NCBI RefSeq assembly: GCF_002591895.1 | Contig: NZ_NISX01000004.1 | Span: 124,001-188,000 of the forward strand | Length of the DNA: 64,000 nt | Origin: Lacimicrobium alkaliphilum | GTDB lineage: Bacteria > Pseudomonadota > Gammaproteobacteria > Enterobacterales > Alteromonadaceae | Reading direction: 5' to 3' | Part shown: positions 1 to 64,000 of the stretch, piece after piece | Numbering within the stretch: the stretch's first letter is position 1 | How the letters are laid out: the number at the start of each line of letters is the position of its first letter | Translations under genes and position numbers: made by a program | Notes under the pieces: model-generated | Seen by the model: only the letters and a program-made list of their open reading frames with translations | The model's database searches: none | What the model was told of the DNA's origin: nothing

Positions 1-2
1 AT

Positions 3-212
3 CCTTTTGTTTCGTTTGACACCACCAGCCTTGCGGCTCTGGCTCTGGGACAAACCGTACTGGTAAAAGCCTGTCAGGCAGCAGCGATTCCTTTTGATCA
101 GAATGAAGCCCACTCGGCCCTGTATGACGCCTCAAAAACTGCGGATCTGTTTTGCATGATCGTCAATCGCTGGCAACAACTGGGGGGCTGGCCGCTCTCA
201 GACCCGGCCTGA
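3..212 (+). CDS. rnt: Ribonuclease T, C-terminal part (5' end outside window)
   Basis: The reading frame enters from the left edge (first whole codon at base 3) and stops at TGA 210-212. The 69 visible residues match the end of the DEDD-family 3'-5' exonuclease RNase T, which trims tRNA CCA ends and other stable RNA 3' ends. Recognisable are [16 protein letters not shown], the stretch [17 protein letters not shown] holding the conserved His and the last catalytic Asp of the DEDDh fold, and the terminal [11 protein letters not shown]. The TGA is followed at once by the ATG of trmO, so the two are probably co-transcribed. The call rests on family recall of the C-terminus only; the N-terminal DEDD residues are not in the window. 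Confidence 0.9.
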
Positions 213-971
213 ATGGACAAACGAATGACAACACCTGATCCGGGCTTATTGACTTTACCTGATGCTCTGCAGCCACTGGGCATAATCCACACCCCCTATA
301 AACAGAAATTTGCCATTCCCCGCCAGCCCGGTCTGGTTAAAGAGGCAGTGGGTGAAATTTACTTTTTTGCGCCCTTTAACGACATCAACTGTTTTCGTGG
401 TATTGAGCAATTTTCCCATCTGTGGATACTGTTTCAGTTTCATCAGACCCTAAACAAGGGCTGGAAGCCAACTGTACGGCCACCGAGACTGGGGGGCAAT
501 CAGCGTGTCGGCGTTTTTGCCAGTCGCAGTACCCACAGACCTAATGGTATCGGCCTGTCGGTGGTGGAATTTGAAAGCCTGAGCAGCCATCAGGGCCAGG
601 TTTGTTTAAAGGTTAAAGGTGTGGATTTGCTCGATGGCACACCGATAATAGACATCAAACCTTACCTGCCCTACGCCGATGCACATCCAAACGCTGTTGG
701 AGGTTTCGCCAGCGATCTGCCCTCATCTGTTGCTGTGCGTTTTTCGCCAGCTGCATTAACACAGTTACAGCAGTTCAGTGATGACCCTCAAAAAATGAAA
801 AACCTGATTGAATCTGTACTGCAACAGGATCCACGTCCGGCCTACAAGGCCAGTCAATCCGGCCCTCAAGCTTTTGCTATATGTCTGGATAACCTCAACA
901 TTCACTGGCAAAGTGTAGAAAATAGCATTGAAGTGACGGGCATTGAGGTCATTTGTGCTGAAAAAGCATAA
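213..971 (+). CDS. trmO: tRNA (N6-threonylcarbamoyladenosine(37)-N6)-methyltransferase TrmO (TsaA/YaeB family)
   Basis: A 252-residue protein of the TsaA/YaeB/TrmO family, a SAM-dependent methyltransferase that adds the N6-methyl group to t6A37 in tRNAs reading ACY codons. Family landmarks are the N-terminal LGIIHTPYKQKFAIPRQPG near residue 22, HLWILFQFH, the signature GVFASRSTHRPNGIGLS at about 99-115, and DGTPIIDIKPYLPYAD at about 141-156. Length agrees with the about 235 residues of the E. coli protein. The first ATG touches the rnt stop (TGAATG); a second in-frame ATG lies four codons on, at 225, and could be the true start. Translational coupling to rnt is likely. Nothing looks damaged. 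Confidence 0.93.
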   Translation: MDKRMTTPDPGLLTLPDALQPLGIIHTPYKQKFAIPRQPGLVKEAVGEIYFFAPFNDINCFRGIEQFSHLWILFQFHQTLNKGWKPTVRPPRLGGNQRVGVFASRSTHRPNGIGLSVVEFESLSSHQGQVCLKVKGVDLLDGTPIIDIKPYLPYADAHPNAVGGFASDLPSSVAVRFSPAALTQLQQFSDDPQKMKNLIESVLQQDPRPAYKASQSGPQAFAICLDNLNIHWQSVENSIEVTGIEVICAEKA

Positions 972-1074
972 AAATCTGTTAACTATACTTCTGCCCTGAC
1001 GGGGGGACTGTTAGAATGGCGCCCGATTTTTGGTCAAGGTACCACACAGGGGTACCCATTATTGAGTGATGCCT

Positions 1075-2784
1075 ATGCGAAGCAGTCAGTATTTACTATC
1101 AACCAAGAAAGAAACACCAGCGAGCGCGGAAATTATCAGCCATCAGCTGATGATTCGTGCCGGTATGATCCGCAAGCTGGCTTCGGGTATGTATACCTGG
1201 CTCCCCAGCGGGCTCCGGGTACTTAATAAGGTTACCAACATTGTACGTGAAGAAATGGTCAGAGCCGGCGCACTGGAAATTTTGATGCCTATGGTACAGC
1301 CCGCAGACCTGTGGCAGGAATCCGGACGCTGGGACGAGTATGGTCCTGAATTATTGCGTCTTAATGACAGACACAAAAGGGACTTTGTATTAGGCCCTAC
1401 CCATGAGGAAGTGATCACCAATCTGGTAAAACGGGAAGTCAGCAGCTACAAGCAACTGCCCCTTAATCTGTTTCAGATCCAGACCAAGTTCCGCGATGAA
1501 GTCCGTCCCCGTTTTGGTGTGATGCGCAGCCGCGAATTTATCATGAAAGATGCTTATTCTTTCCACCTGACTCAGGAGTCACTGGAAACGTCTTATCAGA
1601 ATATGTTCCGGGCTTACTGTAACATTTTTGAGCGCATTGGCCTCAGCTACCGCCCCGTTATTGCCGACAACGGCTCCATTGGCGGCAGTATGTCACATGA
1701 ATTCCATGTACTGGCCGACTCCGGTGAGGATGCCATTGCCTTCAGTACCGAATCAGACTTTGCAGCCAATGTGGAGATGGCAGAGTTGACCCCCAGCAAC
1801 TCCGCTCCTGATGCTCCGCAGGGTGAAATGCATCTGGTAGAAACACCAAAGGCCACCACCATTGCTGAACTGGTTGAACAATTTCCTGTTGCGGTAGAAA
1901 AAACCGTTAAAACGCTGGTGGTCAAAGCCAGTGATAGTTGTGAAAGTGACCTGATTGCCTTACTGGTTCGCGGTGACCATGAGCTAAATGAAGTGAAAGC
2001 GGAAAAACTAGATCAGGTCGCTGCGCCACTGACCTTTGCCACAGAAGAAGAAATTCGTCGCAGCATTGGCGCCGGCCCGGGATCATTAGGCCCGGTTAAT
2101 TTACCCATTCCCTTTATTATCGATCACAGTGTGGCCAGTATCAGTGATTTTGCCGCAGGGGCCAACATTGATGGTAAGCACTTTTTCAATATTAACTGGC
2201 AACGAGACGTTGAACCCGGAGAAAGCGCAGATATTCGCAATGTACAGGCAGGCGATCCTTCCCCGGATGGCAACGGAGTACTGGAAATTAAACGCGGCAT
2301 CGAAGTGGGCCATATATTCCAGCTTGGTGATAAATATTCTCAGTCAATGAACTGTGGCGTACTGACTGAGTCGGGTAAACACCAGCCTCTGTCTATGGGC
2401 TGCTATGGCATTGGCGTCACGCGCATTGTTGCCGCCGCCATTGAACAGAACCACGACAAGTTCGGTATCACCTGGCCGGATGCCATCGCCCCGTTTAACG
2501 TGGCGATTATTCCCATGAACATGCACAAATCTCATCGTATTCAGGAAGCGGCCAATCAGGTTTACAATCAGTTGCTCGAAGCCGGAATTGACGTTCTGAT
2601 TGATGATCGTAAGGAGCGTCCCGGTGTAATGTTTGCGGACATGGAACTGGTGGGTATCCCTCACCAGATTATCATTGGTGAACGCAACCTTGATGAGGAA
2701 AAGGTGGAGTACAAGAACCGTCGCAGTGGTGAGAAACAACTGATGGCGCTCAACGATATCGTCGGGTTTGTTAAAGGGCTTTAA
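1075..2784 (+). CDS. proS: Prolyl-tRNA synthetase (bacterial type, with editing domain)
   Basis: A class II aminoacyl-tRNA synthetase charging tRNA-Pro. From the ATG at 1075 it has 569 residues and begins [16 protein letters not shown], the usual start of the family; GTG 1066 and ATG 1069 lie in frame just upstream and would add only three or two residues. Motif 1 lies near residues 37-60, motif 2 near 138-165 ([18 protein letters not shown]), motif 3 near 442 ([16 protein letters not shown]). Between motifs 2 and 3 is the roughly 160-residue YbaK-like insertion that deacylates Ala-tRNA-Pro, and the C-terminal 100 residues form the anticodon-binding domain. Upstream at 1038-1056 two GGTACC palindromes flank a short spacer; no clear promoter is recognisable. 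No terminator directly follows. Confidence 0.97.
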
Positions 2785-2870
2785 TCGCGCCCCTCCATCA
2801 GTTTAAAAATGTCGGTTAAAAGCCTAATGTCGGTCAGTTAAGGATACACGACCGTATAGATTGGGGTATA

Positions 2871-3045
2871 GAGAGACATCGACCTCCCTGTCTTTTATGT
2901 CTCTCGTCCCTTCGAGCCAGTTACCTTTGTAAGGACACAAAGGTAACCTAAAAGTCCTTCGCTCAGGACAGCTTTAGCTGGTCTGAAAGGCATTGGGCAG
3001 GGATGCCCAATGCAAAGGTCACTGGCACACCAGGGACGGTGTGTC
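2871..3045. repeat. Cluster of perfect intergenic hairpins downstream of proS
   Basis: Part of the 744-bp gap between proS and the MBL hydrolase, which holds no credible gene. Successive stem-loops are GAGAGACAT/ATGTCTCTC (2871-2905), GTTACCTTTGT/ACAAAGGTAAC with loop AAGGAC (2920-2947), GTCCT/AGGAC (2954-2969), GCATTGGGC/GCCCAATGC with loop AGGGAT (2990-3013) and GGCACACC/GGTGTGTC with loop AGGGAC (3024-3045). The last two share their loop with the 51-bp array that follows. None is followed by a U-tract on the + strand, so they do not look like an ordinary proS terminator. Function unknown. Confidence 0.75.
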
Positions 3046-3099
3046 ATACCAGCAGGGACAGCCAGGTTATCGGCTTGACTGGGAAGCTTGAAGGGGTAT

Positions 3100-3132
3100 A
3101 AAAAATGCCAGTCAGCTTAACTGACTAGCATT
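3100..3132 (-). terminator. Intrinsic-terminator-like hairpin reading on the minus strand
   Basis: The minus strand reads AATGCTAGTCAG, loop TTAAG, CTGACTGGCATT followed by further T residues (six A residues at 3100-3105 on +). The stem is 12 bp with one mismatch. No gene on the minus strand ends here, since both neighbours are on +, so it would stop antisense transcription, or it is a piece of the adjoining repeat element. Confidence 0.45.
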
Positions 3133-3140
3133 AGGTTATA

Positions 3141-3373
3141 ACCTGCACTTCCACCATCCCTGGTGGTCGGCAGGTGAACTGCTCCTGCGTAACCTGCACT
3201 TCCACCATCCCTGGTGGTCGGCAGGTGAACTGCTCCTGCGTAACCTGCACTTCCGCCATCCCTGGCGGTCGGCAGGTGAACTGCTCCTGCGTAACCTGCA
3301 CTTCCGCCATCCCTGGCGGTCGGCAGGTGAACTGCTCCTGCGTAACCTGCACTTCCGCCATCCCTGGCGGTCG
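3141..3373. repeat. 51-bp tandem repeat array, 4 full units plus a partial fifth
   Basis: Units begin ACCTGCACTTCC at 3141, 3192, 3243, 3294 and 3345, an exact 51-bp period, with no unique spacers. Each unit carries two inverted repeats. The first has loop ATCCCT (AGGGAT on the minus strand) and stems CCACC/GGTGG in units 1-2 but CCGCC/GGCGG in units 3-5, a paired substitution. The second is GCAGG/CCTGC. After the last unit a further inverted repeat TATTCCGG/CCGGAATA spans 3374-3429. Because 51 is divisible by three, frames stay open on both strands through the array, giving spurious 17-residue repeat proteins. Related modules recur at 25410-25510 and 57539-57690. Confidence 0.9.
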
Positions 3374-3528
3374 TATTCCGGAGTGTTCGGGAACGTCTCT
3401 CAGGGGATATACAGATATTCCCCGGAATATACCTGACAAAAGCTGATCGCACATCCATGATGCTGTAACTTATACTGTTATAAACAGATAGATTCGATTT
3501 TGAGATTGGCGGCAGGTCAGATAAGAAT

Positions 3529-4386
3529 ATGAAATTAACCTTTTATGGTGTCCGGGGTTCAGTGCCCACGCCGGGGCCCGAGTACATCCGCTACGGCGGT
3601 AATACTGCCTGCGTACACATTGAACTGGCTGACGGCACGGATATTATTCTCGATGCCGGAACAGGGATCCGCAGCCTGGGTAAAAAGCTGATCAAACAGC
3701 AAGGCGATATTTATTTGTTACTGACCCACAATCATTGGGATCATATTCAGGGGTTTCCCTTCTTTGCCCCTATTTATGAACCTGACAGAAATATTTATAT
3801 CACCCCGGGGCAAACCTCTCCGGATGCGCCCAATGCCATTCTGGAGCAAATGAGCGGCAGTTATTTCCCGGTAGATTATCAGACTCTGCCCGCCAATATT
3901 GTTATCCAGTCGATTCCGGACAACACCTCTGCCTGGTCCATTAACAGTGCCACCATTACCCGGAATAAAATGAACCACCCGGGCAATGGCAGTGCATTTT
4001 TAATTGAGGCTGACAATACACGGGTTGCCTATATCACCGACAATGAACTTTATCCTCCCTATAAGAAAACCACAGATTTTATGGATTGGGTCAGTTTTGC
4101 CAAAGACGCCGACCTGATAATCCATGATGCGCAGTATATGCTGTCGGATATGCCGAAAAAATCGGGTTGGGGCCATTCTGTTGCAGAAGAAGCCGTCAAA
4201 CTGGCGATGGCCTGCCAGGCTAAACGTCTGGCGTTATACAGCCACGACGAGATCCGTACCGATGACGAGATTGAAGCACTGGAGCGCCACTGCCAGGACG
4301 TCATTGAAATCGGACAGATGGACCTGCAACTCTTTGCCGCTGCAGAAGGGATCTGCATCGACTTTGATACCAACCCTTCTGCATAA
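3529..4386 (+). CDS. MBL-fold metallo-hydrolase
   Basis: A 285-residue metallo-beta-lactamase-fold hydrolase, apparently cytoplasmic (no signal peptide). The N-terminus MKLTFYGVRGSVPTPGPE with RYGGNTAC is typical of the RNase Z/PhnP/cyclic-phosphodiesterase-like branch rather than of lactamases. The metal motif HxHxDH is THNHWDH at residues 67-72; further likely ligands are His150 (MNHPGNG), Asp171 (YITDNE) and His239 (YSHDE). The substrate cannot be told from sequence; phosphodiester hydrolysis is the commonest chemistry of this branch. The ATG follows an AGATAAGA purine stretch. A terminator-like hairpin lies just after the stop, so it is probably a single-gene unit. Confidence 0.85.
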   Translation: MKLTFYGVRGSVPTPGPEYIRYGGNTACVHIELADGTDIILDAGTGIRSLGKKLIKQQGDIYLLLTHNHWDHIQGFPFFAPIYEPDRNIYITPGQTSPDAPNAILEQMSGSYFPVDYQTLPANIVIQSIPDNTSAWSINSATITRNKMNHPGNGSAFLIEADNTRVAYITDNELYPPYKKTTDFMDWVSFAKDADLIIHDAQYMLSDMPKKSGWGHSVAEEAVKLAMACQAKRLALYSHDEIRTDDEIEALERHCQDVIEIGQMDLQLFAAAEGICIDFDTNPSA

Positions 4387-4401
4387 TTGAAACTCACAGA
4401 C

Positions 4402-4426
4402 CCGGGATTTAACGGTCCCGGTGTTT
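4402..4426 (+). terminator. Probable intrinsic terminator after the MBL hydrolase
   Basis: CCGGGA, loop TTTAACGG, TCCCGG, then TGTTTT. A six-pair GC-rich stem with a short U-tract, 15 bases after the stop at 4386. The rest of the gap up to 4591 shows no other feature. Confidence 0.55.
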
Positions 4427-4591
4427 TGACGCTGAGTGACTATACCGGCACAATGACGTCAGGAGCGTTGCTGAACATCTGCAGAATGGCCGTCTGGCAT
4501 AATTCACAGAGACACCGAATAATATACGGTCTGAAGCCAAGCCCTTGTGACTTGCGCATCATGGGTCGATTATCTGGATAAATTCTTACAT

Positions 4592-5719
4592 ATGCTGGAA
4601 CGACATAGATTCTCTTTGCTGCTTAGCGGTGGTGGTGCACGTGCCGCTTACCAGGTTGGCGTGCTAAAGGCCATTACCCATTTACTGCCCCGCAGCCACA
4701 GCCTGCCCTTTCCTGTCATTTGCGGCACGTCAGCCGGCGCCATCAATGCAACGTCGCTGGCAAGTTATGCTTCCTGTTATCATCTTGGCGTCAGAAAGAT
4801 GGAATGGGTCTGGAAAAACTTCCGCAGCGAGCAGGTGTATAAAAGTGACTTAGGTTCAGTGTTTGGCTATCTGCTGAAGAATCAGTTACAGGGCCTGCAG
4901 ACGAAAGACAAACCGCGCCGGCCCACCAGCCTGCTGGACAATAGCCCACTGAACAGACTACTCAGACAAGACATGGCTTTTAGTCGTATTGACCGCAATA
5001 TTCAGCGAGGTCACCTGAAAGCTATCAGCGTGACTGCGTCGAGCTACAGTACCAATGAATCGATCAGCTTTTTCCAGGGCGCGACTGATCTTTCATCCTG
5101 GCGCAGGGCAAAACGTCAGGGCATCATCACCCAGCTGAATGTCGAACACCTGATGGCCTCTTCCGCGATTCCGCTGGTATTTCCCAGCGTTCGTATCGAA
5201 GGAAATTACTATGGTGACGGATCTATCCACCAGCTATCCCCCCTGAGCACGCCTATACACCTGGGAGCGGAGAAGATCCTTGTAATTGGCGTGGAACAGC
5301 CCAAACCGGATAAGCAGCATCAGATTCAGCACCACCCGAGCAGCGCCATGATTGCCGGGCATCTGCTGGATACTATTTTTGCGGATACGCTGCATTCTGA
5401 TTTGGAGCGCCTGTATCGTATCAATCATACCTTGTCGCTGCTGAGTGAAAAGCAACGCAAGGCCACCCATCTAAAACCCATTGATTGCCTCGTGATCAAT
5501 CCCAAGGTCAATTTCAATGACATTGCGGCACAATACTATCAACGTCTGCCCCGGGGAGTACGCTCATTGATGCGGCTGATGGGAATTCGCCCGGACTCCG
5601 AGTCCAGTTTGCTCAGCTACTTACTCTTCGACGGCCCTTTTTGTCAGGCATTGATCCAACAAGGCTATGAGGACGGACTGCAACGCCAGGAAGAAATAGG
5701 CGCATTCCTGGAAATCTGA
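4592..5719 (+). CDS. Patatin-like phospholipase family protein
   Basis: A 375-residue patatin-family serine acyl hydrolase. Visible motifs are the oxyanion-hole glycines SGGGARAA at residues 12-19, the nucleophile elbow GTSAG with Ser47, and the catalytic aspartate of the Ser-Asp dyad in YGDGSIHQLSP, Asp209. The last motif reads DGS where most members have DGG or DGA. The frame is open upstream to 4547, but the ATG at 4592 (MLERHRFSLLLSGGG) puts the glycine motif at the usual distance from the N-terminus and is preferred. Lipid substrate and physiological role cannot be read from sequence. No signal peptide is seen, so a cytoplasmic or membrane-peripheral site is inferred. Confidence 0.87.
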   Translation: MLERHRFSLLLSGGGARAAYQVGVLKAITHLLPRSHSLPFPVICGTSAGAINATSLASYASCYHLGVRKMEWVWKNFRSEQVYKSDLGSVFGYLLKNQLQGLQTKDKPRRPTSLLDNSPLNRLLRQDMAFSRIDRNIQRGHLKAISVTASSYSTNESISFFQGATDLSSWRRAKRQGIITQLNVEHLMASSAIPLVFPSVRIEGNYYGDGSIHQLSPLSTPIHLGAEKILVIGVEQPKPDKQHQIQHHPSSAMIAGHLLDTIFADTLHSDLERLYRINHTLSLLSEKQRKATHLKPIDCLVINPKVNFNDIAAQYYQRLPRGVRSLMRLMGIRPDSESSLLSYLLFDGPFCQALIQQGYEDGLQRQEEIGAFLEI

Positions 5720-5802
5720 CCCACATCTGGCACATCTTTTGCTCACAACTAAACCAAGAGTAATGCGTTTACCTGACGTCAAATATCCGGCAGGAGTGAG
5801 TT

Positions 5803-6687
5803 GTGGACCAGTTAGCCCCTTTATATAACAGCACCAATAAGGACCGATTCTTCCATTTTGGCGAATCACGGCGTTTACTGTCTGATAGCGATATGCTGAC
5901 TATTCTCCAGCGCATGCTATCAACTCTGAATATCGATAAGCTCGCTGATATCGCCCTGACGGTGTTAGGTGAGCGTCTCACTGTAACAGGGTTTGAGATT
6001 CATGCTCCTGAGCAGGGTTATGCGGCGGGTCTCGCTGGCGTCTACCATCGCCAGCTGGAAGCCCCGCACCACATCGAACCGCATATCAGTATAAGCTATC
6101 GCTTTGCACACAGACCCTCTAATCACGAACAACGTCTGCTGCATGAACTGCATGATTGTATCGTCGCACCTTTGGCTCATGCTATGGGGCACGCCCGGCT
6201 GGCCACCATGGCCACCAAAGACCATCTTACAGGGCTGGGTAACCGTGCCAGTTTCGATGACGCTCTGCACCGCCTTATCAGCCACGCCAAACGTAATAAC
6301 AACCGTTTTGGCTTAGTGGTACTGGATATGGACAGATTCAAGGCCATCAACGATGAATATGGGCATCAGGAGGGTGACAAGGTATTAATCAATGTGGCCA
6401 GAGCTATCAGCGATTGCCTGCGGGATACCGACTTTGCCTTTCGCTTCGGGGGTGACGAGTTTTGTTGCCTGATTGAACAAGCCGATCAAAAATCCATGCT
6501 TTGCATTGCCCAGCGTATTCGCCGCGCCATGGAGAGCTATCCTTTGCTGGTTAAGCATCGTGTCAGTTGTAGTATAGGAGTCAGCTTATATCGTGAGGGA
6601 GACAGCAGTGAGAGTTTATTTGAACGAGCCGATCTGGCCCTGTATCAATTAAAAGAAGCGCACTACAACAGCGTGGAATCTGCCTGA
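5803..6687 (+). CDS. GGDEF-domain diguanylate cyclase
   Basis: A 294-residue soluble protein. Residues about 130-290 are a GGDEF domain that condenses two GTP to cyclic-di-GMP: DHLTGLGNR at 140-148, DMDRFKAIND at about 175-184, and an intact active-site FGGDEF with GGDEF at 216-220. RDTD at 207-210, five residues before GGDEF, fits the RxxD allosteric inhibitory site, so product feedback is expected. The N-terminal 130 residues hold no domain I recognise and no membrane segment; they presumably sense or localise. The start is GTG at 5803 behind a GGAGTGAG stretch. It converges on tilS. Confidence 0.92.
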   Translation: MDQLAPLYNSTNKDRFFHFGESRRLLSDSDMLTILQRMLSTLNIDKLADIALTVLGERLTVTGFEIHAPEQGYAAGLAGVYHRQLEAPHHIEPHISISYRFAHRPSNHEQRLLHELHDCIVAPLAHAMGHARLATMATKDHLTGLGNRASFDDALHRLISHAKRNNNRFGLVVLDMDRFKAINDEYGHQEGDKVLINVARAISDCLRDTDFAFRFGGDEFCCLIEQADQKSMLCIAQRIRRAMESYPLLVKHRVSCSIGVSLYREGDSSESLFERADLALYQLKEAHYNSVESA

Positions 6688-6699
6688 GCTCCTCTTCGA

Positions 6700-6719
6700 T
6701 ACGGCAACAATTTGCCGGT
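6700..6719. terminator. Weak hairpin between convergent diguanylate cyclase and tilS genes
   Basis: CGGCAA, loop CAAT, TTGCCG, then GTTTAA. A six-pair stem lying between two convergent stops 48 bp apart. The U-tract is poor, so the terminator call is tentative. Confidence 0.35.
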
Positions 6720-6735
6720 TTAACAGAGTATCCGG

Positions 6736-8061
6736 TCAGGCCATTGCCACCCAAACAGTGTGTTTGTCGCCACTCCCTGGCTGGTATTCATCTGCACCAC
6801 CGTACCCCAGTGCGGCAACCAGAATTCCGTGATGTCTGAGTAAGGGTACCTGCGCTCTTTGCCAGGGCGGTATTTTCCACAAACGCATCCAGTGTTTAAG
6901 AGGCTTACTCACTTTAGCCCCGGCTGGCCGGAAGCGTTCTGACCAGCCACTGAACTCAATGCTAACAGGAGGTTCAACACGCAGACCTGTCCACTGTCCC
7001 CGCCCCGGGGGAACGGGTCCCTGGTGAAAACACAAACGACGGTCGTCACTGAGTATCACCTGCGCTTCACCGTTCCAGTTTACCGGCCTGGGAGCCTCTG
7101 CAGGTTTGCCTCTGAGCAAGTACAACGCCTGGTCGAAACGTCTTAACTGCCAGTCACCCCAGGTAATACAGGGACTGGCATCCTGACTGGCAGCGATCAG
7201 CTCCTCTTCCAGTCTGCGCAATATGGTCTGAGCAGGCATTTCAGCCCCCTGCTCTGCCAACCAGAAGCGGATAATCTGTTTACGCCATTGGCAAGAAAAC
7301 CCTGCCAGCGCCGGCAAACTCAGCGTACCCGCTTCTCCCCTGACAAGCTCAAGATTGGCCTGACTCTGCAGGTCCAGCAATTGCTGCTGCTCAGCGCAGA
7401 GCCTGGCACTTCGGGCAACGGTCTTTTGCACACCCGGCCAGCGCTGCTCTAACAGCGGAATAATCTGGTGACGCAGAAAATTACGATCAAAGGTCAGATC
7501 CTGATTGGATTCATCCTCAATCCAACTCAGCCTGTGCACTGATGCGTACTCCCTGAGTTGTTGCAAAGAGCATTGCAGAAGAGGTCGACAATAGTCGAGC
7601 CCGTCATATCGCGAGTGCTCAGCCATAGCGCTCAACCCTTTAGGTCCGGCCCCACGTTTTAACTGCAGCAGCAGGGTTTCCACCTGGTCCTGCTGATGCT
7701 GGCCTAATAACACCATAGCCCCTTGCGGTATGCTCTCGCCAATCGCCTGATAGCGTGCTGTTCTGGCCCGGGCTTCCAGACTCTCTCCTTTGCTCTTGCT
7801 GATTGAGAGCCGGCGACTCACAAAATGTATGCCCATGGTTTTACAGACACCGGCACAATGCTCCAGCCAGTTATCGGCATTGGCACTCAGACCGTGGTGG
7901 ATATGCACAGCCCCAGCCTGATGCTCAGGATGTCTGGCTGCAAAGCGTGCCAGCAAATGCAGTGCTACATGGGAATCCATACCGCCACTATAGGCCACAT
8001 ATATCGGCTGAGAGGCGGTCAGATAAGTCAGCAGACAATGCTCAAACTCTAAATAAAGCAT
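6736..8061 (-). CDS. tilS: tRNA(Ile)-lysidine synthase TilS
   Basis: An ATP-dependent N-type pyrophosphatase that converts C34 of the AUA-reading tRNA-Ile to lysidine, an essential decoding step. The PP-loop SGGMDS sits at residues 25-30 from the ATG at 8061, the normal distance, followed by HIHHGLSANADNW and the C-terminal tRNA-binding region; 441 residues is within the family range. The frame extends to a TTG at 8112 that overlaps the accA stop, which would make a 458-residue protein. The ATG at 8061 is preferred for homology, although it has no evident ribosome-binding site and lies only a few bases after a terminator U-tract. Confidence 0.94.
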   Translation of the reverse strand: MLYLEFEHCLLTYLTASQPIYVAYSGGMDSHVALHLLARFAARHPEHQAGAVHIHHGLSANADNWLEHCAGVCKTMGIHFVSRRLSISKSKGESLEARARTARYQAIGESIPQGAMVLLGQHQQDQVETLLLQLKRGAGPKGLSAMAEHSRYDGLDYCRPLLQCSLQQLREYASVHRLSWIEDESNQDLTFDRNFLRHQIIPLLEQRWPGVQKTVARSARLCAEQQQLLDLQSQANLELVRGEAGTLSLPALAGFSCQWRKQIIRFWLAEQGAEMPAQTILRRLEEELIAASQDASPCITWGDWQLRRFDQALYLLRGKPAEAPRPVNWNGEAQVILSDDRRLCFHQGPVPPGRGQWTGLRVEPPVSIEFSGWSERFRPAGAKVSKPLKHWMRLWKIPPWQRAQVPLLRHHGILVAALGYGGADEYQPGSGDKHTVWVAMA

Positions 8062-8066
8062 AGGGT

Positions 8067-8093
8067 AAAAAAAGAGCCGCTGGCGCGGCTCTT
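8067..8093 (-). terminator. Strong intrinsic terminator between accA and tilS
   Basis: On the minus strand AAGAGCCGC, loop GCCA, GCGGCTCTT, giving nine perfect pairs and a run of seven T residues. It follows the accA stop at 8106 and ends six bases before the tilS ATG, so tilS either depends on readthrough or has a promoter inside accA. Confidence 0.85.
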
Positions 8094-8105
8094 CATCTGA
8101 TTCTC

Positions 8106-9062
8106 TTAACAATATCCAAAAGACATCAGCCGCTGGTACCGCTCTTCCAACAGCTCCGGGATAGCCAGTTTCTGTAACTGCACTAATTGCTGTTTCAGGC
8201 AGGCCTTCAGACTTGCTGCTGTGCCGTCATAATCACGATGAGCACCGCCTAAAGGCTCATCGACGATGTTGTTGATCAGGCCTAGCTTCTGGATCTGCTG
8301 AGCACTGACCCCCATCGCCTCTGCAGCCAATGGCGCTTTGTCCGCACTCTTCCACAGAATTGATGCGCACCCCTCGGGTGAAATTACAGAATAGGTGCTG
8401 TACTTCAGCATATTTACCCTGTCGCCAACGCCGATAGCCAATGCGCCGCCTGAGCCACCCTCACCGATCACAGTACAAATAACCGGTACCTTAAGACCCG
8501 CCATCACTTTGAGGTTCTGAGCGATAGCTTCACTCTGGCCCCGCTCTTCTGCACCAACACCCGGATAGGCGCCAGGCGTATCGATAAAGGTGATAATTGG
8601 CAGATTAAAACGCTCTGCCATCTTCATCAGCCTCAACGCCTTACGATAACCTTCGGGTTTCGGCATACCAAAGTTACGCTTGATTTTCTCCTGGGTATCC
8701 CGTCCTTTCTGATGGCCAATAACCATCACCGGCAGTTCGTCCAGCATGGCTAAGCCACCAATAATGGCTTTATCATCGGCAAAGGCACGATCACCGGCCA
8801 GTTCATCGAAACCGGTGAAAATCCGTGGCAAATAATCAAGCGTATAAGGACGCAAGGGGTGACGGGCTAGCTGGGAAACCTGCCAGGCACCCAGATCACT
8901 GAAAATCTTGCGGGTCAGCTCAGCACTTTTTTCTCTGAGCTTGGTGATCTCTTCTTCCAGCCCGACATCGAATTCCCCACCCTGATTCACCAGGCGCAAT
9001 TCTTCGATCTTGGCTTCCAAATCTGCAATTGGTTGCTCAAAACTCAGATAGTTCAAACTCAT
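8106..9062 (-). CDS. accA: Acetyl-CoA carboxylase, carboxyltransferase alpha subunit
   Basis: A 318-residue protein, the E. coli length, beginning [16 protein letters not shown]. It forms the alpha2-beta2 carboxyltransferase with AccD and moves CO2 from carboxybiotin-BCCP to acetyl-CoA, the first committed step of fatty-acid synthesis. The coiled-coil N-terminus (residues 8-50) precedes the crotonase-fold core with [28 protein letters not shown] and the oxyanion glycines [13 protein letters not shown]. It lies downstream of dnaE in the usual order and is followed by a strong terminator. No anomalies. Confidence 0.97.
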
Positions 9063-9123
9063 CCCACGACCTTAACACGTCTGAAATTCCCCTGTAGCAG
9101 GGAAAATAAAAATTCGACTGCCA

Positions 9124-9158
9124 CCCCGGAGATGCCTCTGTGGCAATCCCCGGGCGGC
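9124..9158 (-). terminator. Imperfect GC-rich hairpin between dnaE and accA
   Basis: Minus strand CCCGG...GCCA, loop near CAGA, GGCAT...CCGGG, some 20 bases after the dnaE stop. A T-rich tract lies only about 15 bases further on, so it may be an attenuating structure rather than a true terminator. Confidence 0.3.
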
Positions 9159-9178
9159 GCTCCGGAGCACAGCACTGG

Positions 9179-12100
9179 CTAATGAAATGCCAGTCTGACC
9201 TGCTCCTCACCCAATATCTGTTGCAACTGATGCAATAAGTCATCATCCGGGGTTACATACCAACTCGCCGACACCACCAGTAACGCCTGTGCATGAGGGT
9301 GATAATAATCAAACTGAACCGGACAGGTTCCCCCCTGATACTGATTCAATAACCCTTTTAATTGGGTTACACGCTCGACACTGCATTGTTGTTGCTGAAT
9401 TTGCAGTATAACCGCTTTGGCATTTTTTTCCCTGGCCTGGACAATGTCCATGACTTCACGGGCCGACATTGTATTGCCCCCCGAATACTCATCAAAGCCG
9501 ACCTGTCCCGATACTACCAAAATTTTATCTTTTTGCAGCACAGCTTCATATTCTTCAAGCATATCCGGGAAAAAGCGCACATCCATTCTGGCACTTTTAT
9601 CATCCAGTGTCACAATTGCCCAGCGACGGCCCTTTTTGTTAACCAATACTCTCATGTCAATGACCAGCCCGACCACTGTAGCACTGCCTTCTCGCCCCGT
9701 GGGTTTAATATCCACCAGACGACCATGACTGTAGTGACCAATTTCCTGTTGGTACTGGTTGATCGGATGGCCTGTCAGATACAAACCCAGCGTTTCCCGT
9801 TCACCCTCAAGCCACACTTTTTCCTGCCACTGCGGTACCTCGGCAAAAGCCTGCTTCACTTGCTCCGGTTCAGTATTCAGCAAGCCAAACATATCTTCCT
9901 GACCAAAGGATTGAGCCCTGGCATGTTGATCCGCTGCAGCAATAGCTTCAGGTAAACTGGCCATCAGTGACGCCCGATGTGGCCCCAGATGATCCAGCGC
10001 CCCCGCCAGCACCAGCTTCTCCAACACCCTTTTATTTATACGCTTGAGGTTCAGTCGTGCACAGAAATCAAACAGATCGGTAAAACTGCCATCCTTCTTC
10101 CTGGCATTGATAATCGCATCAATAGGACCTTCTCCGACCCCCTTTATGGCACCGATACCGTAAACTATCTGACCTTGCTCATTGACCGAAAATTTATACT
10201 GGCCGGTATTCACATCGGGCGGCAATACCGTCAGTTCCATGCGCTGACATTCGTCCACCAGGGTGACGATCTTGTCCGTATTGTCCATGTCTGCCGACAT
10301 CACGGCTGCCATAAATTCAGCAGGATAGTGCGTCTTCAGCCACAAGGTCTGATAGGACACCAGAGCATAAGCGGCAGAGTGTGATTTGTTGAAACCATAG
10401 CCTGCGAATTTTTCCACCAGGTCGAAGATCTTCATTGCCAGGTCGGGATCAATATTATTTTTCGCCGCCCCGTCTCTGAACACCTCGCGCTGCTTGGCCA
10501 TTTCCTCGGGTTTCTTTTTACCCATAGCCCGACGTAACAAATCTGCTTCGCCGAGACTGTATCCCGCCATCACCTGAGCAATCTGCATCACCTGCTCCTG
10601 GTACAGGATAATGCCATAGGTGGGTTCGAGTATTTCCTCCAGGCATTTATGCTGATACTGCGCATCGGGGTAGGATATTTCTTCACGACCATGCTTGCGA
10701 TCAATAAAGTTATCTACCATGCCCGATTGCAGAGGACCGGGGCGAAACAAGGCCACCAGGGCGATAATATCTTCAAAGCTGTCCGGGCGCAGGCGCTTGA
10801 TCAGATCCTTCATACCACGGGATTCAAGCTGAAATACCGCCGTCGTCTCAGCATTCTGCAATACCCTGAAACTGGGCGGATCGATAAGGGGTATGGCGGT
10901 GATATCAATATCTTTGCCCTGACCGGATTTGATCATATCCAGTGCCCACTGGATAATCGTCAGCGTACGCAGCCCCAGAAAGTCAAACTTAACCAGCCCG
11001 GCCGTTTCCACATCATTTTTATCAAACTGAGTTACCGGATACTGGCCATGCTCGTCGCAATATAAAGGTGAAAAGTCAGTGATTCTGGTCGGCGCGATAA
11101 CGACACCACCGGCATGTTTGCCGGCATTTCGGGTAACACCCTCCAGAATACGGGCCATATCGATAAGATCACGGACTTCTTCATCCTGCTCATAGGTTTC
11201 CGGCAGGCGGGGTTCCACATCGAAGGCTTTGGCCAGGGTCATGCCCGGGTCGCCCGGGATCAGCTTAGAGATACGATCCACAAAACCATAAGGATGACCT
11301 AAGACCCGCCCCACATCGCGCACCACTGCCTTAGCGGCCATGGTGCCGAAGGTGATAATCTGGGATACCGCTTCACGGCCATAGAGATCCGCCACGTGAT
11401 CGATCACCTCATCGCGCCTGTCCATGCAGAAATCCACATCGAAATCCGGCATAGAAACCCGTTCAGGATTAAGAAAGCGCTCGAACAGCAGGTCAAACTC
11501 CAGCGGGTCCAGATCGGTAATTTTCAGTGCGTAGGCCACCAGAGAGCCAGCGCCGGAACCCCTGCCGGGTCCAACCGGGATACCGTTATCCTTACTCCAC
11601 TGGATAAACTCCATCACAATCAGAAAGTAGCCGGGAAAGCCCATCTGATTGATCACCTGTAGCTCAATTTTGAGCCGGTCATCATATTCGCCGCGCTTGC
11701 TCGCCCGCTCATTCGCTTCAGGGAACAGGAATTCCAGTCGTTCTTCCAGTCCCTGCTCAGACTTCATCACCAGGAAATCTTCGTCTGTCATATCCCCGGT
11801 GGGGAACTTAGGCAGAAAATATTCGCCCAGGCGCACGGTAACGTTGCAGCGCCTGGCAATCTCTACGGTATTTTGTAGTGCCTCGGGTATATCGGCAAAC
11901 AGCTCAGTCATTTCCTCACTGCTGCGAAGATACTGCTGAGCACTGTAGCGTTTAGGACGGCGTTTATCGTCCAGCGTGTAACCATCATGAATAGCCACCC
12001 GAATCTCATGGGCATCGAAGTGCTGTGCTTCTATAAAGCAGACTTCATTGGTGGCAACAACAGGCAGCTGACGCTGAGCAGCAACCTTTACCGCCTGATG

Positions 12101-12646
12101 CAGATATTCTTCTTCACCCGGGCGACCCGTGCGTATCAGTTCAAGGTAATAATGATCAGCAAAATAACGCTGGTAGAAGTCGAGAATATTGTCAGCAAGC
12201 TCAGTATTACCCTTCGTCAGAGCGATTCCCAGATCGCCTTCCATAGCGCCTGAAAGCAGAATAATACCCTCACGATGTTCAGCCAGCCAGGTTTGCTCTA
12301 TAACGGGCCTCTCCTGGATGTGTCCACGCAAATAGGCTCTGGAAATAAGCTGGGTTATATTCTGATACCCCTGATTATTCTTCGCCAGCAGCGTAAGACG
12401 ATAAAGCTGTTCCCCCAGCCCTTCGCTCTGAACCCAGAAGTCGGCACCGATAATGGGTTTTATCCCGAGGTTATGCGCTTTATCATAAAAACGTACCAGA
12501 CCACAGAGGTTCATTTGATCGGTAATTGCCACAGCTGGCATATTCAGCGAGTTGACCTTATCCAGTATCGGACCGGTTTTGTTCAGGCCATCCATCATAG
12601 AAAAGTCACTGTGCACCCGTAAGTGTACGAAATCTGGTTCAGCCAT
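9179..12646 (-). CDS. dnaE: DNA polymerase III alpha subunit (replicative polymerase)
   Basis: A 1155-residue C-family polymerase, the catalytic subunit of the replicative holoenzyme. In order: PHP domain from residue 5 ([15 protein letters not shown]), palm with the catalytic aspartates in [15 protein letters not shown] near residue 400, the fingers region with [11 protein letters not shown] and [11 protein letters not shown], tandem HhH ([19 protein letters not shown] and following), and an OB domain near 980-1080. Length equals the DnaE1 type. The ATG directly follows the rnhB stop (TAGATG), so the two are translationally linked. Proofreading would come from a separate DnaQ, not in this window. 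Confidence 0.98.
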
Positions 12647-13237
12647 CTATATTGTCCTGCCGTTTTTCAATGCCTGCTGCACAGGTTTAAAACTGAGCCG
12701 ATGCTCGGGAATAGGACCGCGCTCCGCCAGGCACTGAAGATGCGCTGCGGTAGGGTAGCCCTTATGACGGTCAAAACCATAGTCCGGATAACGCTTCGAT
12801 AATTCAGTCATTTCTGTATCACGGGTAACTTTGGCCAGAATAGAAGCCGCTGATATGGCCGGGATAAGACCATCGCCTTTTACTATAGCTTCACTGGAAT
12901 AGCGCCATTTCGGGCATCGATTGCCGTCAACTAATACATGTTCAGGCTGAATAAACAGCCCCTCCACTGCCCGCTCCATGGCCAGCATGGTGGCATGCAG
13001 AATATTCAGACGGTCAATTTCCGCCGGACTGGCTCTGCCGATAGCCCAGCACAGGGCTTTCTCTTTAATCAGGGCAAAAAAGTACTGGCGCTTTTTTTCA
13101 CTCAGCGCCTTTGAGTCGGTCAATCCATCAATAGGGTACCTGGGATCGAGAATCACCGCCGCCGTTACTACATCCCCCACCAGTGGCCCCCGGCCCACTT
13201 CATCGACACCGGCAATAAGCCTATTTTTTTGCATCAT
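12647..13237 (-). CDS. rnhB: Ribonuclease HII
   Basis: A type 2 RNase H that cuts 5' of single ribonucleotides in duplex DNA. The active-site block [23 protein letters not shown] stands at the N-terminus, followed by [12 protein letters not shown] and LVDGNRCP. Two consecutive ATG codons, 13237 and 13234, lie inside the last codons of lpxB, so the genes overlap by about 14-17 bases. The frame is open further upstream to 13282, but that would add an unrelated N-terminal extension within lpxB and is rejected. About 196 residues, normal for the family. The stop abuts the dnaE start. Confidence 0.95.
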
Positions 13238-14375
13238 TGGCCATGCCCAATACTCCGATAATCGCATCAGCAGCACGTTCATCAGCGCCGAGTTTTAACT
13301 GCCGGTGCAACGCCTCAAAGCGTTGAATAAGTGCCGGATCGCTCTTTTCCAGCATCGGTTGTAATTTGTCAGCCATATGCTGCGGAACTACCTGGTGCTG
13401 AACCAGTTCTGGAACCAGCTCTTCATTGGCTAGCAGATTGGGCAATGAGAACCATTGTGGTTTGTACATACGCTTGCCCATCTGGTAAGTCAGCCAGTTA
13501 AACTTGTACGCTACCACCATCGGCTTTTTGCATAACATCGCTTCCAGAGATGCCGTGCCTGAGGCCAGTAAAACCGCATCGGCAGCAATCATCGCCTGAC
13601 GGGACTGACTATCCAGTACTATTGCCTGAATATTACACTCGCGAAGTCCGGCTTCAATCTGCTTCCGGCGTCTCTGACTGGCTGCCGGGATCAGTACCTT
13701 AAGGTCAGGATTCTGTTGCTTTAAAAGGCTCACCGTCTGTAAAAATGGTGGTAGCAGGCGTTGTACCTCTCCTCCCCGGCTGCCAGGCAATACCGCTAAC
13801 ACCTTATCTGAATCTGCAAGCCCCAGGCTTTGCCTCGCTGCCTGTTGATCCGGATTCAGCGGAATCGCGTCAGCAAGAGTGTGGCCGACAAAAGTACAAG
13901 GTACCTGGTGGCGATCGTAAAAGGCTTTTTCAAAGGGCAACAGGCTAAGCACCATATTGGTGGCCCGGGCAATCTTTACAATACGTTTTTCCCGCCAGGC
14001 CCACACTGTGGGGCTGACATAATGCACAGTGGGTATGCCATGGCTTTTGAGCTTCTGCTCAAGGCAGAGATTGAAATCCGGTGCATCAATACCTACAAAA
14101 ACATCCGGGGAGTGTTGAGTAAAATACTCAACTAAAGCGCGGCGCACGGCCAGTAAACGCCGAATACGTGACAACACTTCCACCAGCCCCATAACCGACA
14201 ATTCTTCCATGTCAAACAGGGTCTTACAGCCTTTTTCCTGCATTTGTGGTCCGCCAATACCCACAAATTCGGCCTCTGGCAGACGATTACGCAGGGCCTC
14301 AATAAGACCGGCACCTAAAATATCGCCGGAGGCTTCTCCGGCGACAATACCAATTCGGATAGCTGACTTTGTCAT
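13221..14375 (-). CDS. lpxB: Lipid-A-disaccharide synthase
   Basis: A GT19 glycosyltransferase of 384 residues that joins UDP-2,3-diacylglucosamine to lipid X to make the lipid A disaccharide on the inner membrane. Signatures: [20 protein letters not shown] at residues 9-28, [12 protein letters not shown] and [14 protein letters not shown] near 94-130, and the donor-binding [23 protein letters not shown] near 266-290. It starts nine bases after lpxA and overlaps rnhB at its 3' end, within the lpxD-fabZ-lpxA-lpxB run. No anomaly seen. Confidence 0.97.
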
Positions 14376-14384
14376 AAGCTAAGG

Positions 14385-15155
14385 TTAGCGGACTATGCCC
14401 CTGGATGAGTGAGTCAAAAATTCCACTAACAACTCCAGTTCCGGGGTTTGCTTTGTCATCTCTCGCAATTCCTGCAGCGCTTCTTCAGTTGTCTTACCAC
14501 TGCGATAAAGCACTTTATAACCCCTGCGGATCTGCAAAATACTCTCTTTTGAGTAACCACGACGTCGCAAGCCTTCAGCGTTAATGCCATGAGGGCTAGC
14601 CCCCTTCCCCCCTACCATTACATAGGGAGGCAAATCACGCAGTAATATGGTGCCGGCGGCACAAAAGCTGTGGGATCCTACATGGCAAAACTGATGAACC
14701 CCTGACATGCCGCCCAATATGACCCAGTCGCCAACGTGAACATGGCCTGCCACACTGGCATTATTGGCAAAGATATTATGGCTACCCACCATACAATCAT
14801 GGGCAAGATGGACATACGCCATCAACAGATTGTTATGGCCTATCTGAGTCAGTGAATTATCCTGAACTGTGCCTCTGTGCACAGTGACACACTCTCTGAA
14901 GGTATTACCATCACCGATTTGCAGACGTGTGGGTTCGCCAGCATATTTAATGTCCTGACAATCTTCACCGATTGAGCAAAACTGGTAAAAATGATTCTCT
15001 TTACCGATGCGTGTGGGACCTTTGATCACAACATGAGATTCAATTTTCGTGTTGTCACCAATTTCCACATCTGCACCGATGACCGTATAGGCACCAACCT
15101 GAACGTTGTTACCGAGTTTGGCGCTGGGATCAATTAGGGCTGTTTGGTGGATCAC
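14385..15155 (-). CDS. lpxA: UDP-N-acetylglucosamine acyltransferase
   Basis: Left-handed beta-helix acyltransferase, 256 residues, that transfers a 3-hydroxyacyl chain from ACP to UDP-GlcNAc, the first step of lipid A synthesis. Hexapeptide repeats run from residue 2 to about 180 (IDPSAKLGNNVQVGAYTVIG, HVHVGDWVILGG). HLAHDCMVGSHNIFANNASVAGH carries the conserved active-site His. The C-terminal helical region begins near GLRRRGYSKESI. It lies four bases after fabZ and nine before lpxB, so a tight operon is clear. Confidence 0.97.
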   Translation of the reverse strand: MIHQTALIDPSAKLGNNVQVGAYTVIGADVEIGDNTKIESHVVIKGPTRIGKENHFYQFCSIGEDCQDIKYAGEPTRLQIGDGNTFRECVTVHRGTVQDNSLTQIGHNNLLMAYVHLAHDCMVGSHNIFANNASVAGHVHVGDWVILGGMSGVHQFCHVGSHSFCAAGTILLRDLPPYVMVGGKGASPHGINAEGLRRRGYSKESILQIRRGYKVLYRSGKTTEEALQELREMTKQTPELELLVEFLTHSSRGIVR

Positions 15156-15159
15156 CTTG

Positions 15160-15606
15160 TTACATCTTCCTCATTGCACACATGAATTCGGCACTACAGG
15201 CCTCGGCACCATCCACACTGGCCACACCGGAAAATTTCCAGATTCCGCGCTTCTCTTTGATTAGCACCACGTCAAAGTCCAGCCGGTCACCAGGGACTAC
15301 CGGACGCTTAAAACGGGCTTTATCGATACCGGCATACAGATACAAATCGTCTGAGTTTCCCGCTGTCTTAAAACCCAGAACCCCTGCTGCCTGTGCCAGG
15401 GCCTCAAGGATCATGACTCCGGGGAAAATAGGCTTGCCAGGAAAGTGCCCGGTAAAACAAGGTTCATTGAACGAGATATTCTTATAGGCCTTGATGGAAA
15501 CACCCAATTCATACTCCGTCACCCTGTCGATTAACAGCATCGGATAGCGATGGGGCAATAATTCCATGATCTCTTCAATTTCGATACGCTTTAACCCGTT
15601 AGCCAA
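15160..15606 (-). CDS. fabZ: 3-hydroxyacyl-ACP dehydratase FabZ
   Basis: A 148-residue hot-dog-fold dehydratase that removes water from 3-hydroxyacyl-ACP in fatty-acid elongation. The active site is in [22 protein letters not shown], with His54 and Glu68. [13 protein letters not shown] near residues 17-29 is the family N-terminus. It competes with LpxA for 3-hydroxymyristoyl-ACP, and the two genes lie four bases apart. Its first codon directly follows the lpxD stop. Confidence 0.97.
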
Positions 15607-16653
15607 CTAGCTGTCTCCTTTGCCTGCACTGTCGTGCTCTGAATAGTGTTTTTCAAGCTCTTTGACACGTTGGCCGAGTCGGTCAAGGTTACGCACATTT
15701 ACAACGGCTTTGCGCCAATCCCGGCTAGGCTGAGAAGGCAATCCGGAAGAATACGCTCCCGCCTGACTTACACCTTTGGTCACCATACTCATTCCGGTAA
15801 AGTGAACATTATCGGCAATGTTGATATGCCCGGTAATGGCACTCAAACCACCGATAGTGCAATTACGCCCTATGTGGGTACTGCCACCCACCACAGTACA
15901 ACCGGCAATGGCCGTGTTCTCGCCGATCATTACGTTGTGGGCTATCTGGCACTGGTTATCGATGATCACACCATCCGCTATACGGGTATCATCCAGTGCC
16001 CCCCGATCGATAGTGGTACTGGCACCAATTTCCACCCGGTCACCGATAATCACGCGGCCCAACTGAGGAATTTTAACCCAGTGGCCATTGTCATTAGCAT
16101 AACCAAAACCGTCGGCACCAATTACCGCAGCAGACTGAATCAGGCAATTGCTGCCAATCTGTACATCGTGATAAAGGGTCACATTAGCCCAAAGCTTGGT
16201 ATCGGCACCAATAGTGACATTCTTACCGATCACACAGCCTGCACCAATCTGTACCCGATCACCGAGCTTTACACCGGAATCAATAACGGCATTGGCACCA
16301 ATGACGACATTCTGTCCAAGCTCAGCATCAACAGCGATCACCGCATGGGGCGATACGCTGTCGGCCGCTGCCGGGGTCGTGTCCATTAACTGAGCTAATC
16401 GCGCAAATCCCACATAAGGGTTGTTCATGACCAGCGCATTAACCGGACAAAACGCAACATCCTCAGCCTGCACAATCACCGCATCAGCCCTCGTGTCTCT
16501 GAGCTGACTACGATACTTGCTATTGGACAAAAAGGAAATCTGACCTTTACCTGCCCTGGCCAGGGTGGAAACGGCGTGAATAGTCACATCGCCGTCACCC
16601 TGAACCTCGGCACCAAGGTACTCCGCCAGTTGGCTGAGACTATAGGTTTTCAT
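15607..16653 (-). CDS. lpxD: UDP-3-O-(3-hydroxyacyl)glucosamine N-acyltransferase
   Basis: The third lipid A enzyme, a trimeric left-handed beta-helix acyltransferase of 348 residues. The N-terminal uridine-binding domain (residues 1-100, YSLSQLAEYLGAEVQGDG) precedes about ten hexapeptide coils (IGANAVIDSGVKLGD onward) and a C-terminal helix ending in a short charged tail. IADGVIIDNQCQIAHNVMIGENTAIAGC contains the catalytic His. It sits 16 bases after skp and directly before fabZ. No anomaly. Confidence 0.97.
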   Translation of the reverse strand: MKTYSLSQLAEYLGAEVQGDGDVTIHAVSTLARAGKGQISFLSNSKYRSQLRDTRADAVIVQAEDVAFCPVNALVMNNPYVGFARLAQLMDTTPAAADSVSPHAVIAVDAELGQNVVIGANAVIDSGVKLGDRVQIGAGCVIGKNVTIGADTKLWANVTLYHDVQIGSNCLIQSAAVIGADGFGYANDNGHWVKIPQLGRVIIGDRVEIGASTTIDRGALDDTRIADGVIIDNQCQIAHNVMIGENTAIAGCTVVGGSTHIGRNCTIGGLSAITGHINIADNVHFTGMSMVTKGVSQAGAYSSGLPSQPSRDWRKAVVNVRNLDRLGQRVKELEKHYSEHDSAGKGDS

Positions 16654-16669
16654 CTGCCAATGGGGCCTG

Positions 16670-17185
16670 TTATTTAATCTTACTCACCTGATCCACGACT
16701 TGCTGAGACAGATTATTGGCTTCTGCCATGTAAGCAACGGCGTTTGAGTTTAATACCAGATCATAGTTTTCTTTTTCAGCAATGCCATCAATAGCCTGCT
16801 TAATCAAACCCAGTAACTTGTCACGCTCTTCGCCCTGACGGGTCTGAATCTGCTGCTGCAGAGGCTGTGTTTTGCCAGCATACTCATCGCGCAAGGAAAT
16901 CAGCTTGTCTTCCAGCTCTTTACGCTCGGCATCGCTCATAGTGGCGGCGTCACGCTCACGTTTTTCCATGTAATATTTAATGTCTTTTTCCATGCGACCG
17001 ATCTCTTCGATCTGATCTTTAAATTCATTTCGGATATTTTCCTGAATCACTGCGGCCTGGGGCAGAGACTGGAAAACACCCTGTACATTGACCACACCAA
17101 TTTTCTGCGCTGCCATGGCTGCAGAGCTAAGCATAGATGTACCTAATACGGCTGCGGCTAATACGCCTTTATTAAATTTATTCAA
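16670..17185 (-). CDS. skp: Periplasmic chaperone Skp/OmpH
   Basis: A 171-residue periplasmic protein with a signal peptide (MNKFNKGVLAAAVLGTSMLS, cleavage after AMA near residue 25) and the OmpH-type long charged helices of a trimeric 'jellyfish' chaperone. QKIGVVNVQGVFQSLPQA begins the mature domain, and residues 50-130 are strongly coiled-coil (KDIKYYMEKRERDAATMSDAER). It escorts outer-membrane proteins to BamA, encoded 46 bases upstream. Identification rests on position and architecture; sequence conservation in the helices is low. Confidence 0.93.
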   Translation of the reverse strand: MNKFNKGVLAAAVLGTSMLSSAAMAAQKIGVVNVQGVFQSLPQAAVIQENIRNEFKDQIEEIGRMEKDIKYYMEKRERDAATMSDAERKELEDKLISLRDEYAGKTQPLQQQIQTRQGEERDKLLGLIKQAIDGIAEKENYDLVLNSNAVAYMAEANNLSQQVVDQVSKIK

Positions 17186-17231
17186 AATACTCTCCTTAAA
17201 ATTATACTAAGCCAAATACAGGCCTATTTTA

Positions 17232-19703
17232 TTAGAATGTCTGCCCGATGTTAAAGGAGAAGAAACGACTCTCATCGCCATCTTCCTCTTTAAGAATACG
17301 GGAAAAGCTAAAAATCATGGGCCCCATGGGTGAGAGCCACTGTACCGATAAACCGGCAGAAGCGCGGAAACGACCGATATCCGAGTAATCAGCAATCTTA
17401 TTGCGCTCTGACTCGGCCAGGCTGTCATAGTTTTCTATTCTGAATTCAGTGTCCCACACATTCCCCACGTCGACAAACAAGCTGGTACGCACGGAATTAT
17501 CCAGTTCTTCGTCGACAAACGGGGTCGGAACGATCAATTCCACACCACCAAGTACCATAGCATTGCCGCCAATAGCCCGCAGCCGGGTGGTATCGGTAAT
17601 TGTGTCGGCATTCGGACCGAGCGGAATCTGACTGCCATCAGGGGCCGTTATCGTACTGGGCCGACGATAAATAGGCCGTGGACCAACGGTGTTGTTTTCA
17701 AAGCCGCGCAGTGAGTCACTACCGCCTGCTCTGAAGTTATCCCAGAAAGGAAGAATCTGATCATTACCATCGAGATCCCCATAGCCGTTGCCATAGCCCG
17801 CTTCTAATCTGGCCAGGAAGGACCAGCGCTGATCTCTGGACAAGGGGAAGTAGAACTTGGTATCGAAGCTCAGTTTAAAGTAATCTACATCAGAAAATGG
17901 TGCCGTCACTTTAGCCGTGGCCCGCTGCGACGAACCAGCCGTCGGAAATACACCGCGGTTCAGCGTACTGCGACTCCAGCCTGCACTGAGCTCATAGGTA
18001 TTAAACTCAATGCCTGCGTCAGGATTGCTTGGGTCAGCAAACATGTCATAAAAACTTTTGATCTGCTCATAGGTTCGCAGTTGCGAGATCTCGTTGTACT
18101 TATACGAAACACCAAAATTAAGACGGTTATATTCATTTACCGGATAGCCGAAGTTTGCACCCAGTTGCCAGGACTTGTTCTTGTACTGCACCAGATTGGC
18201 GCTGCCAGCATCAAACTCTGAATAGAATAGTGTGCCACCCAGGCTGATACCATCAATGGTAAAATAGGGGTCCGTATAGGAAATGGTAGCACTTTGCTGA
18301 TAGGAAACCGTATTCAGATTAAGCCCCAGCCGCTTACCTGTACCGAGGAAGTTGTCCTGCTGAATGCCGGCCTGCAGACTCAGTTTGGTGCGATCGCCAT
18401 AACCAATGCCAGCGTTAAAGGAACCTGAGGGTTGCTCCTTAACATTGAAATTCACATCCACTTTGTCTTCTTCACCCGGTAGTCGTACGGTTTCAAAGTC
18501 GACTTCTTCCATATACGTCAAACGAGACATCCTGGCTTTTGAAGATTCCAGCGCTGTATTTGACAACCAGGCACCTTCCATTTGCCTGACTTCACGACGA
18601 AGCACTTCATCAGCAGTGACATCGTTACCATTGAAGTTAATCCGTCTGACATAAATGCGTTTGCCGGGATCAACCGACAGGGTCAGCTTAACGGTTTTTT
18701 CTTCGTCATTTATTTCAGGGATGGTGGTCACTTCAGGAAAGGCATAACCAAAGCGGCCAAGGTACTTGCTGATGAACTCTTCGGTATAGGTGACTTCGGC
18801 GAGATTATACATTTTCCCTTCAGAGAGGGGCAGAATGCGGCTTATATTCTCTTCCTGTCCGAGCAAATCACCAATCAGTTCCACCTCTGAAATCGTATAT
18901 TGCTCACCTTCATCAACATTCAGCGTGATATAGATACCAGACTTGTCAGGCGTCATCGAAACCTGGGTAGAGTCCAGTGTATAACGCAGGTAACCACGGT
19001 CTTTATAATAACTCTCCAGCGTTTCCATATCACCGGTCAGTTTCTGCTTCTGATAACGGGTTTCTGAGAGAAAGTCCCACCAGGGGGTGTCAAAACGTAG
19101 CTCCACCTGTTCCAGCAATTCACCGTCACTGAAAACTTCGTTACCAACAATATTAATCTGTTTGATATCAGCGGCATCGCCTTCTTCAAACAGCAATTTC
19201 AGGTCAACCCGGTTACGGGGAAGCGGCGTAATGATGGCACTGACATCGGCGTTATACTTACCGATACTGTAGTAAAAGTCTTTCAGCCCATTCTCGATAG
19301 ACGTCAGAACGGTCTTGTCCAACGGCTCACCTACACGAATATTGCTATCTTCCAGACTTTGCTGCAGTTGTTCATCCTTAATGTCTTCATTGCCTTCATA
19401 GTTGATCCGGCTGATAGTGGAGCGCTCGCGCACCTGAATGATTAACGTGCCATTGTCCCGCAGAACTTTAATGCTCTCAAAGTGCGTCGAGTCATATAGA
19501 GAACGGATCAGCTGAGAAATACGAAATGCGTTCAGCTTGTCGCCTACCTTAACAGGCAGGTAAGTCAGCGCTGCACCGAGAGCAACGCGCTGCAACCCCT
19601 CTACTTTTATGTCTTCCACTACAAATTCGCTGGCATTATCAGCCGATGCAAAGAAGGCCCCGGATAGCATCAACCCGGCTACAACTAACTGTTTCAACTT
19701 CAT
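17232..19703 (-). CDS. bamA: Outer-membrane protein assembly factor BamA
   Basis: The Omp85-family core of the BAM complex, about 823 residues. A signal peptide (MKLKQLVVAGLMLSGAFFASA) decides for the ATG at 19703; an ATG at 19721 would add six residues. Five POTRA domains follow, roughly residues 23-420, then the 16-strand barrel from about 425. The L6 loop motif is seen as SDSLRGFENNTVGPRP, and the chain ends in phenylalanine (FFSFNIGQTF) as outer-membrane barrels do. It lies between rseP and skp as in most gammaproteobacteria. Acidic loop sequences are frequent, as in marine species. Confidence 0.97.
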   Translation of the reverse strand: MKLKQLVVAGLMLSGAFFASADNASEFVVEDIKVEGLQRVALGAALTYLPVKVGDKLNAFRISQLIRSLYDSTHFESIKVLRDNGTLIIQVRERSTISRINYEGNEDIKDEQLQQSLEDSNIRVGEPLDKTVLTSIENGLKDFYYSIGKYNADVSAIITPLPRNRVDLKLLFEEGDAADIKQINIVGNEVFSDGELLEQVELRFDTPWWDFLSETRYQKQKLTGDMETLESYYKDRGYLRYTLDSTQVSMTPDKSGIYITLNVDEGEQYTISEVELIGDLLGQEENISRILPLSEGKMYNLAEVTYTEEFISKYLGRFGYAFPEVTTIPEINDEEKTVKLTLSVDPGKRIYVRRINFNGNDVTADEVLRREVRQMEGAWLSNTALESSKARMSRLTYMEEVDFETVRLPGEEDKVDVNFNVKEQPSGSFNAGIGYGDRTKLSLQAGIQQDNFLGTGKRLGLNLNTVSYQQSATISYTDPYFTIDGISLGGTLFYSEFDAGSANLVQYKNKSWQLGANFGYPVNEYNRLNFGVSYKYNEISQLRTYEQIKSFYDMFADPSNPDAGIEFNTYELSAGWSRSTLNRGVFPTAGSSQRATAKVTAPFSDVDYFKLSFDTKFYFPLSRDQRWSFLARLEAGYGNGYGDLDGNDQILPFWDNFRAGGSDSLRGFENNTVGPRPIYRRPSTITAPDGSQIPLGPNADTITDTTRLRAIGGNAMVLGGVELIVPTPFVDEELDNSVRTSLFVDVGNVWDTEFRIENYDSLAESERNKIADYSDIGRFRASAGLSVQWLSPMGPMIFSFSRILKEEDGDESRFFSFNIGQTF

Positions 19704-19759
19704 CAAAAATTCTTCATCCAAACTACTGGGTTTCTCGAAAAGCCCATATTGTTATTAGT

Positions 19760-21109
19760 CTACAAGCGAGCGATATCATTAAAAATTGCGACTGTCATTA
19801 ACAGCAATAATAGTGCCCCACCTATACGAAACCCGATTTCCTGCACCCCTTCAGGAACAGGACGGCCCGTCAAAAGCTCAATAAAATAATAAAGTAAGTG
19901 GCCACCATCAAGTACCGGCAAAGGTAAAAGGTTAATAATACCGAGGTTGACGCTAATTAAAGCCAGAAAGCTTAAAAAGTACACCAATCCATAACCGGCG
20001 CTGACCCCCGCTCCCTGAGCAATAGAAATCGGTCCGCTTAAATTTTTAACCGACACATCTCCGCTTATCAGCTTGCCTATCATTTCGACACTGAGCACCA
20101 TTAAGCGCCAGGTTTTATCGGCCCCTTCCACCAGTGCGCCTACTGGCCCAAACTGCCTGGTAATCCGATAGCTTTCCGGCCACGGCTCAGAACGCGGTAC
20201 AATCCCAAGATACCCCTGGGATTCACCATTGACTTCACGACGTCCGGTCTGAACCTGTATATCCTTGTACTGACCTTGCCGCGACACCTGCAAGTTCAGA
20301 TTTTCATCCGGACTTGCGCTGATAAAATCCACTATTTGTTCCCAATTCTGCACAGGAGTTCCATTTGCCTGCAGTATTTTATCTCCCACCTGCAATCCTC
20401 CCTGCTCAGCCGGAGAATCCTCGGCGATAAATGCCAGCTCAGTTGTTGCAGCCGGCCGATAGGGTTCCAGACCGAGACTGAGCAAAGCCGACTCCTTATC
20501 AGGGTCAAACTGCCAATCGCGAATATCCAGGCTGAGCGATTGTCCGCTCTGGTTGTGTTCACTGACCGTTATCTTCAGCGTCGAGCTTCCAATATGTGAT
20601 ACCAGTTCCAGATTAACCGCTTCCCAATCCGGCGTCTCCCTGTCACCCACCTGTAAAATTTGCATGCCGCTACGCACGCCGCCTTTTGCGGCAATACTCT
20701 CGGCAGGCACATTACCCACTACAGGTTTAACGGTTTCCACGCCCAGCATATACATACACATCAACGCAAAAACGGCAAAAATAAAGTTGACTATCGGCCC
20801 TGCCGCTACGATAGCAATCCGCCGCCCCACACTCTGGCGGTTAAAAGCTCGGGGTAAGTCTGCATCAGCAACCGGTTCAACCCGCTCATCCAGCATTTTG
20901 ACATAACCGCCAAGAGGAACCGCCGCAATCACAAATTCAGTGCCGGTTTTATCCTTTCGGGACCAGAGCGGTTTACCGAAACCTATGGAAAAGCGCAACA
21001 CTTTAACACCGCAGCGCCGCGCAACAAAGAAATGTCCCCATTCGTGAACAGCCACCAACACACCCAGGGCGAGAATAAAGAACAACAAACTCCACAAAAA
21101 ACTTAGCAT
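19760..21109 (-). CDS. rseP: Site-2 intramembrane zinc protease RseP
   Basis: A 449-residue inner-membrane S2P protease that cleaves anti-sigma-E factor RseA. The zinc motif HEWGH is at residues 22-26 in the first membrane segment; the third ligand is Asp401 in LPVLDGGHLLYY. Two PDZ domains lie between (residues about 125-310, with GVRSGMQILQVGDRE and GLQVGDKILQANG). The C-terminal membrane segment ends the protein. Its start is adjacent to the dxr stop and it is followed by bamA, linking envelope-stress signalling with outer-membrane assembly. Confidence 0.97.
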   Translation of the reverse strand: MLSFLWSLLFFILALGVLVAVHEWGHFFVARRCGVKVLRFSIGFGKPLWSRKDKTGTEFVIAAVPLGGYVKMLDERVEPVADADLPRAFNRQSVGRRIAIVAAGPIVNFIFAVFALMCMYMLGVETVKPVVGNVPAESIAAKGGVRSGMQILQVGDRETPDWEAVNLELVSHIGSSTLKITVSEHNQSGQSLSLDIRDWQFDPDKESALLSLGLEPYRPAATTELAFIAEDSPAEQGGLQVGDKILQANGTPVQNWEQIVDFISASPDENLNLQVSRQGQYKDIQVQTGRREVNGESQGYLGIVPRSEPWPESYRITRQFGPVGALVEGADKTWRLMVLSVEMIGKLISGDVSVKNLSGPISIAQGAGVSAGYGLVYFLSFLALISVNLGIINLLPLPVLDGGHLLYYFIELLTGRPVPEGVQEIGFRIGGALLLLLMTVAIFNDIARL

Positions 21110-22309
21110 TTACAACCCCAGCGCCCGGTGTGACGTCTGACCAATCCATTCACTGGCCAGTATCCTGACTTCATTATCAAAGCCTATGATGTCATCAATA
21201 CTATTAAGTTCACAGGGTCTGAGACGATCCAATACGCTACGATTTACCTCGGCAATACCGGTAAATGCCAGTTCACCGGTGAGAAATGCCTGCACTGCCA
21301 CCTCATTTGCCGCATTCAGAGCCGTAGTCGCAGACTGGCCTGTTTTGCAACATTCTATGGCCAGAGCAAGATTCGGGTATTTGTTAAAATCCGGTTTATG
21401 GAAGGAAAAGTCCGCCAATTGCGCAAAATTCAGGGGTGCCACCCCGGATTCTATTCGCTCAGGGTATGCCAGCGCATGAGCTATCGGGGTACGCATATCC
21501 GGATTGCCCAGCTGCGCTAATACTGAACCATCATTGTATTGCACCATTGAGTGGATTACACTCTGCGGATGCAATACCACTTCAATTTGCTCTGCTGAAA
21601 GGCCAAATAACCAACAGGCTTCTATAAACTCCAGGCCCTTATTCATCATAGTGGCAGAGTCAACGGAGATTTTTTTTCCCATGCTCCAGTTGGGGTGAGC
21701 GCAGGCCTGAGCAGGTGTTACCTTGTTAAGTTTATTCTTGTCAGTATGCAAAAACGGGCCGCCCGAGCCGGTGAGCAGTATCTTTGTGATACCTGTGGAC
21801 TGTGGTTCACCATAGACATAATCAGCGGGCAGGCACTGAAAAATAGCGTTATGTTCGCTGTCGATGGGTAGCAACTCTGCGCCCCCCTTGCTAACAGCAT
21901 CCATAAATAATTGCCCGGACATCACCAGAGCTTCTTTGTTTGCCAACAATAATTTTTTACCGGCGCTGGCAGCCGCCATCGTCGGTAACAGCCCTGCAGC
22001 CCCGACAATGGCAGCCATCACAGTGTCAGTTTGCGGATGCGCACTGACCCAGGCTAATGCCTCCGGACCGGTGAGGATCTCACTGCTGATACGCCAATCT
22101 GATGCCAATTTTTTGGCCTGTGCGTAGTCATTCTTATCGGCTATTACCAGATAGTCAGGGTTAAACTCACGGGCCTGCTCCATCAATCGGTCCAGCCGCT
22201 TGTGTGCTGTAAGAGCGAACACCTGATATTTTTCGGGGTGTAGCCGGACCACATTCAGCGTACTTTCACCAATGGAGCCGGTAGAACCGAGCAGAGTAAT
22301 TCGTTGCAT
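21110..22309 (-). CDS. dxr: 1-deoxy-D-xylulose-5-phosphate reductoisomerase
   Basis: The MEP-pathway enzyme making 2-C-methylerythritol 4-phosphate with NADPH; 399 residues from the ATG at 22309. The NADPH loop LLGSTGSIGEST is at residues 5-16. Metal and substrate motifs are LLPIDSEHNAIFQ and SVDSATMMNKGLEFIEA. The frame is open to 22333, but the ATG overlapping the cdsA stop (TGATG) matches family starts. It feeds uppS in the same cluster through isoprenoid precursors. Also called ispC. Confidence 0.97.
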   Translation of the reverse strand: MQRITLLGSTGSIGESTLNVVRLHPEKYQVFALTAHKRLDRLMEQAREFNPDYLVIADKNDYAQAKKLASDWRISSEILTGPEALAWVSAHPQTDTVMAAIVGAAGLLPTMAAASAGKKLLLANKEALVMSGQLFMDAVSKGGAELLPIDSEHNAIFQCLPADYVYGEPQSTGITKILLTGSGGPFLHTDKNKLNKVTPAQACAHPNWSMGKKISVDSATMMNKGLEFIEACWLFGLSAEQIEVVLHPQSVIHSMVQYNDGSVLAQLGNPDMRTPIAHALAYPERIESGVAPLNFAQLADFSFHKPDFNKYPNLALAIECCKTGQSATTALNAANEVAVQAFLTGELAFTGIAEVNRSVLDRLRPCELNSIDDIIGFDNEVRILASEWIGQTSHRALGL

Positions 22310-23172
22310 CAGGTCATCCACAGCACATAGCATAAGGCGAAAATGGGGAACGCCGCTGTCAGGCTGTCAATGCGATCCAATATACCGCCGTGCCCCGGCA
22401 GCAATGTGCCACTGTCTTTGCAGCCAACACAACGTTTGAACATGCTCTCATTAAGATCGCCCAGTGCCGATACGGCGACTGTCAGACCGCCAATAAAAAG
22501 ATGGCTCCAGATCATGCTGGCATTGACCTGATAATGCAGTGCAGCAAAGCCGATAATAGCAAACGACGCCGCAACGCCTCCGAGCAAGCCTTCCAGAGTC
22601 TTGCCCGGTGATACATTGGGTCTGAGTTTATGGCGTCCAAATTTAACCCCGATAAAAAATGCACCGATATCTGCCGCCCAAACGATGCCCAGCACATAAA
22701 AAATCAACGATGCACCATACAGGGTATCCACGTCGTAGAGTTGCGTGCGCAGGGTTACAATCGCCACCCAGGTTGGCACCAGAGTTAACATGCCGAATAG
22801 TCCGCGCATCGAGCGGCTGTTACGCCACACTGCCGTATACCTGGGATAAGCCAGTATCATCAGCAGTACCATTGTCCACCACAGCGCCGCGACCGCCAGA
22901 ATAGCAAGATACACCGATGTCAGTTGCCCCTGCACCCAAATCTGCTGTACAGGAACCAGATAGGCCAGGAGAGTACAAATCGCCGCCACTAATACCGTAT
23001 AGATGGCCTTGCCGGGACGGGTTTTGAGGCCCATCAGATTACCCCACTCCCAGGCACCGAGCACAACAATCAAACCAATGCAGAGTTCAAATCCCCGTAA
23101 GGGCAGAAACAAAATCGCGATCAGCGCCAGCGGAGCCAGCACCAGAGCTGTTATTACGCGTTGCTTTAACAT
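22309..23172 (-). CDS. cdsA: Phosphatidate cytidylyltransferase
   Basis: An inner-membrane enzyme of 287 residues that makes CDP-diacylglycerol from phosphatidic acid and CTP. Eight or so hydrophobic segments are visible. The CDS signature is near the C-terminus, SALGDLNESMFKRCVGCKD followed by GTLLPGHGGILDRIDSL. It is encoded between uppS and dxr and overlaps the dxr start by one base. No anomaly. Confidence 0.96.
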   Translation of the reverse strand: MLKQRVITALVLAPLALIAILFLPLRGFELCIGLIVVLGAWEWGNLMGLKTRPGKAIYTVLVAAICTLLAYLVPVQQIWVQGQLTSVYLAILAVAALWWTMVLLMILAYPRYTAVWRNSRSMRGLFGMLTLVPTWVAIVTLRTQLYDVDTLYGASLIFYVLGIVWAADIGAFFIGVKFGRHKLRPNVSPGKTLEGLLGGVAASFAIIGFAALHYQVNASMIWSHLFIGGLTVAVSALGDLNESMFKRCVGCKDSGTLLPGHGGILDRIDSLTAAFPIFALCYVLWMT

Positions 23173-23206
23173 TCAGGATGGTTCCCGTAGCCAGCAGAAT
23201 TCCGGT

Positions 23207-23935
23207 TCATACTTCCACCTGCTCCGAAGTCATACCGAAGCGCCGCTGACGGGCTGCAAAATCCGATATTGCCTGGCTGAATTCGTGTTCATTAAAATCG
23301 GGCCACAGGGTGGGAGTAAAATACAACTCAGAATATGCCAGTTGCCAGAGTAAAAAGTTACTTACACGACTTTCACCACCAGTACGAATCAACAGATCCA
23401 ATTCCGGCAGAGATGAGAGGCAGATATGGCTGTAAAAGGTACTTTCGTCGATGTCGCCGGCCTCTAATTGCCCCGCACGAACTTTCTCAGCACAGAGCCT
23501 GGCCGCCCTGACGATGTCCCAGCGACCACCATAATTGGCTGCAATATTGAGTACCAGTGACTTATTATCAGCGGTCAGCTTTTCAGCTGCACGGATTCGC
23601 TCTATCAGTTTGTCATCAAAGCGTTCGGTATCCCCGACCACTTTAAGCCTGACATCATTCTTATGCAGTTTCTTCACTTCACTTTTCAATACCAGATTGA
23701 AAAGCTCCATTAACACACCGACTTCTTCGGCCGGGCGATTCCAGTTTTCACTGCTAAAAGCGAACAGGGTCAGGGCTTCTATACCCTGCTTACGGGCAAA
23801 GCTAACGGCATTGCGCACAGATTCAACACCGGCCTTATGGCCGAAGGTTCTGATCTTGCCCCGTTGTTTTGCCCAGCGCCCGTTGCCATCCATAATAATG
23901 GCAACATGCTTTGGTATTGCAGAATTGGCTGTCAT
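23207..23935 (-). CDS. uppS: Undecaprenyl diphosphate synthase
   Basis: A cis-prenyltransferase of 242 residues that extends farnesyl diphosphate to the C55 carrier lipid for peptidoglycan and O-antigen. HVAIIMDGNGRWAKQRG at residues 10-26 includes the catalytic Asp16; FAFSSENWNRP and the RTGGESRVSNFLLWQLAYSELYFT region complete the active site. It lies 25 bases after frr and 34 before cdsA, co-oriented. Confidence 0.97.
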   Translation of the reverse strand: MTANSAIPKHVAIIMDGNGRWAKQRGKIRTFGHKAGVESVRNAVSFARKQGIEALTLFAFSSENWNRPAEEVGVLMELFNLVLKSEVKKLHKNDVRLKVVGDTERFDDKLIERIRAAEKLTADNKSLVLNIAANYGGRWDIVRAARLCAEKVRAGQLEAGDIDESTFYSHICLSSLPELDLLIRTGGESRVSNFLLWQLAYSELYFTPTLWPDFNEHEFSQAISDFAARQRRFGMTSEQVEV

Positions 23936-23960
23936 GAAAATCCCTTGAAACGAGCGTCGC

Positions 23961-24518
23961 TCAGATTTCCATCAGCTCTTTTTCCTTGTCTGCCAGTAAC
24001 TGATCGATCTTACTAACAAACTCATCAGTCAGTTTCTGGATCCCTTCCTCAGCACTGTGTCCTTCGTCTTCGCCAATTTCTTTCTCTTTCACCAGTTCTT
24101 TAATATCACTATTCGCGTCGCGGCGAATATTGCGAATTGCCACCCTGCTTTGCTCTGCTTCAGCACGTACTACCTTGATAAAGTCCTTGCGACGTTCTTC
24201 TGTCAGCGCAGGCATGGGGATGCGAATCACCGTACCGGCACTCATGGGGTTCAAGCCGAGATCTGATTGCATGATGGCCTTTTCCACAGCCTGAGTGGCG
24301 CTTTTGTCAAACACCGTCAGCGCAAGCGTACGGGCATCTTCGGCCACAACATTAGCAACCTGATTTAACGGCGTATCAGCACCATAATAAGAGACCATAA
24401 TGGAATCGAGCAAACTCGGGTGAGCCCGGCCAGTGCGAATCTTACCTAACTGACTCTTCAGCGCAGTAATACATTTTTCCATACGCTCTTGGGCGTCTTT
24501 TTTAATTTCATTAAGCAT
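23961..24518 (-). CDS. frr: Ribosome recycling factor
   Basis: A 185-residue tRNA-mimic that, with EF-G, splits the post-termination ribosome. The three-helix-bundle sequence is typical: [30 protein letters not shown] at residues 9-38, [37 protein letters not shown] near 110-146. It follows pyrH by 21 bases, the usual order tsf-pyrH-frr. Confidence 0.98.
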
Positions 24519-24539
24519 TGTTGTAATCCTGTTTTGCTT

Positions 24540-25280
24540 TTAAGCCAGATTTTTCTGGTGATCGATAAGCGTACCTTTTTCTTCACCCATTACCACATCT
24601 TTAAGGCAACCGGGCTTGTTCATATTGAACACTCTGATCGGCAGGTTATGATCCCGTGCCAGAGTAAAGGCGGCCAGATCCATCACCTTGAGTTCTTTTT
24701 CCAGTACTTCCTGATAACTCAGCTGCTGGTACATTACCGCATCCGGATTAGTAGCCGGATCGGAATCGAAAACGCCATCCACCTTGGTTGCCTTGAGCAC
24801 GGCGTCAGCTTCTATTTCTATGCCCCGCAAACAGGCTGCTGAGTCGGTTGTAAAAAAGGGGTTGCCTGTGCCGGCAGCAAAAATCACCACCCGGCCAGAT
24901 TTTAACAAACTGATGGCTTCGGCCCAGTTATAGGCATCACACACGCCGTTCAAGGGAATCGCAGACATCAGACGGGCATTCACAAAGGCCCGGTGCAGGG
25001 CGTCGCGCATTGCCAGACCGTTCATAACGGTAGCCAGCATACCCATATGGTCACCCACCACCCTGTTCATTCCGGCTTTGGCCAGACCCTCGCCACGGAA
25101 TAAATTTCCGCCTCCGATAACCAGGCCAACCTGTACACCCAGTTCCACCAGCTCTTTAATTTCCTGAGCCATGCGATCCAGAACTTTCGGATCGATACCA
25201 AAACCTTCCTGACCCATCAGGGCCTCACCACTGAGTTTGAGCAATATGCGTCTGTAGGCGGATTTGGGATTAATACTCAT
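24540..25280 (-). CDS. pyrH: UMP kinase
   Basis: A hexameric amino-acid-kinase-fold enzyme, 246 residues, that phosphorylates UMP to [16 protein letters not shown] at residues 12-24, [13 protein letters not shown] at about 51-63, and the [18 protein letters not shown] region mark the family. Between it and tsf lie a terminator and a hairpin repeat, so pyrH must have its own promoter or depend on readthrough from tsf. Confidence 0.98.
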
Positions 25281-25409
25281 TGATCAGTTGTTCCTGTATA
25301 TAATGCGGTGAACCAATACCATTTTAAGCCTGACAGACTCAGCCCCCTTCGGCGCCAGTTCCTGTCCGGTTCGTCGCCGGTTAACATCGGGATAACCAGA
25401 GCAGACTTT
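25281..25409. other. Non-coding leader between the repeat and pyrH
   Basis: Part of the 360-bp gap between pyrH and tsf. It holds the presumed pyrH leader; no promoter could be assigned with confidence and no gene is supported. Frames that cross it run into the repeat and are discounted. Confidence 0.5.
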
Positions 25410-25510
25410 GCCGAAGTGGTTTTCCCGACAACTTCGGCATACCGTCCGTCCCTGGACATCGCCGAAGAAAGGTTCCCGACAACTTCGGCATACCGTCCGT
25501 CCCTGGACAT
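25410..25510. repeat. Two-unit 51-bp hairpin repeat downstream of the tsf terminator
   Basis: On the minus strand each 51-bp unit starts ATGTCCAGGGACGGACGG. It contains GTCC, loop AGGGAC, GGAC (at 25495-25508 and 25444-25457) and a second stem GCCGAAG/CTTCGGC (25461-25489 and 25410-25438). The first unit begins at the base after the terminator U-tract. Stems differ from those of the arrays at 3141 and 57539 while the loops and period agree. The frame encodes a 17-residue repeat, MSRDGRYAEVVGN..., which I do not regard as a gene. Confidence 0.9.
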
Positions 25511-25536
25511 AAAAAAGCACCCCTTAAAGAGGTGCT
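25511..25536 (-). terminator. Intrinsic terminator after tsf
   Basis: Minus strand AGCACCTCT, loop TTA, AGGGGTGCT followed by six T residues; nine positions in the stem with one mismatch. It lies 105 bases after the tsf stop. A consensus TATAAT (25545-25540, minus) sits immediately before the stem. Confidence 0.85.
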
Positions 25537-25640
25537 CGTATTATACCCAAGAAACCTCAGAAAGCGAGTTTCAGAACCTCTGTGGTTCGAGGTCATCTGG
25601 GTGTCTTTGACATTGCCAGCAGACAAACGTCGCGGACCAA

Positions 25641-26513
25641 TTATTTCTTGGCAGCGGCCATTTGTGCCTGCACTTCGGCAGCGAAATCTTCAGATTTCTT
25701 CTCAATCCCTTCACCAACTTCGAAACGAACGAAATTGATCACATCAGCGTTGCTTGCCTTAAGCAGTGCACCCACATTCTGAGAAGGGTCCTTGATGAAA
25801 GGCTGGCCGGTAAGGCTGATTTCACCAGTGAACTTGCTCATTCGACCGGCAACCATTTTCTCTGCAATCTCCGCAGGCTTGCCGCTCTGCATAGCGATAT
25901 CGATCTGAATGGCTTTTTCTTTCTCTACCACATCAGCCGGAACCTGTTCAGGCTTAACGAACTGCGGGTTAGATGCGGCAACGTGCATGGCTACATCTTT
26001 AGCCAGCTCTGAATCACCGCCGTCCAGGATAGTCAATACACCAATTCGCCCACCGTGCACGTAGGCACCCAGGTTATCGCCTTCAATACTGACCACGCGA
26101 CGAACGGTGATATTTTCACCGATCTTGGCAACCAGATTTTCGCGCGCTTCTGAAACCTTAATTCCGTCCAGATCCAGGTTATTCAGGGCATCAACATCAT
26201 TAATTTTATTCGCCAGAGCCAATGCAACGATCTTGTCCCCGAACGCCAGGAAGCTGTCATCACGGGCAACGAAATCAGTTTCACAGTTCAGTTCAACCAT
26301 CACCGCATTGTTTCCGTCGACTTTGGTCAGGATAACGCCTTCAGCGGCAATACGGCCTGCTTTTTTAGCAGCTTTGGCCTGACCGGATTTGCGCATATTC
26401 TCAATGGCCTGTTCAACATCACCATTGGTTTCTTCCAGCGCCTTTTTACAATCCAACATACCGGCACCGGTACGTTCACGAAGTTCTTTTACTAGGGCTG
26501 CAGTTACTGCCAT
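25641..26513 (-). CDS. tsf: Elongation factor Ts
   Basis: A 290-residue guanine nucleotide exchange factor for EF-Tu. The N-terminal UBA-like domain contains [18 protein letters not shown] (residues 11-28) and the core contains [13 protein letters not shown] (about 74-86), both hallmarks. It follows rpsB in the standard rpsB-tsf operon, 105 bases downstream, with hairpins in between that may set the ratio of the two proteins. Confidence 0.98.
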
Positions 26514-26545
26514 TTCTCATTCCTCAGAAGATTTGTTCGTTGGAC

Positions 26546-26605
26546 CACAAGGGGGCCTTGTGAGACACAGAGTCACAGCAGCGTAGTGTTCCGGGCCGCT
26601 GTGAC
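26546..26605 (-). promoter_or_regulatory. Two hairpins in the rpsB-tsf intergenic region
   Basis: CACAAGG/CCTTGTG (26546-26562) and GTCACAGC/GCTGTGAC (26572-26605), both perfect. Neither has a U-tract on the minus strand, so partial termination or mRNA processing between rpsB and tsf is more likely than a full stop. Confidence 0.5.
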
Positions 26606-26618
26606 AACTGTATGACGC

Positions 26619-27347
26619 TTATTCTGTTTCGACGAAATCGTCGCGCTCAGCCTGAGATTCCAGGTTCTGTTCACGACCTTCACCGATGGCGTCCGCAGCG
26701 GCGTTCAGATAAAGCTGAACAGCACGGATAGCATCATCATTACCAGGAATAACATAATCCACACCGTCAGGATCTGAGTTGGTGTCAACCACGGAAACAA
26801 CTGGAATACCCAGATTTCTGGCTTCGGTAATGGCAATATGCTCATGTACCGCGTCAACCACAAACAAGCAATCAGGCAATCCGCCCATGTCTTTGATACC
26901 ACCGAGACTGGATTCCAGCTTGTTCATTTCACGGGTCAGCATCAGCGCTTCTTTCTTGGTTACTTTTTCGAACGTACCGTCCTGAGACTTCTGTTCCAGA
27001 TCTTTAAGACGCTTGATGGACTGACGAACCGTTTTCCAGTTGGTCAACATACCGCCCAACCAGCGCTTATTAACGTAGAACTGATCGCAACGAATTGCTG
27101 CATCTTTTACCGCATCGCTGGCAGCACGTTTGGTACCAACGAACAGAACTTTACCTTTTTTGGCTGATACGCCAGACAGGTAGTTCAACGCAGTGTTGAA
27201 CAAAGGTACGGTCTTCTCAAGATTGATGATATGTACTTTATTACGGGCACCGAAAATGTAAGGTTTCATTTTCGGATTCCAGTAACGGGTCTGGTGACCG
27301 AAGTGCACGCCGGCTTGCAGCATGTCGCGCATAGATACGTTTGCCAT
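26619..27347 (-). CDS. rpsB: 30S ribosomal protein S2 (uS2)
   Basis: A 242-residue S2 protein. [26 protein letters not shown] (from residue 6) and the [48 protein letters not shown] block are diagnostic. It binds near the platform of the small subunit together with S1. The ATG follows a strong AAGGA site (27348-27360, minus). The leader of roughly 100 bases contains GGGGTGTC and further pairing segments; S2 autoregulation of the rpsB leader is known in enterics and is possible here. Confidence 0.98.
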
Positions 27348-27519
27348 AATTTTTCCTTATGGGGTTAGGCCTCCATATATCCCAGTTGTCGATCTGATCT
27401 ACGTCAGACACCCCGAAAACTGTGTCGATATATGTGTGTGATTAAATAGTAACGTTTAAGCGAATTATGCCTGTTGATTGAACGAGGCTTAATTTGCGGG
27501 CGGCTTTATACCATAGACA

Positions 27520-27567
27520 GGCTATAAGATACAACTGATTGTTATGTGACAGTTGCATCTTATAGCC
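27520..27567. promoter_or_regulatory. 18-bp inverted repeat between divergent rpsB and map
   Basis: Left arm GGCTATAAGATACAACTG (27520-27537) and right arm CAGTTGCATCTTATAGCC (27550-27567) are complementary at 17 of 18 positions around a 12-base spacer. There is no U-tract on either side. It stands about 170 bases upstream of rpsB and 77 upstream of map. It could be an operator for a dimeric regulator, a leader hairpin or a terminator-less insulating structure. Confidence 0.7.
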
Positions 27568-27643
27568 CCTGTGAACCTATACACAAGGCGGTTCAGAGGC
27601 TAGAATGCGCCCTGACTCTTGTAATGAATAAAGTGGAAAAACA

Positions 27644-28429
27644 TTGACCGCCATTATCAAAACAAAAGATGAAATAGAAAAAATGCGCGTAGCTGGCAAG
27701 CTGGCATCAGAGGTATTGGAAATGATCGGCCCTTACGTGAAGAAGGGTGTGACCACCGATGAGCTTAACCAGCGATGCCATGATTATATTGTAAACGAGC
27801 AGGGAGCCATTCCGGCGCCACTTAATTATCATGGTTTTCCCAAGTCTATCTGTACCTCTGTCAACCATGTGATCTGCCATGGTATTCCCTCCGATAAAAA
27901 GCTTAAAGATGGGGATATCATCAATATTGACGTTACCGTGATCAAAGACGGCTATCACGGCGATACGTCGAAAATGTTTGTGGTAGGCCAGCCAAGTATT
28001 CTCGCTGAACGATTGATCAGAGTTACCCAGGAGTGCATGTACAAGGGTATCGAGCTCGTTCGCCCCGGAGTGCAGCTCGGTGATATCGGCTATGCCATCG
28101 CTCAGCATGCAGAGCAGCATCACTATTCAGTAGTGCGTGAGTATTGCGGGCACGGCATCGGTGCCGAATTCCATGAAGATCCTCAGGTCCTGCATTACGG
28201 TAAACCCGGAACCGGTGACGTTTTGCATGAAGGTATGTGTCTGACCATTGAACCGATGATTAATGCGGGAAAACGTCACTCTAAGTTGCTTAAAGATGAG
28301 TGGACGGTGGTCACCAAAGATCGCAGTCTCAGTGCCCAGTGGGAACATACCTTATTAGTTACCGCTAACGGATGTGAAATTCTGACCCTGCGCGGCGATG
28401 AGACTATCGATCGGATCATTAATCACTAA
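27644..28429 (+). CDS. map: Methionine aminopeptidase type I
   Basis: A 261-residue metallopeptidase removing the initiator methionine. Pita-bread fold with metal ligands in NIDVTVIKDGYHGDTSKMF (two Asp), EYCGHGIG (His), LTIEPM (Glu) and WEHTLLV (Glu). The start is a TTG at 27644, preceded by GTGGAAAA; it gives the N-terminal extension TAIIKTKDEIEKMRVAGKLA that aligns with E. coli Map, whereas the first ATG would cut off 12 conserved residues. It lies opposite rpsB as in many gammaproteobacteria and precedes glnD. Confidence 0.96.
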   Translation: MTAIIKTKDEIEKMRVAGKLASEVLEMIGPYVKKGVTTDELNQRCHDYIVNEQGAIPAPLNYHGFPKSICTSVNHVICHGIPSDKKLKDGDIINIDVTVIKDGYHGDTSKMFVVGQPSILAERLIRVTQECMYKGIELVRPGVQLGDIGYAIAQHAEQHHYSVVREYCGHGIGAEFHEDPQVLHYGKPGTGDVLHEGMCLTIEPMINAGKRHSKLLKDEWTVVTKDRSLSAQWEHTLLVTANGCEILTLRGDETIDRIINH

Positions 28430-28439
28430 GGAGAGTCCC

Positions 28440-31088
28440 TTGTCGCTGCAGAGTCTGCTTAGCCAGATAAAACACATCAGTACGGCTGACAATATTGCTG
28501 CATTCAAGGCATGTATTGAGAACAGCCATCACTGGCTGGAGGACAATGCTTCTTTAACCGAAGTGGATAACCTGGTTCGGGGCCGTGCTACTTTCGTGGA
28601 CGCTCTGCTGCGACACATCTGGCAATTACTGGACTTGCATACTTACCCCGATCTGGCGCTGGTCGCTGTCGGGGGCTATGGTCGGGGACAGTTGCAACCC
28701 TATTCGGATGTAGACTTACTGCTGCTCAATCATAAGCAACCCAGTGCAGAGACGAACGACAAACTTGGCCAATTCGTCACTCTGTTATGGGATATCGGGC
28801 TGGATGTGGGTCACTCTGTCCGAACATTATCAGAAACCATCAAACTGGCTAAAGACGATGTCAGTATCGCCACAAACCTGATTGAAGCACGCCTGCTCGC
28901 TGGCAGTAAAGAGACCTTCAACCGCTTACAGCAAAAAGTACAGGGTAAAGGCTTCTGGACCAGCAAAGACTTCTTTTTAGCCAAATACGACGAGCAACGG
29001 CAACGGCACGCCAAATTTAATGGCACAGCCTATAACCTAGAGCCTAATGTCAAAGAAAATCCGGGCTGTTTGCGGGATATTCAGACTATCGGTTGGGTGG
29101 CAAAAAAACACTTTAAGGTACTTAAAGGTAAGGAACTCGTAGAGCACAATTACTTTACCGCCAGGGAATTTGACGAGCTCATTGAGTGCCGTAATCACCT
29201 CTGGCGTATCCGTTTTGCCCTGCACCTGGAGGCCGGACGCAGCGAAAATCGGTTACTGTTTGATTTTCAGCCAGATGTTGCAAGACGCCTCGGTTATGGC
29301 GATGAAGGTAAGGTTTCCGTAGAAACGATGATGAAGGCCTTCTTTCGCACTGTCAGGCGGATTTCAGAGCTCAACGAGATGCTGTTGCAACATTTCCGCC
29401 AGGACATACTGGCTACCAAGGTACGCCGCTTTGAGCCGATTAATCAGGACTTTGCCCTCGCAGATGGATTACTTCAGGCCCGCCATGATGAGGTTTTTAA
29501 TACCCCGGAAGAGCTGTTGAGCTTTCTGATTTTGCTGTCAGATACCCCTCAGGCACAGGGTCTTCACTCAGCAACACTGAGATTGCTGCGTAATGCCAGG
29601 CGCAACTTTCGCAGTCAATTTTTGTGTGAACGCCCCGGCTGTCGCGAACTTTTTATGCGTTTGCTCCAACATCCTAACTTTTTCTCATTTGCCTGGGATG
29701 TGGCCCACAAACACGGCATCATGCAGGCCTACCTGCCGGAGTGGAATCAAATTGTTGGTATGATGCAGTTTGATCTCTTTCATGCCTATACGGTGGATGA
29801 ACACACCCACCGGCTAATCAAAAATATCTATCACTACAGCCAGAGTGAGGGGGCAAAAGACTTTCCCCGTTGTCACCGAATTTTTCAGAATCTGGACAAG
29901 CCTGAATTACTGTATATTGCGGCAATCTTTCACGATATCGGTAAAGGGCGTGGCGGAGACCACTCCAAGTTGGGCGCTGAAGATCTTGGAAAATTTTGTG
30001 AGTCCCACGGTGTAGGCAGGAAAGACAGAGAATTAGTAGTATGGCTGGTAGAGAATCATCTGCTGATGTCAGTCACTGCACAGCGCCGGGATATTTATGA
30101 TCCAGAAGTGATCAACGAGTTTGCCGGTAAGATTCGTAATATAGACTACCTTGAGCATCTCTATGCCCTGACCCTGGCTGACATCCGGGCAACCAACGAT
30201 AATCTCTGGAACGACTGGAAAGCCTCTCTTCTGAGAGAGCTTTACCTGATGACCAAAAAGGCACTTGAAAGCGGTCTGGAGTGCCAGGTCGACCTGAAAG
30301 CAAAAGTAGAAGAGCATCAGCAGGAAGCGCTTAACCTGTTAACCTCTATGGGTAAAGAATCCCAGCAGATTCAGCAATTCTGGGACCGGCTTGATTGGGA
30401 CTATTTTGTCCGCTTTAAGCCAAGCCAGCTGGTCTGGCATGCCAGCGTCATCCTCGGTAATGAAACACTGGAACACAATCAGGTATTGGTAGAGGTCAGT
30501 GATGACACCTCTAAGGCAGGTACAGAGCTTATTCTGTATGGCCGCGACCGGGCCAGCCTGTTTGCACAGATTGCCTCTGTATTAGACAGTCGCAATTGCT
30601 CAATTCATGATGCGCAAATAATGAGTACACAGGATGGCTACGTATTCGACAGCTTTGTCATTCTTGAGGATGACGGCAGTCGCATCGCCTCATTATCTCG
30701 TCGTCAGAGCCTTAAAGATGCAGTATTAGCACAGCTTGAAAGACCAGGCAGTGCACACCAGAACAACCGTAAAATGCCAAGACGGATGAAGCAGCTCAAT
30801 GTACCGGTAAAGATACGCTTCTTTACCAATCAGGCGAATATGACCCTGCTTGAGCTGGAGGCGCTGGACGCGCCAGGGTTACTGGCCACCATTTCTCAAC
30901 AATTCGTAATCTGCGATCTATCACTGCATATGGCCAAGATTACCACCATAGGTGAACGGGCGGAGGATCTGTTTATTCTTACCAATAATCAGGACGAGGC
31001 CCTTACCAACGAACAGCAAGTCACATTGAAAAAGCAATTAATGTCTATTTTGAATCAACAAACACAGAGTGAAACATGTCAGAACTGA
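28440..31088 (+). CDS. glnD: Bifunctional [protein-PII] uridylyltransferase/uridylyl-removing enzyme
   Basis: The nitrogen sensor that uridylylates and deuridylylates PII according to glutamine. I chose the TTG at 28440 because a strong AAGGAGAG stands just before it; an ATG at 28398 lies inside map. The protein is 882 residues: nucleotidyltransferase domain with [19 protein letters not shown] near 78-96, HD domain with [15 protein letters not shown] near 498-512 for UMP removal, and two C-terminal ACT domains near 695-770 and 800-875 that bind glutamine. It overlaps dapD by 13 bases. Confidence 0.96.
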
Positions 31089-31894
31089 AATCCATCATAG
31101 AAAAGGCCTTCGAGCAGCGTAACGAATTGGATCCGCAGGATATGCAGGTGGCCGATGCGGTATCACAGGCAATTGCCATGCTGAACAGTGGCGATGCCCG
31201 GGTGGCCGAGAAAATAGCCGGTGAATGGGTGGTCCATCAGTGGTTGAAAAAGGCTGTACTGCTGTATTTTCGTCTGCACGACAACCAGTTAATTGAAGGT
31301 GCCGAGAGTCGCTTCTATGACAAGGTACCGCTGAAATATGCGGACTATACATCCCGTCAGTTCGCTGATGAAGGGGTCAGAGTGGTGCCTCCGGCGACGG
31401 TTCGTACCGGCTGTTATGTGGGTAAAAATGTCGTGTTGATGCCTTCCTATACCAATATCGGTGCCTACATCGATGAAGGTTCGATGGTAGATACCTGGGC
31501 TACGGTTGGATCCTGTGCGCAAATCGGTAAGAACGTGCACCTTTCTGGCGGTGTTGGTATCGGTGGCGTCCTGGAGCCGTTACAGGCCAACCCCACCATT
31601 ATTGAAGATCACTGCTTTATTGGTGCCCGTTCAGAAATCGTCGAAGGGGTCATCGTTGAAGAAGGTGCAGTCATTTCCATGGGGGTATATATCAGCCAGA
31701 GCACCCGCATCTACGACAGGGAAACCGGTGAAATTCACTACGGCAGAGTACCTGCAGGTTCGGTGGTAGTGTCCGGGACTCTGCCCTCCAAAGACGGCAA
31801 GTGCAATCTTTACGCCGCCATTATTGTAAAGAAAGTCGACGCAAAAACCCGCGCAAAAGTCGGAATTAATGCGCTGCTAAGAAGTGCTGAATAA
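31076..31894 (+). CDS. dapD: 2,3,4,5-tetrahydropyridine-2,6-dicarboxylate N-succinyltransferase
   Basis: A trimeric left-handed beta-helix acyltransferase, 272 residues, using succinyl-CoA in the succinylase branch of lysine/meso-diaminopimelate synthesis. Typical stretches are [57 protein letters not shown] cut here to its key parts: the hexapeptide coils (residues 100-170) and [30 protein letters not shown]. The ATG lies inside the last codons of glnD, so translation is coupled. A strong terminator follows. Confidence 0.97.
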
Positions 31895-31925
31895 ATTTAA
31901 TCTATCTGGATTGAATAATAAACAA

Positions 31926-31953
31926 ATGCCGGGCATTAGCCCGGCATTTTTAT
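31926..31953. terminator. Intrinsic terminator between convergent dapD and recA
   Basis: ATGCCGGGC, loop ATTA, GCCCGGCAT then TTTTATTT on the + strand: nine perfect pairs. The minus strand has a shorter T-run (TTTGTT), so it may also serve recA. Confidence 0.88.
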
Positions 31954-31976
31954 TTATAGCTTGCGCTGAATCAGTT

Positions 31977-33032
31977 TTACAACAGCTCTTTGGCTTCGCC
32001 TTTTCCACTCTCATCAAGGGCCGGTGCATCATCTTTTACTGTTTTTTTCAGCAACAGCTTGTCACGCAACAACTTATCCAGCTCGTTGGAAATTTCAGGT
32101 TTTTCTTTTAAGTAACGCACGCAATTGGCTTTACCCTGACCGATACGTTCACCCTTGTAGCTGTACCAGGCTCCGGCTTTTTCAACCAGTTTATTGGCTA
32201 CGCCCAGGTCGATCAGCTCGGCTTCCTTGCTGATACCGTGACCGTAAAGGATCTGGAATTCGGCCTGTTTAAAGGGCGGTGCCACTTTGTTTTTCACCAC
32301 TTTAACCCGGGTTTCATTGCCCACCACCTCGTCACCTTCTTTGATGGCGCCGATGCGGCGGATATCCAGCCGCACAGAGGCATAGAATTTCAGCGCGTTA
32401 CCGCCTGTGGTGGTCTCAGGGTTACCAAACATAACACCGATCTTCATACGGATCTGATTGATAAAGATACACAGGGTATTGGAACGCTTGATATTGGCGG
32501 TGAGTTTACGCAGTGCCTGAGACATCAAACGAGCCTGCAAACCTACGTGAGAGTCACCCATTTCCCCTTCGATCTCGGCTTTAGGGGTCAGTGCTGCCAC
32601 CGAGTCTACGACGACCATATCTACGGCACCCGAGCGCACCAGCATGTCACAGATTTCCAGCGCCTGTTCACCCGTATCAGGTTGTGATACCAACAGTTCA
32701 TCCACATTGACGCCGATTTTGGCGGCATACAGCGGATCCAATGCGTGTTCTGCATCCACAAAGGCGCAGGTTTTGCCCATACGCTGTGCTTCAGCGATAG
32801 CCTGCAACGTCAGAGTTGTTTTACCGGAGGACTCCGGCCCATAGATTTCCACTACCCGGCCAAAAGGCAGGCCGCCGATACCAAGGGCTACATCTACGCC
32901 CAGAGAGCCGGTGGAAACGGCATCAATATCCAGTGCCTGATTATCACCCAGGCGCATGATGGCACCTTTACCAAATTGTTTTTCTATTTGCCCTAAGGCT
33001 GCGGAGAGGGCTTTTTCTTTGTTGCTGTCCAT
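31977..33032 (-). CDS. recA: Recombinase RecA
   Basis: A 351-residue RecA: Walker [10 protein letters not shown] at residues 65-73, Walker B in [18 protein letters not shown], loop regions [17 protein letters not shown]-like (seen as [24 protein letters not shown]), and an acidic C-terminal tail ([18 protein letters not shown]). It forms nucleoprotein filaments for homologous recombination and triggers LexA self-cleavage. A clear LexA box lies about 70 bases upstream. No recX follows; the next gene downstream is the convergent dapD, 82 bases away. Confidence 0.99.
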
Positions 33033-33098
33033 TGTCTTGCTCCTGAATTGGCCCCGGTGAAGGCTGGGGAAACCGTAATGATGGATTAACCGAATTAT

Positions 33099-33118
33099 AC
33101 TGTATGGTTATACAGTTA
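33099..33118 (-). promoter_or_regulatory. LexA (SOS) box upstream of recA
   Basis: TACTGTATGGTTATACAGTT: the consensus CTGT-N8-ACAG is exact (33101-33116) with an AT-rich centre. It is 67-86 bases before the recA start and after the pncC stop, where the recA promoter should lie. Confidence 0.93.
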
Positions 33119-33186
33119 CAAGCGCTATCCGTAAAGTTTTTTATGACCGCCTTTGATGACGGTCATGAATGCCTTATGCAGACTGA

Positions 33187-33678
33187 TTATTTTAGCAATT
33201 CCAGCGCCTGCTGAAGCGCAAATTCGATACTTTGGCTACGGATTTCAAGCCGGTCTCCCACAAAGCGCTGATGCATACTCGTAACCTTATCCTTTGTGGA
33301 AAAACCAAACCAGACTGTGCCTACCGGTTTTTCCGGGCTGCCACCATCGGGGCCGGCAATACCACTTACGGCAATGGCCAAATCCGCCCCGGCGGCCTTC
33401 AGCGCACCAGTGGCCATCTGTTCAGCGACTGTTGCCGACACCGCCCCTTCCACAATAAGCGTGCTTTTTTCAACACCGAGCAATTCCTGTTTGGCCTCAT
33501 CGGAATAGGTAATAAACCCACGCTCGAACCAGGCAGAACTTCCAGACACGCTTGTGATCGCGTATCCTATTCCACCACCAGTGCAGGACTCTGCACAGGT
33601 CAGCCGCCAGCCTTTCTCTTTGAGTGCCTGGCCGAGGTCGCTGGCCAGTTGCAGGGTTGATTCATTCAATTTTTTCAT
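33187..33678 (-). CDS. pncC: Nicotinamide-nucleotide amidohydrolase PncC (CinA C-terminal domain type)
   Basis: A 163-residue stand-alone CinA C-terminal-domain protein that deamidates NMN to NaMN in pyridine nucleotide salvage. Landmarks are [16 protein letters not shown] near residues 27-42, [13 protein letters not shown] near 47-59, and [22 protein letters not shown] near 109-130. The ATG at 33678 has AAGGA directly against it; the TTG at codon 4 would have better spacing and may be the true start. It lies upstream of recA, 154 bases away, as in E. coli, and is divergent from mutS with only 17 bases between the starts. Confidence 0.93.
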
Positions 33679-33695
33679 TCCTTATAACGTTTATT

Positions 33696-36311
33696 ATGCC
33701 TTCTGATAATTTTGTCACGCAAGCCGGACTCGTTAACGAGCAAACTATCTCGCAGCATACCCCCATGATGCAACAGTATTTACGCATCAAGGCCGAGCAC
33801 CCGAATATTCTGCTGTTCTACCGAATGGGGGATTTTTATGAATTGTTTTACGATGACGCCAAACGGGCCGCCGAGCTGTTAGATATCTCGCTGACGGCCA
33901 GAGGCAAGTCCGGCGGCGATCCCATTCCCATGGCCGGTGTGCCTTATCACGCTGTAGAAGGTTATCTGGCACGGCTGGTAAAAATGGGCCAGTCGGTGGC
34001 CATTTGTGAGCAAATTGGCGATCCGGCCACCAGCAAAGGGCCCGTTGAGCGCAAAGTGGCCCGTATTGTCACACCGGGCACTGTCACCGATGAAGCGCTG
34101 CTGGAAGAAAAACGCGAAAACCTGCTGGCCGCTGTGTGTCAGAGTAAAAACGCTCAGGGCCTGCAGGTTTTTGGTTACGCCACCTTAGAGCTGGCCAGTG
34201 GCCGCTTCAGTTTGTGCGAACTGTCCGATGAACAAGCGCTGCAGGCGGAGCTGCAACGCACTCAGCCAGCCGAACTGCTCTACCCTGAGGACTTTACTGC
34301 GGCTAATCTGATTGAAAGCCAAAAGGGCCTGCGCAGAAGACCCGCCTGGGAGTTTGATCTGCAAACCGCCATCACCCAGCTAAATCAGCAATTTGGCACC
34401 AGAGAACTGGACGGTTTTGGTGTGACTGACGCTCAAGCCGGTTTGTGCGCCGCCGGCTGTGTATTGCAATATGTCAAAGACACCCAGCGTGCTGCCCTGC
34501 CCCATATTCGTGCCATCAGCCTTGAAACCAATAGCGACACTGTGCAGATGGATGCGGCCACCCGCCGTAATCTGGAACTGACCCGTAACCTTGGTGGCGG
34601 CACCGACAACACCTTATTTGCGGTACTGGATAAAACCAGCACCGCCATGGGCAGCCGTTTATTGCAGCGCTGGCTGCACCGGCCATTGACCGATACCGCC
34701 ATTTTACAACAGCGTCAGGAAATGATTGGCAGTCTGCTCGATGCCGACCTGGATGAACTGCGCAGTTACTTAAAACAGGTGGGCGATATTGAGCGGGTAC
34801 TGGGGCGTTTAGCCCTGCGCAGCGCCAGACCGCGGGATTTTGCTCGTCTTCGCCAGGCCTTTGCCCAATTACCTTTATTGCAGGATTTTATCCGGACACT
34901 GGATTGTCAGCCGCTGCATAAACTGGCCACAGCAATGCCGTCGGTGCCGCAACTGCAGGAACTACTGCAACAAGCCATCATCGATAACCCGCCAGTGCTG
35001 ATCCGTGACGGCGGGGTGATTGCGCCGGGCTATAACACGGAGCTGGATGAACTTCGGGCCCTGTCAAAAGGGGCCACCGATTATCTGGCCGAGCTGGAAG
35101 CCAGGGAAAAGGCCCGCACCGAAATTCCGAGCCTGAAAGTGGGCTTTAACCGGGTACATGGCTATTACATTGAGATAAGCCGCGGTTATGCCGAACAGGT
35201 GCCGCCTGAATATGTACGCCGCCAGACCCTGAAAAACAATGAGCGTTACATTATTCCCGAGTTAAAGGAATACGAAGATAAGGTACTCACCAGTCAAAGC
35301 CGTGCCCTGGCGCTGGAAAAACGCCTTTACGAAGAGTTATTTGATCTGCTGCTGCCCCATTTGTCGCTGTTACAGCAAGCCGGCGCGGCGCTGGCCGAGC
35401 TCGACGTACTGGCGAATCTGGCCGAGCGGGCTGCCACCCTGGATTATCATCGCCCCGAATTCAGCTCAAACAGTGGCCTGAATTATGACCGTGGCCGCCA
35501 CCCGGTGGTGGAACAGGTCATGAATGAGCCTTTTATCGCCAATCCGCTGGCCATGAGCTCTGAGCGGCGCATGCTGATTATTACCGGGCCGAATATGGGC
35601 GGTAAATCCACCTATATGCGCCAGAGTGCACTGATTGTGCTGATGGCCTGTATCGGCAGTTATGTGCCGGCGGAAAACGCCTGCATCGGGCCCATCGACA
35701 GGATCTTCACCCGTATTGGCGCCTCCGATGATCTGGCCTCCGGCCGCTCCACTTTTATGGTGGAGATGACCGAAACCGCCAATATTCTTAACAACGCCAC
35801 CGCCAATAGTCTGGTGTTGATGGATGAGATTGGCCGCGGCACCAGTACCTATGATGGTTTATCGCTGGCCTGGGCCACCGCCTGTTATCTGGCCGAGCGC
35901 ATCAGCGCCTTTACCCTGTTTGCCACCCATTATTTTGAGCTGACCCAGTTGGCATCACAGCTTGAAAAACTCACCAATGTGCATCTGGATGCGGTGGAAT
36001 ACGATGAAGGCATCAGCTTTATGCACGCGGTGCAGGAAGGGGCTGCCGATCGCAGTTATGGACTGCAGGTGGCGCAACTGGCCGGGGTACCCAAAGCGGT
36101 GATCCAGGCTGCCCGGGTCAAGCTGCAGGAGCTGGAACAGCTGAATAACCGCAAAGAGGTGGTGGCCTCAGAAGTGGCCGCACCGGCTCAGCTTAATTTT
36201 GCGCAGATGGAAGATCCGCTGGCTATCGCTGTGGATCAGCTTAACCCCGATGAACTCAGCCCCAGACAAGCCCTGGAGGCCTTATATAAACTTAAGGCTT
36301 TGCGCAAATAG
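33696..36311 (+). CDS. mutS: DNA mismatch repair protein MutS
   Basis: The mismatch sensor, 871 residues from the ATG at 33696. The mismatch-reading Phe-x-Glu is in [13 protein letters not shown] near residues 30-42; then connector, lever and clamp regions; the ATPase has Walker [16 protein letters not shown] near 629-643 and the signature ATSRSTF-like region seen as [22 protein letters not shown], Walker [17 protein letters not shown]. The C-terminal tail ends [18 protein letters not shown], the tetramerisation motif. An in-frame start 72 bases upstream would lie inside pncC and is rejected. No Shine-Dalgarno-like sequence precedes the ATG. Confidence 0.97.
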
Positions 36312-36316
36312 ATTAT

Positions 36317-36475
36317 TAACCACAGAGGCACAGAGAACACAGAGGTATTAACGGTTTAACCCCCTAGACTTCTCTGTACCCTCTGCCTGCCCAGCCCCTT
36401 TGCTTAACTGTTTCCTGAGGAATATACGCACTAATCTCAACATCAAAGGTTGCTGGGTGTCTCTGTGGTGAAAAT
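36317..36475. repeat. 'Accacagagg' type intergenic repeat
   Basis: The region between mutS and the next gene starts TTAACCACAGAGGCACAGAG and ends CTCTGTGGTGAAAAT, forming a long-range inverted repeat, with an inserted segment reading CCTGCCCAGCCCCTTTGCTT. The same insert occurs in reverse orientation inside the 702-bp repeat at about 56066-56100. Similar accacagagg elements occur at 47088, about 55735 and 57400. Confidence 0.75.
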
Positions 36476-36501
36476 TTCTATTGGTGGGGTTGGGGCCGAA
36501 A

Positions 36502-37125
36502 CTACCCAAAAAACAACCGCCAGAGCCAGCTGCGGTCGAGATCTTCTTTGCAGGTTTTAAGCTGGGTGGCATAGCGGTAAGAACGTTCTTTGACCGTACC
36601 GGCAACTTTCTTGAGCCAGGGTTTGCGGTTATAGCTTTTACGCTGATAGCCGCCCCAGCCTTCGTGATAATTCAGATACTGAGCATAGGCATCCCATTTT
36701 GAAACACCATTTATTTGATGGGATTTACTGATAAACCAGCCCATAAAGTCCATGGCATCATCAAAATTGGTACGCGAAGACCAGCTGTTGCCGGTCTCCC
36801 TGACATAATCTTTCCAGGTAATGGTCTTGGCCTGAGAATAGCCATAGGCAGAGCTGACCCTGCCCCATGGGATCAAACCAAATAGAATGTAGTCTCTGGG
36901 GGGCAGTGCATCGTGGCGAAAAGAACTTTCCTGGTACATCATCGCCATGGGTACATGAATGGGCACCCCCCATTTCTCATTCATATCGGAGGCGGCTTCA
37001 TACCAGTCGCGCTTTTCAAAGAAGATCTCACAAAGATTACTGCTATCTTGCGGAGGGGCACTGGCGCAGCCAGTCAACACAAAAATGATCGCACAAAACC
37101 CGGGCAGAAATTTTTTTAACAACAC
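36502..37125 (-). CDS. Lipoprotein with lytic-transglycosylase-like (SLT) domain
   Basis: A 207-residue exported lipoprotein: signal peptide with lipobox LTGC (Cys about residue 19). The mature part resembles soluble lytic transglycosylases: AMMYQESSFRHDA offers the catalytic Glu in the usual ES-x-F context, GRVSSAYGYSQAKTITW matches the G-x-x-G-x-x-Q motif region, and YLNYHEGWGGY matches the later N-x-G/Y motif. It would cleave peptidoglycan strands in the periplasm. The match is at motif level only, and substrate cleavage is an inference. It is followed by no clear terminator; the repeat at 36317 lies beyond its stop. Confidence 0.75.
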   Translation of the reverse strand: MLLKKFLPGFCAIIFVLTGCASAPPQDSSNLCEIFFEKRDWYEAASDMNEKWGVPIHVPMAMMYQESSFRHDALPPRDYILFGLIPWGRVSSAYGYSQAKTITWKDYVRETGNSWSSRTNFDDAMDFMGWFISKSHQINGVSKWDAYAQYLNYHEGWGGYQRKSYNRKPWLKKVAGTVKERSYRYATQLKTCKEDLDRSWLWRLFFG

Positions 37126-37196
37126 GTTGAACTATTCCCCGTTAACCCACTCATAAGTACTGTGTGTTTGGTTATGTGTGTCCCTGATAACCTTTA

Positions 37197-37226
37197 ATGC
37201 CTGGCAATTGCCAGGCATTTTTTTAT
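37197..37226 (+). terminator. Perfect palindromic terminator at the 3' end of gshA, T-tract on the + strand
   Basis: A 22-base perfect palindrome with arms ATGCCTGGCAA/TTGCCAGGCAT followed on + by eight T residues. The gshA stop lies within the T-run, and on the minus strand the structure is followed by TTAAAGG, a poor U-tract. It therefore best blocks antisense transcription into gshA, though it may stop both ways. Confidence 0.7.
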
Positions 37227-38851
37227 GCACAGCTTTTTGCGTTGTAGGCAAAATACCCCTGTAAAAATTCATCAAAGTTCTGATTATCTGCGGCTTCATC
37301 TTCTGCCTGTTGTACCAGTGAGTCACCAGCCATTTGCTGCAGTTCTGCCTCAGAGTGAAAGCTGTATTGATGCTGGGCCAGTCGCTTTTTGTATTGTACA
37401 GCCATCTCCAGCGCGTACTCACCATTATCCTGCCCGGAGTTAATCAGGTGATCCAGCATCCGCGCTGAGGGTGTTAAATCAGGATTAAGCAGTTTTTCAT
37501 GTTCGGCGCTGACCGCTTTGCTGTAAACATCTGTGTCATGCACCTTATCCAGAATTGCGGCTATAGGCATCAAATCCTCAAAAAGCTGCAGGCCCCAGTC
37601 CTGCATCGATACTTTCTCGCCATTACGGCTTAATTCCAGCCCCGGCTTACGTCCCTCTTTGACCACTGCGGTGAGATTGGCATCCGTCTCGGCAAAGGCT
37701 TGTGGTGACAAATCATCGCTGGGGCAAATGGCACAATAGATCATCAGTACATCAAGAAAATAAAACTGATTCAGGCAAATCCCCACTTCACAGAAGGGAT
37801 TCACATCCAGCGCCCTGACTTCAATATAACTGACACCGCGGCTTGCCAGTGCGTCAGTGGGCTTTTCCAGTTTACGGGTGGGCTGTTTGGGACGAATGGG
37901 TGAATAGAGTTCGTTCTCTATCTGCAACACATTGGCATTGAGTTGCTGATACTCACCGTCTTTTTTACCCGCATAGCGGGCAAAATCTGTAGAAGGTGTC
38001 TGAATCGCCTTGCGTAACGAACTGATATATTTATCCAGTTGGTTGTAGCAAATATTGAGATCCGACTGAGCCTTGTTGGTATACCCCAGGTCACTCATAC
38101 GCAACGAGGTCGCATAAGGCAGGTAATAGGTGCCATTACCCAGCTTTTTCATATCCGTGGTGGCATTGGCGTTTTTAAGAAAAGAGCCGCAAAGGGCCGG
38201 AGATGCGCCGTACAGATAAGGAATAAGCCAACAAAAACGGCGGTAGTTGCGGATAAGGGCAAAATACGCTTCAGACACCTTATCCTGAGTTGCTTCGCCT
38301 TCGCCGGATGCTACCGACCAGGCCTGCCAGAATGACTTCGGCAATGAAAAGTTAAAATGTACCCCGGCAATCGCCTGCATCATACTGCCATAGCGATTTT
38401 TCAGGCCAGTACGATAAAGGGACTTCATCTTTCCCACATTAGAGCTGCCAAAATCAGCAATGGGAATACTGTCTTCACAATCAATGTAACAGGGCATACT
38501 CAATGGCCATAGCCGCTCTTCACCGATATTCTCATACACAAACTTATGAATATCTCTGAGCTGTGCCAGGGCCTGTCGCGGATCCTCATGGGGTTGAGTG
38601 ATAAACTCCATTAACGCTTCAGAGAAATCCGTTGTTATGTGTTCATGGCATAATGCCGAGCCCAGAGCCTGAGGGTGCGGCGTTTGCGCCAGGCTACCGT
38701 CGGCTTCAATTCTCAGAGCCTCACGTTCTATACCATGAAGAATACCTTTAAGGCTCTTCGCCACCTCTGGTTGAGCCAGAATGGCGAGGCGCTCAGAATA
38801 CGACTTTGATGTTTGCTGCAAAATAGATCCCGGTTTGGATACGCTCTTCAA
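37223..38851 (-). CDS. gshA: Glutamate-cysteine ligase
   Basis: The first enzyme of glutathione synthesis, 542 residues, gammaproteobacterial GshA type: GILHGIEREALRIEADGSLAQT near residues 37-58, HEHITTDFSEALMEFIT near 70-86, WPLSMPCYI, LKNRYGSMMQAIAGVHFNFSLP, and ASRGVSYIEVRALDVNPFCEVG. The given start is a TTG at 38851 with no obvious ribosome-binding site; another TTG ten codons on is possible, and the conserved core begins well after either. A 69-base gap separates it from the M16 peptidase gene upstream. No gshB here. Confidence 0.94.
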   Translation of the reverse strand: MKSVSKPGSILQQTSKSYSERLAILAQPEVAKSLKGILHGIEREALRIEADGSLAQTPHPQALGSALCHEHITTDFSEALMEFITQPHEDPRQALAQLRDIHKFVYENIGEERLWPLSMPCYIDCEDSIPIADFGSSNVGKMKSLYRTGLKNRYGSMMQAIAGVHFNFSLPKSFWQAWSVASGEGEATQDKVSEAYFALIRNYRRFCWLIPYLYGASPALCGSFLKNANATTDMKKLGNGTYYLPYATSLRMSDLGYTNKAQSDLNICYNQLDKYISSLRKAIQTPSTDFARYAGKKDGEYQQLNANVLQIENELYSPIRPKQPTRKLEKPTDALASRGVSYIEVRALDVNPFCEVGICLNQFYFLDVLMIYCAICPSDDLSPQAFAETDANLTAVVKEGRKPGLELSRNGEKVSMQDWGLQLFEDLMPIAAILDKVHDTDVYSKAVSAEHEKLLNPDLTPSARMLDHLINSGQDNGEYALEMAVQYKKRLAQHQYSFHSEAELQQMAGDSLVQQAEDEAADNQNFDEFLQGYFAYNAKSCA

Positions 38852-38920
38852 TAGTGGGGAGCATAATCATAAATTCAAGCCATGCAAAGCAGGCTCCTCT
38901 CACGGAACCCACTTTTCCTG

Positions 38921-41770
38921 TTACAAGGGTAAGGACAGGTCCTCGATTTCTCTGCCCAACGACTGCAACTGCGGCAGCAACTTCTGTTTGTCACCCACCA
39001 CAATAATCTGCATGTTTTCAGTCTCCAGTTTTTCGCGACTGAGCTGGTTTAATTCCGCCAAACCAATTGTACGGATGATTTGTTGTTGTTCACGTACATA
39101 ATCAGCGGGCAGATCGAAGGTCAGCAGGTGACGTAAAAAACGTGCCTTTTGCCCGGGGGTTTCATAATCCAGAGCTTCTCCCTGCAAATACGCCAGACGC
39201 AAAGTACTGAGTTCTTCCGACGTCATACCCTGCTGCTGATAGGTATCGATTTCTGTCAGAAATTCATTCAACGCATCACCGGTGTTTTCCAGCTTCACAC
39301 TGGCGCCAGCCTGAAACCAGCCCAGGGTCTTGCCCCCTACAAAAGCGCTCGACGCGCCATAGGTGTATCCTTTGTCTTCACGCAGATTGAGGTTAATACG
39401 GCTGTTAAACATTCCCCCCAGCGGGAAATTCATCAGTTTGCTACGGAATTGCTCAGCAGTGGCATCATAGGGTTGATCCGGCTTAATAATGCGGAGCACT
39501 GCCTGTGCAGCACCAGGATGGTCAACCAGGAACAATCGAGGCTGTGGCTCAACAGCAAAATTGGCTATTTGCGGCAAACTATAATCTGGCCCCTGCCACT
39601 GTTTGAGAAAATCCAGGCTTTGCAGTGCTTTTTCTTGTTGAATATCTCCCACCAACACCAGTTTACTCATTACAGGTGAATAGTAACGCTGATAGAAAGA
39701 TTTTATGTCCTCGAGCTCCAGGGCCTGGATGCTTGCCAGTGTTCCGGAATCAGGCAAGCCGAGCCGGCTTTCAGAGCCGAGCAAGAGCCATCGAACAGCA
39801 CGGGAAGCGAGCGCTTCAGGCCTTTTCACCTGTTGCTGCAACGATTGCAACAATTGCTGCTTAATACGCAGAAAATCCTGCTCCAGAAAAGCCGGATTAA
39901 ACAGCTTCTCTTCAAGTAATCGGAGTGTTTCATCGAGATTTTCAGTGAGACTGGACACGCTAATCTGGGTATACCGGCCACTGGCGCTAAAGCCTATGGA
40001 ACTGCCGAGCTTGGCCAGCTCATTGGCGATTTCCTCAGTACTGTAATGTTGGGTAGACTCATTCATCATCTGCGCAGTCATCGATGCCAGGCCTGCCTTT
40101 TCAGCCGAATCAAGCAAAGGACCACCTTCCAGTGACAGATTGAGGGTTACTGTGGGTGTTTCGTCATTACTATGCCCCACCAACACCATGCCATTGTCAA
40201 ATTCACTCTGCCAGAACTCAGGCAAACTGATCAGCGGCGCAGGGCCTGAACCAGGCACCTGACTACGATCAAACTGATCCTGTGGTGATTGCCATTCAGG
40301 AGCCTCTGCGCTGTCTACCGTCACATCGGGACGGGAAAACGAATAATTCTGCTTTGCCGCGGCCATTGCGGTTTGTCCCCTGGGTACAATGCTCAACACC
40401 ACCGAAGCTTTGCCCTTGATGTAACGGTGGTAAACATCCATTACATCTTCAGCCGTAACATTGCGGTACCGGGCTAAATCATATTGCACCCGGTCCGGCT
40501 TACCTTCGAATGTTTCGTTGATCGCCAGCGTAGACACTTTGCCGGATACGCTCTGCAATCCAAAAATCGTCGAGGACAGAATTGACGCTTTTACACGGGT
40601 CAAATCATCTGGCTGCACCCCACGTTGTTCGAATTCAGTCAGGGTGGCATCGATACGCTGCTTAAGTTCGCTCAGATTAGCCGTACGCTGAGGGTGAGCC
40701 AGCGCTATCAACTGAAACTGACAGGCCAGTTCCTGACAAGGATGCCCCACTGCAGCATTCACTGCATAGCCGTCCTTAACCAGATTTTTGTAAAACAGTG
40801 AATTCTTTCCACCACCCAGGATATCCGACAACACATCCAGCGGCGCTTCATCTTCATGGCGCACATGTACCGTGGGCAGAGTGACCTGCAACAACGGCAG
40901 ATGTACATTGTCTTCAATGGTGAGGTAACGATCTTCTGTCAGGGTCACCGGCTGCTTATCCATCTTCTCAACTTCGGGGCCACGGGGAATGCTGCCAAAA
41001 TATTTTTCTATCATTGTCAGGGTGCGCGCCTCATTGATATCACCACCCACGGTCAGTACCGCATTATTAGGCCCGTACCAGCGATCAAAAAACGCTTTTA
41101 AGTCATCCACATTCACCCTGTCCAGATCTTCGGTATAACCGATCACCGGCCATGAATAAGGATGGCCATCCGGATACAGGGCTTCGGCGGTTTTTTCACT
41201 GCGCAGGCCATAGGGCTGATTATCAACACGTTGAGCCCGTTCATTTTTGACTGTTTCGCGCTGTACCTCAAATTTCTGCTGAGTCACAGCGGGCAACAAA
41301 AAGCCCATTCTGTCGGCTTCCAGCCACAACACTTTCTCCAGTTGATTGGCCGGTACGGTCTGATAGTAGTTAGTCCGATCAGAGTTGGTTGTACCGTTGA
41401 GATTGCCACCGGCTTCGGTGATCATTTTGAAATGTTGTTCATCCTCGACATGCCTGGAGCCCTGAAACATCATATGCTCAAAAAAGTGAGCAAAGCCGGA
41501 TTTACCCAATTCTTCACGGGCAGATCCCACATGGTAAGTGACATCCACATGCACCAGAGGATCGGAATCATCAACGTGTAAAATTACCGTTAAACCATTA
41601 TCAAGTTGATACTTTTTGTAGGCAATGCCGGTTTCGCCGTCCGCCGGAGTATGCTGTGTAATTAATGTTACACCCTCAGGCAGCACCGATGACTGAGGAG
41701 CCTGAGGCGATTGGACACAGGCGGCCAATGTAATCAGACACAATAATAAAAATAATGGCTTAAACGGCAT
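38921..41770 (-). CDS. M16 family zinc metallopeptidase, predicted lipoprotein
   Basis: A 949-residue exported peptidase of the pitrilysin/insulinase type. The signal peptide ends in lipobox LAAC (Cys18), so membrane anchoring is likely. The first M16 domain has the inverted zinc motif HxxEH as HFFEH at 95-99, with a downstream Glu in RETVKNERAQRVDNQPYG. The second half (about 505-940) contains the inactive M16-like domain with R-Y motif region EDKGYTYGASSAF. Such paired-domain enzymes form a closed chamber for unfolded peptides. Substrate unknown. It is probably transcribed with gshA downstream. Confidence 0.92.
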   Translation of the reverse strand: MPFKPLFLLLCLITLAACVQSPQAPQSSVLPEGVTLITQHTPADGETGIAYKKYQLDNGLTVILHVDDSDPLVHVDVTYHVGSAREELGKSGFAHFFEHMMFQGSRHVEDEQHFKMITEAGGNLNGTTNSDRTNYYQTVPANQLEKVLWLEADRMGFLLPAVTQQKFEVQRETVKNERAQRVDNQPYGLRSEKTAEALYPDGHPYSWPVIGYTEDLDRVNVDDLKAFFDRWYGPNNAVLTVGGDINEARTLTMIEKYFGSIPRGPEVEKMDKQPVTLTEDRYLTIEDNVHLPLLQVTLPTVHVRHEDEAPLDVLSDILGGGKNSLFYKNLVKDGYAVNAAVGHPCQELACQFQLIALAHPQRTANLSELKQRIDATLTEFEQRGVQPDDLTRVKASILSSTIFGLQSVSGKVSTLAINETFEGKPDRVQYDLARYRNVTAEDVMDVYHRYIKGKASVVLSIVPRGQTAMAAAKQNYSFSRPDVTVDSAEAPEWQSPQDQFDRSQVPGSGPAPLISLPEFWQSEFDNGMVLVGHSNDETPTVTLNLSLEGGPLLDSAEKAGLASMTAQMMNESTQHYSTEEIANELAKLGSSIGFSASGRYTQISVSSLTENLDETLRLLEEKLFNPAFLEQDFLRIKQQLLQSLQQQVKRPEALASRAVRWLLLGSESRLGLPDSGTLASIQALELEDIKSFYQRYYSPVMSKLVLVGDIQQEKALQSLDFLKQWQGPDYSLPQIANFAVEPQPRLFLVDHPGAAQAVLRIIKPDQPYDATAEQFRSKLMNFPLGGMFNSRINLNLREDKGYTYGASSAFVGGKTLGWFQAGASVKLENTGDALNEFLTEIDTYQQQGMTSEELSTLRLAYLQGEALDYETPGQKARFLRHLLTFDLPADYVREQQQIIRTIGLAELNQLSREKLETENMQIIVVGDKQKLLPQLQSLGREIEDLSLPL

Positions 41771-41987
41771 TCTCAGGTTCCTCTTGATATCCGATGGTGT
41801 GCTTTACCTAAACAATCTAATCATGCCGGCTTGTCAGCTGACAACAAGGCAAAGCGTTATACTATGCCACTGAAATCTGCATTGTCAGATTGCTTGGGTA
41901 TACCAGCGCTGTTTATACCAGAAACTTACCTCCTTTTGTTGTATATGCGCACATTTTCCCTAACAATTTGAGGCATCTTGCTATTCA

Positions 41988-42764
41988 GTGAACAATCCGT
42001 TGAAGAATAACGATTCGCTTTTGACAGCCAACATATATTCCGGGCAGGGTATTCCCCTTGTATATGAAGATCAGGATCTGATTCTGGTCAATAAGCCTGT
42101 GGGATTGGGCATGCATCAGGAAGGTGTAAATCAGAGTATTGTTACCCTGTTAGCTAACCAGTGCGGCCTATCGAAACTTTATCCTGTACACCGTCTGGAT
42201 AAAATCACTTCAGGTTTATTGTTATTGGCGAAACACAAAGACAGTGCCCGGGAATTGTCGCAGCAGTTTGCTCTGCGCCAGATTGAGAAATACTATCTGG
42301 CCATTACCGATCACAAACCGGCTAAAAAACAGGGCAGCGTCAGCGGAGATATGAAAAAGTCCCGCGGCGGTGGATGGATACTGACACAGACCCGGCAAGA
42401 TCCGGCCACCACCCAGTTTTTCAGTTGCAGTGCCTCAGCAGGTAAACGTCTGATACTGCTTAAACCTTTCAGCGGTAAGACCCATCAGATTCGGGTTATG
42501 CTGAAAAGTCTTGGCAGTCCGATTTCAGGTGACAAGCTTTATAAGGGTAAGGAAGCCGACAGAACCTATCTGCACGCCTTTGCACTGCGATTCAATAGCG
42601 CGGGTAAAGGGTTTGAGTTTATCCTTCCACCGTCACAAGGCGCACTTTTTTTAACGCCAGGTTGCACACAGGCAATTGGAAAATATACCCCTCCCTGGCA
42701 AATGCCCTGGCCATCTATCGGCAAGGGAAACAGGAGCAGAAGCAATACTGAGCCATTATGCTGA
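41988..42764 (+). CDS. RluA-family pseudouridine synthase
   Basis: A 258-residue pseudouridine synthase with the catalytic Asp71 in YPVHRLDKITSGLLLLAK and a C-terminal HQIRVMLKSLGSPISGDKLY block, both RluA-type. There is no S4 domain. The N-terminal VYEDQDLILVNKPVGLGMH is the usual core start. It most resembles the small uncharacterised RluA-like group (TIGR01621) of Alteromonadales and vibrios; the RNA target is unknown. The start is a GTG at 41988. It overlaps the VanZ-like gene by seven bases. Confidence 0.88.
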   Translation: MNNPLKNNDSLLTANIYSGQGIPLVYEDQDLILVNKPVGLGMHQEGVNQSIVTLLANQCGLSKLYPVHRLDKITSGLLLLAKHKDSARELSQQFALRQIEKYYLAITDHKPAKKQGSVSGDMKKSRGGGWILTQTRQDPATTQFFSCSASAGKRLILLKPFSGKTHQIRVMLKSLGSPISGDKLYKGKEADRTYLHAFALRFNSAGKGFEFILPPSQGALFLTPGCTQAIGKYTPPWQMPWPSIGKGNRSRSNTEPLC

Positions 42765-43129
42765 AGAAACTGATTAAAAGACCCTGGCTGTTTTATGCAA
42801 CAACGGCCACTCTGATATTTTTCTGTATTATGCTGTGGATACCACCAGCTTACGTTTTTGTGGATATGAGCCTGGACAAGCAATATCACATTACGTTTTT
42901 CGCCGCTGTCACTTTGCTGGGCCGGTTAAGCCTGCACCTGAGTATTGCCTGGCTATTGTGTCTGGTGTTGCTGTTTGCAATGCTCAGCGAACTGTCTCAG
43001 CACTGGATACCCTATCGCCATAGCAGTTGGGAAGATTTACAGGCGAACCTGGCCGGCATTGGCATTGGTACCTTGCTGATTCTGTCTCCTGTTCTGCTGG
43101 CCTGGCTAAGGCGTATCCGCAAATCATGA
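42758..43129 (+). CDS. VanZ-like membrane protein
   Basis: A 123-residue protein with three to four membrane segments. The VanZ-family pattern is present: DKQYHITFFAAVTLLG in the middle, then SELSQHWIPYRHSSWEDLQANLAGIGIG, with the conserved S-E-x-x-Q, P-x-R and D-x-x-A-N. Functions across the family are poorly defined (one member lowers teicoplanin sensitivity). It is sandwiched by overlaps: seven bases with the pseudouridine synthase and ATGA with the next gene, so the three form an operon. Confidence 0.85.
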   Translation: MLKKLIKRPWLFYATTATLIFFCIMLWIPPAYVFVDMSLDKQYHITFFAAVTLLGRLSLHLSIAWLLCLVLLFAMLSELSQHWIPYRHSSWEDLQANLAGIGIGTLLILSPVLLAWLRRIRKS

Positions 43130-44022
43130 AGATCGTACTGATGGGACAGGGAGCTATCGGCAGCTTACTCGCAGGCATCTGTGAGACAAAGCAACTGGAC
43201 TATGCTGTCATCACCAGAAACCCAACCTGCCAGCCTGTTCAGTTAACCTTTGTGAATGATCAGTATCGCCAGTTCACGCCGCCCCAATTATTACCTACAC
43301 AACTGCAGGGCGATGAACTACTGGTAATGCCATTAAAAGCGTTTCAGGTGGTGCCGGCAGTAACGCAGTTAAAACCTTATCTGAGCAGGCAAACACTGGT
43401 ACTGCTGAATAATGGTATGGGTGTCACAGAACAGGTCAGCGAGATATTGCCAGACAACGCGCTGATCGCCGGAATCAGTAAGAAAGCTGTCTATAAGCAA
43501 GGCAAAAAGGTTTACGAAACCGCTGTCGGGACCACCGAACTTGGCTGGATTTCTCAGGCAGAAAAGTCGGGCAGCAAAAAAAGTCTGATACAAAAGCGCA
43601 TTAATACGTTGCTCTCCCCCTGTTGCTGGCACCAGGTTTTACTGCCGCTGCAATGGCAAAAACTGGCCATCAACGCGGTTATTAACCCTCTGACTGCGCT
43701 TTACAACATTAACAACGGCGCACTGCTACGGCCAGAGTATCAGCAAGAAATTACTCAGCTGTGTGAAGAAACCAAAACCCTGATGAAGCACAAAGGCATT
43801 GCCGGCTGGAACAATAGTCTGGATGAGCTTAACCATGTTATCAGCAATACCGCTGATAATTATTCTTCGATGCATCAGGATATTGCCCACAACAGGGCCA
43901 CAGAAATTGACTACATTAACGGCTATTTAGTCCGCCAGGGCCAACAAGCGGGCCTTGATATGACCGCCCATTACAGCCTCTGGCAACGCGTTAAAGCGCT
44001 GGAACAGGCAACCAGCCGATGA
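43126..44022 (+). CDS. 2-dehydropantoate 2-reductase-like protein (ketopantoate reductase family)
   Basis: A 298-residue PanE-family protein. MKIVLMGQGAIGSLLAG carries the GxGxxG NADPH loop at residues 7-12. LLVMPLKAFQVVPAV, LLNNGMGV and the Lys-containing QWQKLAINAVINPLTALYNINNG follow the family plan. In pantothenate synthesis it would reduce ketopantoate to pantoate, but the family has other substrates, so panE itself is plausible rather than certain. The ATG overlaps the VanZ stop (ATGA). Its 3' end overlaps the convergent pgpA by 32 bases. Confidence 0.85.
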   Translation: MKIVLMGQGAIGSLLAGICETKQLDYAVITRNPTCQPVQLTFVNDQYRQFTPPQLLPTQLQGDELLVMPLKAFQVVPAVTQLKPYLSRQTLVLLNNGMGVTEQVSEILPDNALIAGISKKAVYKQGKKVYETAVGTTELGWISQAEKSGSKKSLIQKRINTLLSPCCWHQVLLPLQWQKLAINAVINPLTALYNINNGALLRPEYQQEITQLCEETKTLMKHKGIAGWNNSLDELNHVISNTADNYSSMHQDIAHNRATEIDYINGYLVRQGQQAGLDMTAHYSLWQRVKALEQATSR

Positions 44023-44491
44023 AGATAAGAAGATGCAGTAAACCACAGGCCACGACACCGGCCAGAATGTCATCAGCCATAATTCCGGCGCCTCCGTGAA
44101 CATGCTTGTCCAGGTAACTGATTGGCCAGGGCTTGAAAATGTCCAGCATCCGAAACAGTAAAAAACCCACTAATAAGGTTAGCCAGTTCACTGGCACCGC
44201 AATCATGGTCAGCAGCATACCGGCTACTTCATCCCATACAATTGCACCATGATCATGAACCCCCATGTCCCGCGCAGTGCGGCCACAGATCCAGACTCCG
44301 GCAACGCAAGCCAGCAGGGTTACCAGCAAATAACCGGTCTGCCCGCTGAAAGCTAATAACCATACCAGAGGTAATGTCACCAGAGTTCCCATGGTGCCCG
44401 GAGCAACCGGCGACAACCCTGAACCAAAACCTAAAGCCAGAAAATGTGCCGGATGACTAAGTCGCAGATTCTGTAACGGATCCTGGTTCAT
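43991..44491 (-). CDS. pgpA: Phosphatidylglycerophosphatase A
   Basis: A 166-residue membrane phosphatase producing phosphatidylglycerol. Motifs FGSGLSPVAPGTMGTL near residues 22-37, VWDEVAGML and MADDILAGVVA are family marks. The frame is open to 44605, but that would run into thiL; the ATG at 44491 (MNQDPLQNLRLSHPAHFLA) matches homologues. It follows thiL by 16 bases, the usual nusB-thiL-pgpA order. Its last 32 bases overlap the end of the convergent reductase gene. Confidence 0.94.
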   Translation of the reverse strand: MNQDPLQNLRLSHPAHFLALGFGSGLSPVAPGTMGTLVTLPLVWLLAFSGQTGYLLVTLLACVAGVWICGRTARDMGVHDHGAIVWDEVAGMLLTMIAVPVNWLTLLVGFLLFRMLDIFKPWPISYLDKHVHGGAGIMADDILAGVVACGLLHLLIFIGWLPVPAL

Positions 44492-44507
44492 ACGCCAACC
44501 AGCCGGG

Positions 44508-45473
44508 TCAGTCACTGAAATGCTGGAAACCCAGCATGTCATAACTGACCTTTTCCTTGTCACGACGTAATTCCAGCTTTTCCTGCCCGCCGGTAATCTG
44601 GCCAATACAGGTTATGGGTTCACTGGTGGTTGACAAGGCATGCTGTAAATGACTTTTTTGCTCTTCAGGCACAGTAAACAGCAACTCATAATCATCCCCT
44701 GACGTCAGGGCATAACGAATTGCCTGTTCATTGACTACCGCATCCTGCATCGCGGGTGAAAAAGGCAGTTTATCTACCTGCAGGATAGCACCAACATTGG
44801 AGGCTTTGAGGATATGCTGCAGATCCTGAACCAGGCCGTCAGAAATATCGATACAGGATGTGGCGATCCGACGCAGCATTGTTCCGGCAAGTACTCTTGG
44901 TGTCGGACAATTCAGCCGGTTACTCAGATAATTCTTGTGTCTGGCAGCCACATCCATGCGCCCCTGCATCATATCCAGCGCTAACCCGGCGTCACCGAGT
45001 GTGCCGGTCACGTAAATCCAGTCTCCCGGTTTCGCACCACTTCTGGTGAGGGCCTGGTTTTCAGGCACAAATCCCTGAGCTGTAATTGTAATACTCAGGG
45101 GGCCTTTGACCATGTCACCACCGATAAGCTGAACCGAATAGTAATCCGTCAGTTCCTGCAGACCTAAGGAAAAACCGTTTAACCAGTTTTCATCCACTTC
45201 AGGCAATGACAGTGACAAACTCAACCAGGCTGGCTCCGCGCCCATTGCCGCTAAGTCGCTTAAGTTCACAGCGACGGCTTTATTGGCTATTGCGCGGCCT
45301 GGTGTATTGGTAGGAAAATGAACACCATCAATCAGCGTATCGGTAGTAACCACCAGAGACTGGCCCGCAGGTACAGACAGCACGGCGGCATCATCACCGA
45401 TACCGATTTGTACATCACGACGCTGATGGCCCTTTTCCTTAAAAAAGGAATCAATTAGATCAAATTCTTTCAC
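44508..45473 (-). CDS. thiL: Thiamine-monophosphate kinase
   Basis: A 321-residue PurM-like kinase that phosphorylates thiamine phosphate to the active diphosphate. QIGIGDDAAVL near 23-33, VTTDTLIDGVHFP near 44-56, NLSDLAAMGAEPAWLSLSLSLP near 70-91, and ISDGLVQDLQHIL with SGDDYELLFTVP are conserved ATP and metal motifs. It is separated from nusB by 148 bases including a likely terminator, so it may have its own promoter. Confidence 0.96.
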   Translation of the reverse strand: MKEFDLIDSFFKEKGHQRRDVQIGIGDDAAVLSVPAGQSLVVTTDTLIDGVHFPTNTPGRAIANKAVAVNLSDLAAMGAEPAWLSLSLSLPEVDENWLNGFSLGLQELTDYYSVQLIGGDMVKGPLSITITAQGFVPENQALTRSGAKPGDWIYVTGTLGDAGLALDMMQGRMDVAARHKNYLSNRLNCPTPRVLAGTMLRRIATSCIDISDGLVQDLQHILKASNVGAILQVDKLPFSPAMQDAVVNEQAIRYALTSGDDYELLFTVPEEQKSHLQHALSTTSEPITCIGQITGGQEKLELRRDKEKVSYDMLGFQHFSD

Positions 45474-45598
45474 AATTTCAGTATCTGTCCGGAAACTAAA
45501 AATGCCCTGTTCAGAAACGAGGATTCTGGCGAGCGGTCGAGGCAGGAGGGCGCAGTGTGTAAATCATACCTGAGCACTGCCGCCACAGAGCGCGAGCC

Positions 45599-45619
45599 AA
45601 AAGACCGTTTATCAACGGG
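45599..45619 (-). terminator. Terminator-like hairpin after nusB
   Basis: Minus strand CCGTT, loop GATA, AACGG, then TCTTTT; only a few bases after the nusB stop. A short five-pair stem with a moderate U-tract. Confidence 0.5.
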
Positions 45620-45621
45620 CA

Positions 45622-46044
45622 CTAGATTTTTTCGTGTTTGCGCAATGTGCGAATGGCTTTGTCCAGCACACCGTTAACGAATTTATGGCTTTCTTCGGCA
45701 CCGAAGGACTTGGCAAGTTCAATAGCTTCATTGACCACAACTTTAGCCGGCACATCGGGGCGCTCTAACAGTTCATAGGTCGCCAGTCTCAGCACCGCTT
45801 TTTCTACCGGGTCCAGTTCCTCAGGAAGGCGCCCCAGGTAAGGGCGAATGCGGCTGTCCAGAGTATCGTAATCATTGACCACGGCACGCAGTAGCTCCTG
45901 AAAATAGGCCATATCGACCTTGGTCATATCGGAAGTTGTGGCCAGGTGCAGTTCTATCTGCTGGGCCGGGTTTTTTGTCATCTGCCAGGAATATATTCCC
46001 TGTACGGCCAGCTCTCTGGCCTTATGACGAGCGGATGGCTTCAC
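45622..46044 (-). CDS. nusB: Transcription antitermination factor NusB
   Basis: A 140-residue all-helical RNA-binding protein that with NusE/S10 recognises boxA in rRNA operons. ARHKARELAVQGIYSWQMTK near residues 5-24 and AVLRLATYELLERPDVPAKVVVNEAIELAKSFGAEESHKFVNGVLDKA (start about residue 85) are typical. It begins three bases after the ribH stop, the very common ribH-nusB pair. Confidence 0.97.
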   Translation of the reverse strand: MKPSARHKARELAVQGIYSWQMTKNPAQQIELHLATTSDMTKVDMAYFQELLRAVVNDYDTLDSRIRPYLGRLPEELDPVEKAVLRLATYELLERPDVPAKVVVNEAIELAKSFGAEESHKFVNGVLDKAIRTLRKHEKI

Positions 46045-46047
46045 AGA

Positions 46048-46521
46048 TTAAGCTCCCTTTATCTGATCAAGCACATTGACCATTTCCAGCGCACTCATTG
46101 CCGCCTCTGCACCCTTGTTACCGGCTTTAGTACCTGAGCGCTCAATGGCCTGTTCAATGCTATCGGTTGTTATCACACCAAATGCCAGCGGCAAACCAAA
46201 TTCCAGGGAGACCTGAGCCAGCCCCTTATTACATTCTCCGGCAACGAATTCGAAGTGAGGGGTTCCACCTCGGATGACTGCACCAAGTGCAATAATGGCA
46301 TCGAAGGAGCCCTGTTCGGCCAGTTTTTTTGCCACCACCGGCAGTTCGTAAGCGCCAGGCACCCTTACCAGAGTAATATCCTGCTCGTTGACTTCGCCAA
46401 CCCGCTCAAGTACATCCAGCGCGCCGTCCACCAGGCTCTCAACCACAAAGCTGTTAAACCTCGACACCACCAGCGCAAACGTTTTGCCCGTGGCGCGCAT
46501 GTTACCTTCGATAACCTTCAT
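46048..46521 (-). CDS. ribH: 6,7-dimethyl-8-ribityllumazine synthase
   Basis: A 157-residue enzyme condensing the ribityl-pyrimidine with dihydroxybutanone phosphate, forming the penultimate riboflavin intermediate. [17 protein letters not shown] near 19-35, [16 protein letters not shown] near 53-68, [20 protein letters not shown] near 76-95 and [12 protein letters not shown] near the end are diagnostic. It is separated from ribBX by a 688-bp repeat island, unusual for this operon. Called ribE in E. coli. Confidence 0.97.
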
Positions 46522-46638
46522 GCTAAATTCCTGCTACAAAAACGGCGCGTATGATAGCACAGCCACCAAAAACGCCATAATAATATCAGTCAGATTCTTC
46601 CCTGTGCCAGTTGATAAATCCCCTCTCACCAAACGGTG

Positions 46639-46812
46639 GAGTAGCCCGGATGTAGCGTCGCGGAATCCGGGATCAAGCATTAACCCGCTGAACCATGCCC
46701 CGTCATCCCGTACCCGATATGGGATCCCGCAAAGTCAGCCGTGCCGCAAGACTTCCCTCAAGCACCTGATAAAGATACCGGGGCAAGCCCGGCATGACAG
46801 GGATGTGGTTAA
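46639..46812. repeat. Composite dispersed repeat, inverted relative to the copy inside the 702-bp unit
   Basis: Starts GTAGCCCGGATGTAGCG and includes CCCCGTCATCCCGTAC and GCCCGGCATGACAGGG. Its reverse complement aligns over about 170 bases with the segment at roughly 56195-56358 (TGCCGGGCTTGATCCGG to TTTATACGGGCTAC), with many substitutions. No gene is supported in the whole 46522-47209 gap. Confidence 0.75.
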
Positions 46813-46885
46813 TATCCTTTTTGGTGAATTTCTTGGTTACAAACCCGTATTCCGCTGCGCTTTATACAGGCTACAGAACTAGATA

Positions 46886-47015
46886 CGGGAACGACAGTTT
46901 GTCATTCCCGAGTGCCGTTGTCGGGCCTGTCCAGCACCTTTGATAACACAGTGTTATTGATTGGCACATTGCTAATTCAATGGTTGCTGGGCATCCAGCA
47001 GCCTTTGAACATCCA
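46886..47015. repeat. Diverged copy of the 136-bp element that bounds the 55.8-57.4 kb tandem duplication
   Basis: Contains CATTCCCGAGTGCCGTTGTC, CCAGCACCTTTGATAACACA and GCTAATTCAATGGTTGCTGG, matching in order the element at 57242-57377. The same orientation is kept. A second pair, CCAGCAGCCTTTGAA, also matches the third copy better than the first two. Confidence 0.78.
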
Positions 47016-47087
47016 AACGCACCACCTTAGCATTGAGTCATCAAAGATGCTGGACAAGTCCAGTGACCTTTGCGAAAGGCTAAATTA

Positions 47088-47166
47088 ACCACAGAGGCAC
47101 GGAGAACACAGAGGTAGAAAAAGTTTTGCCCGCTATACACCTCTGTGCCCTCCGTGCCTCTGTGGT
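47088..47166. repeat. Long perfect inverted repeat of the accacagagg family
   Basis: Outer arms ACCACAGAGGCACGGAG (47088-47104) and CTCCGTGCCTCTGTGGT (47150-47166) are perfectly complementary; inner arms CACAGAGGT/ACCTCTGTG continue the stem. Lies 44 bases after the ribBX stop, so it would form a 3'-UTR stem on the minus strand. Function unknown. Confidence 0.85.
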
Positions 47167-47209
47167 GAACTGCTTTTTTGTGTTGTCCGTGGTTAACAAT
47201 CGCACTTAT

Positions 47210-48316
47210 TTAGCTAACATACTCCACCACTTCCAGACCGAAGCCGGACAGGGCGTGGTATTTCTTCGGTTTGCTGAGCAGGCGCATTTTACTGACCCCA
47301 AGTGAAGAGAGAATCTGACATCCCACCCCTACCGTTCTTGAGGTTCCCTGCCAACCTTGTGCAGGAGTCTGGTCGCCCTTGTCTTCCGCCTCAAACTGTT
47401 TGACTTTGGTGATCAGATCCTCGTTTGATTCCCGTTTACCAAGGATCAACAATACCCCGCCTTCTTCAGCAATACGCTGCATGGCCTGATGCAACCCCAT
47501 ACTGCGATCTAAAGCGCGCTGTGAAGTCAGCAGATCACCGAAGGTATCATGCAGATGCACCCTGACTAAGGTGGGTTTGTTCGGTTTCACCTCACCTTTA
47601 CGCAAGGCAAAATGCACTTCGTCATCAATTTCATCCCTGAAGGTAACCAGGTCAAATTCACCAAACTCTGTGGGTAACCTGCATTCGGCAACTTTTTCGA
47701 TAGTGGTTTCATGGAGGTTACGGTATTCAATCAAATCAGCGATGGTACCGATCTTTATGTTATGGCGTTCGGCAAACAGCTCCAGCTCCGGTCGACGGGC
47801 CATGGTGCCATCTTCGTTAAGGATCTCGACAATCACTGCAGCTGGTTCGGCACCTGCCAGCCTGGCTAAATCGACCCCGGCCTCAGTGTGCCCCGCCCGA
47901 TTTAACACCCCGCCCTGCTTCGCAATGAGAGGAAAAATATGCCCGGGCTGGACAATATCTGTCGCTTTTGCATTGCTGGCGACTGCCGCCTTAATGGTCG
48001 TCGCCCGGTCTGCCGCAGAAATCCCGGTTGTCACGCCTTGTGCCGCCTCAATAGACAGAGTGAAATTGGTCGAAAATTGCGCTCTGTTGTTGTCCACCAT
48101 TAGTGGCAGATTAAGACGATGACAGCGCTCTTGTGTCATTGGCAAACACACCAGACCACGGGCATGGGTGACCATGAAGTTGATGGCTTCGGGGGTAACA
48201 TACTCCGCCGCCATAATAAGATCGCCTTCGTTTTCCCTGTCTTCATCGTCCATCAAAATCACCATTTTTCCCTGGCGAATGTCTTCGATGATCTCCTGTG
48301 TACTGTTTATCGGCAT
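47210..48316 (-). CDS. ribB: 3,4-dihydroxy-2-butanone-4-phosphate synthase with degenerate GTP cyclohydrolase II domain (RibBX type)
   Basis: A 368-residue two-part protein. The N-terminal DHBP synthase is complete: [18 protein letters not shown] near residues 21-38, [13 protein letters not shown] near 155. The C-terminal half (from about 205) has the GTP cyclohydrolase II layout, ending [39 protein letters not shown], but the zinc site expected as C-x2-GD-x8-C-x-C is absent: the stretch reads [20 protein letters not shown]. The catalytic QEGRGIGL is also missing. So only the ribB reaction is expected and GTP cyclohydrolase II must be elsewhere. Such RibBX proteins are known in Shewanella and relatives. 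GTG 48325 is an alternative start. Confidence 0.93.
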
Positions 48317-48394
48317 AAATTTCACTCAAAATTATAGGGTGTTGTTATCTGCCCCTGATGGACAGTGTAACTGTCATTATTATTGTTTTTAGGA

Positions 48395-49051
48395 CTATTT
48401 CAGATATCCGTGCTGAGCCAGAAAGGCCATATCGATCTCTTTACCTGAATCAGCGGCCTTATCACCGAGCATCAATCGTTCGAGGTAGCGGGCAATCACA
48501 TCCACTTCCAGATTCACTTTGCTGCCCTGGCGATACGTGCCAATATTGGTTTCCTGCATAGTATGTGGCACCAGGGTGAGCATAAATTTGGCGCCATCCA
48601 CCTGATTGATGGTCAGGCTGACTCCATCCACAGTGATAGAGCCCTTCTGTGCTATATATTTGGCCAGGGCATCGGGTGCTTTGACCCAAATCTCCCAGGC
48701 CCGGCCCTTTTCGCCAATTGACAGCACCTCGCCAAGGCCATCTACATGCCCACTGACAATGTGGCCACCGAATCGGGTCGAGGCAAGCATCGCCTTCTCC
48801 AGATTAACCACCTGACCCACTTTAGCCTCTGCGAAACCAGAACGGCGCAGTGTTTCAGTGGACAGATCTGCCACAAACTGATTTTGTGAAAATTCTACCA
48901 CGGTAAGACATACACCGTTGGTGGCAATACTGTCGCCTAATGCGACATCGGTCATATCCAGTTTGCCTGTACTTAACGTCAGACGTACGTCCCCCCCCAC
49001 TGGGGTGATGGCCTGGATTTTACCGGTCGCTTCAATTATGCCTGTAAACAC
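48395..49051 (-). CDS. ribC: Riboflavin synthase (alpha subunit)
   Basis: A 218-residue trimeric enzyme that dismutates two lumazines to riboflavin. Two lumazine-binding repeats are visible: MFTGIIEATGKI with NGVCLTVVEF in the first (1-97), and FGGHIVSGHVDGLGEV with DGVSLTINQVDG in the second (98-195). It starts three bases after ribD ends, in the nrdR-ribD-ribC-ribBX run. No FMN riboswitch motif is seen in the 78-base gap before ribBX. Confidence 0.97.
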   Translation of the reverse strand: MFTGIIEATGKIQAITPVGGDVRLTLSTGKLDMTDVALGDSIATNGVCLTVVEFSQNQFVADLSTETLRRSGFAEAKVGQVVNLEKAMLASTRFGGHIVSGHVDGLGEVLSIGEKGRAWEIWVKAPDALAKYIAQKGSITVDGVSLTINQVDGAKFMLTLVPHTMQETNIGTYRQGSKVNLEVDVIARYLERLMLGDKAADSGKEIDMAFLAQHGYLK

Positions 49052-49054
49052 GGC

Positions 49055-50188
49055 TTACCTCTGTTGCGTTGTCAGGTTCTGATAACAGACCCTGGCTGTA
49101 AGTTTAATATCATCGCCCAACATCCTGACATCCAGCAAATTCAGATTTGTGGCCTGATCCATATGACTCAGGCTGGGCATCAGGGCCATTCCTTTGGCTT
49201 TATCCCCCATCAGTTTGGGTGCCTGGTAGAGTACCAGTTCATCTACCAGCTTATGTTCCAGCATTGCCCCGGCCAGCGCCGCGCCAGCCTCGACCCAGAG
49301 ATTATTAATACCACGCTGTGCCAGATGCACCATCAGTGCAGGCAGAGATACTCTTGGCTTTTTATCCTGGCATTGCCACTGATAGACATTGCGGGGATAC
49401 ATATGGGGACTGGGGCGCTTATTGGCAAGTAAAATATCGCCTTCGAGAGAAAACAGCCGGTGCCCGGGTGTTAACTGATTTTTACTGTCAACGATAATCC
49501 TTAAGGGCTGACGGGGAACGCCTTCAATACCAAGTTCTGCAGCGCTCAGGCGCATATTCAGACTGGGGTCGTCTATCAGCACTGTGCCGGAACCGGTCAG
49601 CAGCGCACAGCTTTTTGCCCGGTGGCGCTGCACATCCAGCCGGGCCGCTTCACCGGTGATCCATTGGCTGTGGCCATTGGCCATGGCTGTTTTTCCATCC
49701 AGACTGGCGGCCAGTTTCAATGTGACAAAAGGCCGGCCATGCTGAGTACGGCAGAAAAAACCACGGTTCAGAGCTTTTGCCTGCTCTCGCATTAGCCCAA
49801 CTGCGGTATTGATACCGGCCTTTTGTAACATCGCCAGCCCCTGGCCCGCCACCTGAGGATTCGGATCCGGAACGGCGGCCACTACCTTGCTCACACCTGC
49901 GTCAATTAATGCCTGTGCGCAAGGTGGAGTTCGCCCATAGTGACTGCAGGGCTCCAGAGTCACATAGGCTATAGCGCCTCTGGCTTTATCAGCGGCTTCG
50001 CGCAGAGCATAGACTTCAGCATGGGGCTCACCGGCTCGTTGATGTGCCCCCCTACCGACAATATTCCCCTGATGATCGACAATCACACACCCCACCATCG
50101 GATTAGGTGAAACGGTGTAGCGCCCCTGACCGGCCAGCTTCAGAGCCAGAGCCATCATCTGATGATCCTGGCGGGAAAATTCAGCCAT
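49055..50188 (-). CDS. ribD: Bifunctional diaminohydroxyphosphoribosylaminopyrimidine deaminase / 5-amino-6-(5-phosphoribosylamino)uracil reductase
   Basis: A 377-residue bifunctional riboflavin enzyme. The zinc deaminase site is HAEVYAL (His56, Glu58) plus [11 protein letters not shown] (Cys81, Cys90). The C-terminal reductase domain (from about 150) begins [21 protein letters not shown]. The frame is open to 50230, but the ATG at 50188, which overlaps the nrdR stop by eight bases, fits homologues. Followed three bases later by ribC. Confidence 0.96.
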
Positions 50189-50681
50189 GGTTGTCAGACC
50201 CTTCCGGACCTTTTTTATCATTGTGACCATTGAGATCGCCTAACCGGGCAATCTCCTCACCGAATTCCCTAATGTCTTCAAAAGAGCGGTAAACGGAGGC
50301 AAAACGCACATAAGCTACTTTATCCAGCTCTTTTAGCGCATTCATTATCACATTACCGATAAACTGACTTCCCAGCTCCCGCTCACCGGTAGCACGAAGC
50401 TCAGATTTGATCCGGTTAATGCTTTTCTCCACCTGTTCGGTACTGATAGGGCGCTTCTCCAGCGCCCGCTGCAAACCGGCCCGGAGTTTTTCTTCATTAA
50501 AAGGCTCGCGGGAACCATCGCGCTTTACCACTTTGGGCATCACCAGCTCCGCCGCTTCAAAGGTGGTAAAGCGCTCGTGGCATTTAAGACATTCACGACG
50601 GCGACGTATCTGATGTCCGTCGGCCACCAGCCGCGAATCGATGACTTTGGTTTCCTGTTCAGAGCAAAAGGGACAAAACAT
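50181..50681 (-). CDS. nrdR: Transcriptional repressor NrdR
   Basis: A 166-residue repressor of ribonucleotide reductase genes that senses dATP/ATP. The N-terminal zinc ribbon has Cys3, Cys6, Cys31 and Cys34 (CPFC...CLKC), followed by [26 protein letters not shown] and the ATP-cone domain to about residue 140. The ATG has GGAGGAATT before it (minus strand), a strong ribosome-binding site. It is first in the riboflavin run. A 135-base gap upstream holds no other gene. Confidence 0.97.
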
Positions 50682-50816
50682 AATTCCTCCGGGTCAGGAG
50701 CATAAAAAGAGTGGTTTGTAGTTGAAAGCCGAAAAAGAAGGGGTAATTTAGCAAAAAAATGACAGGCCGAACAGTCACAAAGCTAAGCGATGAGGGTGTC
50801 CGGTATCTCGTCCTGA

Positions 50817-51113
50817 TCAATTGAGTCCGGCACTTCTCAGGTGGATAATGTGGTTGACCGTTCCAAACGTATCCAGAGTGCGTTGACGGATGTGGATGAA
50901 GCCGTCGGTCAGACCAATGATATGATCTATCAGATTGCCACAGCCACCGGAGAGCAAAGCAGCGTAGTAGATGAAATAAATCGCAATATCACCCGGCTGA
51001 ATGGCCTGTCCCAGCAAAGTGTAGAGATTGTCGGCGACACCAACAAGGTAGCTGAGGATATTGCTACTATGGCAAAAGGCCTGAACACCAATGTCGGGCG
51101 CTTTAAAGTCTAA
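50817..51113 (+). pseudogene. Relic of a methyl-accepting chemotaxis protein gene (C-terminal end only)
   Basis: The frame from 50817 to the TAA at 51113 encodes SIESGTSQVDNVVDRSKRIQ then ALTDVDEAVGQTNDMIYQIATATGEQSSVVDEINRNITRLNGLSQ, the last 95 or so residues of an MCP signalling domain after the hairpin tip. A stop codon (50814-50816) precedes it in frame and nothing upstream encodes sensor, membrane or HAMP regions. GTG 50841 could start a 90-residue piece, but without the hairpin tip it could not bind CheA. I call it a truncated remnant. Its stop overlaps the convergent gene by four bases. Confidence 0.82.
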
Positions 51114-52309
51114 GGTGTGTTTATCTTTGGCGTATTAAGCAGCAGTTTCTCGATCTGTAGCCCAACGATCAGCACGCCGCTTCCCTGCTGTGTTGGCAGC
51201 CGGTAACTGACATGGGCAAGAAACTCCGAAACTGAATCATCAAACTTCAACGCGCTGACCCGAAAGTGTCGGCCTGACAGTCCGGTTATTTTGCTTTCAT
51301 CGCCTTGCCAGTAATCGCTGGTGGGGCGTGACATCGCCAGCAATTCACCATTTTCTGTGGTTAACATAATTTCCCGGATAACATCGGCTTGTGCCTCCAT
51401 GGCCGTTAATACCTGGCTTAATGGATTACCAAGAATATCGCCAATCAGGTGGTACTCCTGTGAGGCCAGTTCCTGCGCCCATAGTGTTTCTGTCTGCACG
51501 ATGGCCGCTTCGCTCATGGGCCGGTGTTCTGACAGATATTTCGCTGCCCGAGGCAGGAACTGCTCAGGCAGAGCAGCGATCACATCGTTGGCAACAAAAT
51601 TTACAGCAGTGTTCTGTTGAGACTCAGATAACCGGGTTACCCGGGGATTACAATGGCTGATTTGACGATTAAATTGCGTCATGAAATCAGGATGTAACCT
51701 GGCCACTTCCAGAGAGAAACTGACGGTCTTGGCGGCAAAGCGAACAAAACTGTGCGCTATATCGACATCGCTGCCAGCCAGTAACAAACTCACTCTGTTG
51801 CGATCGGCAACAAAATAATCGAATCTGTCGCCGGCAAACTGAGCCAGCAACTGATGTAAATCCGGTGCCTGCATATAAGGCTCCTGCCCTTGCTCTATCA
51901 GCCAATGCTCGATATCACTGCCTCTGACCACTCCGAGTCTGTCGTAAGCTGCCTGCCCCGGATTTTTCTTCTGATAACGATACCAATGCTCCAGCGTCAC
52001 GGGTTGTGAGCGCAAAGATTGGGTTACTTCCGAAGGTGAGGTAAAAAAGACACCGTCAATATTGCCCCGTTCCAGTTCTCTTTTCGCCCTGGCCCAGGGC
52101 AGCATCAGGATTTCACTTTTCACGCCAAGATTTGCAAGTACGCACAGCACCACTTTGGTGGCCTGTAATTCCTGCTCGGTGCGATGAATATATTCCCCCG
52201 ACACCCTGCTATGGGTGGCCAGTACCAGTGACTCAGGTTGAGCATAAGACGAGGGAATAGAAAACAGAGAAGCAATAAAAAACAGAAGCTTAGACAGAAT
52301 CCTTTCCAC
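51110..52309 (-). CDS. Periplasmic binding-protein-like (SBP family 3) protein with C-terminal extension
   Basis: An exported protein of about 399 residues. Signal peptide ERILSKLLFFIASLFSIPSSYA. Residues about 25-245 follow the pattern of transporter-less solute-binding family 3 proteins: LVLATHSRVSGEYIH, VKSEILMLPWARAKRELERGNIDGVFFTSP. The remaining 150 residues are not recognised; they hold VLTAMEAQADVIREIMLTTENGELLAMSRPT, suggestive of a PDC/Cache-like sensor fragment. GGAGGT lies directly against ATG 52315 and at ideal spacing from GTG 52309, so I prefer GTG; the frame is open to 52396. Its neighbour is an MCP relic, which hints at a former chemosensory locus. Function unknown. Confidence 0.72.
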   Translation of the reverse strand: MERILSKLLFFIASLFSIPSSYAQPESLVLATHSRVSGEYIHRTEQELQATKVVLCVLANLGVKSEILMLPWARAKRELERGNIDGVFFTSPSEVTQSLRSQPVTLEHWYRYQKKNPGQAAYDRLGVVRGSDIEHWLIEQGQEPYMQAPDLHQLLAQFAGDRFDYFVADRNRVSLLLAGSDVDIAHSFVRFAAKTVSFSLEVARLHPDFMTQFNRQISHCNPRVTRLSESQQNTAVNFVANDVIAALPEQFLPRAAKYLSEHRPMSEAAIVQTETLWAQELASQEYHLIGDILGNPLSQVLTAMEAQADVIREIMLTTENGELLAMSRPTSDYWQGDESKITGLSGRHFRVSALKFDDSVSEFLAHVSYRLPTQQGSGVLIVGLQIEKLLLNTPKINTP

Positions 52310-52365
52310 AATCATACCTCCATGGCGAAAAATCAGAATCGATAACGTTAGTGTAGCCCAAAAAG

Positions 52366-52394
52366 CAAAAACGCAGCCTGAGCTGCGTTTTTTC
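52366..52394. terminator. Bidirectional intrinsic terminator between glyA and the binding-protein gene
   Basis: AAAAACGCAGC, loop CTGA, GCTGCGTTTTTT: six perfect GC-rich pairs plus A-T pairs, T-runs on both strands. It follows the glyA stop by 23 bases. Confidence 0.87.
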
Positions 52395-52417
52395 AAAACC
52401 TAAGGTCGGTGACCGTA

Positions 52418-53674
52418 TCAGGCATATACCGGAAAGGTTTCACATAAGGCCAGGACTTCGCTGCGAACACGCTTTTCTACTGATTCGTCTCCAAGGTTAT
52501 CCAGAACTTCACAAATCCAGGTTGCCACCTGCGCGGCCTGTTCTTCTTTGAAGCCGCGACGGGTAATGGCCGGTGTACCGATACGCAGACCACTGGTCAC
52601 AAAAGGTGAACGGGGGTCGTTAGGCACCGAGTTTTTATTCACAGTGATATTCGAACGCCCCAACGCCGCGTCAGCGTCTTTACCGGTGATATCTTTGTCG
52701 ATCAGATCGAGCAGAAACAAGTGATTCTCAGTGCCACCGGATACAATCTTGTAACCCCGCTCCTGCATCACCGAAACCATCGCTTTGGCATTTTTAACTA
52801 CCTGCTGCTGATAAGTCTTAAACTCTGGCTCCAGGGCTTCTTTGAAAGCCACAGCTTTGGCGGCAATCACATGGCACAGCGGGCCACCCTGGTTACCGGG
52901 GAATACTGAGCTGTTCAGTTTTTTGTAGATATCTTCGTCACCACAGGATGACAGAATCAGACCGCCACGAGGCCCTGCAAGGGTTTTATGGGTAGTGGTG
53001 GTCACAACATGGGCGTGGGGCAGCGGATTCGGATAAATGCCAGCAGCAATCAGACCGGCAACGTGTGCCATGTCCACTAACAAATACGCACCAACCTTAT
53101 CGGCGATAGCACGGAATTTTGACCAGTCCATTATTCCGGAATAGGCTGAGAAACCGGCGATAATCATCTTAGGTTTGTGCTCAAGGGCCAAGGCTTCGAC
53201 CTGAGCATAATCCACTTCCCCGGTTTCTTCATTTAAGCCGTATTGTACCGCGTTATAGGTCTTGCCGGAAAAGCTCACTTTAGCGCCGTGGGTCAGGTGG
53301 CCACCATGAGCCAGACTCATCCCAAGCACCGTATCATTTGCATTGAGCAGCGCCATAAATACCGCAGAGTTGGCCTGAGAGCCTGAGTGTGGCTGCACAT
53401 TAGCGTAATCGGCACCGAACAATTGTTTGGCCCGTTCAATGGCCAGATCTTCGGCAACATCCACATACTCACAACCACCATAATAGCGTTTGTGGGGGTA
53501 ACCTTCTGCGTATTTGTTGGTCAGCTGGGAACCCTGCGCTTCCAGTACTCTGGGGCTGCAATAGTTCTCTGATGCGATCAGCTCAATATGCTCTTCCTGA
53601 CGTTTCGTCTCTTTATCAATGGCTTGCCATAATTCAGGATCAAAATCGGCAATATTCATATCACGTGAAAGCAT
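52418..53674 (-). CDS. glyA: Serine hydroxymethyltransferase
   Basis: A 418-residue PLP enzyme interconverting serine and glycine with tetrahydrofolate, the main one-carbon source. Visible are [20 protein letters not shown] near residues 30-49, [36 protein letters not shown], and the PLP-lysine motif [16 protein letters not shown]. It ends in a strong terminator and is divergent from ettA across 196 bases. No glycine riboswitch is seen. Confidence 0.98.
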
Positions 53675-53870
53675 CGTCTCTCCTCGGGTGTTGTGCGGCT
53701 ACTAATGTACTGGGAAAAAAGAGGCCACATTCTAGCCGTTTTCCCGTTAAAGTACAGTCTCTGTCGGTAATAGGATCGCTTAATTGCAGACAGACTTAGC
53801 TTTTAACCCTGATGCTAACTGGTTTAGAATAGCCAGCCATAACACCTCCTAAACAGATATAAGAGAATCT

Positions 53871-55538
53871 ATGTCGCAATACGTCTATACCATGCACAGA
53901 GTGGGTAAGATTGTTCCGCCCAAACGTCAGATCCTTAAAGATATTTCCCTGAGCTTTTTCCCTGGCGCCAAGATCGGCGTACTGGGCTTAAATGGCGCAG
54001 GTAAATCAACTTTGCTGCGAATAATGGCCGGACTGGACACAGAAATTGAAGGTGAGGCCAGACCCCAGCCAGGCATTAATATCGGCTACCTGCCTCAGGA
54101 GCCGAAACTTGATGAGAGCAAAGATGTCCGTGGCAATGTGGAAGAAGCCTTTGCCGATGTGGTGCATGCACTCAAACGTCTGGACGAAGTCTATGCGGCT
54201 TACGCCGAAGAAAATGCCGACTTCGATGCGCTGGCCAAAGAGCAGGGTGAACTGGAAGCGGTGATTCAGGCCAAAGACGGCCACAATCTGGATTATGCTC
54301 TGGAGCGCGCTGCCGATGCGCTGCGTCTGCCCCCCTGGGATGCCGAAGTCAGCAAGCTTTCCGGGGGTGAACGCCGCCGTGTAGCACTGTGCAGGTTATT
54401 GCTGGAAAAACCTGACATGTTGCTGCTCGATGAACCGACAAACCACCTGGATGCGGAATCTGTGGCCTGGCTTGAGCGATTTCTGCATGATTATGAAGGC
54501 ACTGTCGTGGCAATTACCCATGACCGTTACTTCCTCGATAATGTCGCGGGCTGGATCCTCGAACTCGACCGTGGCCAGGGGATTCCGTGGGAAGGCAATT
54601 ACTCATCCTGGCTGGAGCAAAAAGATCAGCGCCTGCAACAGGAAGAACGTAGCGAACAGGCTCGTCAACGCTCTATTAAACAGGAACTTGAGTGGGTACG
54701 CACCAACCCCAAAGGTCGCCAGGCTAAGAGCAAATCCCGCCTCTCACGCTTTGAAGAGTTGTCCAATACCGACTATCAGAAGCGCAACGAAACCAATGAG
54801 CTGTTTATTCCGCCCGGAGAGCGTCTCGGAGACAAGGTCATTGATGTAGAGCACCTGAATAAGTCTTACGGTGACAGGCAATTGATCGATGATCTCAGCT
54901 TTAACGTGCCCAAAGGGGCGATTGTCGGCATTATCGGCCCCAACGGTGCCGGTAAATCTACCCTGTTCAGGATGCTCAGCGGTGAAGAACAGCCCGACAG
55001 TGGCACCATCAGTCTTGGTGAAACGGTCAAGCTGGCCAGCGTGGATCAGTTCCGCGATCACCTCGATGGCGACAAAACGGTATGGCAGCAGATCTCAGAC
55101 GGCCAGGATATACTCCGTATCGGCAACTTTGAAGTAAACAGCCGCGCCTACGTCAGTCGCTTTAACTTCAAAGGCAATGATCAGCAAAAATACATCAAAG
55201 ATCTCTCTGGTGGTGAGCGCAACCGGGTGCATCTTGCCGAGCTGCTTAAAGCCGGTGGCAATGTATTGTTACTTGATGAACCCACCAATGATCTGGATGT
55301 GGAAACCCTGCGGGCCCTGGAAGAAGCACTGCTGGAATTCCCCGGCTGTGCCATGGTGATCTCGCACGATCGCTGGTTCCTCGACCGGGTGGCCACCCAT
55401 ATTCTCGATTACCGGGATGAAGGCAAGGTCAACTTCTACGAAGGCAACTACAACGACTACGAAACCTGGCTCAAAGAAAACTTTGGTAAGGACGTCGTTG
55501 AACCCCACCGTCTTAAGTATAAAAAAATAGCGAAATAA
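53871..55538 (+). CDS. ettA: Energy-dependent translational throttle protein EttA (ABC-F ATPase)
   Basis: An ABC-F protein of 555 residues that binds the ribosomal E site and gates the first elongation cycle by ADP/ATP ratio. Two ATPase domains: Walker A GLNGAGKST near 39-47 and GPNGAGKST near 355-363, signatures LSGGERRRVALCRLL and LSGGERNRVHLAELL, and Walker B LLLDEPTN in both. Between them lies the P-site tRNA interaction linker (QEERSEQARQRSIKQELEWVR near 262). MSQYVYTMHRVGKIVPPKR is the EttA start. The last 12 codons recur 160 bases downstream (see the relic at 55660). Confidence 0.97.
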   Translation: MSQYVYTMHRVGKIVPPKRQILKDISLSFFPGAKIGVLGLNGAGKSTLLRIMAGLDTEIEGEARPQPGINIGYLPQEPKLDESKDVRGNVEEAFADVVHALKRLDEVYAAYAEENADFDALAKEQGELEAVIQAKDGHNLDYALERAADALRLPPWDAEVSKLSGGERRRVALCRLLLEKPDMLLLDEPTNHLDAESVAWLERFLHDYEGTVVAITHDRYFLDNVAGWILELDRGQGIPWEGNYSSWLEQKDQRLQQEERSEQARQRSIKQELEWVRTNPKGRQAKSKSRLSRFEELSNTDYQKRNETNELFIPPGERLGDKVIDVEHLNKSYGDRQLIDDLSFNVPKGAIVGIIGPNGAGKSTLFRMLSGEEQPDSGTISLGETVKLASVDQFRDHLDGDKTVWQQISDGQDILRIGNFEVNSRAYVSRFNFKGNDQQKYIKDLSGGERNRVHLAELLKAGGNVLLLDEPTNDLDVETLRALEEALLEFPGCAMVISHDRWFLDRVATHILDYRDEGKVNFYEGNYNDYETWLKENFGKDVVEPHRLKYKKIAK

Positions 55539-55551
55539 AGGTTCAACGACC

Positions 55552-55612
55552 GGAGGCAGGATGCCTCCCCTTTCCGCAGGAAAGTAAACAAATTCAGGCT
55601 CCGCCTGATTTT
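55552..55612 (+). terminator. Hairpins after ettA, the last with a T-run
   Basis: Three stem-loops in a row: GGAGGC/GCCTCC with loop AGGAT (55552-55568), CTTTCC/GGAAAG, and TCAGGC, loop TCC, GCCTGA followed by TTTT (55594-55612). The last is the likely ettA terminator. The first belongs to the conserved-loop hairpin family. Confidence 0.6.
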
Positions 55613-55659
55613 GTGGTTTAAACCGCGGAGCAGGATGCGCAGCGGTTGATCAAAGGTCC

Positions 55660-55698
55660 GAGCCGCATAGACTTAAGTACAAAAAAATCAGCAAATAA
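55660..55698 (+). pseudogene. Second copy of the ettA 3' end (12 codons plus stop)
   Basis: Bases 55660-55698 encode EPHRLKYKKISK and a TAA stop; ettA itself ends EPHRLKYKKIAK. Of the 12 codons six differ synonymously (GAA/GAG, CCC/CCG, CAC/CAT, CGT/AGA, TAT/TAC, ATA/ATC) and one is a replacement (GCG to AGC). The bases after both stops also resemble each other (GGTTCAACGA versus GGCTCGACAA, then a hairpin with AGGAT or ATGGAT loop). Nothing upstream continues the match. It is a relic of another ettA allele or a duplicated tail. Confidence 0.8.
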
Positions 55699-55734
55699 GG
55701 CTCGACAAACTCAGGGCATGGATGCCGAGATTTA

Positions 55735-55810
55735 CCGCAGAGTCGCAGAGTTCGCGGAGAAAGAAGAATGCCTTTCATCCTCTGCGCCCTCCGCGACTCC
55801 GCGGTGAAAG
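55735..55810. repeat. Variant of the accacagagg inverted repeat
   Basis: Begins ACCGCAGAGTCGCAGAG and ends CCGCGACTCCGCGGTGAA; the arms pair with A-to-G type paired changes relative to the accacagagg copies. It lies between the ettA relic and the 702-bp duplication. Confidence 0.65.
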
Positions 55811-55837
55811 GTCTTTTTCTGTGGGGTGAAAAAGTCG

Positions 55838-57377
55838 CTGGATTCCCGCCAACAACATGCGGGAAAGACATTCAGTCATGCCCGAGTGCTGTTATCGGGC
55901 ATGTCCAGCACCTTTGACAGCACGGTGTTATTGAACAGCGCATTGCTAATTCAATGGATGCTGGGCATCCAGCGCCCTTTTAGAAAGGCCTAATTAACCA
56001 CAGAGACACCCCGCACCTTTGCTTTTAGTTCAACAGTATTACCTTCCAGAAACAGTTAAGCAAAGGGGCTGGGCAGGCAGAGAACACAGAGGTATGAAAG
56101 GTTTAGCCCCTTTACTTCCCCCGTCGTGCCGGGTTTATCCAGCAGCCTTTGACCACTCGATGTGATTGGTTAGCACGCTGTTTATTCAAAGGTTGCCGGG
56201 CTTGATCCGGTACCTTTATCATACAGCTGAATAGTTATCCCTTTCTGCACGGCTGGCTTTGCGAGATCCTGATTTTCATCAGGATGACGGGGTAGCCTGC
56301 AAGGAGCGGATTGCGGGATCAATATGCCCCGTATTCCGCTTCGCTTTATACGGGCTACGACTGCTGGCGAATAAATTCGCCCCTACAACTCAGCGTTCTC
56401 TGCGCCTCTGCGAGATCTTTATGAATTTTTAATGATCTCGCAGAGACGCAGGGGCGCTGAGATATAAAGACCTTCTATATTTCTGTATATACGTGATGAA
56501 GGAGTTTCTGTCCTTTAGTACATGTTAGTCGCAAAGACACTGGATTCCCGCCAACAACATGCGGGAAAGACATTCAGTCATGCCCGAGTGCTGTTATCGG
56601 GCATGTCCAGCACCTTTGACAGCACGGTGTTATTGAACAGCGCATTGCTAATTCAATGGATGCTGGGCATCCAGCGCCCTTTTAGAAAGGCCTAATTAAC
56701 CACAGAGACACCCCGCACCTTTGCTTTTAGTTCAACAGTATTACCTTCCAGAAACAGTTAAGCAAAGGGGCTGGGCAGGCAGAGAACACAGAGGTATGAA
56801 AGGTTTAGCCCCTTTACTTCCCCCGTCGTGCCGGGTTTATCCAGCAGCCTTTGACCACTCGATGTGATTGGTTAGCACGCTGTTTATTCAAAGGTTGCCG
56901 GGCTTGATCCGGTACCTTTATCATACAGCTGAATAGTTATCCCTTTCTGCACGGCTGGCTTTGCGAGATCCTGATTTTCATCAGGATGACGGGGTAGCCT
57001 GCAAGGAGCGGATTGCGGGATCAATATGCCCCGTATTCCGCTTCGCTTTATACGGGCTACGACTGCTGGCGAATAAATTCGCCCCTACAACTCAGCGTTC
57101 TCTGCGCCTCTGCGAGATCTTTATGAATTTTTAATGATCTCGCAGAGACGCAGGGGCGCTGAGATATAAAGACCTTCTATATTTCTGTATATACGTGATG
57201 AAGGAGTTTCTGTCCTTTAGTACATGTTAGTCGCAAAGACACTGGATTCCCGCCAACAACATGCGGGAAAGACATTCAGTCATGCCCGAGTGCTGTTATC
57301 GGGCATGTCCAGCACCTTTGACAGCACGGTGTTATTGAACAGCGCATTGCTAATTCAATGGATGCTGGGCATCCAGC
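55838..57377. repeat. Exact 702-bp tandem duplication plus 136-bp partial third copy
   Basis: CTGGATTCCCGCCAACAACA starts at 55838, 56540 and 57242, exactly 702 bp apart. Copies 1 and 2 (55838-56539, 56540-57241) look identical throughout by eye. The third stops matching after CATCCAGC at 57377. So three 136-bp elements bracket two identical 566-bp segments. The unit is a mosaic of common intergenic pieces: accacagagg, gccgggcttgatccgg, ccccgtattccgcttcgc and a large hairpin around TCTGCGAGATC/GATCTCGCAGA. No gene of credible coding character lies in the 2168-bp gap 55539-57706. Confidence 0.95.
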
Positions 57378-57399
57378 AGCCTTTGAAAAAGATAAGATT

Positions 57400-57466
57400 A
57401 ACCACAGAGGGTTGAAAGGTTTAACCCCTTCACATCTCTGTGCCCTCCGTGCCTCTGTGGTAAACA
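57400..57466. repeat. Short accacagagg inverted repeat
   Basis: ACCACAGAGGG at the left and CCTCTGTGGT at the right, with CTCTGTGCCCTCCGTG as in the 47088 copy but a shortened left arm (the GCACGGAGAACACAG part is missing). Lies between the tandem duplication and the terminator at 57512. Confidence 0.7.
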
Positions 57467-57511
57467 TTTCTTTTCGTGTCTGGTCTGTAGAGCTACATGA
57501 ACGTGGCGCAC

Positions 57512-57538
57512 AAAAAAACCGCCATCAGGCGGTTTTTT
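57512..57538. terminator. Bidirectional terminator between the repeat island and rplI
   Basis: Seven A residues, CCGCC, loop ATCA, GGCGG, six T residues. For rplI (minus strand) it is the first good terminator, about 170 bases after the stop, with the 57539 repeat lying in between, in the 3' untranslated region. Confidence 0.87.
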
Positions 57539-57690
57539 ATGTCCATGGATGGACGGTATGCCGGAAATGTCGGGAACATTTTTCCGGCGATGTCCATGGA
57601 TGGACGGGCAGGTAATTGCTCCTGCATAACCTGCACTTCCGCCTTCCCTGGCGGTCGTATGCCGGGGTTGCAGGGAGCATTCCCCGGCGA
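57539..57690. repeat. Composite 51-bp-family hairpin repeat in the rplI 3' region
   Basis: Starts ATGTCCATGGATGGACGG directly after the terminator T-run. Hairpins in order: GTCC/GGAC with loop ATGGAT (57541-57554), GCCGGAAA/TTTCCGGC (57560-57588), GTCC/GGAC again 51 bases on (57592-57605), GCAGG/CCTGC and the CCGCC/GGCGG hairpin with minus-strand loop AGGGAA (57639-57654), and GCCGGGG/CCCCGGC (57661-57688). The middle part is the module of the 3141 array, the ends are the module of the 25410 array, so this locus joins both types. Confidence 0.88.
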
Positions 57691-57706
57691 AAATCACTTT
57701 AAGCGT

Positions 57707-58159
57707 TTACGCTTCGGCGATAATTTTCACTTTCACCTGAGCATGCACGTCTGAATGCAGTTGCAGGTCAATTTCAAACTCACCGGTTTCACGCAGTGTG
57801 CCCAGTGGCAGCTTAACTTCAGCTTTAGCCACTTCAACACCGGCCGCGGTCAGTGCATCGGCAATGTCTTTGGTACCAACAGAACCGAACAGCTTACCTT
57901 CTTCACCGGCAGGAGCTGCGATGGTCACTTCAGCCAGCTCAGCAACTTTTGCTGCACGGGCTTCAGCGGCCGCCAGCTCTTCGGCGATTTTCGCTTCAAG
58001 CTCAGCGCGACGCTGTTCAAACTTCTCAATATTCGCCTTCGTAGCCGGTACGGCTTTAGCCTTAGGGAACAGGAAGTTACGGGCATAACCTGATTTTACG
58101 GTGACTTGGTCACCCAAACCGCCCAGGTTGGCGATTTTGTCTAGTAGAATGATTTCCAT
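57707..58159 (-). CDS. rplI: 50S ribosomal protein L9 (bL9)
   Basis: A 150-residue protein with the N-terminal rRNA-binding domain [40 protein letters not shown] (cited by its first and last parts: MEIILL...GYARNFL...AVPAT), an alanine/glutamate-rich connecting helix near 45-75, and a C-terminal domain ending KIIAEA. It follows rpsR by 30 bases in the rpsF-rpsR-rplI operon. Confidence 0.98.
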
Positions 58160-58189
58160 CTTTGCTACCTCTTAATAATACGCCAACGA

Positions 58190-58417
58190 TTACTTGTGAG
58201 AATCAGTGTAAGGCAACAATGCCAGGAAGCGCGCACGCTTGATAGCAGTTGACAACTGACGCTGATATTTGGCACTGGTACCCGTGATACGGCTGGGTAC
58301 AATTTTACCACTCTCAGTGATGTAGTTTTTCAACAAGGCAGTATCTTTGTAATCGATCTGCTTGATGCCTTCCGCGGTGAAGCGGCAGTATTTACGACGT
58401 CTGAAAAAACGAGCCAT
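58190..58417 (-). CDS. rpsR: 30S ribosomal protein S18 (bS18)
   Basis: A 75-residue protein matching S18 end to end: [39 protein letters not shown] and [26 protein letters not shown]. It pairs with S6 on the platform of the small subunit, and their genes are adjacent, 18 bases apart. No priB lies between rpsF and rpsR, unlike the E. coli order. Confidence 0.98.
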
Positions 58418-58435
58418 ATTAAGTCTCCTAATCTA

Positions 58436-58882
58436 TTATTCTGCAGCAGCTTCAGAAGCAGAGCTGTCTTCGCGGCTTTCGCGACGATCTTCTCTTTCAC
58501 CTGAATCACGGCCATCTCGCTCACCTGAATCGCGGCGTTCATCACGACCACCTGTTTCACGGCGCTCTTCTCTGGCCATAGGGGAAGGTTCTGTATCTGC
58601 AGTTTTAGTGCGCATAATCAGATTACGCAGAACAATATCATTGAAACGGAATGCCGTTTCCAGCTCTTCAATGGCTTCAGCATTGGCTTCAGCATTGATC
58701 AGCACATAATGTGCTTTGTGCAGTTTTTCGATGGGGTAAGCCAGTTGGCGACGGCCCCAGTCTTCCAGACGATGGATCTGGCCACCGGCATTAGTAATGA
58801 TTCCGGTATAACGTTCGATCATACCTGGAACCTGTTCACTCTGGTCCGGATGAACCATAAATACGATTTCGTAATGACGCAT
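58436..58882 (-). CDS. rpsF: 30S ribosomal protein S6 (bS6) with long charged repetitive tail
   Basis: The first 100 residues are a normal S6 fold: [54 protein letters not shown]. The tail from about 103 to 148 is low-complexity, rich in Arg, Glu, Asp, Gly and Ser, with near-repeats [26 protein letters not shown], cited in parts here: [27 protein letters not shown]. coli S6 also has an acidic tail, the substrate of RimK glutamylation, but shorter. It ends ASEAAAE. Confidence 0.96.
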
Positions 58883-59029
58883 TAAAAGCTCCTTACGGTT
58901 ATAGCCTATTGCAGCTCAGCCGGTCTGCTTAAGGCAAGGAACGAAGGTGTATGGCTGAGTCAAGGGCGCGCATTGTATATAAAGCGGGCAAACGATACAA
59001 GCAATTATGTCGATCACCTGATGATCGTA

Positions 59030-59923
59030 TCAGGCTGCCACGGTCGGGGAATCTGCGGCCACCAATACAGCGACACCCACCAGAGCCAGCAACGACCACA
59101 GCAATGCCTGGCGATGAATGCGTTCTTTCAGCAACCAGGCGATCCCTAACGATAAAATAACACTGGTGGCGAACAGAGTTTGCACCACAGCAGCCTTGGT
59201 ATGAGTAAAGGCTACCATCTGCAGATATAACGCGGCGAAGGTTCCCACCAGCGTAGCGGCACAAAATACCATCCAGGTGCGTTTGGGGTTGTCACTTTTG
59301 GGCAGCCAACGCTGACGCATCCCCAACATCAATACAATAATAATAGCCATACCGCCAAGCAGGCGAATCTGACTGGCATTGGCCGCATCGATACCGGTAG
59401 AAGTGAGAATATCGCGGCTGATCACTGCGCCCACCGCCTGGCACAGGGCGGCCAGTGCCGCATAGATATAACCGGTGGCTTCAAAGATCTTTGTCTGATC
59501 ACGCCGGTTTAACTTAATCACCATATCCACAGACAGGATAACCAGCGCGATACCCAGCCATTGCTGCCAGTTCAGCCATTCGGCTATCCAGGCCATGGCC
59601 AGCAGTGCAGTAAAGATTGGCGCCAGGGTTTCCGCCACCAATAACGACTGGCTGTCTCCAATTTTGTTCAGAGACTGAAAAAAACAGGTATCCCCCAGAC
59701 CTATGCCGATAACACCGCTTATAAGCAGCCAGAGTATATCCACCTGTGACAACTCGACCTGCATTGGCATGGCCAGGGTCAGAGGCAACAGAATCAGAAT
59801 AGCCACCAGCCCTTTCCAGAAATTCAGTGCCAGTGGCGAATAACTTGCGCCTAATTGCCTGAACAGTCTGGCCGCTACCGCCCAGCAACAGGCTGTACTT
59901 AATGCCGCGATTTCACCAATCAT
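59030..59923 (-). CDS. DMT-family (EamA) transporter
   Basis: A 297-residue inner-membrane protein with about ten hydrophobic segments arranged as two EamA repeats: the first ends near VDMVIKLNRRD (about 145), the second begins GYIYAALAALCQAVGAVISRD. Drug/metabolite exporters of this type carry amino acids, nucleotides or drugs; the substrate cannot be told. The ATG at 59923 (MIGEIAALSTACCWAVAARLF) is preferred, since the upstream extension to 60007 is hydrophilic and overlaps the divergent leader. No operon partner. Confidence 0.85.
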   Translation of the reverse strand: MIGEIAALSTACCWAVAARLFRQLGASYSPLALNFWKGLVAILILLPLTLAMPMQVELSQVDILWLLISGVIGIGLGDTCFFQSLNKIGDSQSLLVAETLAPIFTALLAMAWIAEWLNWQQWLGIALVILSVDMVIKLNRRDQTKIFEATGYIYAALAALCQAVGAVISRDILTSTGIDAANASQIRLLGGMAIIIVLMLGMRQRWLPKSDNPKRTWMVFCAATLVGTFAALYLQMVAFTHTKAAVVQTLFATSVILSLGIAWLLKERIHRQALLWSLLALVGVAVLVAADSPTVAA

Positions 59924-60060
59924 AAGTATCCGGTTAATGAGGTTTAGATTTGAGCGGGCGGCAGGATAGAGAGGTTTATCAGCCAAATCCAGAAATGAAT
60001 GGGACAAACTCCCAAAGTGCTGCGGCTAAGACTCTTTTATCTTGCGCTGGATCCTGCACT

Positions 60061-61251
60061 ATGGGGATTAACAATACTTGGGTAGACTGGCAAACTGTCT
60101 GTTGCACAAGGCAAGGGGCGCTTAAGGGAGAACAGATTATCAGCCAACAAACACAATCCAGAACATTCGGTGGCCAGCCTTTCGTTATGCTCGTGGTTAT
60201 CGTCGCCACGTTATACCTGGCCAGAGGTTTTTTGCTGCCGGTTACCGTATCCCTGATGCTGGCACTGACCCTGTCACCACCGGTCAGCCGGTTGATGAAA
60301 ATCGGCATACCCAAAGTCCTTTCCAGCCTGATTATGCTGTTACTCAGTTGTTCATTGTTACTGGGTGCCGTGTGGTTAATGCTGCCGGCCATAGGCGGCT
60401 GGCTGACCACTGCGCCGGAAAAAATTGAAAGCCTGATGCATCTGGACCAGGAAATGGTCGGAACATTGCAACAGGTGAAGGATTCGGTAGAAAAAACCTC
60501 TGAAAAAGTTTCCGAAGCCGTAGAAGACGTGATCAGCTCTGAACAACAGGCTCCGGTCATGGTGGAGCAGCGAACCTGGCCTGACACTCTGCTCACCAAT
60601 ATACAACAGGGCGCAGGCAGTACCTTGCTGATTCTGGTTCTGACTTTGTTTCTGCTTACTAATGGCGGCGATCTGGTGATGAATATGGTGAAGCTGGCAA
60701 AGGAGCGACAACAACGACGAAGAATTATCAGGCTATTCAGCCGCCTGCGCACTGAAACCGGTTATTATCTGGGCGCGGTCATGTTAATCAACCTCACTCT
60801 GGGAGCGATTTCCAGTGTGCTGCTATGGCTGATTGATTTTCCCATGCCCTGGATCTGGATTGTATTGATAGCGGTACTGCGGCTTATTCCTTATGTAGGC
60901 ATGAGTATTGTCAGTGCGCTGTTGCTACTGATTTCTGTTACCCAGGGTGACCAGCAGCTCTGGCAGATACTCATGGCCCCCGTCGGATTTCTGGTGCTCT
61001 CCACCCTCTTTGGTTTTATTGTTGACCCGGTAGTACACGGTATCCGCCTGCGAATTAACCCTATCGTGGTGTTTGTTGCAGTGATCTTCTGGGGCTGGCT
61101 ATGGGGCCCGATTGGAGCCATCCTTGGCGTGCCCTTACTGACAGTCATTTTTGTAGTGGCTGACACCCTGGGCTGGAAACAAATAAGCCAGATTATGACG
61201 ACCCGGCTCGGTACTGTCTCCGCATCAGAAAATAGCGATGGAAGACAATGA
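60061..61251 (+). CDS. AI-2E family transporter (PerM/TqsA-like membrane protein)
   Basis: A 396-residue protein from ATG 60061. Hydrophobic segments pair near residues 45-110, then a periplasmic coiled stretch (KIESLMHLDQEMVGTLQQVK), then a C-terminal membrane bundle with IAVLRLIPYVGMSIVSALLL and LRINPIVVFVAVIFWGWLWGPIGAILGVPLL, the family signature. Members export or exchange small molecules or ions. Start uncertain: AAGGGAGA (60124-60131) stands five bases before an ATT codon at 60137, close to the hydrophobic core, and the frame is open back to 59950. Overlaps the amidotransferase gene (ATGA). Confidence 0.87.
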   Translation: MGINNTWVDWQTVCCTRQGALKGEQIISQQTQSRTFGGQPFVMLVVIVATLYLARGFLLPVTVSLMLALTLSPPVSRLMKIGIPKVLSSLIMLLLSCSLLLGAVWLMLPAIGGWLTTAPEKIESLMHLDQEMVGTLQQVKDSVEKTSEKVSEAVEDVISSEQQAPVMVEQRTWPDTLLTNIQQGAGSTLLILVLTLFLLTNGGDLVMNMVKLAKERQQRRRIIRLFSRLRTETGYYLGAVMLINLTLGAISSVLLWLIDFPMPWIWIVLIAVLRLIPYVGMSIVSALLLLISVTQGDQQLWQILMAPVGFLVLSTLFGFIVDPVVHGIRLRINPIVVFVAVIFWGWLWGPIGAILGVPLLTVIFVVADTLGWKQISQIMTTRLGTVSASENSDGRQ

Positions 61252-61931
61252 ATCTGGCAAAGCCTACAACACCACCACTTATAGGAATAACAACGCATTC
61301 GGGGCGTTGGTGCCCCCCCTGGTGGGCGATGGCGTTCGCTATTCGCCGCGCCGGAGGTGAAGCGACGAGGATCAGTACCCGCCATGATGTTGACCTGGAC
61401 AAGCTTGACGGACTGCTGATCAGTGGTGGTACCGATCTGTGCCCTGAACTCTACGGGCAGGAGGCTGAACCCGGACAGCAATACGATGTGCCCAGAGACA
61501 ATTTAGAGTATCAGGTACTGGACTTTGTCCTGCAAAAGCAACTACCTGTAATGGGCATTTGTCGGGGTTGCCAACTTATTAATGTGCGGCTGGGAGGAAC
61601 GCTGTTCAGGGATATCAAAGATCAGCGCAAGCTGACATCTAACCGCACACTGCTCCATCCGGGTAAAACGCTGTTTATAAAACCGGATAGTATGCTACAC
61701 CGCATTGTTGAACATGAACGGTTGCTGATTAACAGTATCCACCATCAGGCGATCAGTGAGGTGGCTGAGAACTTCAGCATCAGTGCTACCGATGCGGATG
61801 GCTTTACCCAGGCCATTGAAAGCAATGCACTTCCTCATGTCCTCGGCGTACAGTGGCACCCTGAATACCTGCCCTATATGATCAATCAGACCAAGTTGTT
61901 CAAATGGCTGGTTCACCAGTCCGGTACATAA
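61248..61931 (+). CDS. Class I glutamine-amidotransferase-like hydrolase (peptidase C26, gamma-Glu-GABA hydrolase-like)
   Basis: A 227-residue protein of the C26/PuuD family. The nucleophile elbow GICRGCQ has Cys105, and the His-Glu of the triad is in GVQWHPEY near 202-209. LDGLLISGGTDLCPELYG near 53-70 is the family's substrate region. PuuD-type enzymes hydrolyse gamma-glutamyl-GABA in putrescine breakdown, but no puu genes are nearby, so the substrate is open. The ATG overlaps the upstream stop (ATGA), so it is co-translated with the AI-2E-type gene. Confidence 0.85.
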   Translation: MNLAKPTTPPLIGITTHSGRWCPPWWAMAFAIRRAGGEATRISTRHDVDLDKLDGLLISGGTDLCPELYGQEAEPGQQYDVPRDNLEYQVLDFVLQKQLPVMGICRGCQLINVRLGGTLFRDIKDQRKLTSNRTLLHPGKTLFIKPDSMLHRIVEHERLLINSIHHQAISEVAENFSISATDADGFTQAIESNALPHVLGVQWHPEYLPYMINQTKLFKWLVHQSGT

Positions 61932-61944
61932 AGACCTGAGCATA

Positions 61945-62367
61945 ATGATCTCTTATCTGGTGTTGTTTTCTTCGGCCTTCCTCGCTGCCACCTTTTTACC
62001 ATTCTATTCGGAAGTGGTGCTGTTCACCCTGGCCCGTCAGGGCGAACCCGCAGCGCTGCTGATTCTGGTGGCGACACTGGGGAATACCCTCGGTGCGGTG
62101 GTAAACTGGGTGCTGGGTAAATATCTGCTGCACTTTAAGGATCGCCGATGGTTCTACTTTAAAGAATCACAGATTGAGCGGGTACAGAAGTGGTACCAGC
62201 GCTATGGAGTGTGGAGCCTGGCTTTTTCCTGGTTACCGGTCGGCGGAGATGCATTAACCTTTATTGCCGGAGTGATGAAAGTACGCATACTGCCATTTCT
62301 TATTCTGGTGGGGCTGGGTAAAGGCGTACGATATATTCTGGTATTTTATTTTTCCACCGCCATTTAA
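61945..62367 (+). CDS. YqaA-family membrane protein (VTT/DedA-like fold)
   Basis: A 140-residue membrane protein. The VTT-domain pattern is present: FLAATFLPFYSEVVLF at the N-terminus with the re-entrant loop residues, TLGNTLGAVVNWVLGKYLL, and FSWLPVGGDALTFIAGVMKVRILPFLILVGLGKGVRY with the G-R/K arrangement of DedA proteins. Relatives are thought to act in lipid scrambling or carrier recycling; nothing here shows which. It follows the amidotransferase gene by 13 bases and probably ends the operon. Confidence 0.87.
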   Translation: MISYLVLFSSAFLAATFLPFYSEVVLFTLARQGEPAALLILVATLGNTLGAVVNWVLGKYLLHFKDRRWFYFKESQIERVQKWYQRYGVWSLAFSWLPVGGDALTFIAGVMKVRILPFLILVGLGKGVRYILVFYFSTAI

Positions 62368-62499
62368 ATCACACTCTGGTTACTCATCAGCATATTCGGA
62401 AATACGCTTTTTAGCGATACAATCAAGCGCAAAGTCAGGTTTCCTCTTACAAACAAAATATGTTTCGTTGAATCCCTGTCGTCTTCGCTAAAAATTCAC

Positions 62500-62505
62500 T
62501 ATACT
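62500..62505 (+). promoter_or_regulatory. Candidate -10 box upstream of the micro-protein gene
   Basis: TATACT within an AT-rich stretch, 82 bases before the ATG at 62587. No convincing -35 hexamer at 16-18 bp spacing is seen, so the call is weak. The rest of 62368-62586 holds nothing recognisable. Confidence 0.3.
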
Positions 62506-62586
62506 GTCACACTCAAAAATCAGACGCACTGTTAATATAACCGTGCTGAATACACTCACAGCATTCAGTTTAGAAAGGATTTAAAC

Positions 62587-62754
62587 ATGATTTTGCTTAC
62601 ATTACTTTTCGCTGCCATTCTCGTTTTATTGCTGTACTCCCTTGCACAGGACAAGGGTAAAAATACAAAACATTTCCGCAATAGACGCGAGGCTTCAGTA
62701 CGACCTTTACAATTGCGTAAGAAGCCTCTCAGAACTGGCGAATCTCTGTACTAG
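62587..62754 (+). CDS. 55-residue single-span membrane micro-protein, function unknown
   Basis: ATG 62587 to TAG 62754, preceded by AGAAAGGATTTAAAC with AAGGA at good spacing. Residues 1-18 are a hydrophobic segment (MILLTLLFAAILVLLLYSLA), then a basic tail with Lys/Arg at about 16 of 35 positions (KGKNTKHFRNRREASVRPL). This is an N-out or N-in anchored peptide with a DNA- or lipid-head-binding-like basic tail; no family recognised. A terminator follows 47 bases later, so it looks like a one-gene unit. Confidence 0.6.
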   Translation: MILLTLLFAAILVLLLYSLAQDKGKNTKHFRNRREASVRPLQLRKKPLRTGESLY

Positions 62755-62801
62755 ACGATCCGTTGCTCAGAGTGAGTATTGACTCAGAGTAAAAGGATAT
62801 T

Positions 62802-62823
62802 AGCCCCGTTACGGGGCTTTTTA
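62802..62823 (+). terminator. Intrinsic terminator after the micro-protein gene
   Basis: AGCCCC, loop GTTAC, GGGGCT followed by TTTT. Six perfect pairs. Confidence 0.88.
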
Positions 62824-62896
62824 CTTTCTACCATCCCTTATTTCACACACCGGTGTTATCCTGCTCTCCTGTTTGAGTAGATTCGGATGCTTTTTC

Positions 62897-64000
62897 ATGC
62901 GCTTAGGACCAGGACTGCTTGTAACCGCCGCCTTTATCGGACCCGGTACTATTACCACAGCCAGTATGGCCGGAGCCAACTTTGGCTTCACTCTGCTGTG
63001 GACGCTGCTATTTTCCGTGATCGCCACCATGGTGTTGCAGGGCATGGCTGCCCGACTTGGTCTGGCAACAGGCCTGGGCCTGGCCGAGTCGCTGCGAAAA
63101 ACACTCAATTCAGGATGGCAGAAGTACCTGTGCATGGCACTGGTGATCAGTGCGATCGGTATAGGCAGTGCAGCCTATGAAGCCGGCAACCTGACCGGTG
63201 CGGCCATGGGTATTCAGGCGCTACTCGGCGCACAAATCAGCACCTGGAGCACCCTGTTAACCCTCATTGCAGGGCTGCTGTTATTCAGTGGTCATTACCA
63301 GGTACTGGAAAAAAGTCTTATCGCTCTGGTGTTGCTGATGTCACTGGTATTTATCACCACCATGATCATTGCCCGGCCCGATATCCCCGCGCTGCTCAGT
63401 GGTTTGCTGATCCCCAGCTTCCCGGCTGGCTCGGTCACAACCGTACTGGCTCTGATCGGCACCACCATTGTGCCTTATAACCTGTTTTTACATTCCAGCG
63501 TCCTGGCCAGGCAGCATAAAGCATCAACAGATATGGGTGAAACCATCCGCCAGAGCCGATGGGATACGGGCCTTTCTATAGGACTCGGCGGGTTGATCAC
63601 CCTTGCCATCGTCTCAACTGCCAGTGCCGCGTTTTTTGGCCAGCTTGCCGGTGACATCAACGCGGCGCAGATGGCTCTGCAACTGGAGCCTCTGCTGGGT
63701 AATCTTGCCCACTACTTTTTCGCTATCGGCCTGTTCGCTGCCGGACTGACCAGTGCTATCACCGCGCCACTGGCTGGTGCTTTCGCCGTTTGTGGAATGA
63801 TGGGCTGGTCTACGGATCTGGCCAGTAATAAATTTAAGACAGTGTGGGCTGTCATTCTGTTGTGCGGTGCTATTGGCGCGGCACTAAAACTCAGTCCTGT
63901 TGCCCTGATTATTTTCGCTCAGGCTGCCAATGGCATTTTATTGCCCATAATTGCCATTTACCTGCTGTGGCTGATGAACCAGAAAAAGGTTCTGGCAGAA
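62897..64000 (+). CDS. Nramp-family divalent metal transporter-like protein (3' end outside window)
   Basis: At least 368 residues with about ten membrane segments, continuing past the window edge. ATG 62897 gives MRLGPGLLVTAAFIGPGTIT; no longer in-frame start is credible. The Nramp layout is present, but the metal-site motifs differ from MntH: TM1 reads GPGT where DPGN is canonical, and TM6 reads IVPYNLFLHSS where MPHNLYLHSS is canonical. So the metal-ligand Asp, Asn and Met of classical Nramp are replaced. Such Nramp-related proteins form separate bacterial clades; substrate unknown. It is separated from the micro-protein gene by a terminator. Confidence 0.85.
   Translation, partial: MRLGPGLLVTAAFIGPGTITTASMAGANFGFTLLWTLLFSVIATMVLQGMAARLGLATGLGLAESLRKTLNSGWQKYLCMALVISAIGIGSAAYEAGNLTGAAMGIQALLGAQISTWSTLLTLIAGLLLFSGHYQVLEKSLIALVLLMSLVFITTMIIARPDIPALLSGLLIPSFPAGSVTTVLALIGTTIVPYNLFLHSSVLARQHKASTDMGETIRQSRWDTGLSIGLGGLITLAIVSTASAAFFGQLAGDINAAQMALQLEPLLGNLAHYFFAIGLFAAGLTSAITAPLAGAFAVCGMMGWSTDLASNKFKTVWAVILLCGAIGAALKLSPVALIIFAQAANGILLPIIAIYLLWLMNQKKVLAE

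Follow-up and report, generated by a model that had tools for sequence, protein, structure and literature searches.

The neisserial Correia, pneumococcal BOX and rickettsial RPE elements are modular, mobile palindromic repeats that form hairpins; BOX elements contain central modules in tandem, and RPE insert in frame into genes. No loop rule is known to us as a feature of these three families, and the repeat described here resembles them in being modular, mobile and hairpin-forming. Canonical REPs are described as carrying a GTAG or GTGG tetranucleotide 0–2 nt 5′ of the hairpin (PMC6006769), and PMC2817692, which describes BIMEs, notes selection for complementary mutations. For RNA hairpins, the high-affinity site of RsmE/CsrA is described as a stem topped by an ANGGAX hexaloop, pentaloops of AGGGA or AAGGA being strong sites too (PMC4005645), and CANGGANG hexaloops together with an optimal intersite distance of 18 nt are reported in PMC4894983.

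The repeat reported here lies in a window of 64,000 nucleotides from Lacimicrobium alkaliphilum (contig NZ_NISX01000004.1, positions 124,001 to 188,000). It is BIME-like in layout and Csr antagonist RNA-like in loop design, and it qualifies as a member of neither group. Similarly to REPs and BIMEs with RAYT, it consists of conserved intergenic palindromes in many copies, which alternate in orientation within composite clusters, are kept via complementary changes and are amplified in tandem. It differs from them in that it is without the GT[AG]G foot, has a conserved loop on variable stems, and occurs in 11 carrier genomes (of 35 tested) without a Y1_Tnp match. A canonical REP, equipped with a Y1 transposase gene, is present as a separate entity in the same genome. 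Similarly to CsrB/CsrC/RsmX/Y/Z/W (CL00106), it forms arrays of stem-loops with repeated GGA in the loops (ANGGAX, NNGGA or related), presents paired sites at a dimer-compatible spacing, and has stems that are not conserved in sequence; unlike these RNAs, it is dispersed in multiple copies and both orientations, it scores below the listed Rfam gathering scores, and a search for a sigma-70-like promoter on the minus strand at 2700–3600, that is, on the GGA strand of the array, found none. Among the titles and abstract openings listed in searches of open-licence literature, none describes a dispersed GGA-loop repeat. Taken together, our results indicate that the repeat is mobile, BIME-like and selected for its hairpins, and that it is probably a CsrA-type site; this last step is one that we infer, and the evidence from orientation is mixed.

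A paired substitution in a 51-bp tandem array

In the window, TRF reports a repeat with a period of 51, 4.6 copies and 98% matches, which confirms the array of the original prediction and moves its start from 3141 to 3139 (Table 1). Compared unit by unit, unit 1 equals unit 2, unit 3 equals unit 4, and unit 5, which spans 31 bases, agrees with unit 4 throughout. The two types of unit differ solely at two positions 11 bases apart, with A at offset 14 and T at offset 25 in units 1 and 2 against G and C, respectively, in units 3 to 5. These two offsets pair in the predicted hairpin CCRCC-ATCCCT-GGYGG (hairpin C). The claim that both arms changed together in an otherwise identical 51-bp unit is therefore exact by unit alignment; a second hairpin in the unit, GCAGGT...ACCTGC (hairpin B), had gone unmentioned.

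The stretch 3139–3190 folds with a z of −3.14, and two of 200 shuffles fold equally well. By simple arithmetic, the chance that two random substitutions hit one of 15 pairs and compensate each other is ~0.004. Because units 1–2 and units 3–5 are copies, the array records one paired event only, so that the coordinated change is real as a single event and not as a recurrent one; taken alone, it is suggestive, short of conclusive. The unit is open in three listed frames, and in each of them one of the two substitutions changes the encoded residue and the other is silent. A protein-coding array was judged unlikely.

The array is flanked by the genes for a proline–tRNA ligase (1066–2784) and an MBL-fold hydrolase-like protein (3529–4386; weak RNase Z model matches, all under cut-off), both on the plus strand, and its GGA strand is antisense to both. 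The MBL-fold hydrolase is 86% identical in Lacimicrobium sp. SS2-24, the nearest named relative found. In this relative, the syntenic gap matches the window up to 2784 and then from 3405, with one additional 19-base match at chance level; the array is missing from this gap, making the stretch lineage-specific.

Next to the array, at 2859–3110, lies a copy of a second dispersed element of ~600 bp with GGA- or TCC-loop hairpins on unrelated stems, which is also present in L203, L205 and other loci. The window copy looks internally deleted; in the L203 copy, six of nine distinct hairpins in the 1 kb examined have a GGA or TCC loop. Among the 34 hairpins in the window with a hexaloop and a stem of at least 6 bp, only three have an ANGGAX loop; all three belong to this ~600-bp element, at 2920–3043, adjoining the array.

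Table 1. Features of the array, its neighbourhood and other copies in the window
Feature	Position	Strand	Basis
11-bp hairpin, AAGGAC loop (ANGGAX), neighbouring dispersed element	2920–2947	+	
9-bp hairpin, AGGGAT loop (ANGGAX), unrelated stem	2990–3013	+	
6-bp hairpin, AGGGAC loop (ANGGAX), unrelated stem	3026–3043	+	
Terminator-like hairpin with T run, immediately beyond the array in minus-strand reading; belongs to another dispersed repeat	3104–3132	-	
51-bp tandem array, 4.6 units; GGA-loop strand is minus	3139–3373	-	TRF, unit alignment
Hairpin C, unit 1; A/T pair 3153 + 3164, minus-strand loop AGGGAT	3151–3166	-	
Hairpin B between units 1 and 2; stem GCAGGT/ACCTGC, minus-strand loop AGGA	3170–3197	-	
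Hairpin C, unit 2; A/T pair 3204 + 3215	3202–3217	-	
Hairpin C, unit 3; G/C pair 3255 + 3266	3253–3268	-	
Hairpin C, unit 4; G/C pair 3306 + 3317	3304–3319	-	
Hairpin C, unit 5; G/C pair 3357 + 3368	3355–3370	-	
Further hairpin B copies in the array	3221–3248, 3272–3299, 3323–3350	-	
Third site: two P-A units after a T run	25422–25516	-	
Second composite copy: P-A-P, inverted B-C (57604–57658), A; directly after a terminator-like T run	57539–57690	+	

Hairpin stems are conserved as pairing, not as sequence

Three alignments of copies were analysed. A1 comprises 37 copies aligned with no structure model; 12 of 49 candidates were left out, i.e. one identical unit, units without hairpin B or with an interrupted one, a truncated copy, and chance matches. 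A2 comprises 90 distinct copies, mostly from the order, at 61 chosen loci that are a subset of the listed places, and A3 comprises 29 distinct copies found elsewhere in the class, none of them used for training; 20 of the 36 carrier genomes contributed one stretch each to A3. The copies in A2 and A3 were found with the model and fitted to it, whereas no model was fitted to those in A1. Of 92 rows, only three contain a gap in the arms of hairpin C.

At the pair formed by offsets 14 and 25, A1 contains 33 G-C and four A-T pairs. In A2, the same pair is G-C in 49 copies, A-U in 16, U-A in 14, C-G in five, and G-U and U-G in one each, with two copies unpaired and two gapped; in A3, it is G-C in 21 copies, A-U in two, C-G in two and G-U in one, with two unpaired and one gapped. 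Frequent single-arm variants, which would speak against selection for pairing, were not observed (0 of 37 in A1, where no copy is unpaired; two unpaired of 88 in A2).

Over the whole structure, the covariation scores of A1, A2 and A3 were 0.210, 0.432 and 0.343, respectively, against shuffled means of 0.113, 0.150 and 0.136, and in each alignment none of 500 shuffles reached the real score. The maxima of the slid controls (0.105, 0.095 and 0.075) were likewise all under it. On two lesser measures, shuffles were as high in 56 of 500 cases for further pair types in A1 and in 20 of 500 for pairs changed on both sides in A2; the cell counts of pair types represent non-independent events. Covariation above all shuffles and slid controls in three sets supports selection for pairing across the family, for which the array alone had been insufficient, and in this form the original prediction holds. 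We conclude that the hairpin stems are conserved as pairing and not as sequence, and that the paired substitution in the array is compensatory helix evolution. Complementary mutations in REPs are already noted in PMC2817692, so palindromic repeats can be expected to show paired substitutions; the less expected part is a fixed CsrA-type loop across a class.

Dispersal, modules and loops of the repeat

Used as a DNA query against its own genome, the window region 3100–3420 matched 27 places, comprising the array itself, 19 matches to array units, and seven others that match only the neighbouring terminator-like hairpin and not the units; a composite copy as query gave 63 matches at a lax threshold. 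A covariance model of B-C (R1), built from 37 copies, gave 41 matches in the genome at E ≤ 1 and 27 at E < 1e-5. With the own genome counted, it matched 58 of 197 genomes in the order sample at E ≤ 0.01 (27 of 80 genera) and 36 of 197 at E ≤ 1e-4, and, in a sample of the class (Gammaproteobacteria), 36 of 274 genomes and 31 of 222 genera at E ≤ 1e-4. The composite element was unmatched in the plasmids and phages searched.

In addition to the inverted pair B-C, the element includes a module P (GTCC-ANGGAX-GGAC) and a module A with a variable stem and an NNGGA-type loop. B-C has the two-hairpin design of P-A on the opposite strand, and some P-A units weakly match the B-C model on the opposite strand (e.g. 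L006 1430–1485, E 0.0003). In the composite element, the order is P-A-P, inverted B-C and A-P, located directly after a terminator T run or another A hairpin. Counted by eye among the 28 P units listed for the own genome, a T run precedes 12 and an A hairpin another 12; the remaining four are elsewhere, one of these in another REP. The last unit of the array continues into the longer element found elsewhere in the genome, showing that the array arose by tandem expansion of a single module of this dispersed, palindromic, BIME-like repeat.

Mobility of the repeat is well supported. The repeat is inserted into another REP at CTTTA (L133, L015/L145), in some genomes, such as G471, many copies of the unit have equal scores, and the site of the array in the window is lineage-specific; the in-frame copies in tsaD described below point the same way. 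In a separate set of observations, hairpin B is broken in four loci (L003, L007, L008, L035) by an insert of ~75–80 nt, judged by eye, that holds two GGA-loop hairpins on the other strand, e.g. ATGGA and AGGGAG in L008. A two-hairpin unit also lies in frame within tsaD of two genomes (L175 in G040 and L181 in G137; minus strand, ~1501–1556), leaving the reading frame intact; tsaD was called by NCBIfam TIGR03723 in L181 and by the similar translation in L175. This in-frame repeat recalls the Rickettsia palindromic elements that insert in genes. Unit copies are also found ~640–730 bp downstream of csrA in two genomes that share a genus (G222:C26:77259–77312 and G085:C1:2128266–2128314).

On the GGA strand, the loop of hairpin C reads A-N-GGA-X. 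Among 87 six-base loops, mostly from copies in the order, 86 have the A, and the GGA positions match in 86, 84 and 87, respectively; all four bases occur at N and X. In the class set, the A is present in 29 of 30 loops (one gap) and the GGA positions are kept in 30, 29 and 30 of 30. The A–T pair that closes the loop is unpaired in 21 of 88 copies in A2, with the fixed A retained: the base opposite the A changes freely, and the A is therefore kept for itself and not for pairing, as fits a hexaloop and not a longer stem. In 79 of 81 copies of hairpin B, nine gapped rows being set aside, GGA lies within the loop if the closing pair is counted as part of it. The distance from GGA to GGA was measured in 35 of the 37 copies: 24 have 22 nt, 10 have 23 nt and one has 15 nt.

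Because the conservation of loops among copies found by a model arises partly by construction, hairpins outside the modelled units were surveyed as well. Among hexaloop hairpins with a stem of at least 4 bp, on either strand, the ANGGAX loop was present in 10 of 50 in 20 class loci against 26 of 2509 in 80 background loci (Fisher 5.5e-10), some of the 10 being P modules of the same composite element. The numbers for longer stems are small and lean the same way, with 3 of 22 against 7 of 745 in the background for stems of at least 5 bp and 2 of 13 against 3 of 252 for stems of at least 6 bp.

At a lax threshold, the Rfam matches in the window region 2780–3530 include TwoAYGGAY (score 19.1, gathering 43), RsmW (16.1, gathering 52) and RsmY (12.3, gathering 57), and three of the four matches in this region fall in the Csr/Rsm clan. 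In nine further loci, two of 19 lax matches do so (CsrC, 14.3 and gathering 61; TwoAYGGAY, 24.2 and gathering 43), and in 20 loci of other genomes none of 44. These matches are a hint only and do not amount to membership. TwoAYGGAY (RF01731), described as predicted to bind CsrA (PMC4333381), is similar in having two hairpins with AYGGAY-type loops; its weak match, on the plus strand at 2990–3050, falls on the neighbouring element and not on the array. The only match at gathering level in the window (cmscan) is a t44 RNA at 27364–27456 on the minus strand.

Possible CsrA sites or DNA hairpins

In our working model, pairing would be maintained because each module displays GGA in two loops of one strand, mostly 22–23 nt apart. 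The main ANGGAX loop on its stem would correspond to the form that CsrA/RsmE dimers bind with high affinity, and CsrA would bind transcripts that include the repeat. The repeat may spread as a non-autonomous mobile element with a preference for TTTA at terminator ends; later duplication of units would have enlarged the array. As a whole, this combination of a compensated dispersed module, two GGA loops serving as CsrA sites and mobile spread into TTTA sites is a tentative reading to which we give close to an even chance. In agreement with it, 26 of the 28 P hairpins have an upstream gene on the same strand by mechanical calls, and the other two are without a called gene. CsrA was found in all of 24 carrier genomes chosen for testing. 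Given that CsrA is near universal in the class, its presence in carriers is weak evidence. Against CsrA, the orientation of B-C shows no bias, with the GGA strand in the sense direction of the upstream gene at 7 of 15 loci, and in the 23S–5S spacers of two genomes the transcribed, rRNA-sense strand bears TCC and not GGA. Either decoys are counter-selected at these spacers or the TCC orientation suggests that the repeat does not act through RNA. The spacer copies lie at 137–192 of L221 (G109) and 106–160 of L229 (G196); in G109, five matches share the same score, presumably reflecting one copy in each operon. Counts of wobble pairs, compared between the strands as a strand test, were 54 against 30 in A2, with the excess largely in the two outermost pairs, and 12 against 15 in A3. 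A broader proposal is that class-wide mobile double-hairpin repeats are portable CsrA/RsmA sites inserted at the ends of transcription units, in which stems diversify while ANGGAX is kept, and in which copy number and tandem amplification would tune free CsrA or the control of new transcripts by CsrA; we offer this as speculation that is, at present, rather unlikely to hold.

Alternatively, the repeat may act at the level of DNA only, its hairpins being recognised as single strands by a transposase or another DNA-processing protein, so that the need to fold for movement would be the sole reason for keeping the pairing and any effect on RNA would be incidental. This is a distinct possibility, if a less than likely one. 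It is consistent with units in both orientations within composite elements, as in BIMEs, with insertion at a preferred TTTA site beside terminators and within another REP, with the many equal-score copies in G471, with the TCC orientation in the two rRNA spacers, and with Y1_Tnp being matched in 10 of 11 genomes of the class that had been selected largely for a high copy number or for strong matches. It predicts neither the ANGGAX loops nor the near-constant spacing of 22–23 nt, however, and GTAG or GTGG, sought on both strands up to 6 nt from each hairpin, was present at none of the 37 copies, on any of the four hairpin sides. Moreover, a cognate Y1 transposase was sought among chosen carriers, and Y1_Tnp was unmatched in 10 of 24 and in 1 of 11; the three Y1_Tnp loci of the own genome are without the repeat within ~1.5 kb on each side. 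A REP-like transposase is possible in some lineages, as 24 of the 35 carriers have Y1_Tnp. Two further observations concern Y1 transposase loci of the own genome: at L011 (G000:C34:209586–212909), a canonical REP cluster (GTAGGTCGGACTTTAGTCCGAC) flanks a Y1 transposase frame of 167 codons, and the GGA element is inserted into other copies of this type of REP; at L010 (G000:C7:7525–10860), a Y1_Tnp gene lies by two apparent tandem tRNA genes with inverted GTCGTAGTTAATTA flanks, judged by eye.

The remaining explanations concern the array itself. It might be a CsrB-like sRNA gene on the minus strand, with nine GGA hairpins and its own terminator, as its five C and four B hairpins in 235 nt, the terminator-like hairpin directly downstream and the sub-threshold RsmW and RsmY matches, all on the minus strand, might suggest. 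We consider this highly improbable: no promoter-like site was found on that strand, the CsrB family gave no match at E ≤ 10 in a search of the genome that scored 103 of 139 candidates, the terminator-like hairpin is part of another dispersed repeat, and the region is missing from SS2-24. The original prediction also allowed for hairpin-templated repair. In a purely mutational form of it, quasi-palindrome correction would copy a change from one arm to the other and the array would be homogenised without selection. Such a correction yields a paired change in one step, in keeping with an array that holds no single-arm intermediate, and for this single event it is possible; a CCACC/GGTGG donor is found among none of the other copies detected in the genome. 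If rampant, it should mend the pair next to the loop, and yet this pair stays unpaired in 21 of 88 copies with one partner fixed; a mutational process also leaves the conserved loops unexplained, and all four Watson–Crick types are present at the pair of offsets 14 and 25. We regard templated correction as an improbable source of the pattern. A chance pair of substitutions in an unselected tandem repeat would suit a single event in the array, for which the arithmetic gives ~0.004, but covariation in three alignments, with a score that 0 of 500 shuffles reach, makes it next to negligible.

Even without CsrA, the repeat represents a palindromic family defined by its loop, not by foot or stem, and present also in genomes without a detected Y1 transposase. 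This is a misfit with the canonical definition of REPs. The family also provides a sensitive covariation data set for counting paired against single-arm changes. If the loops are CsrA sites, the repeat would directly connect mobile DNA with a regulator that acts globally and post-transcriptionally, and it would help to explain how Csr antagonist RNAs conserve structure and not sequence and why they seemingly arise repeatedly.
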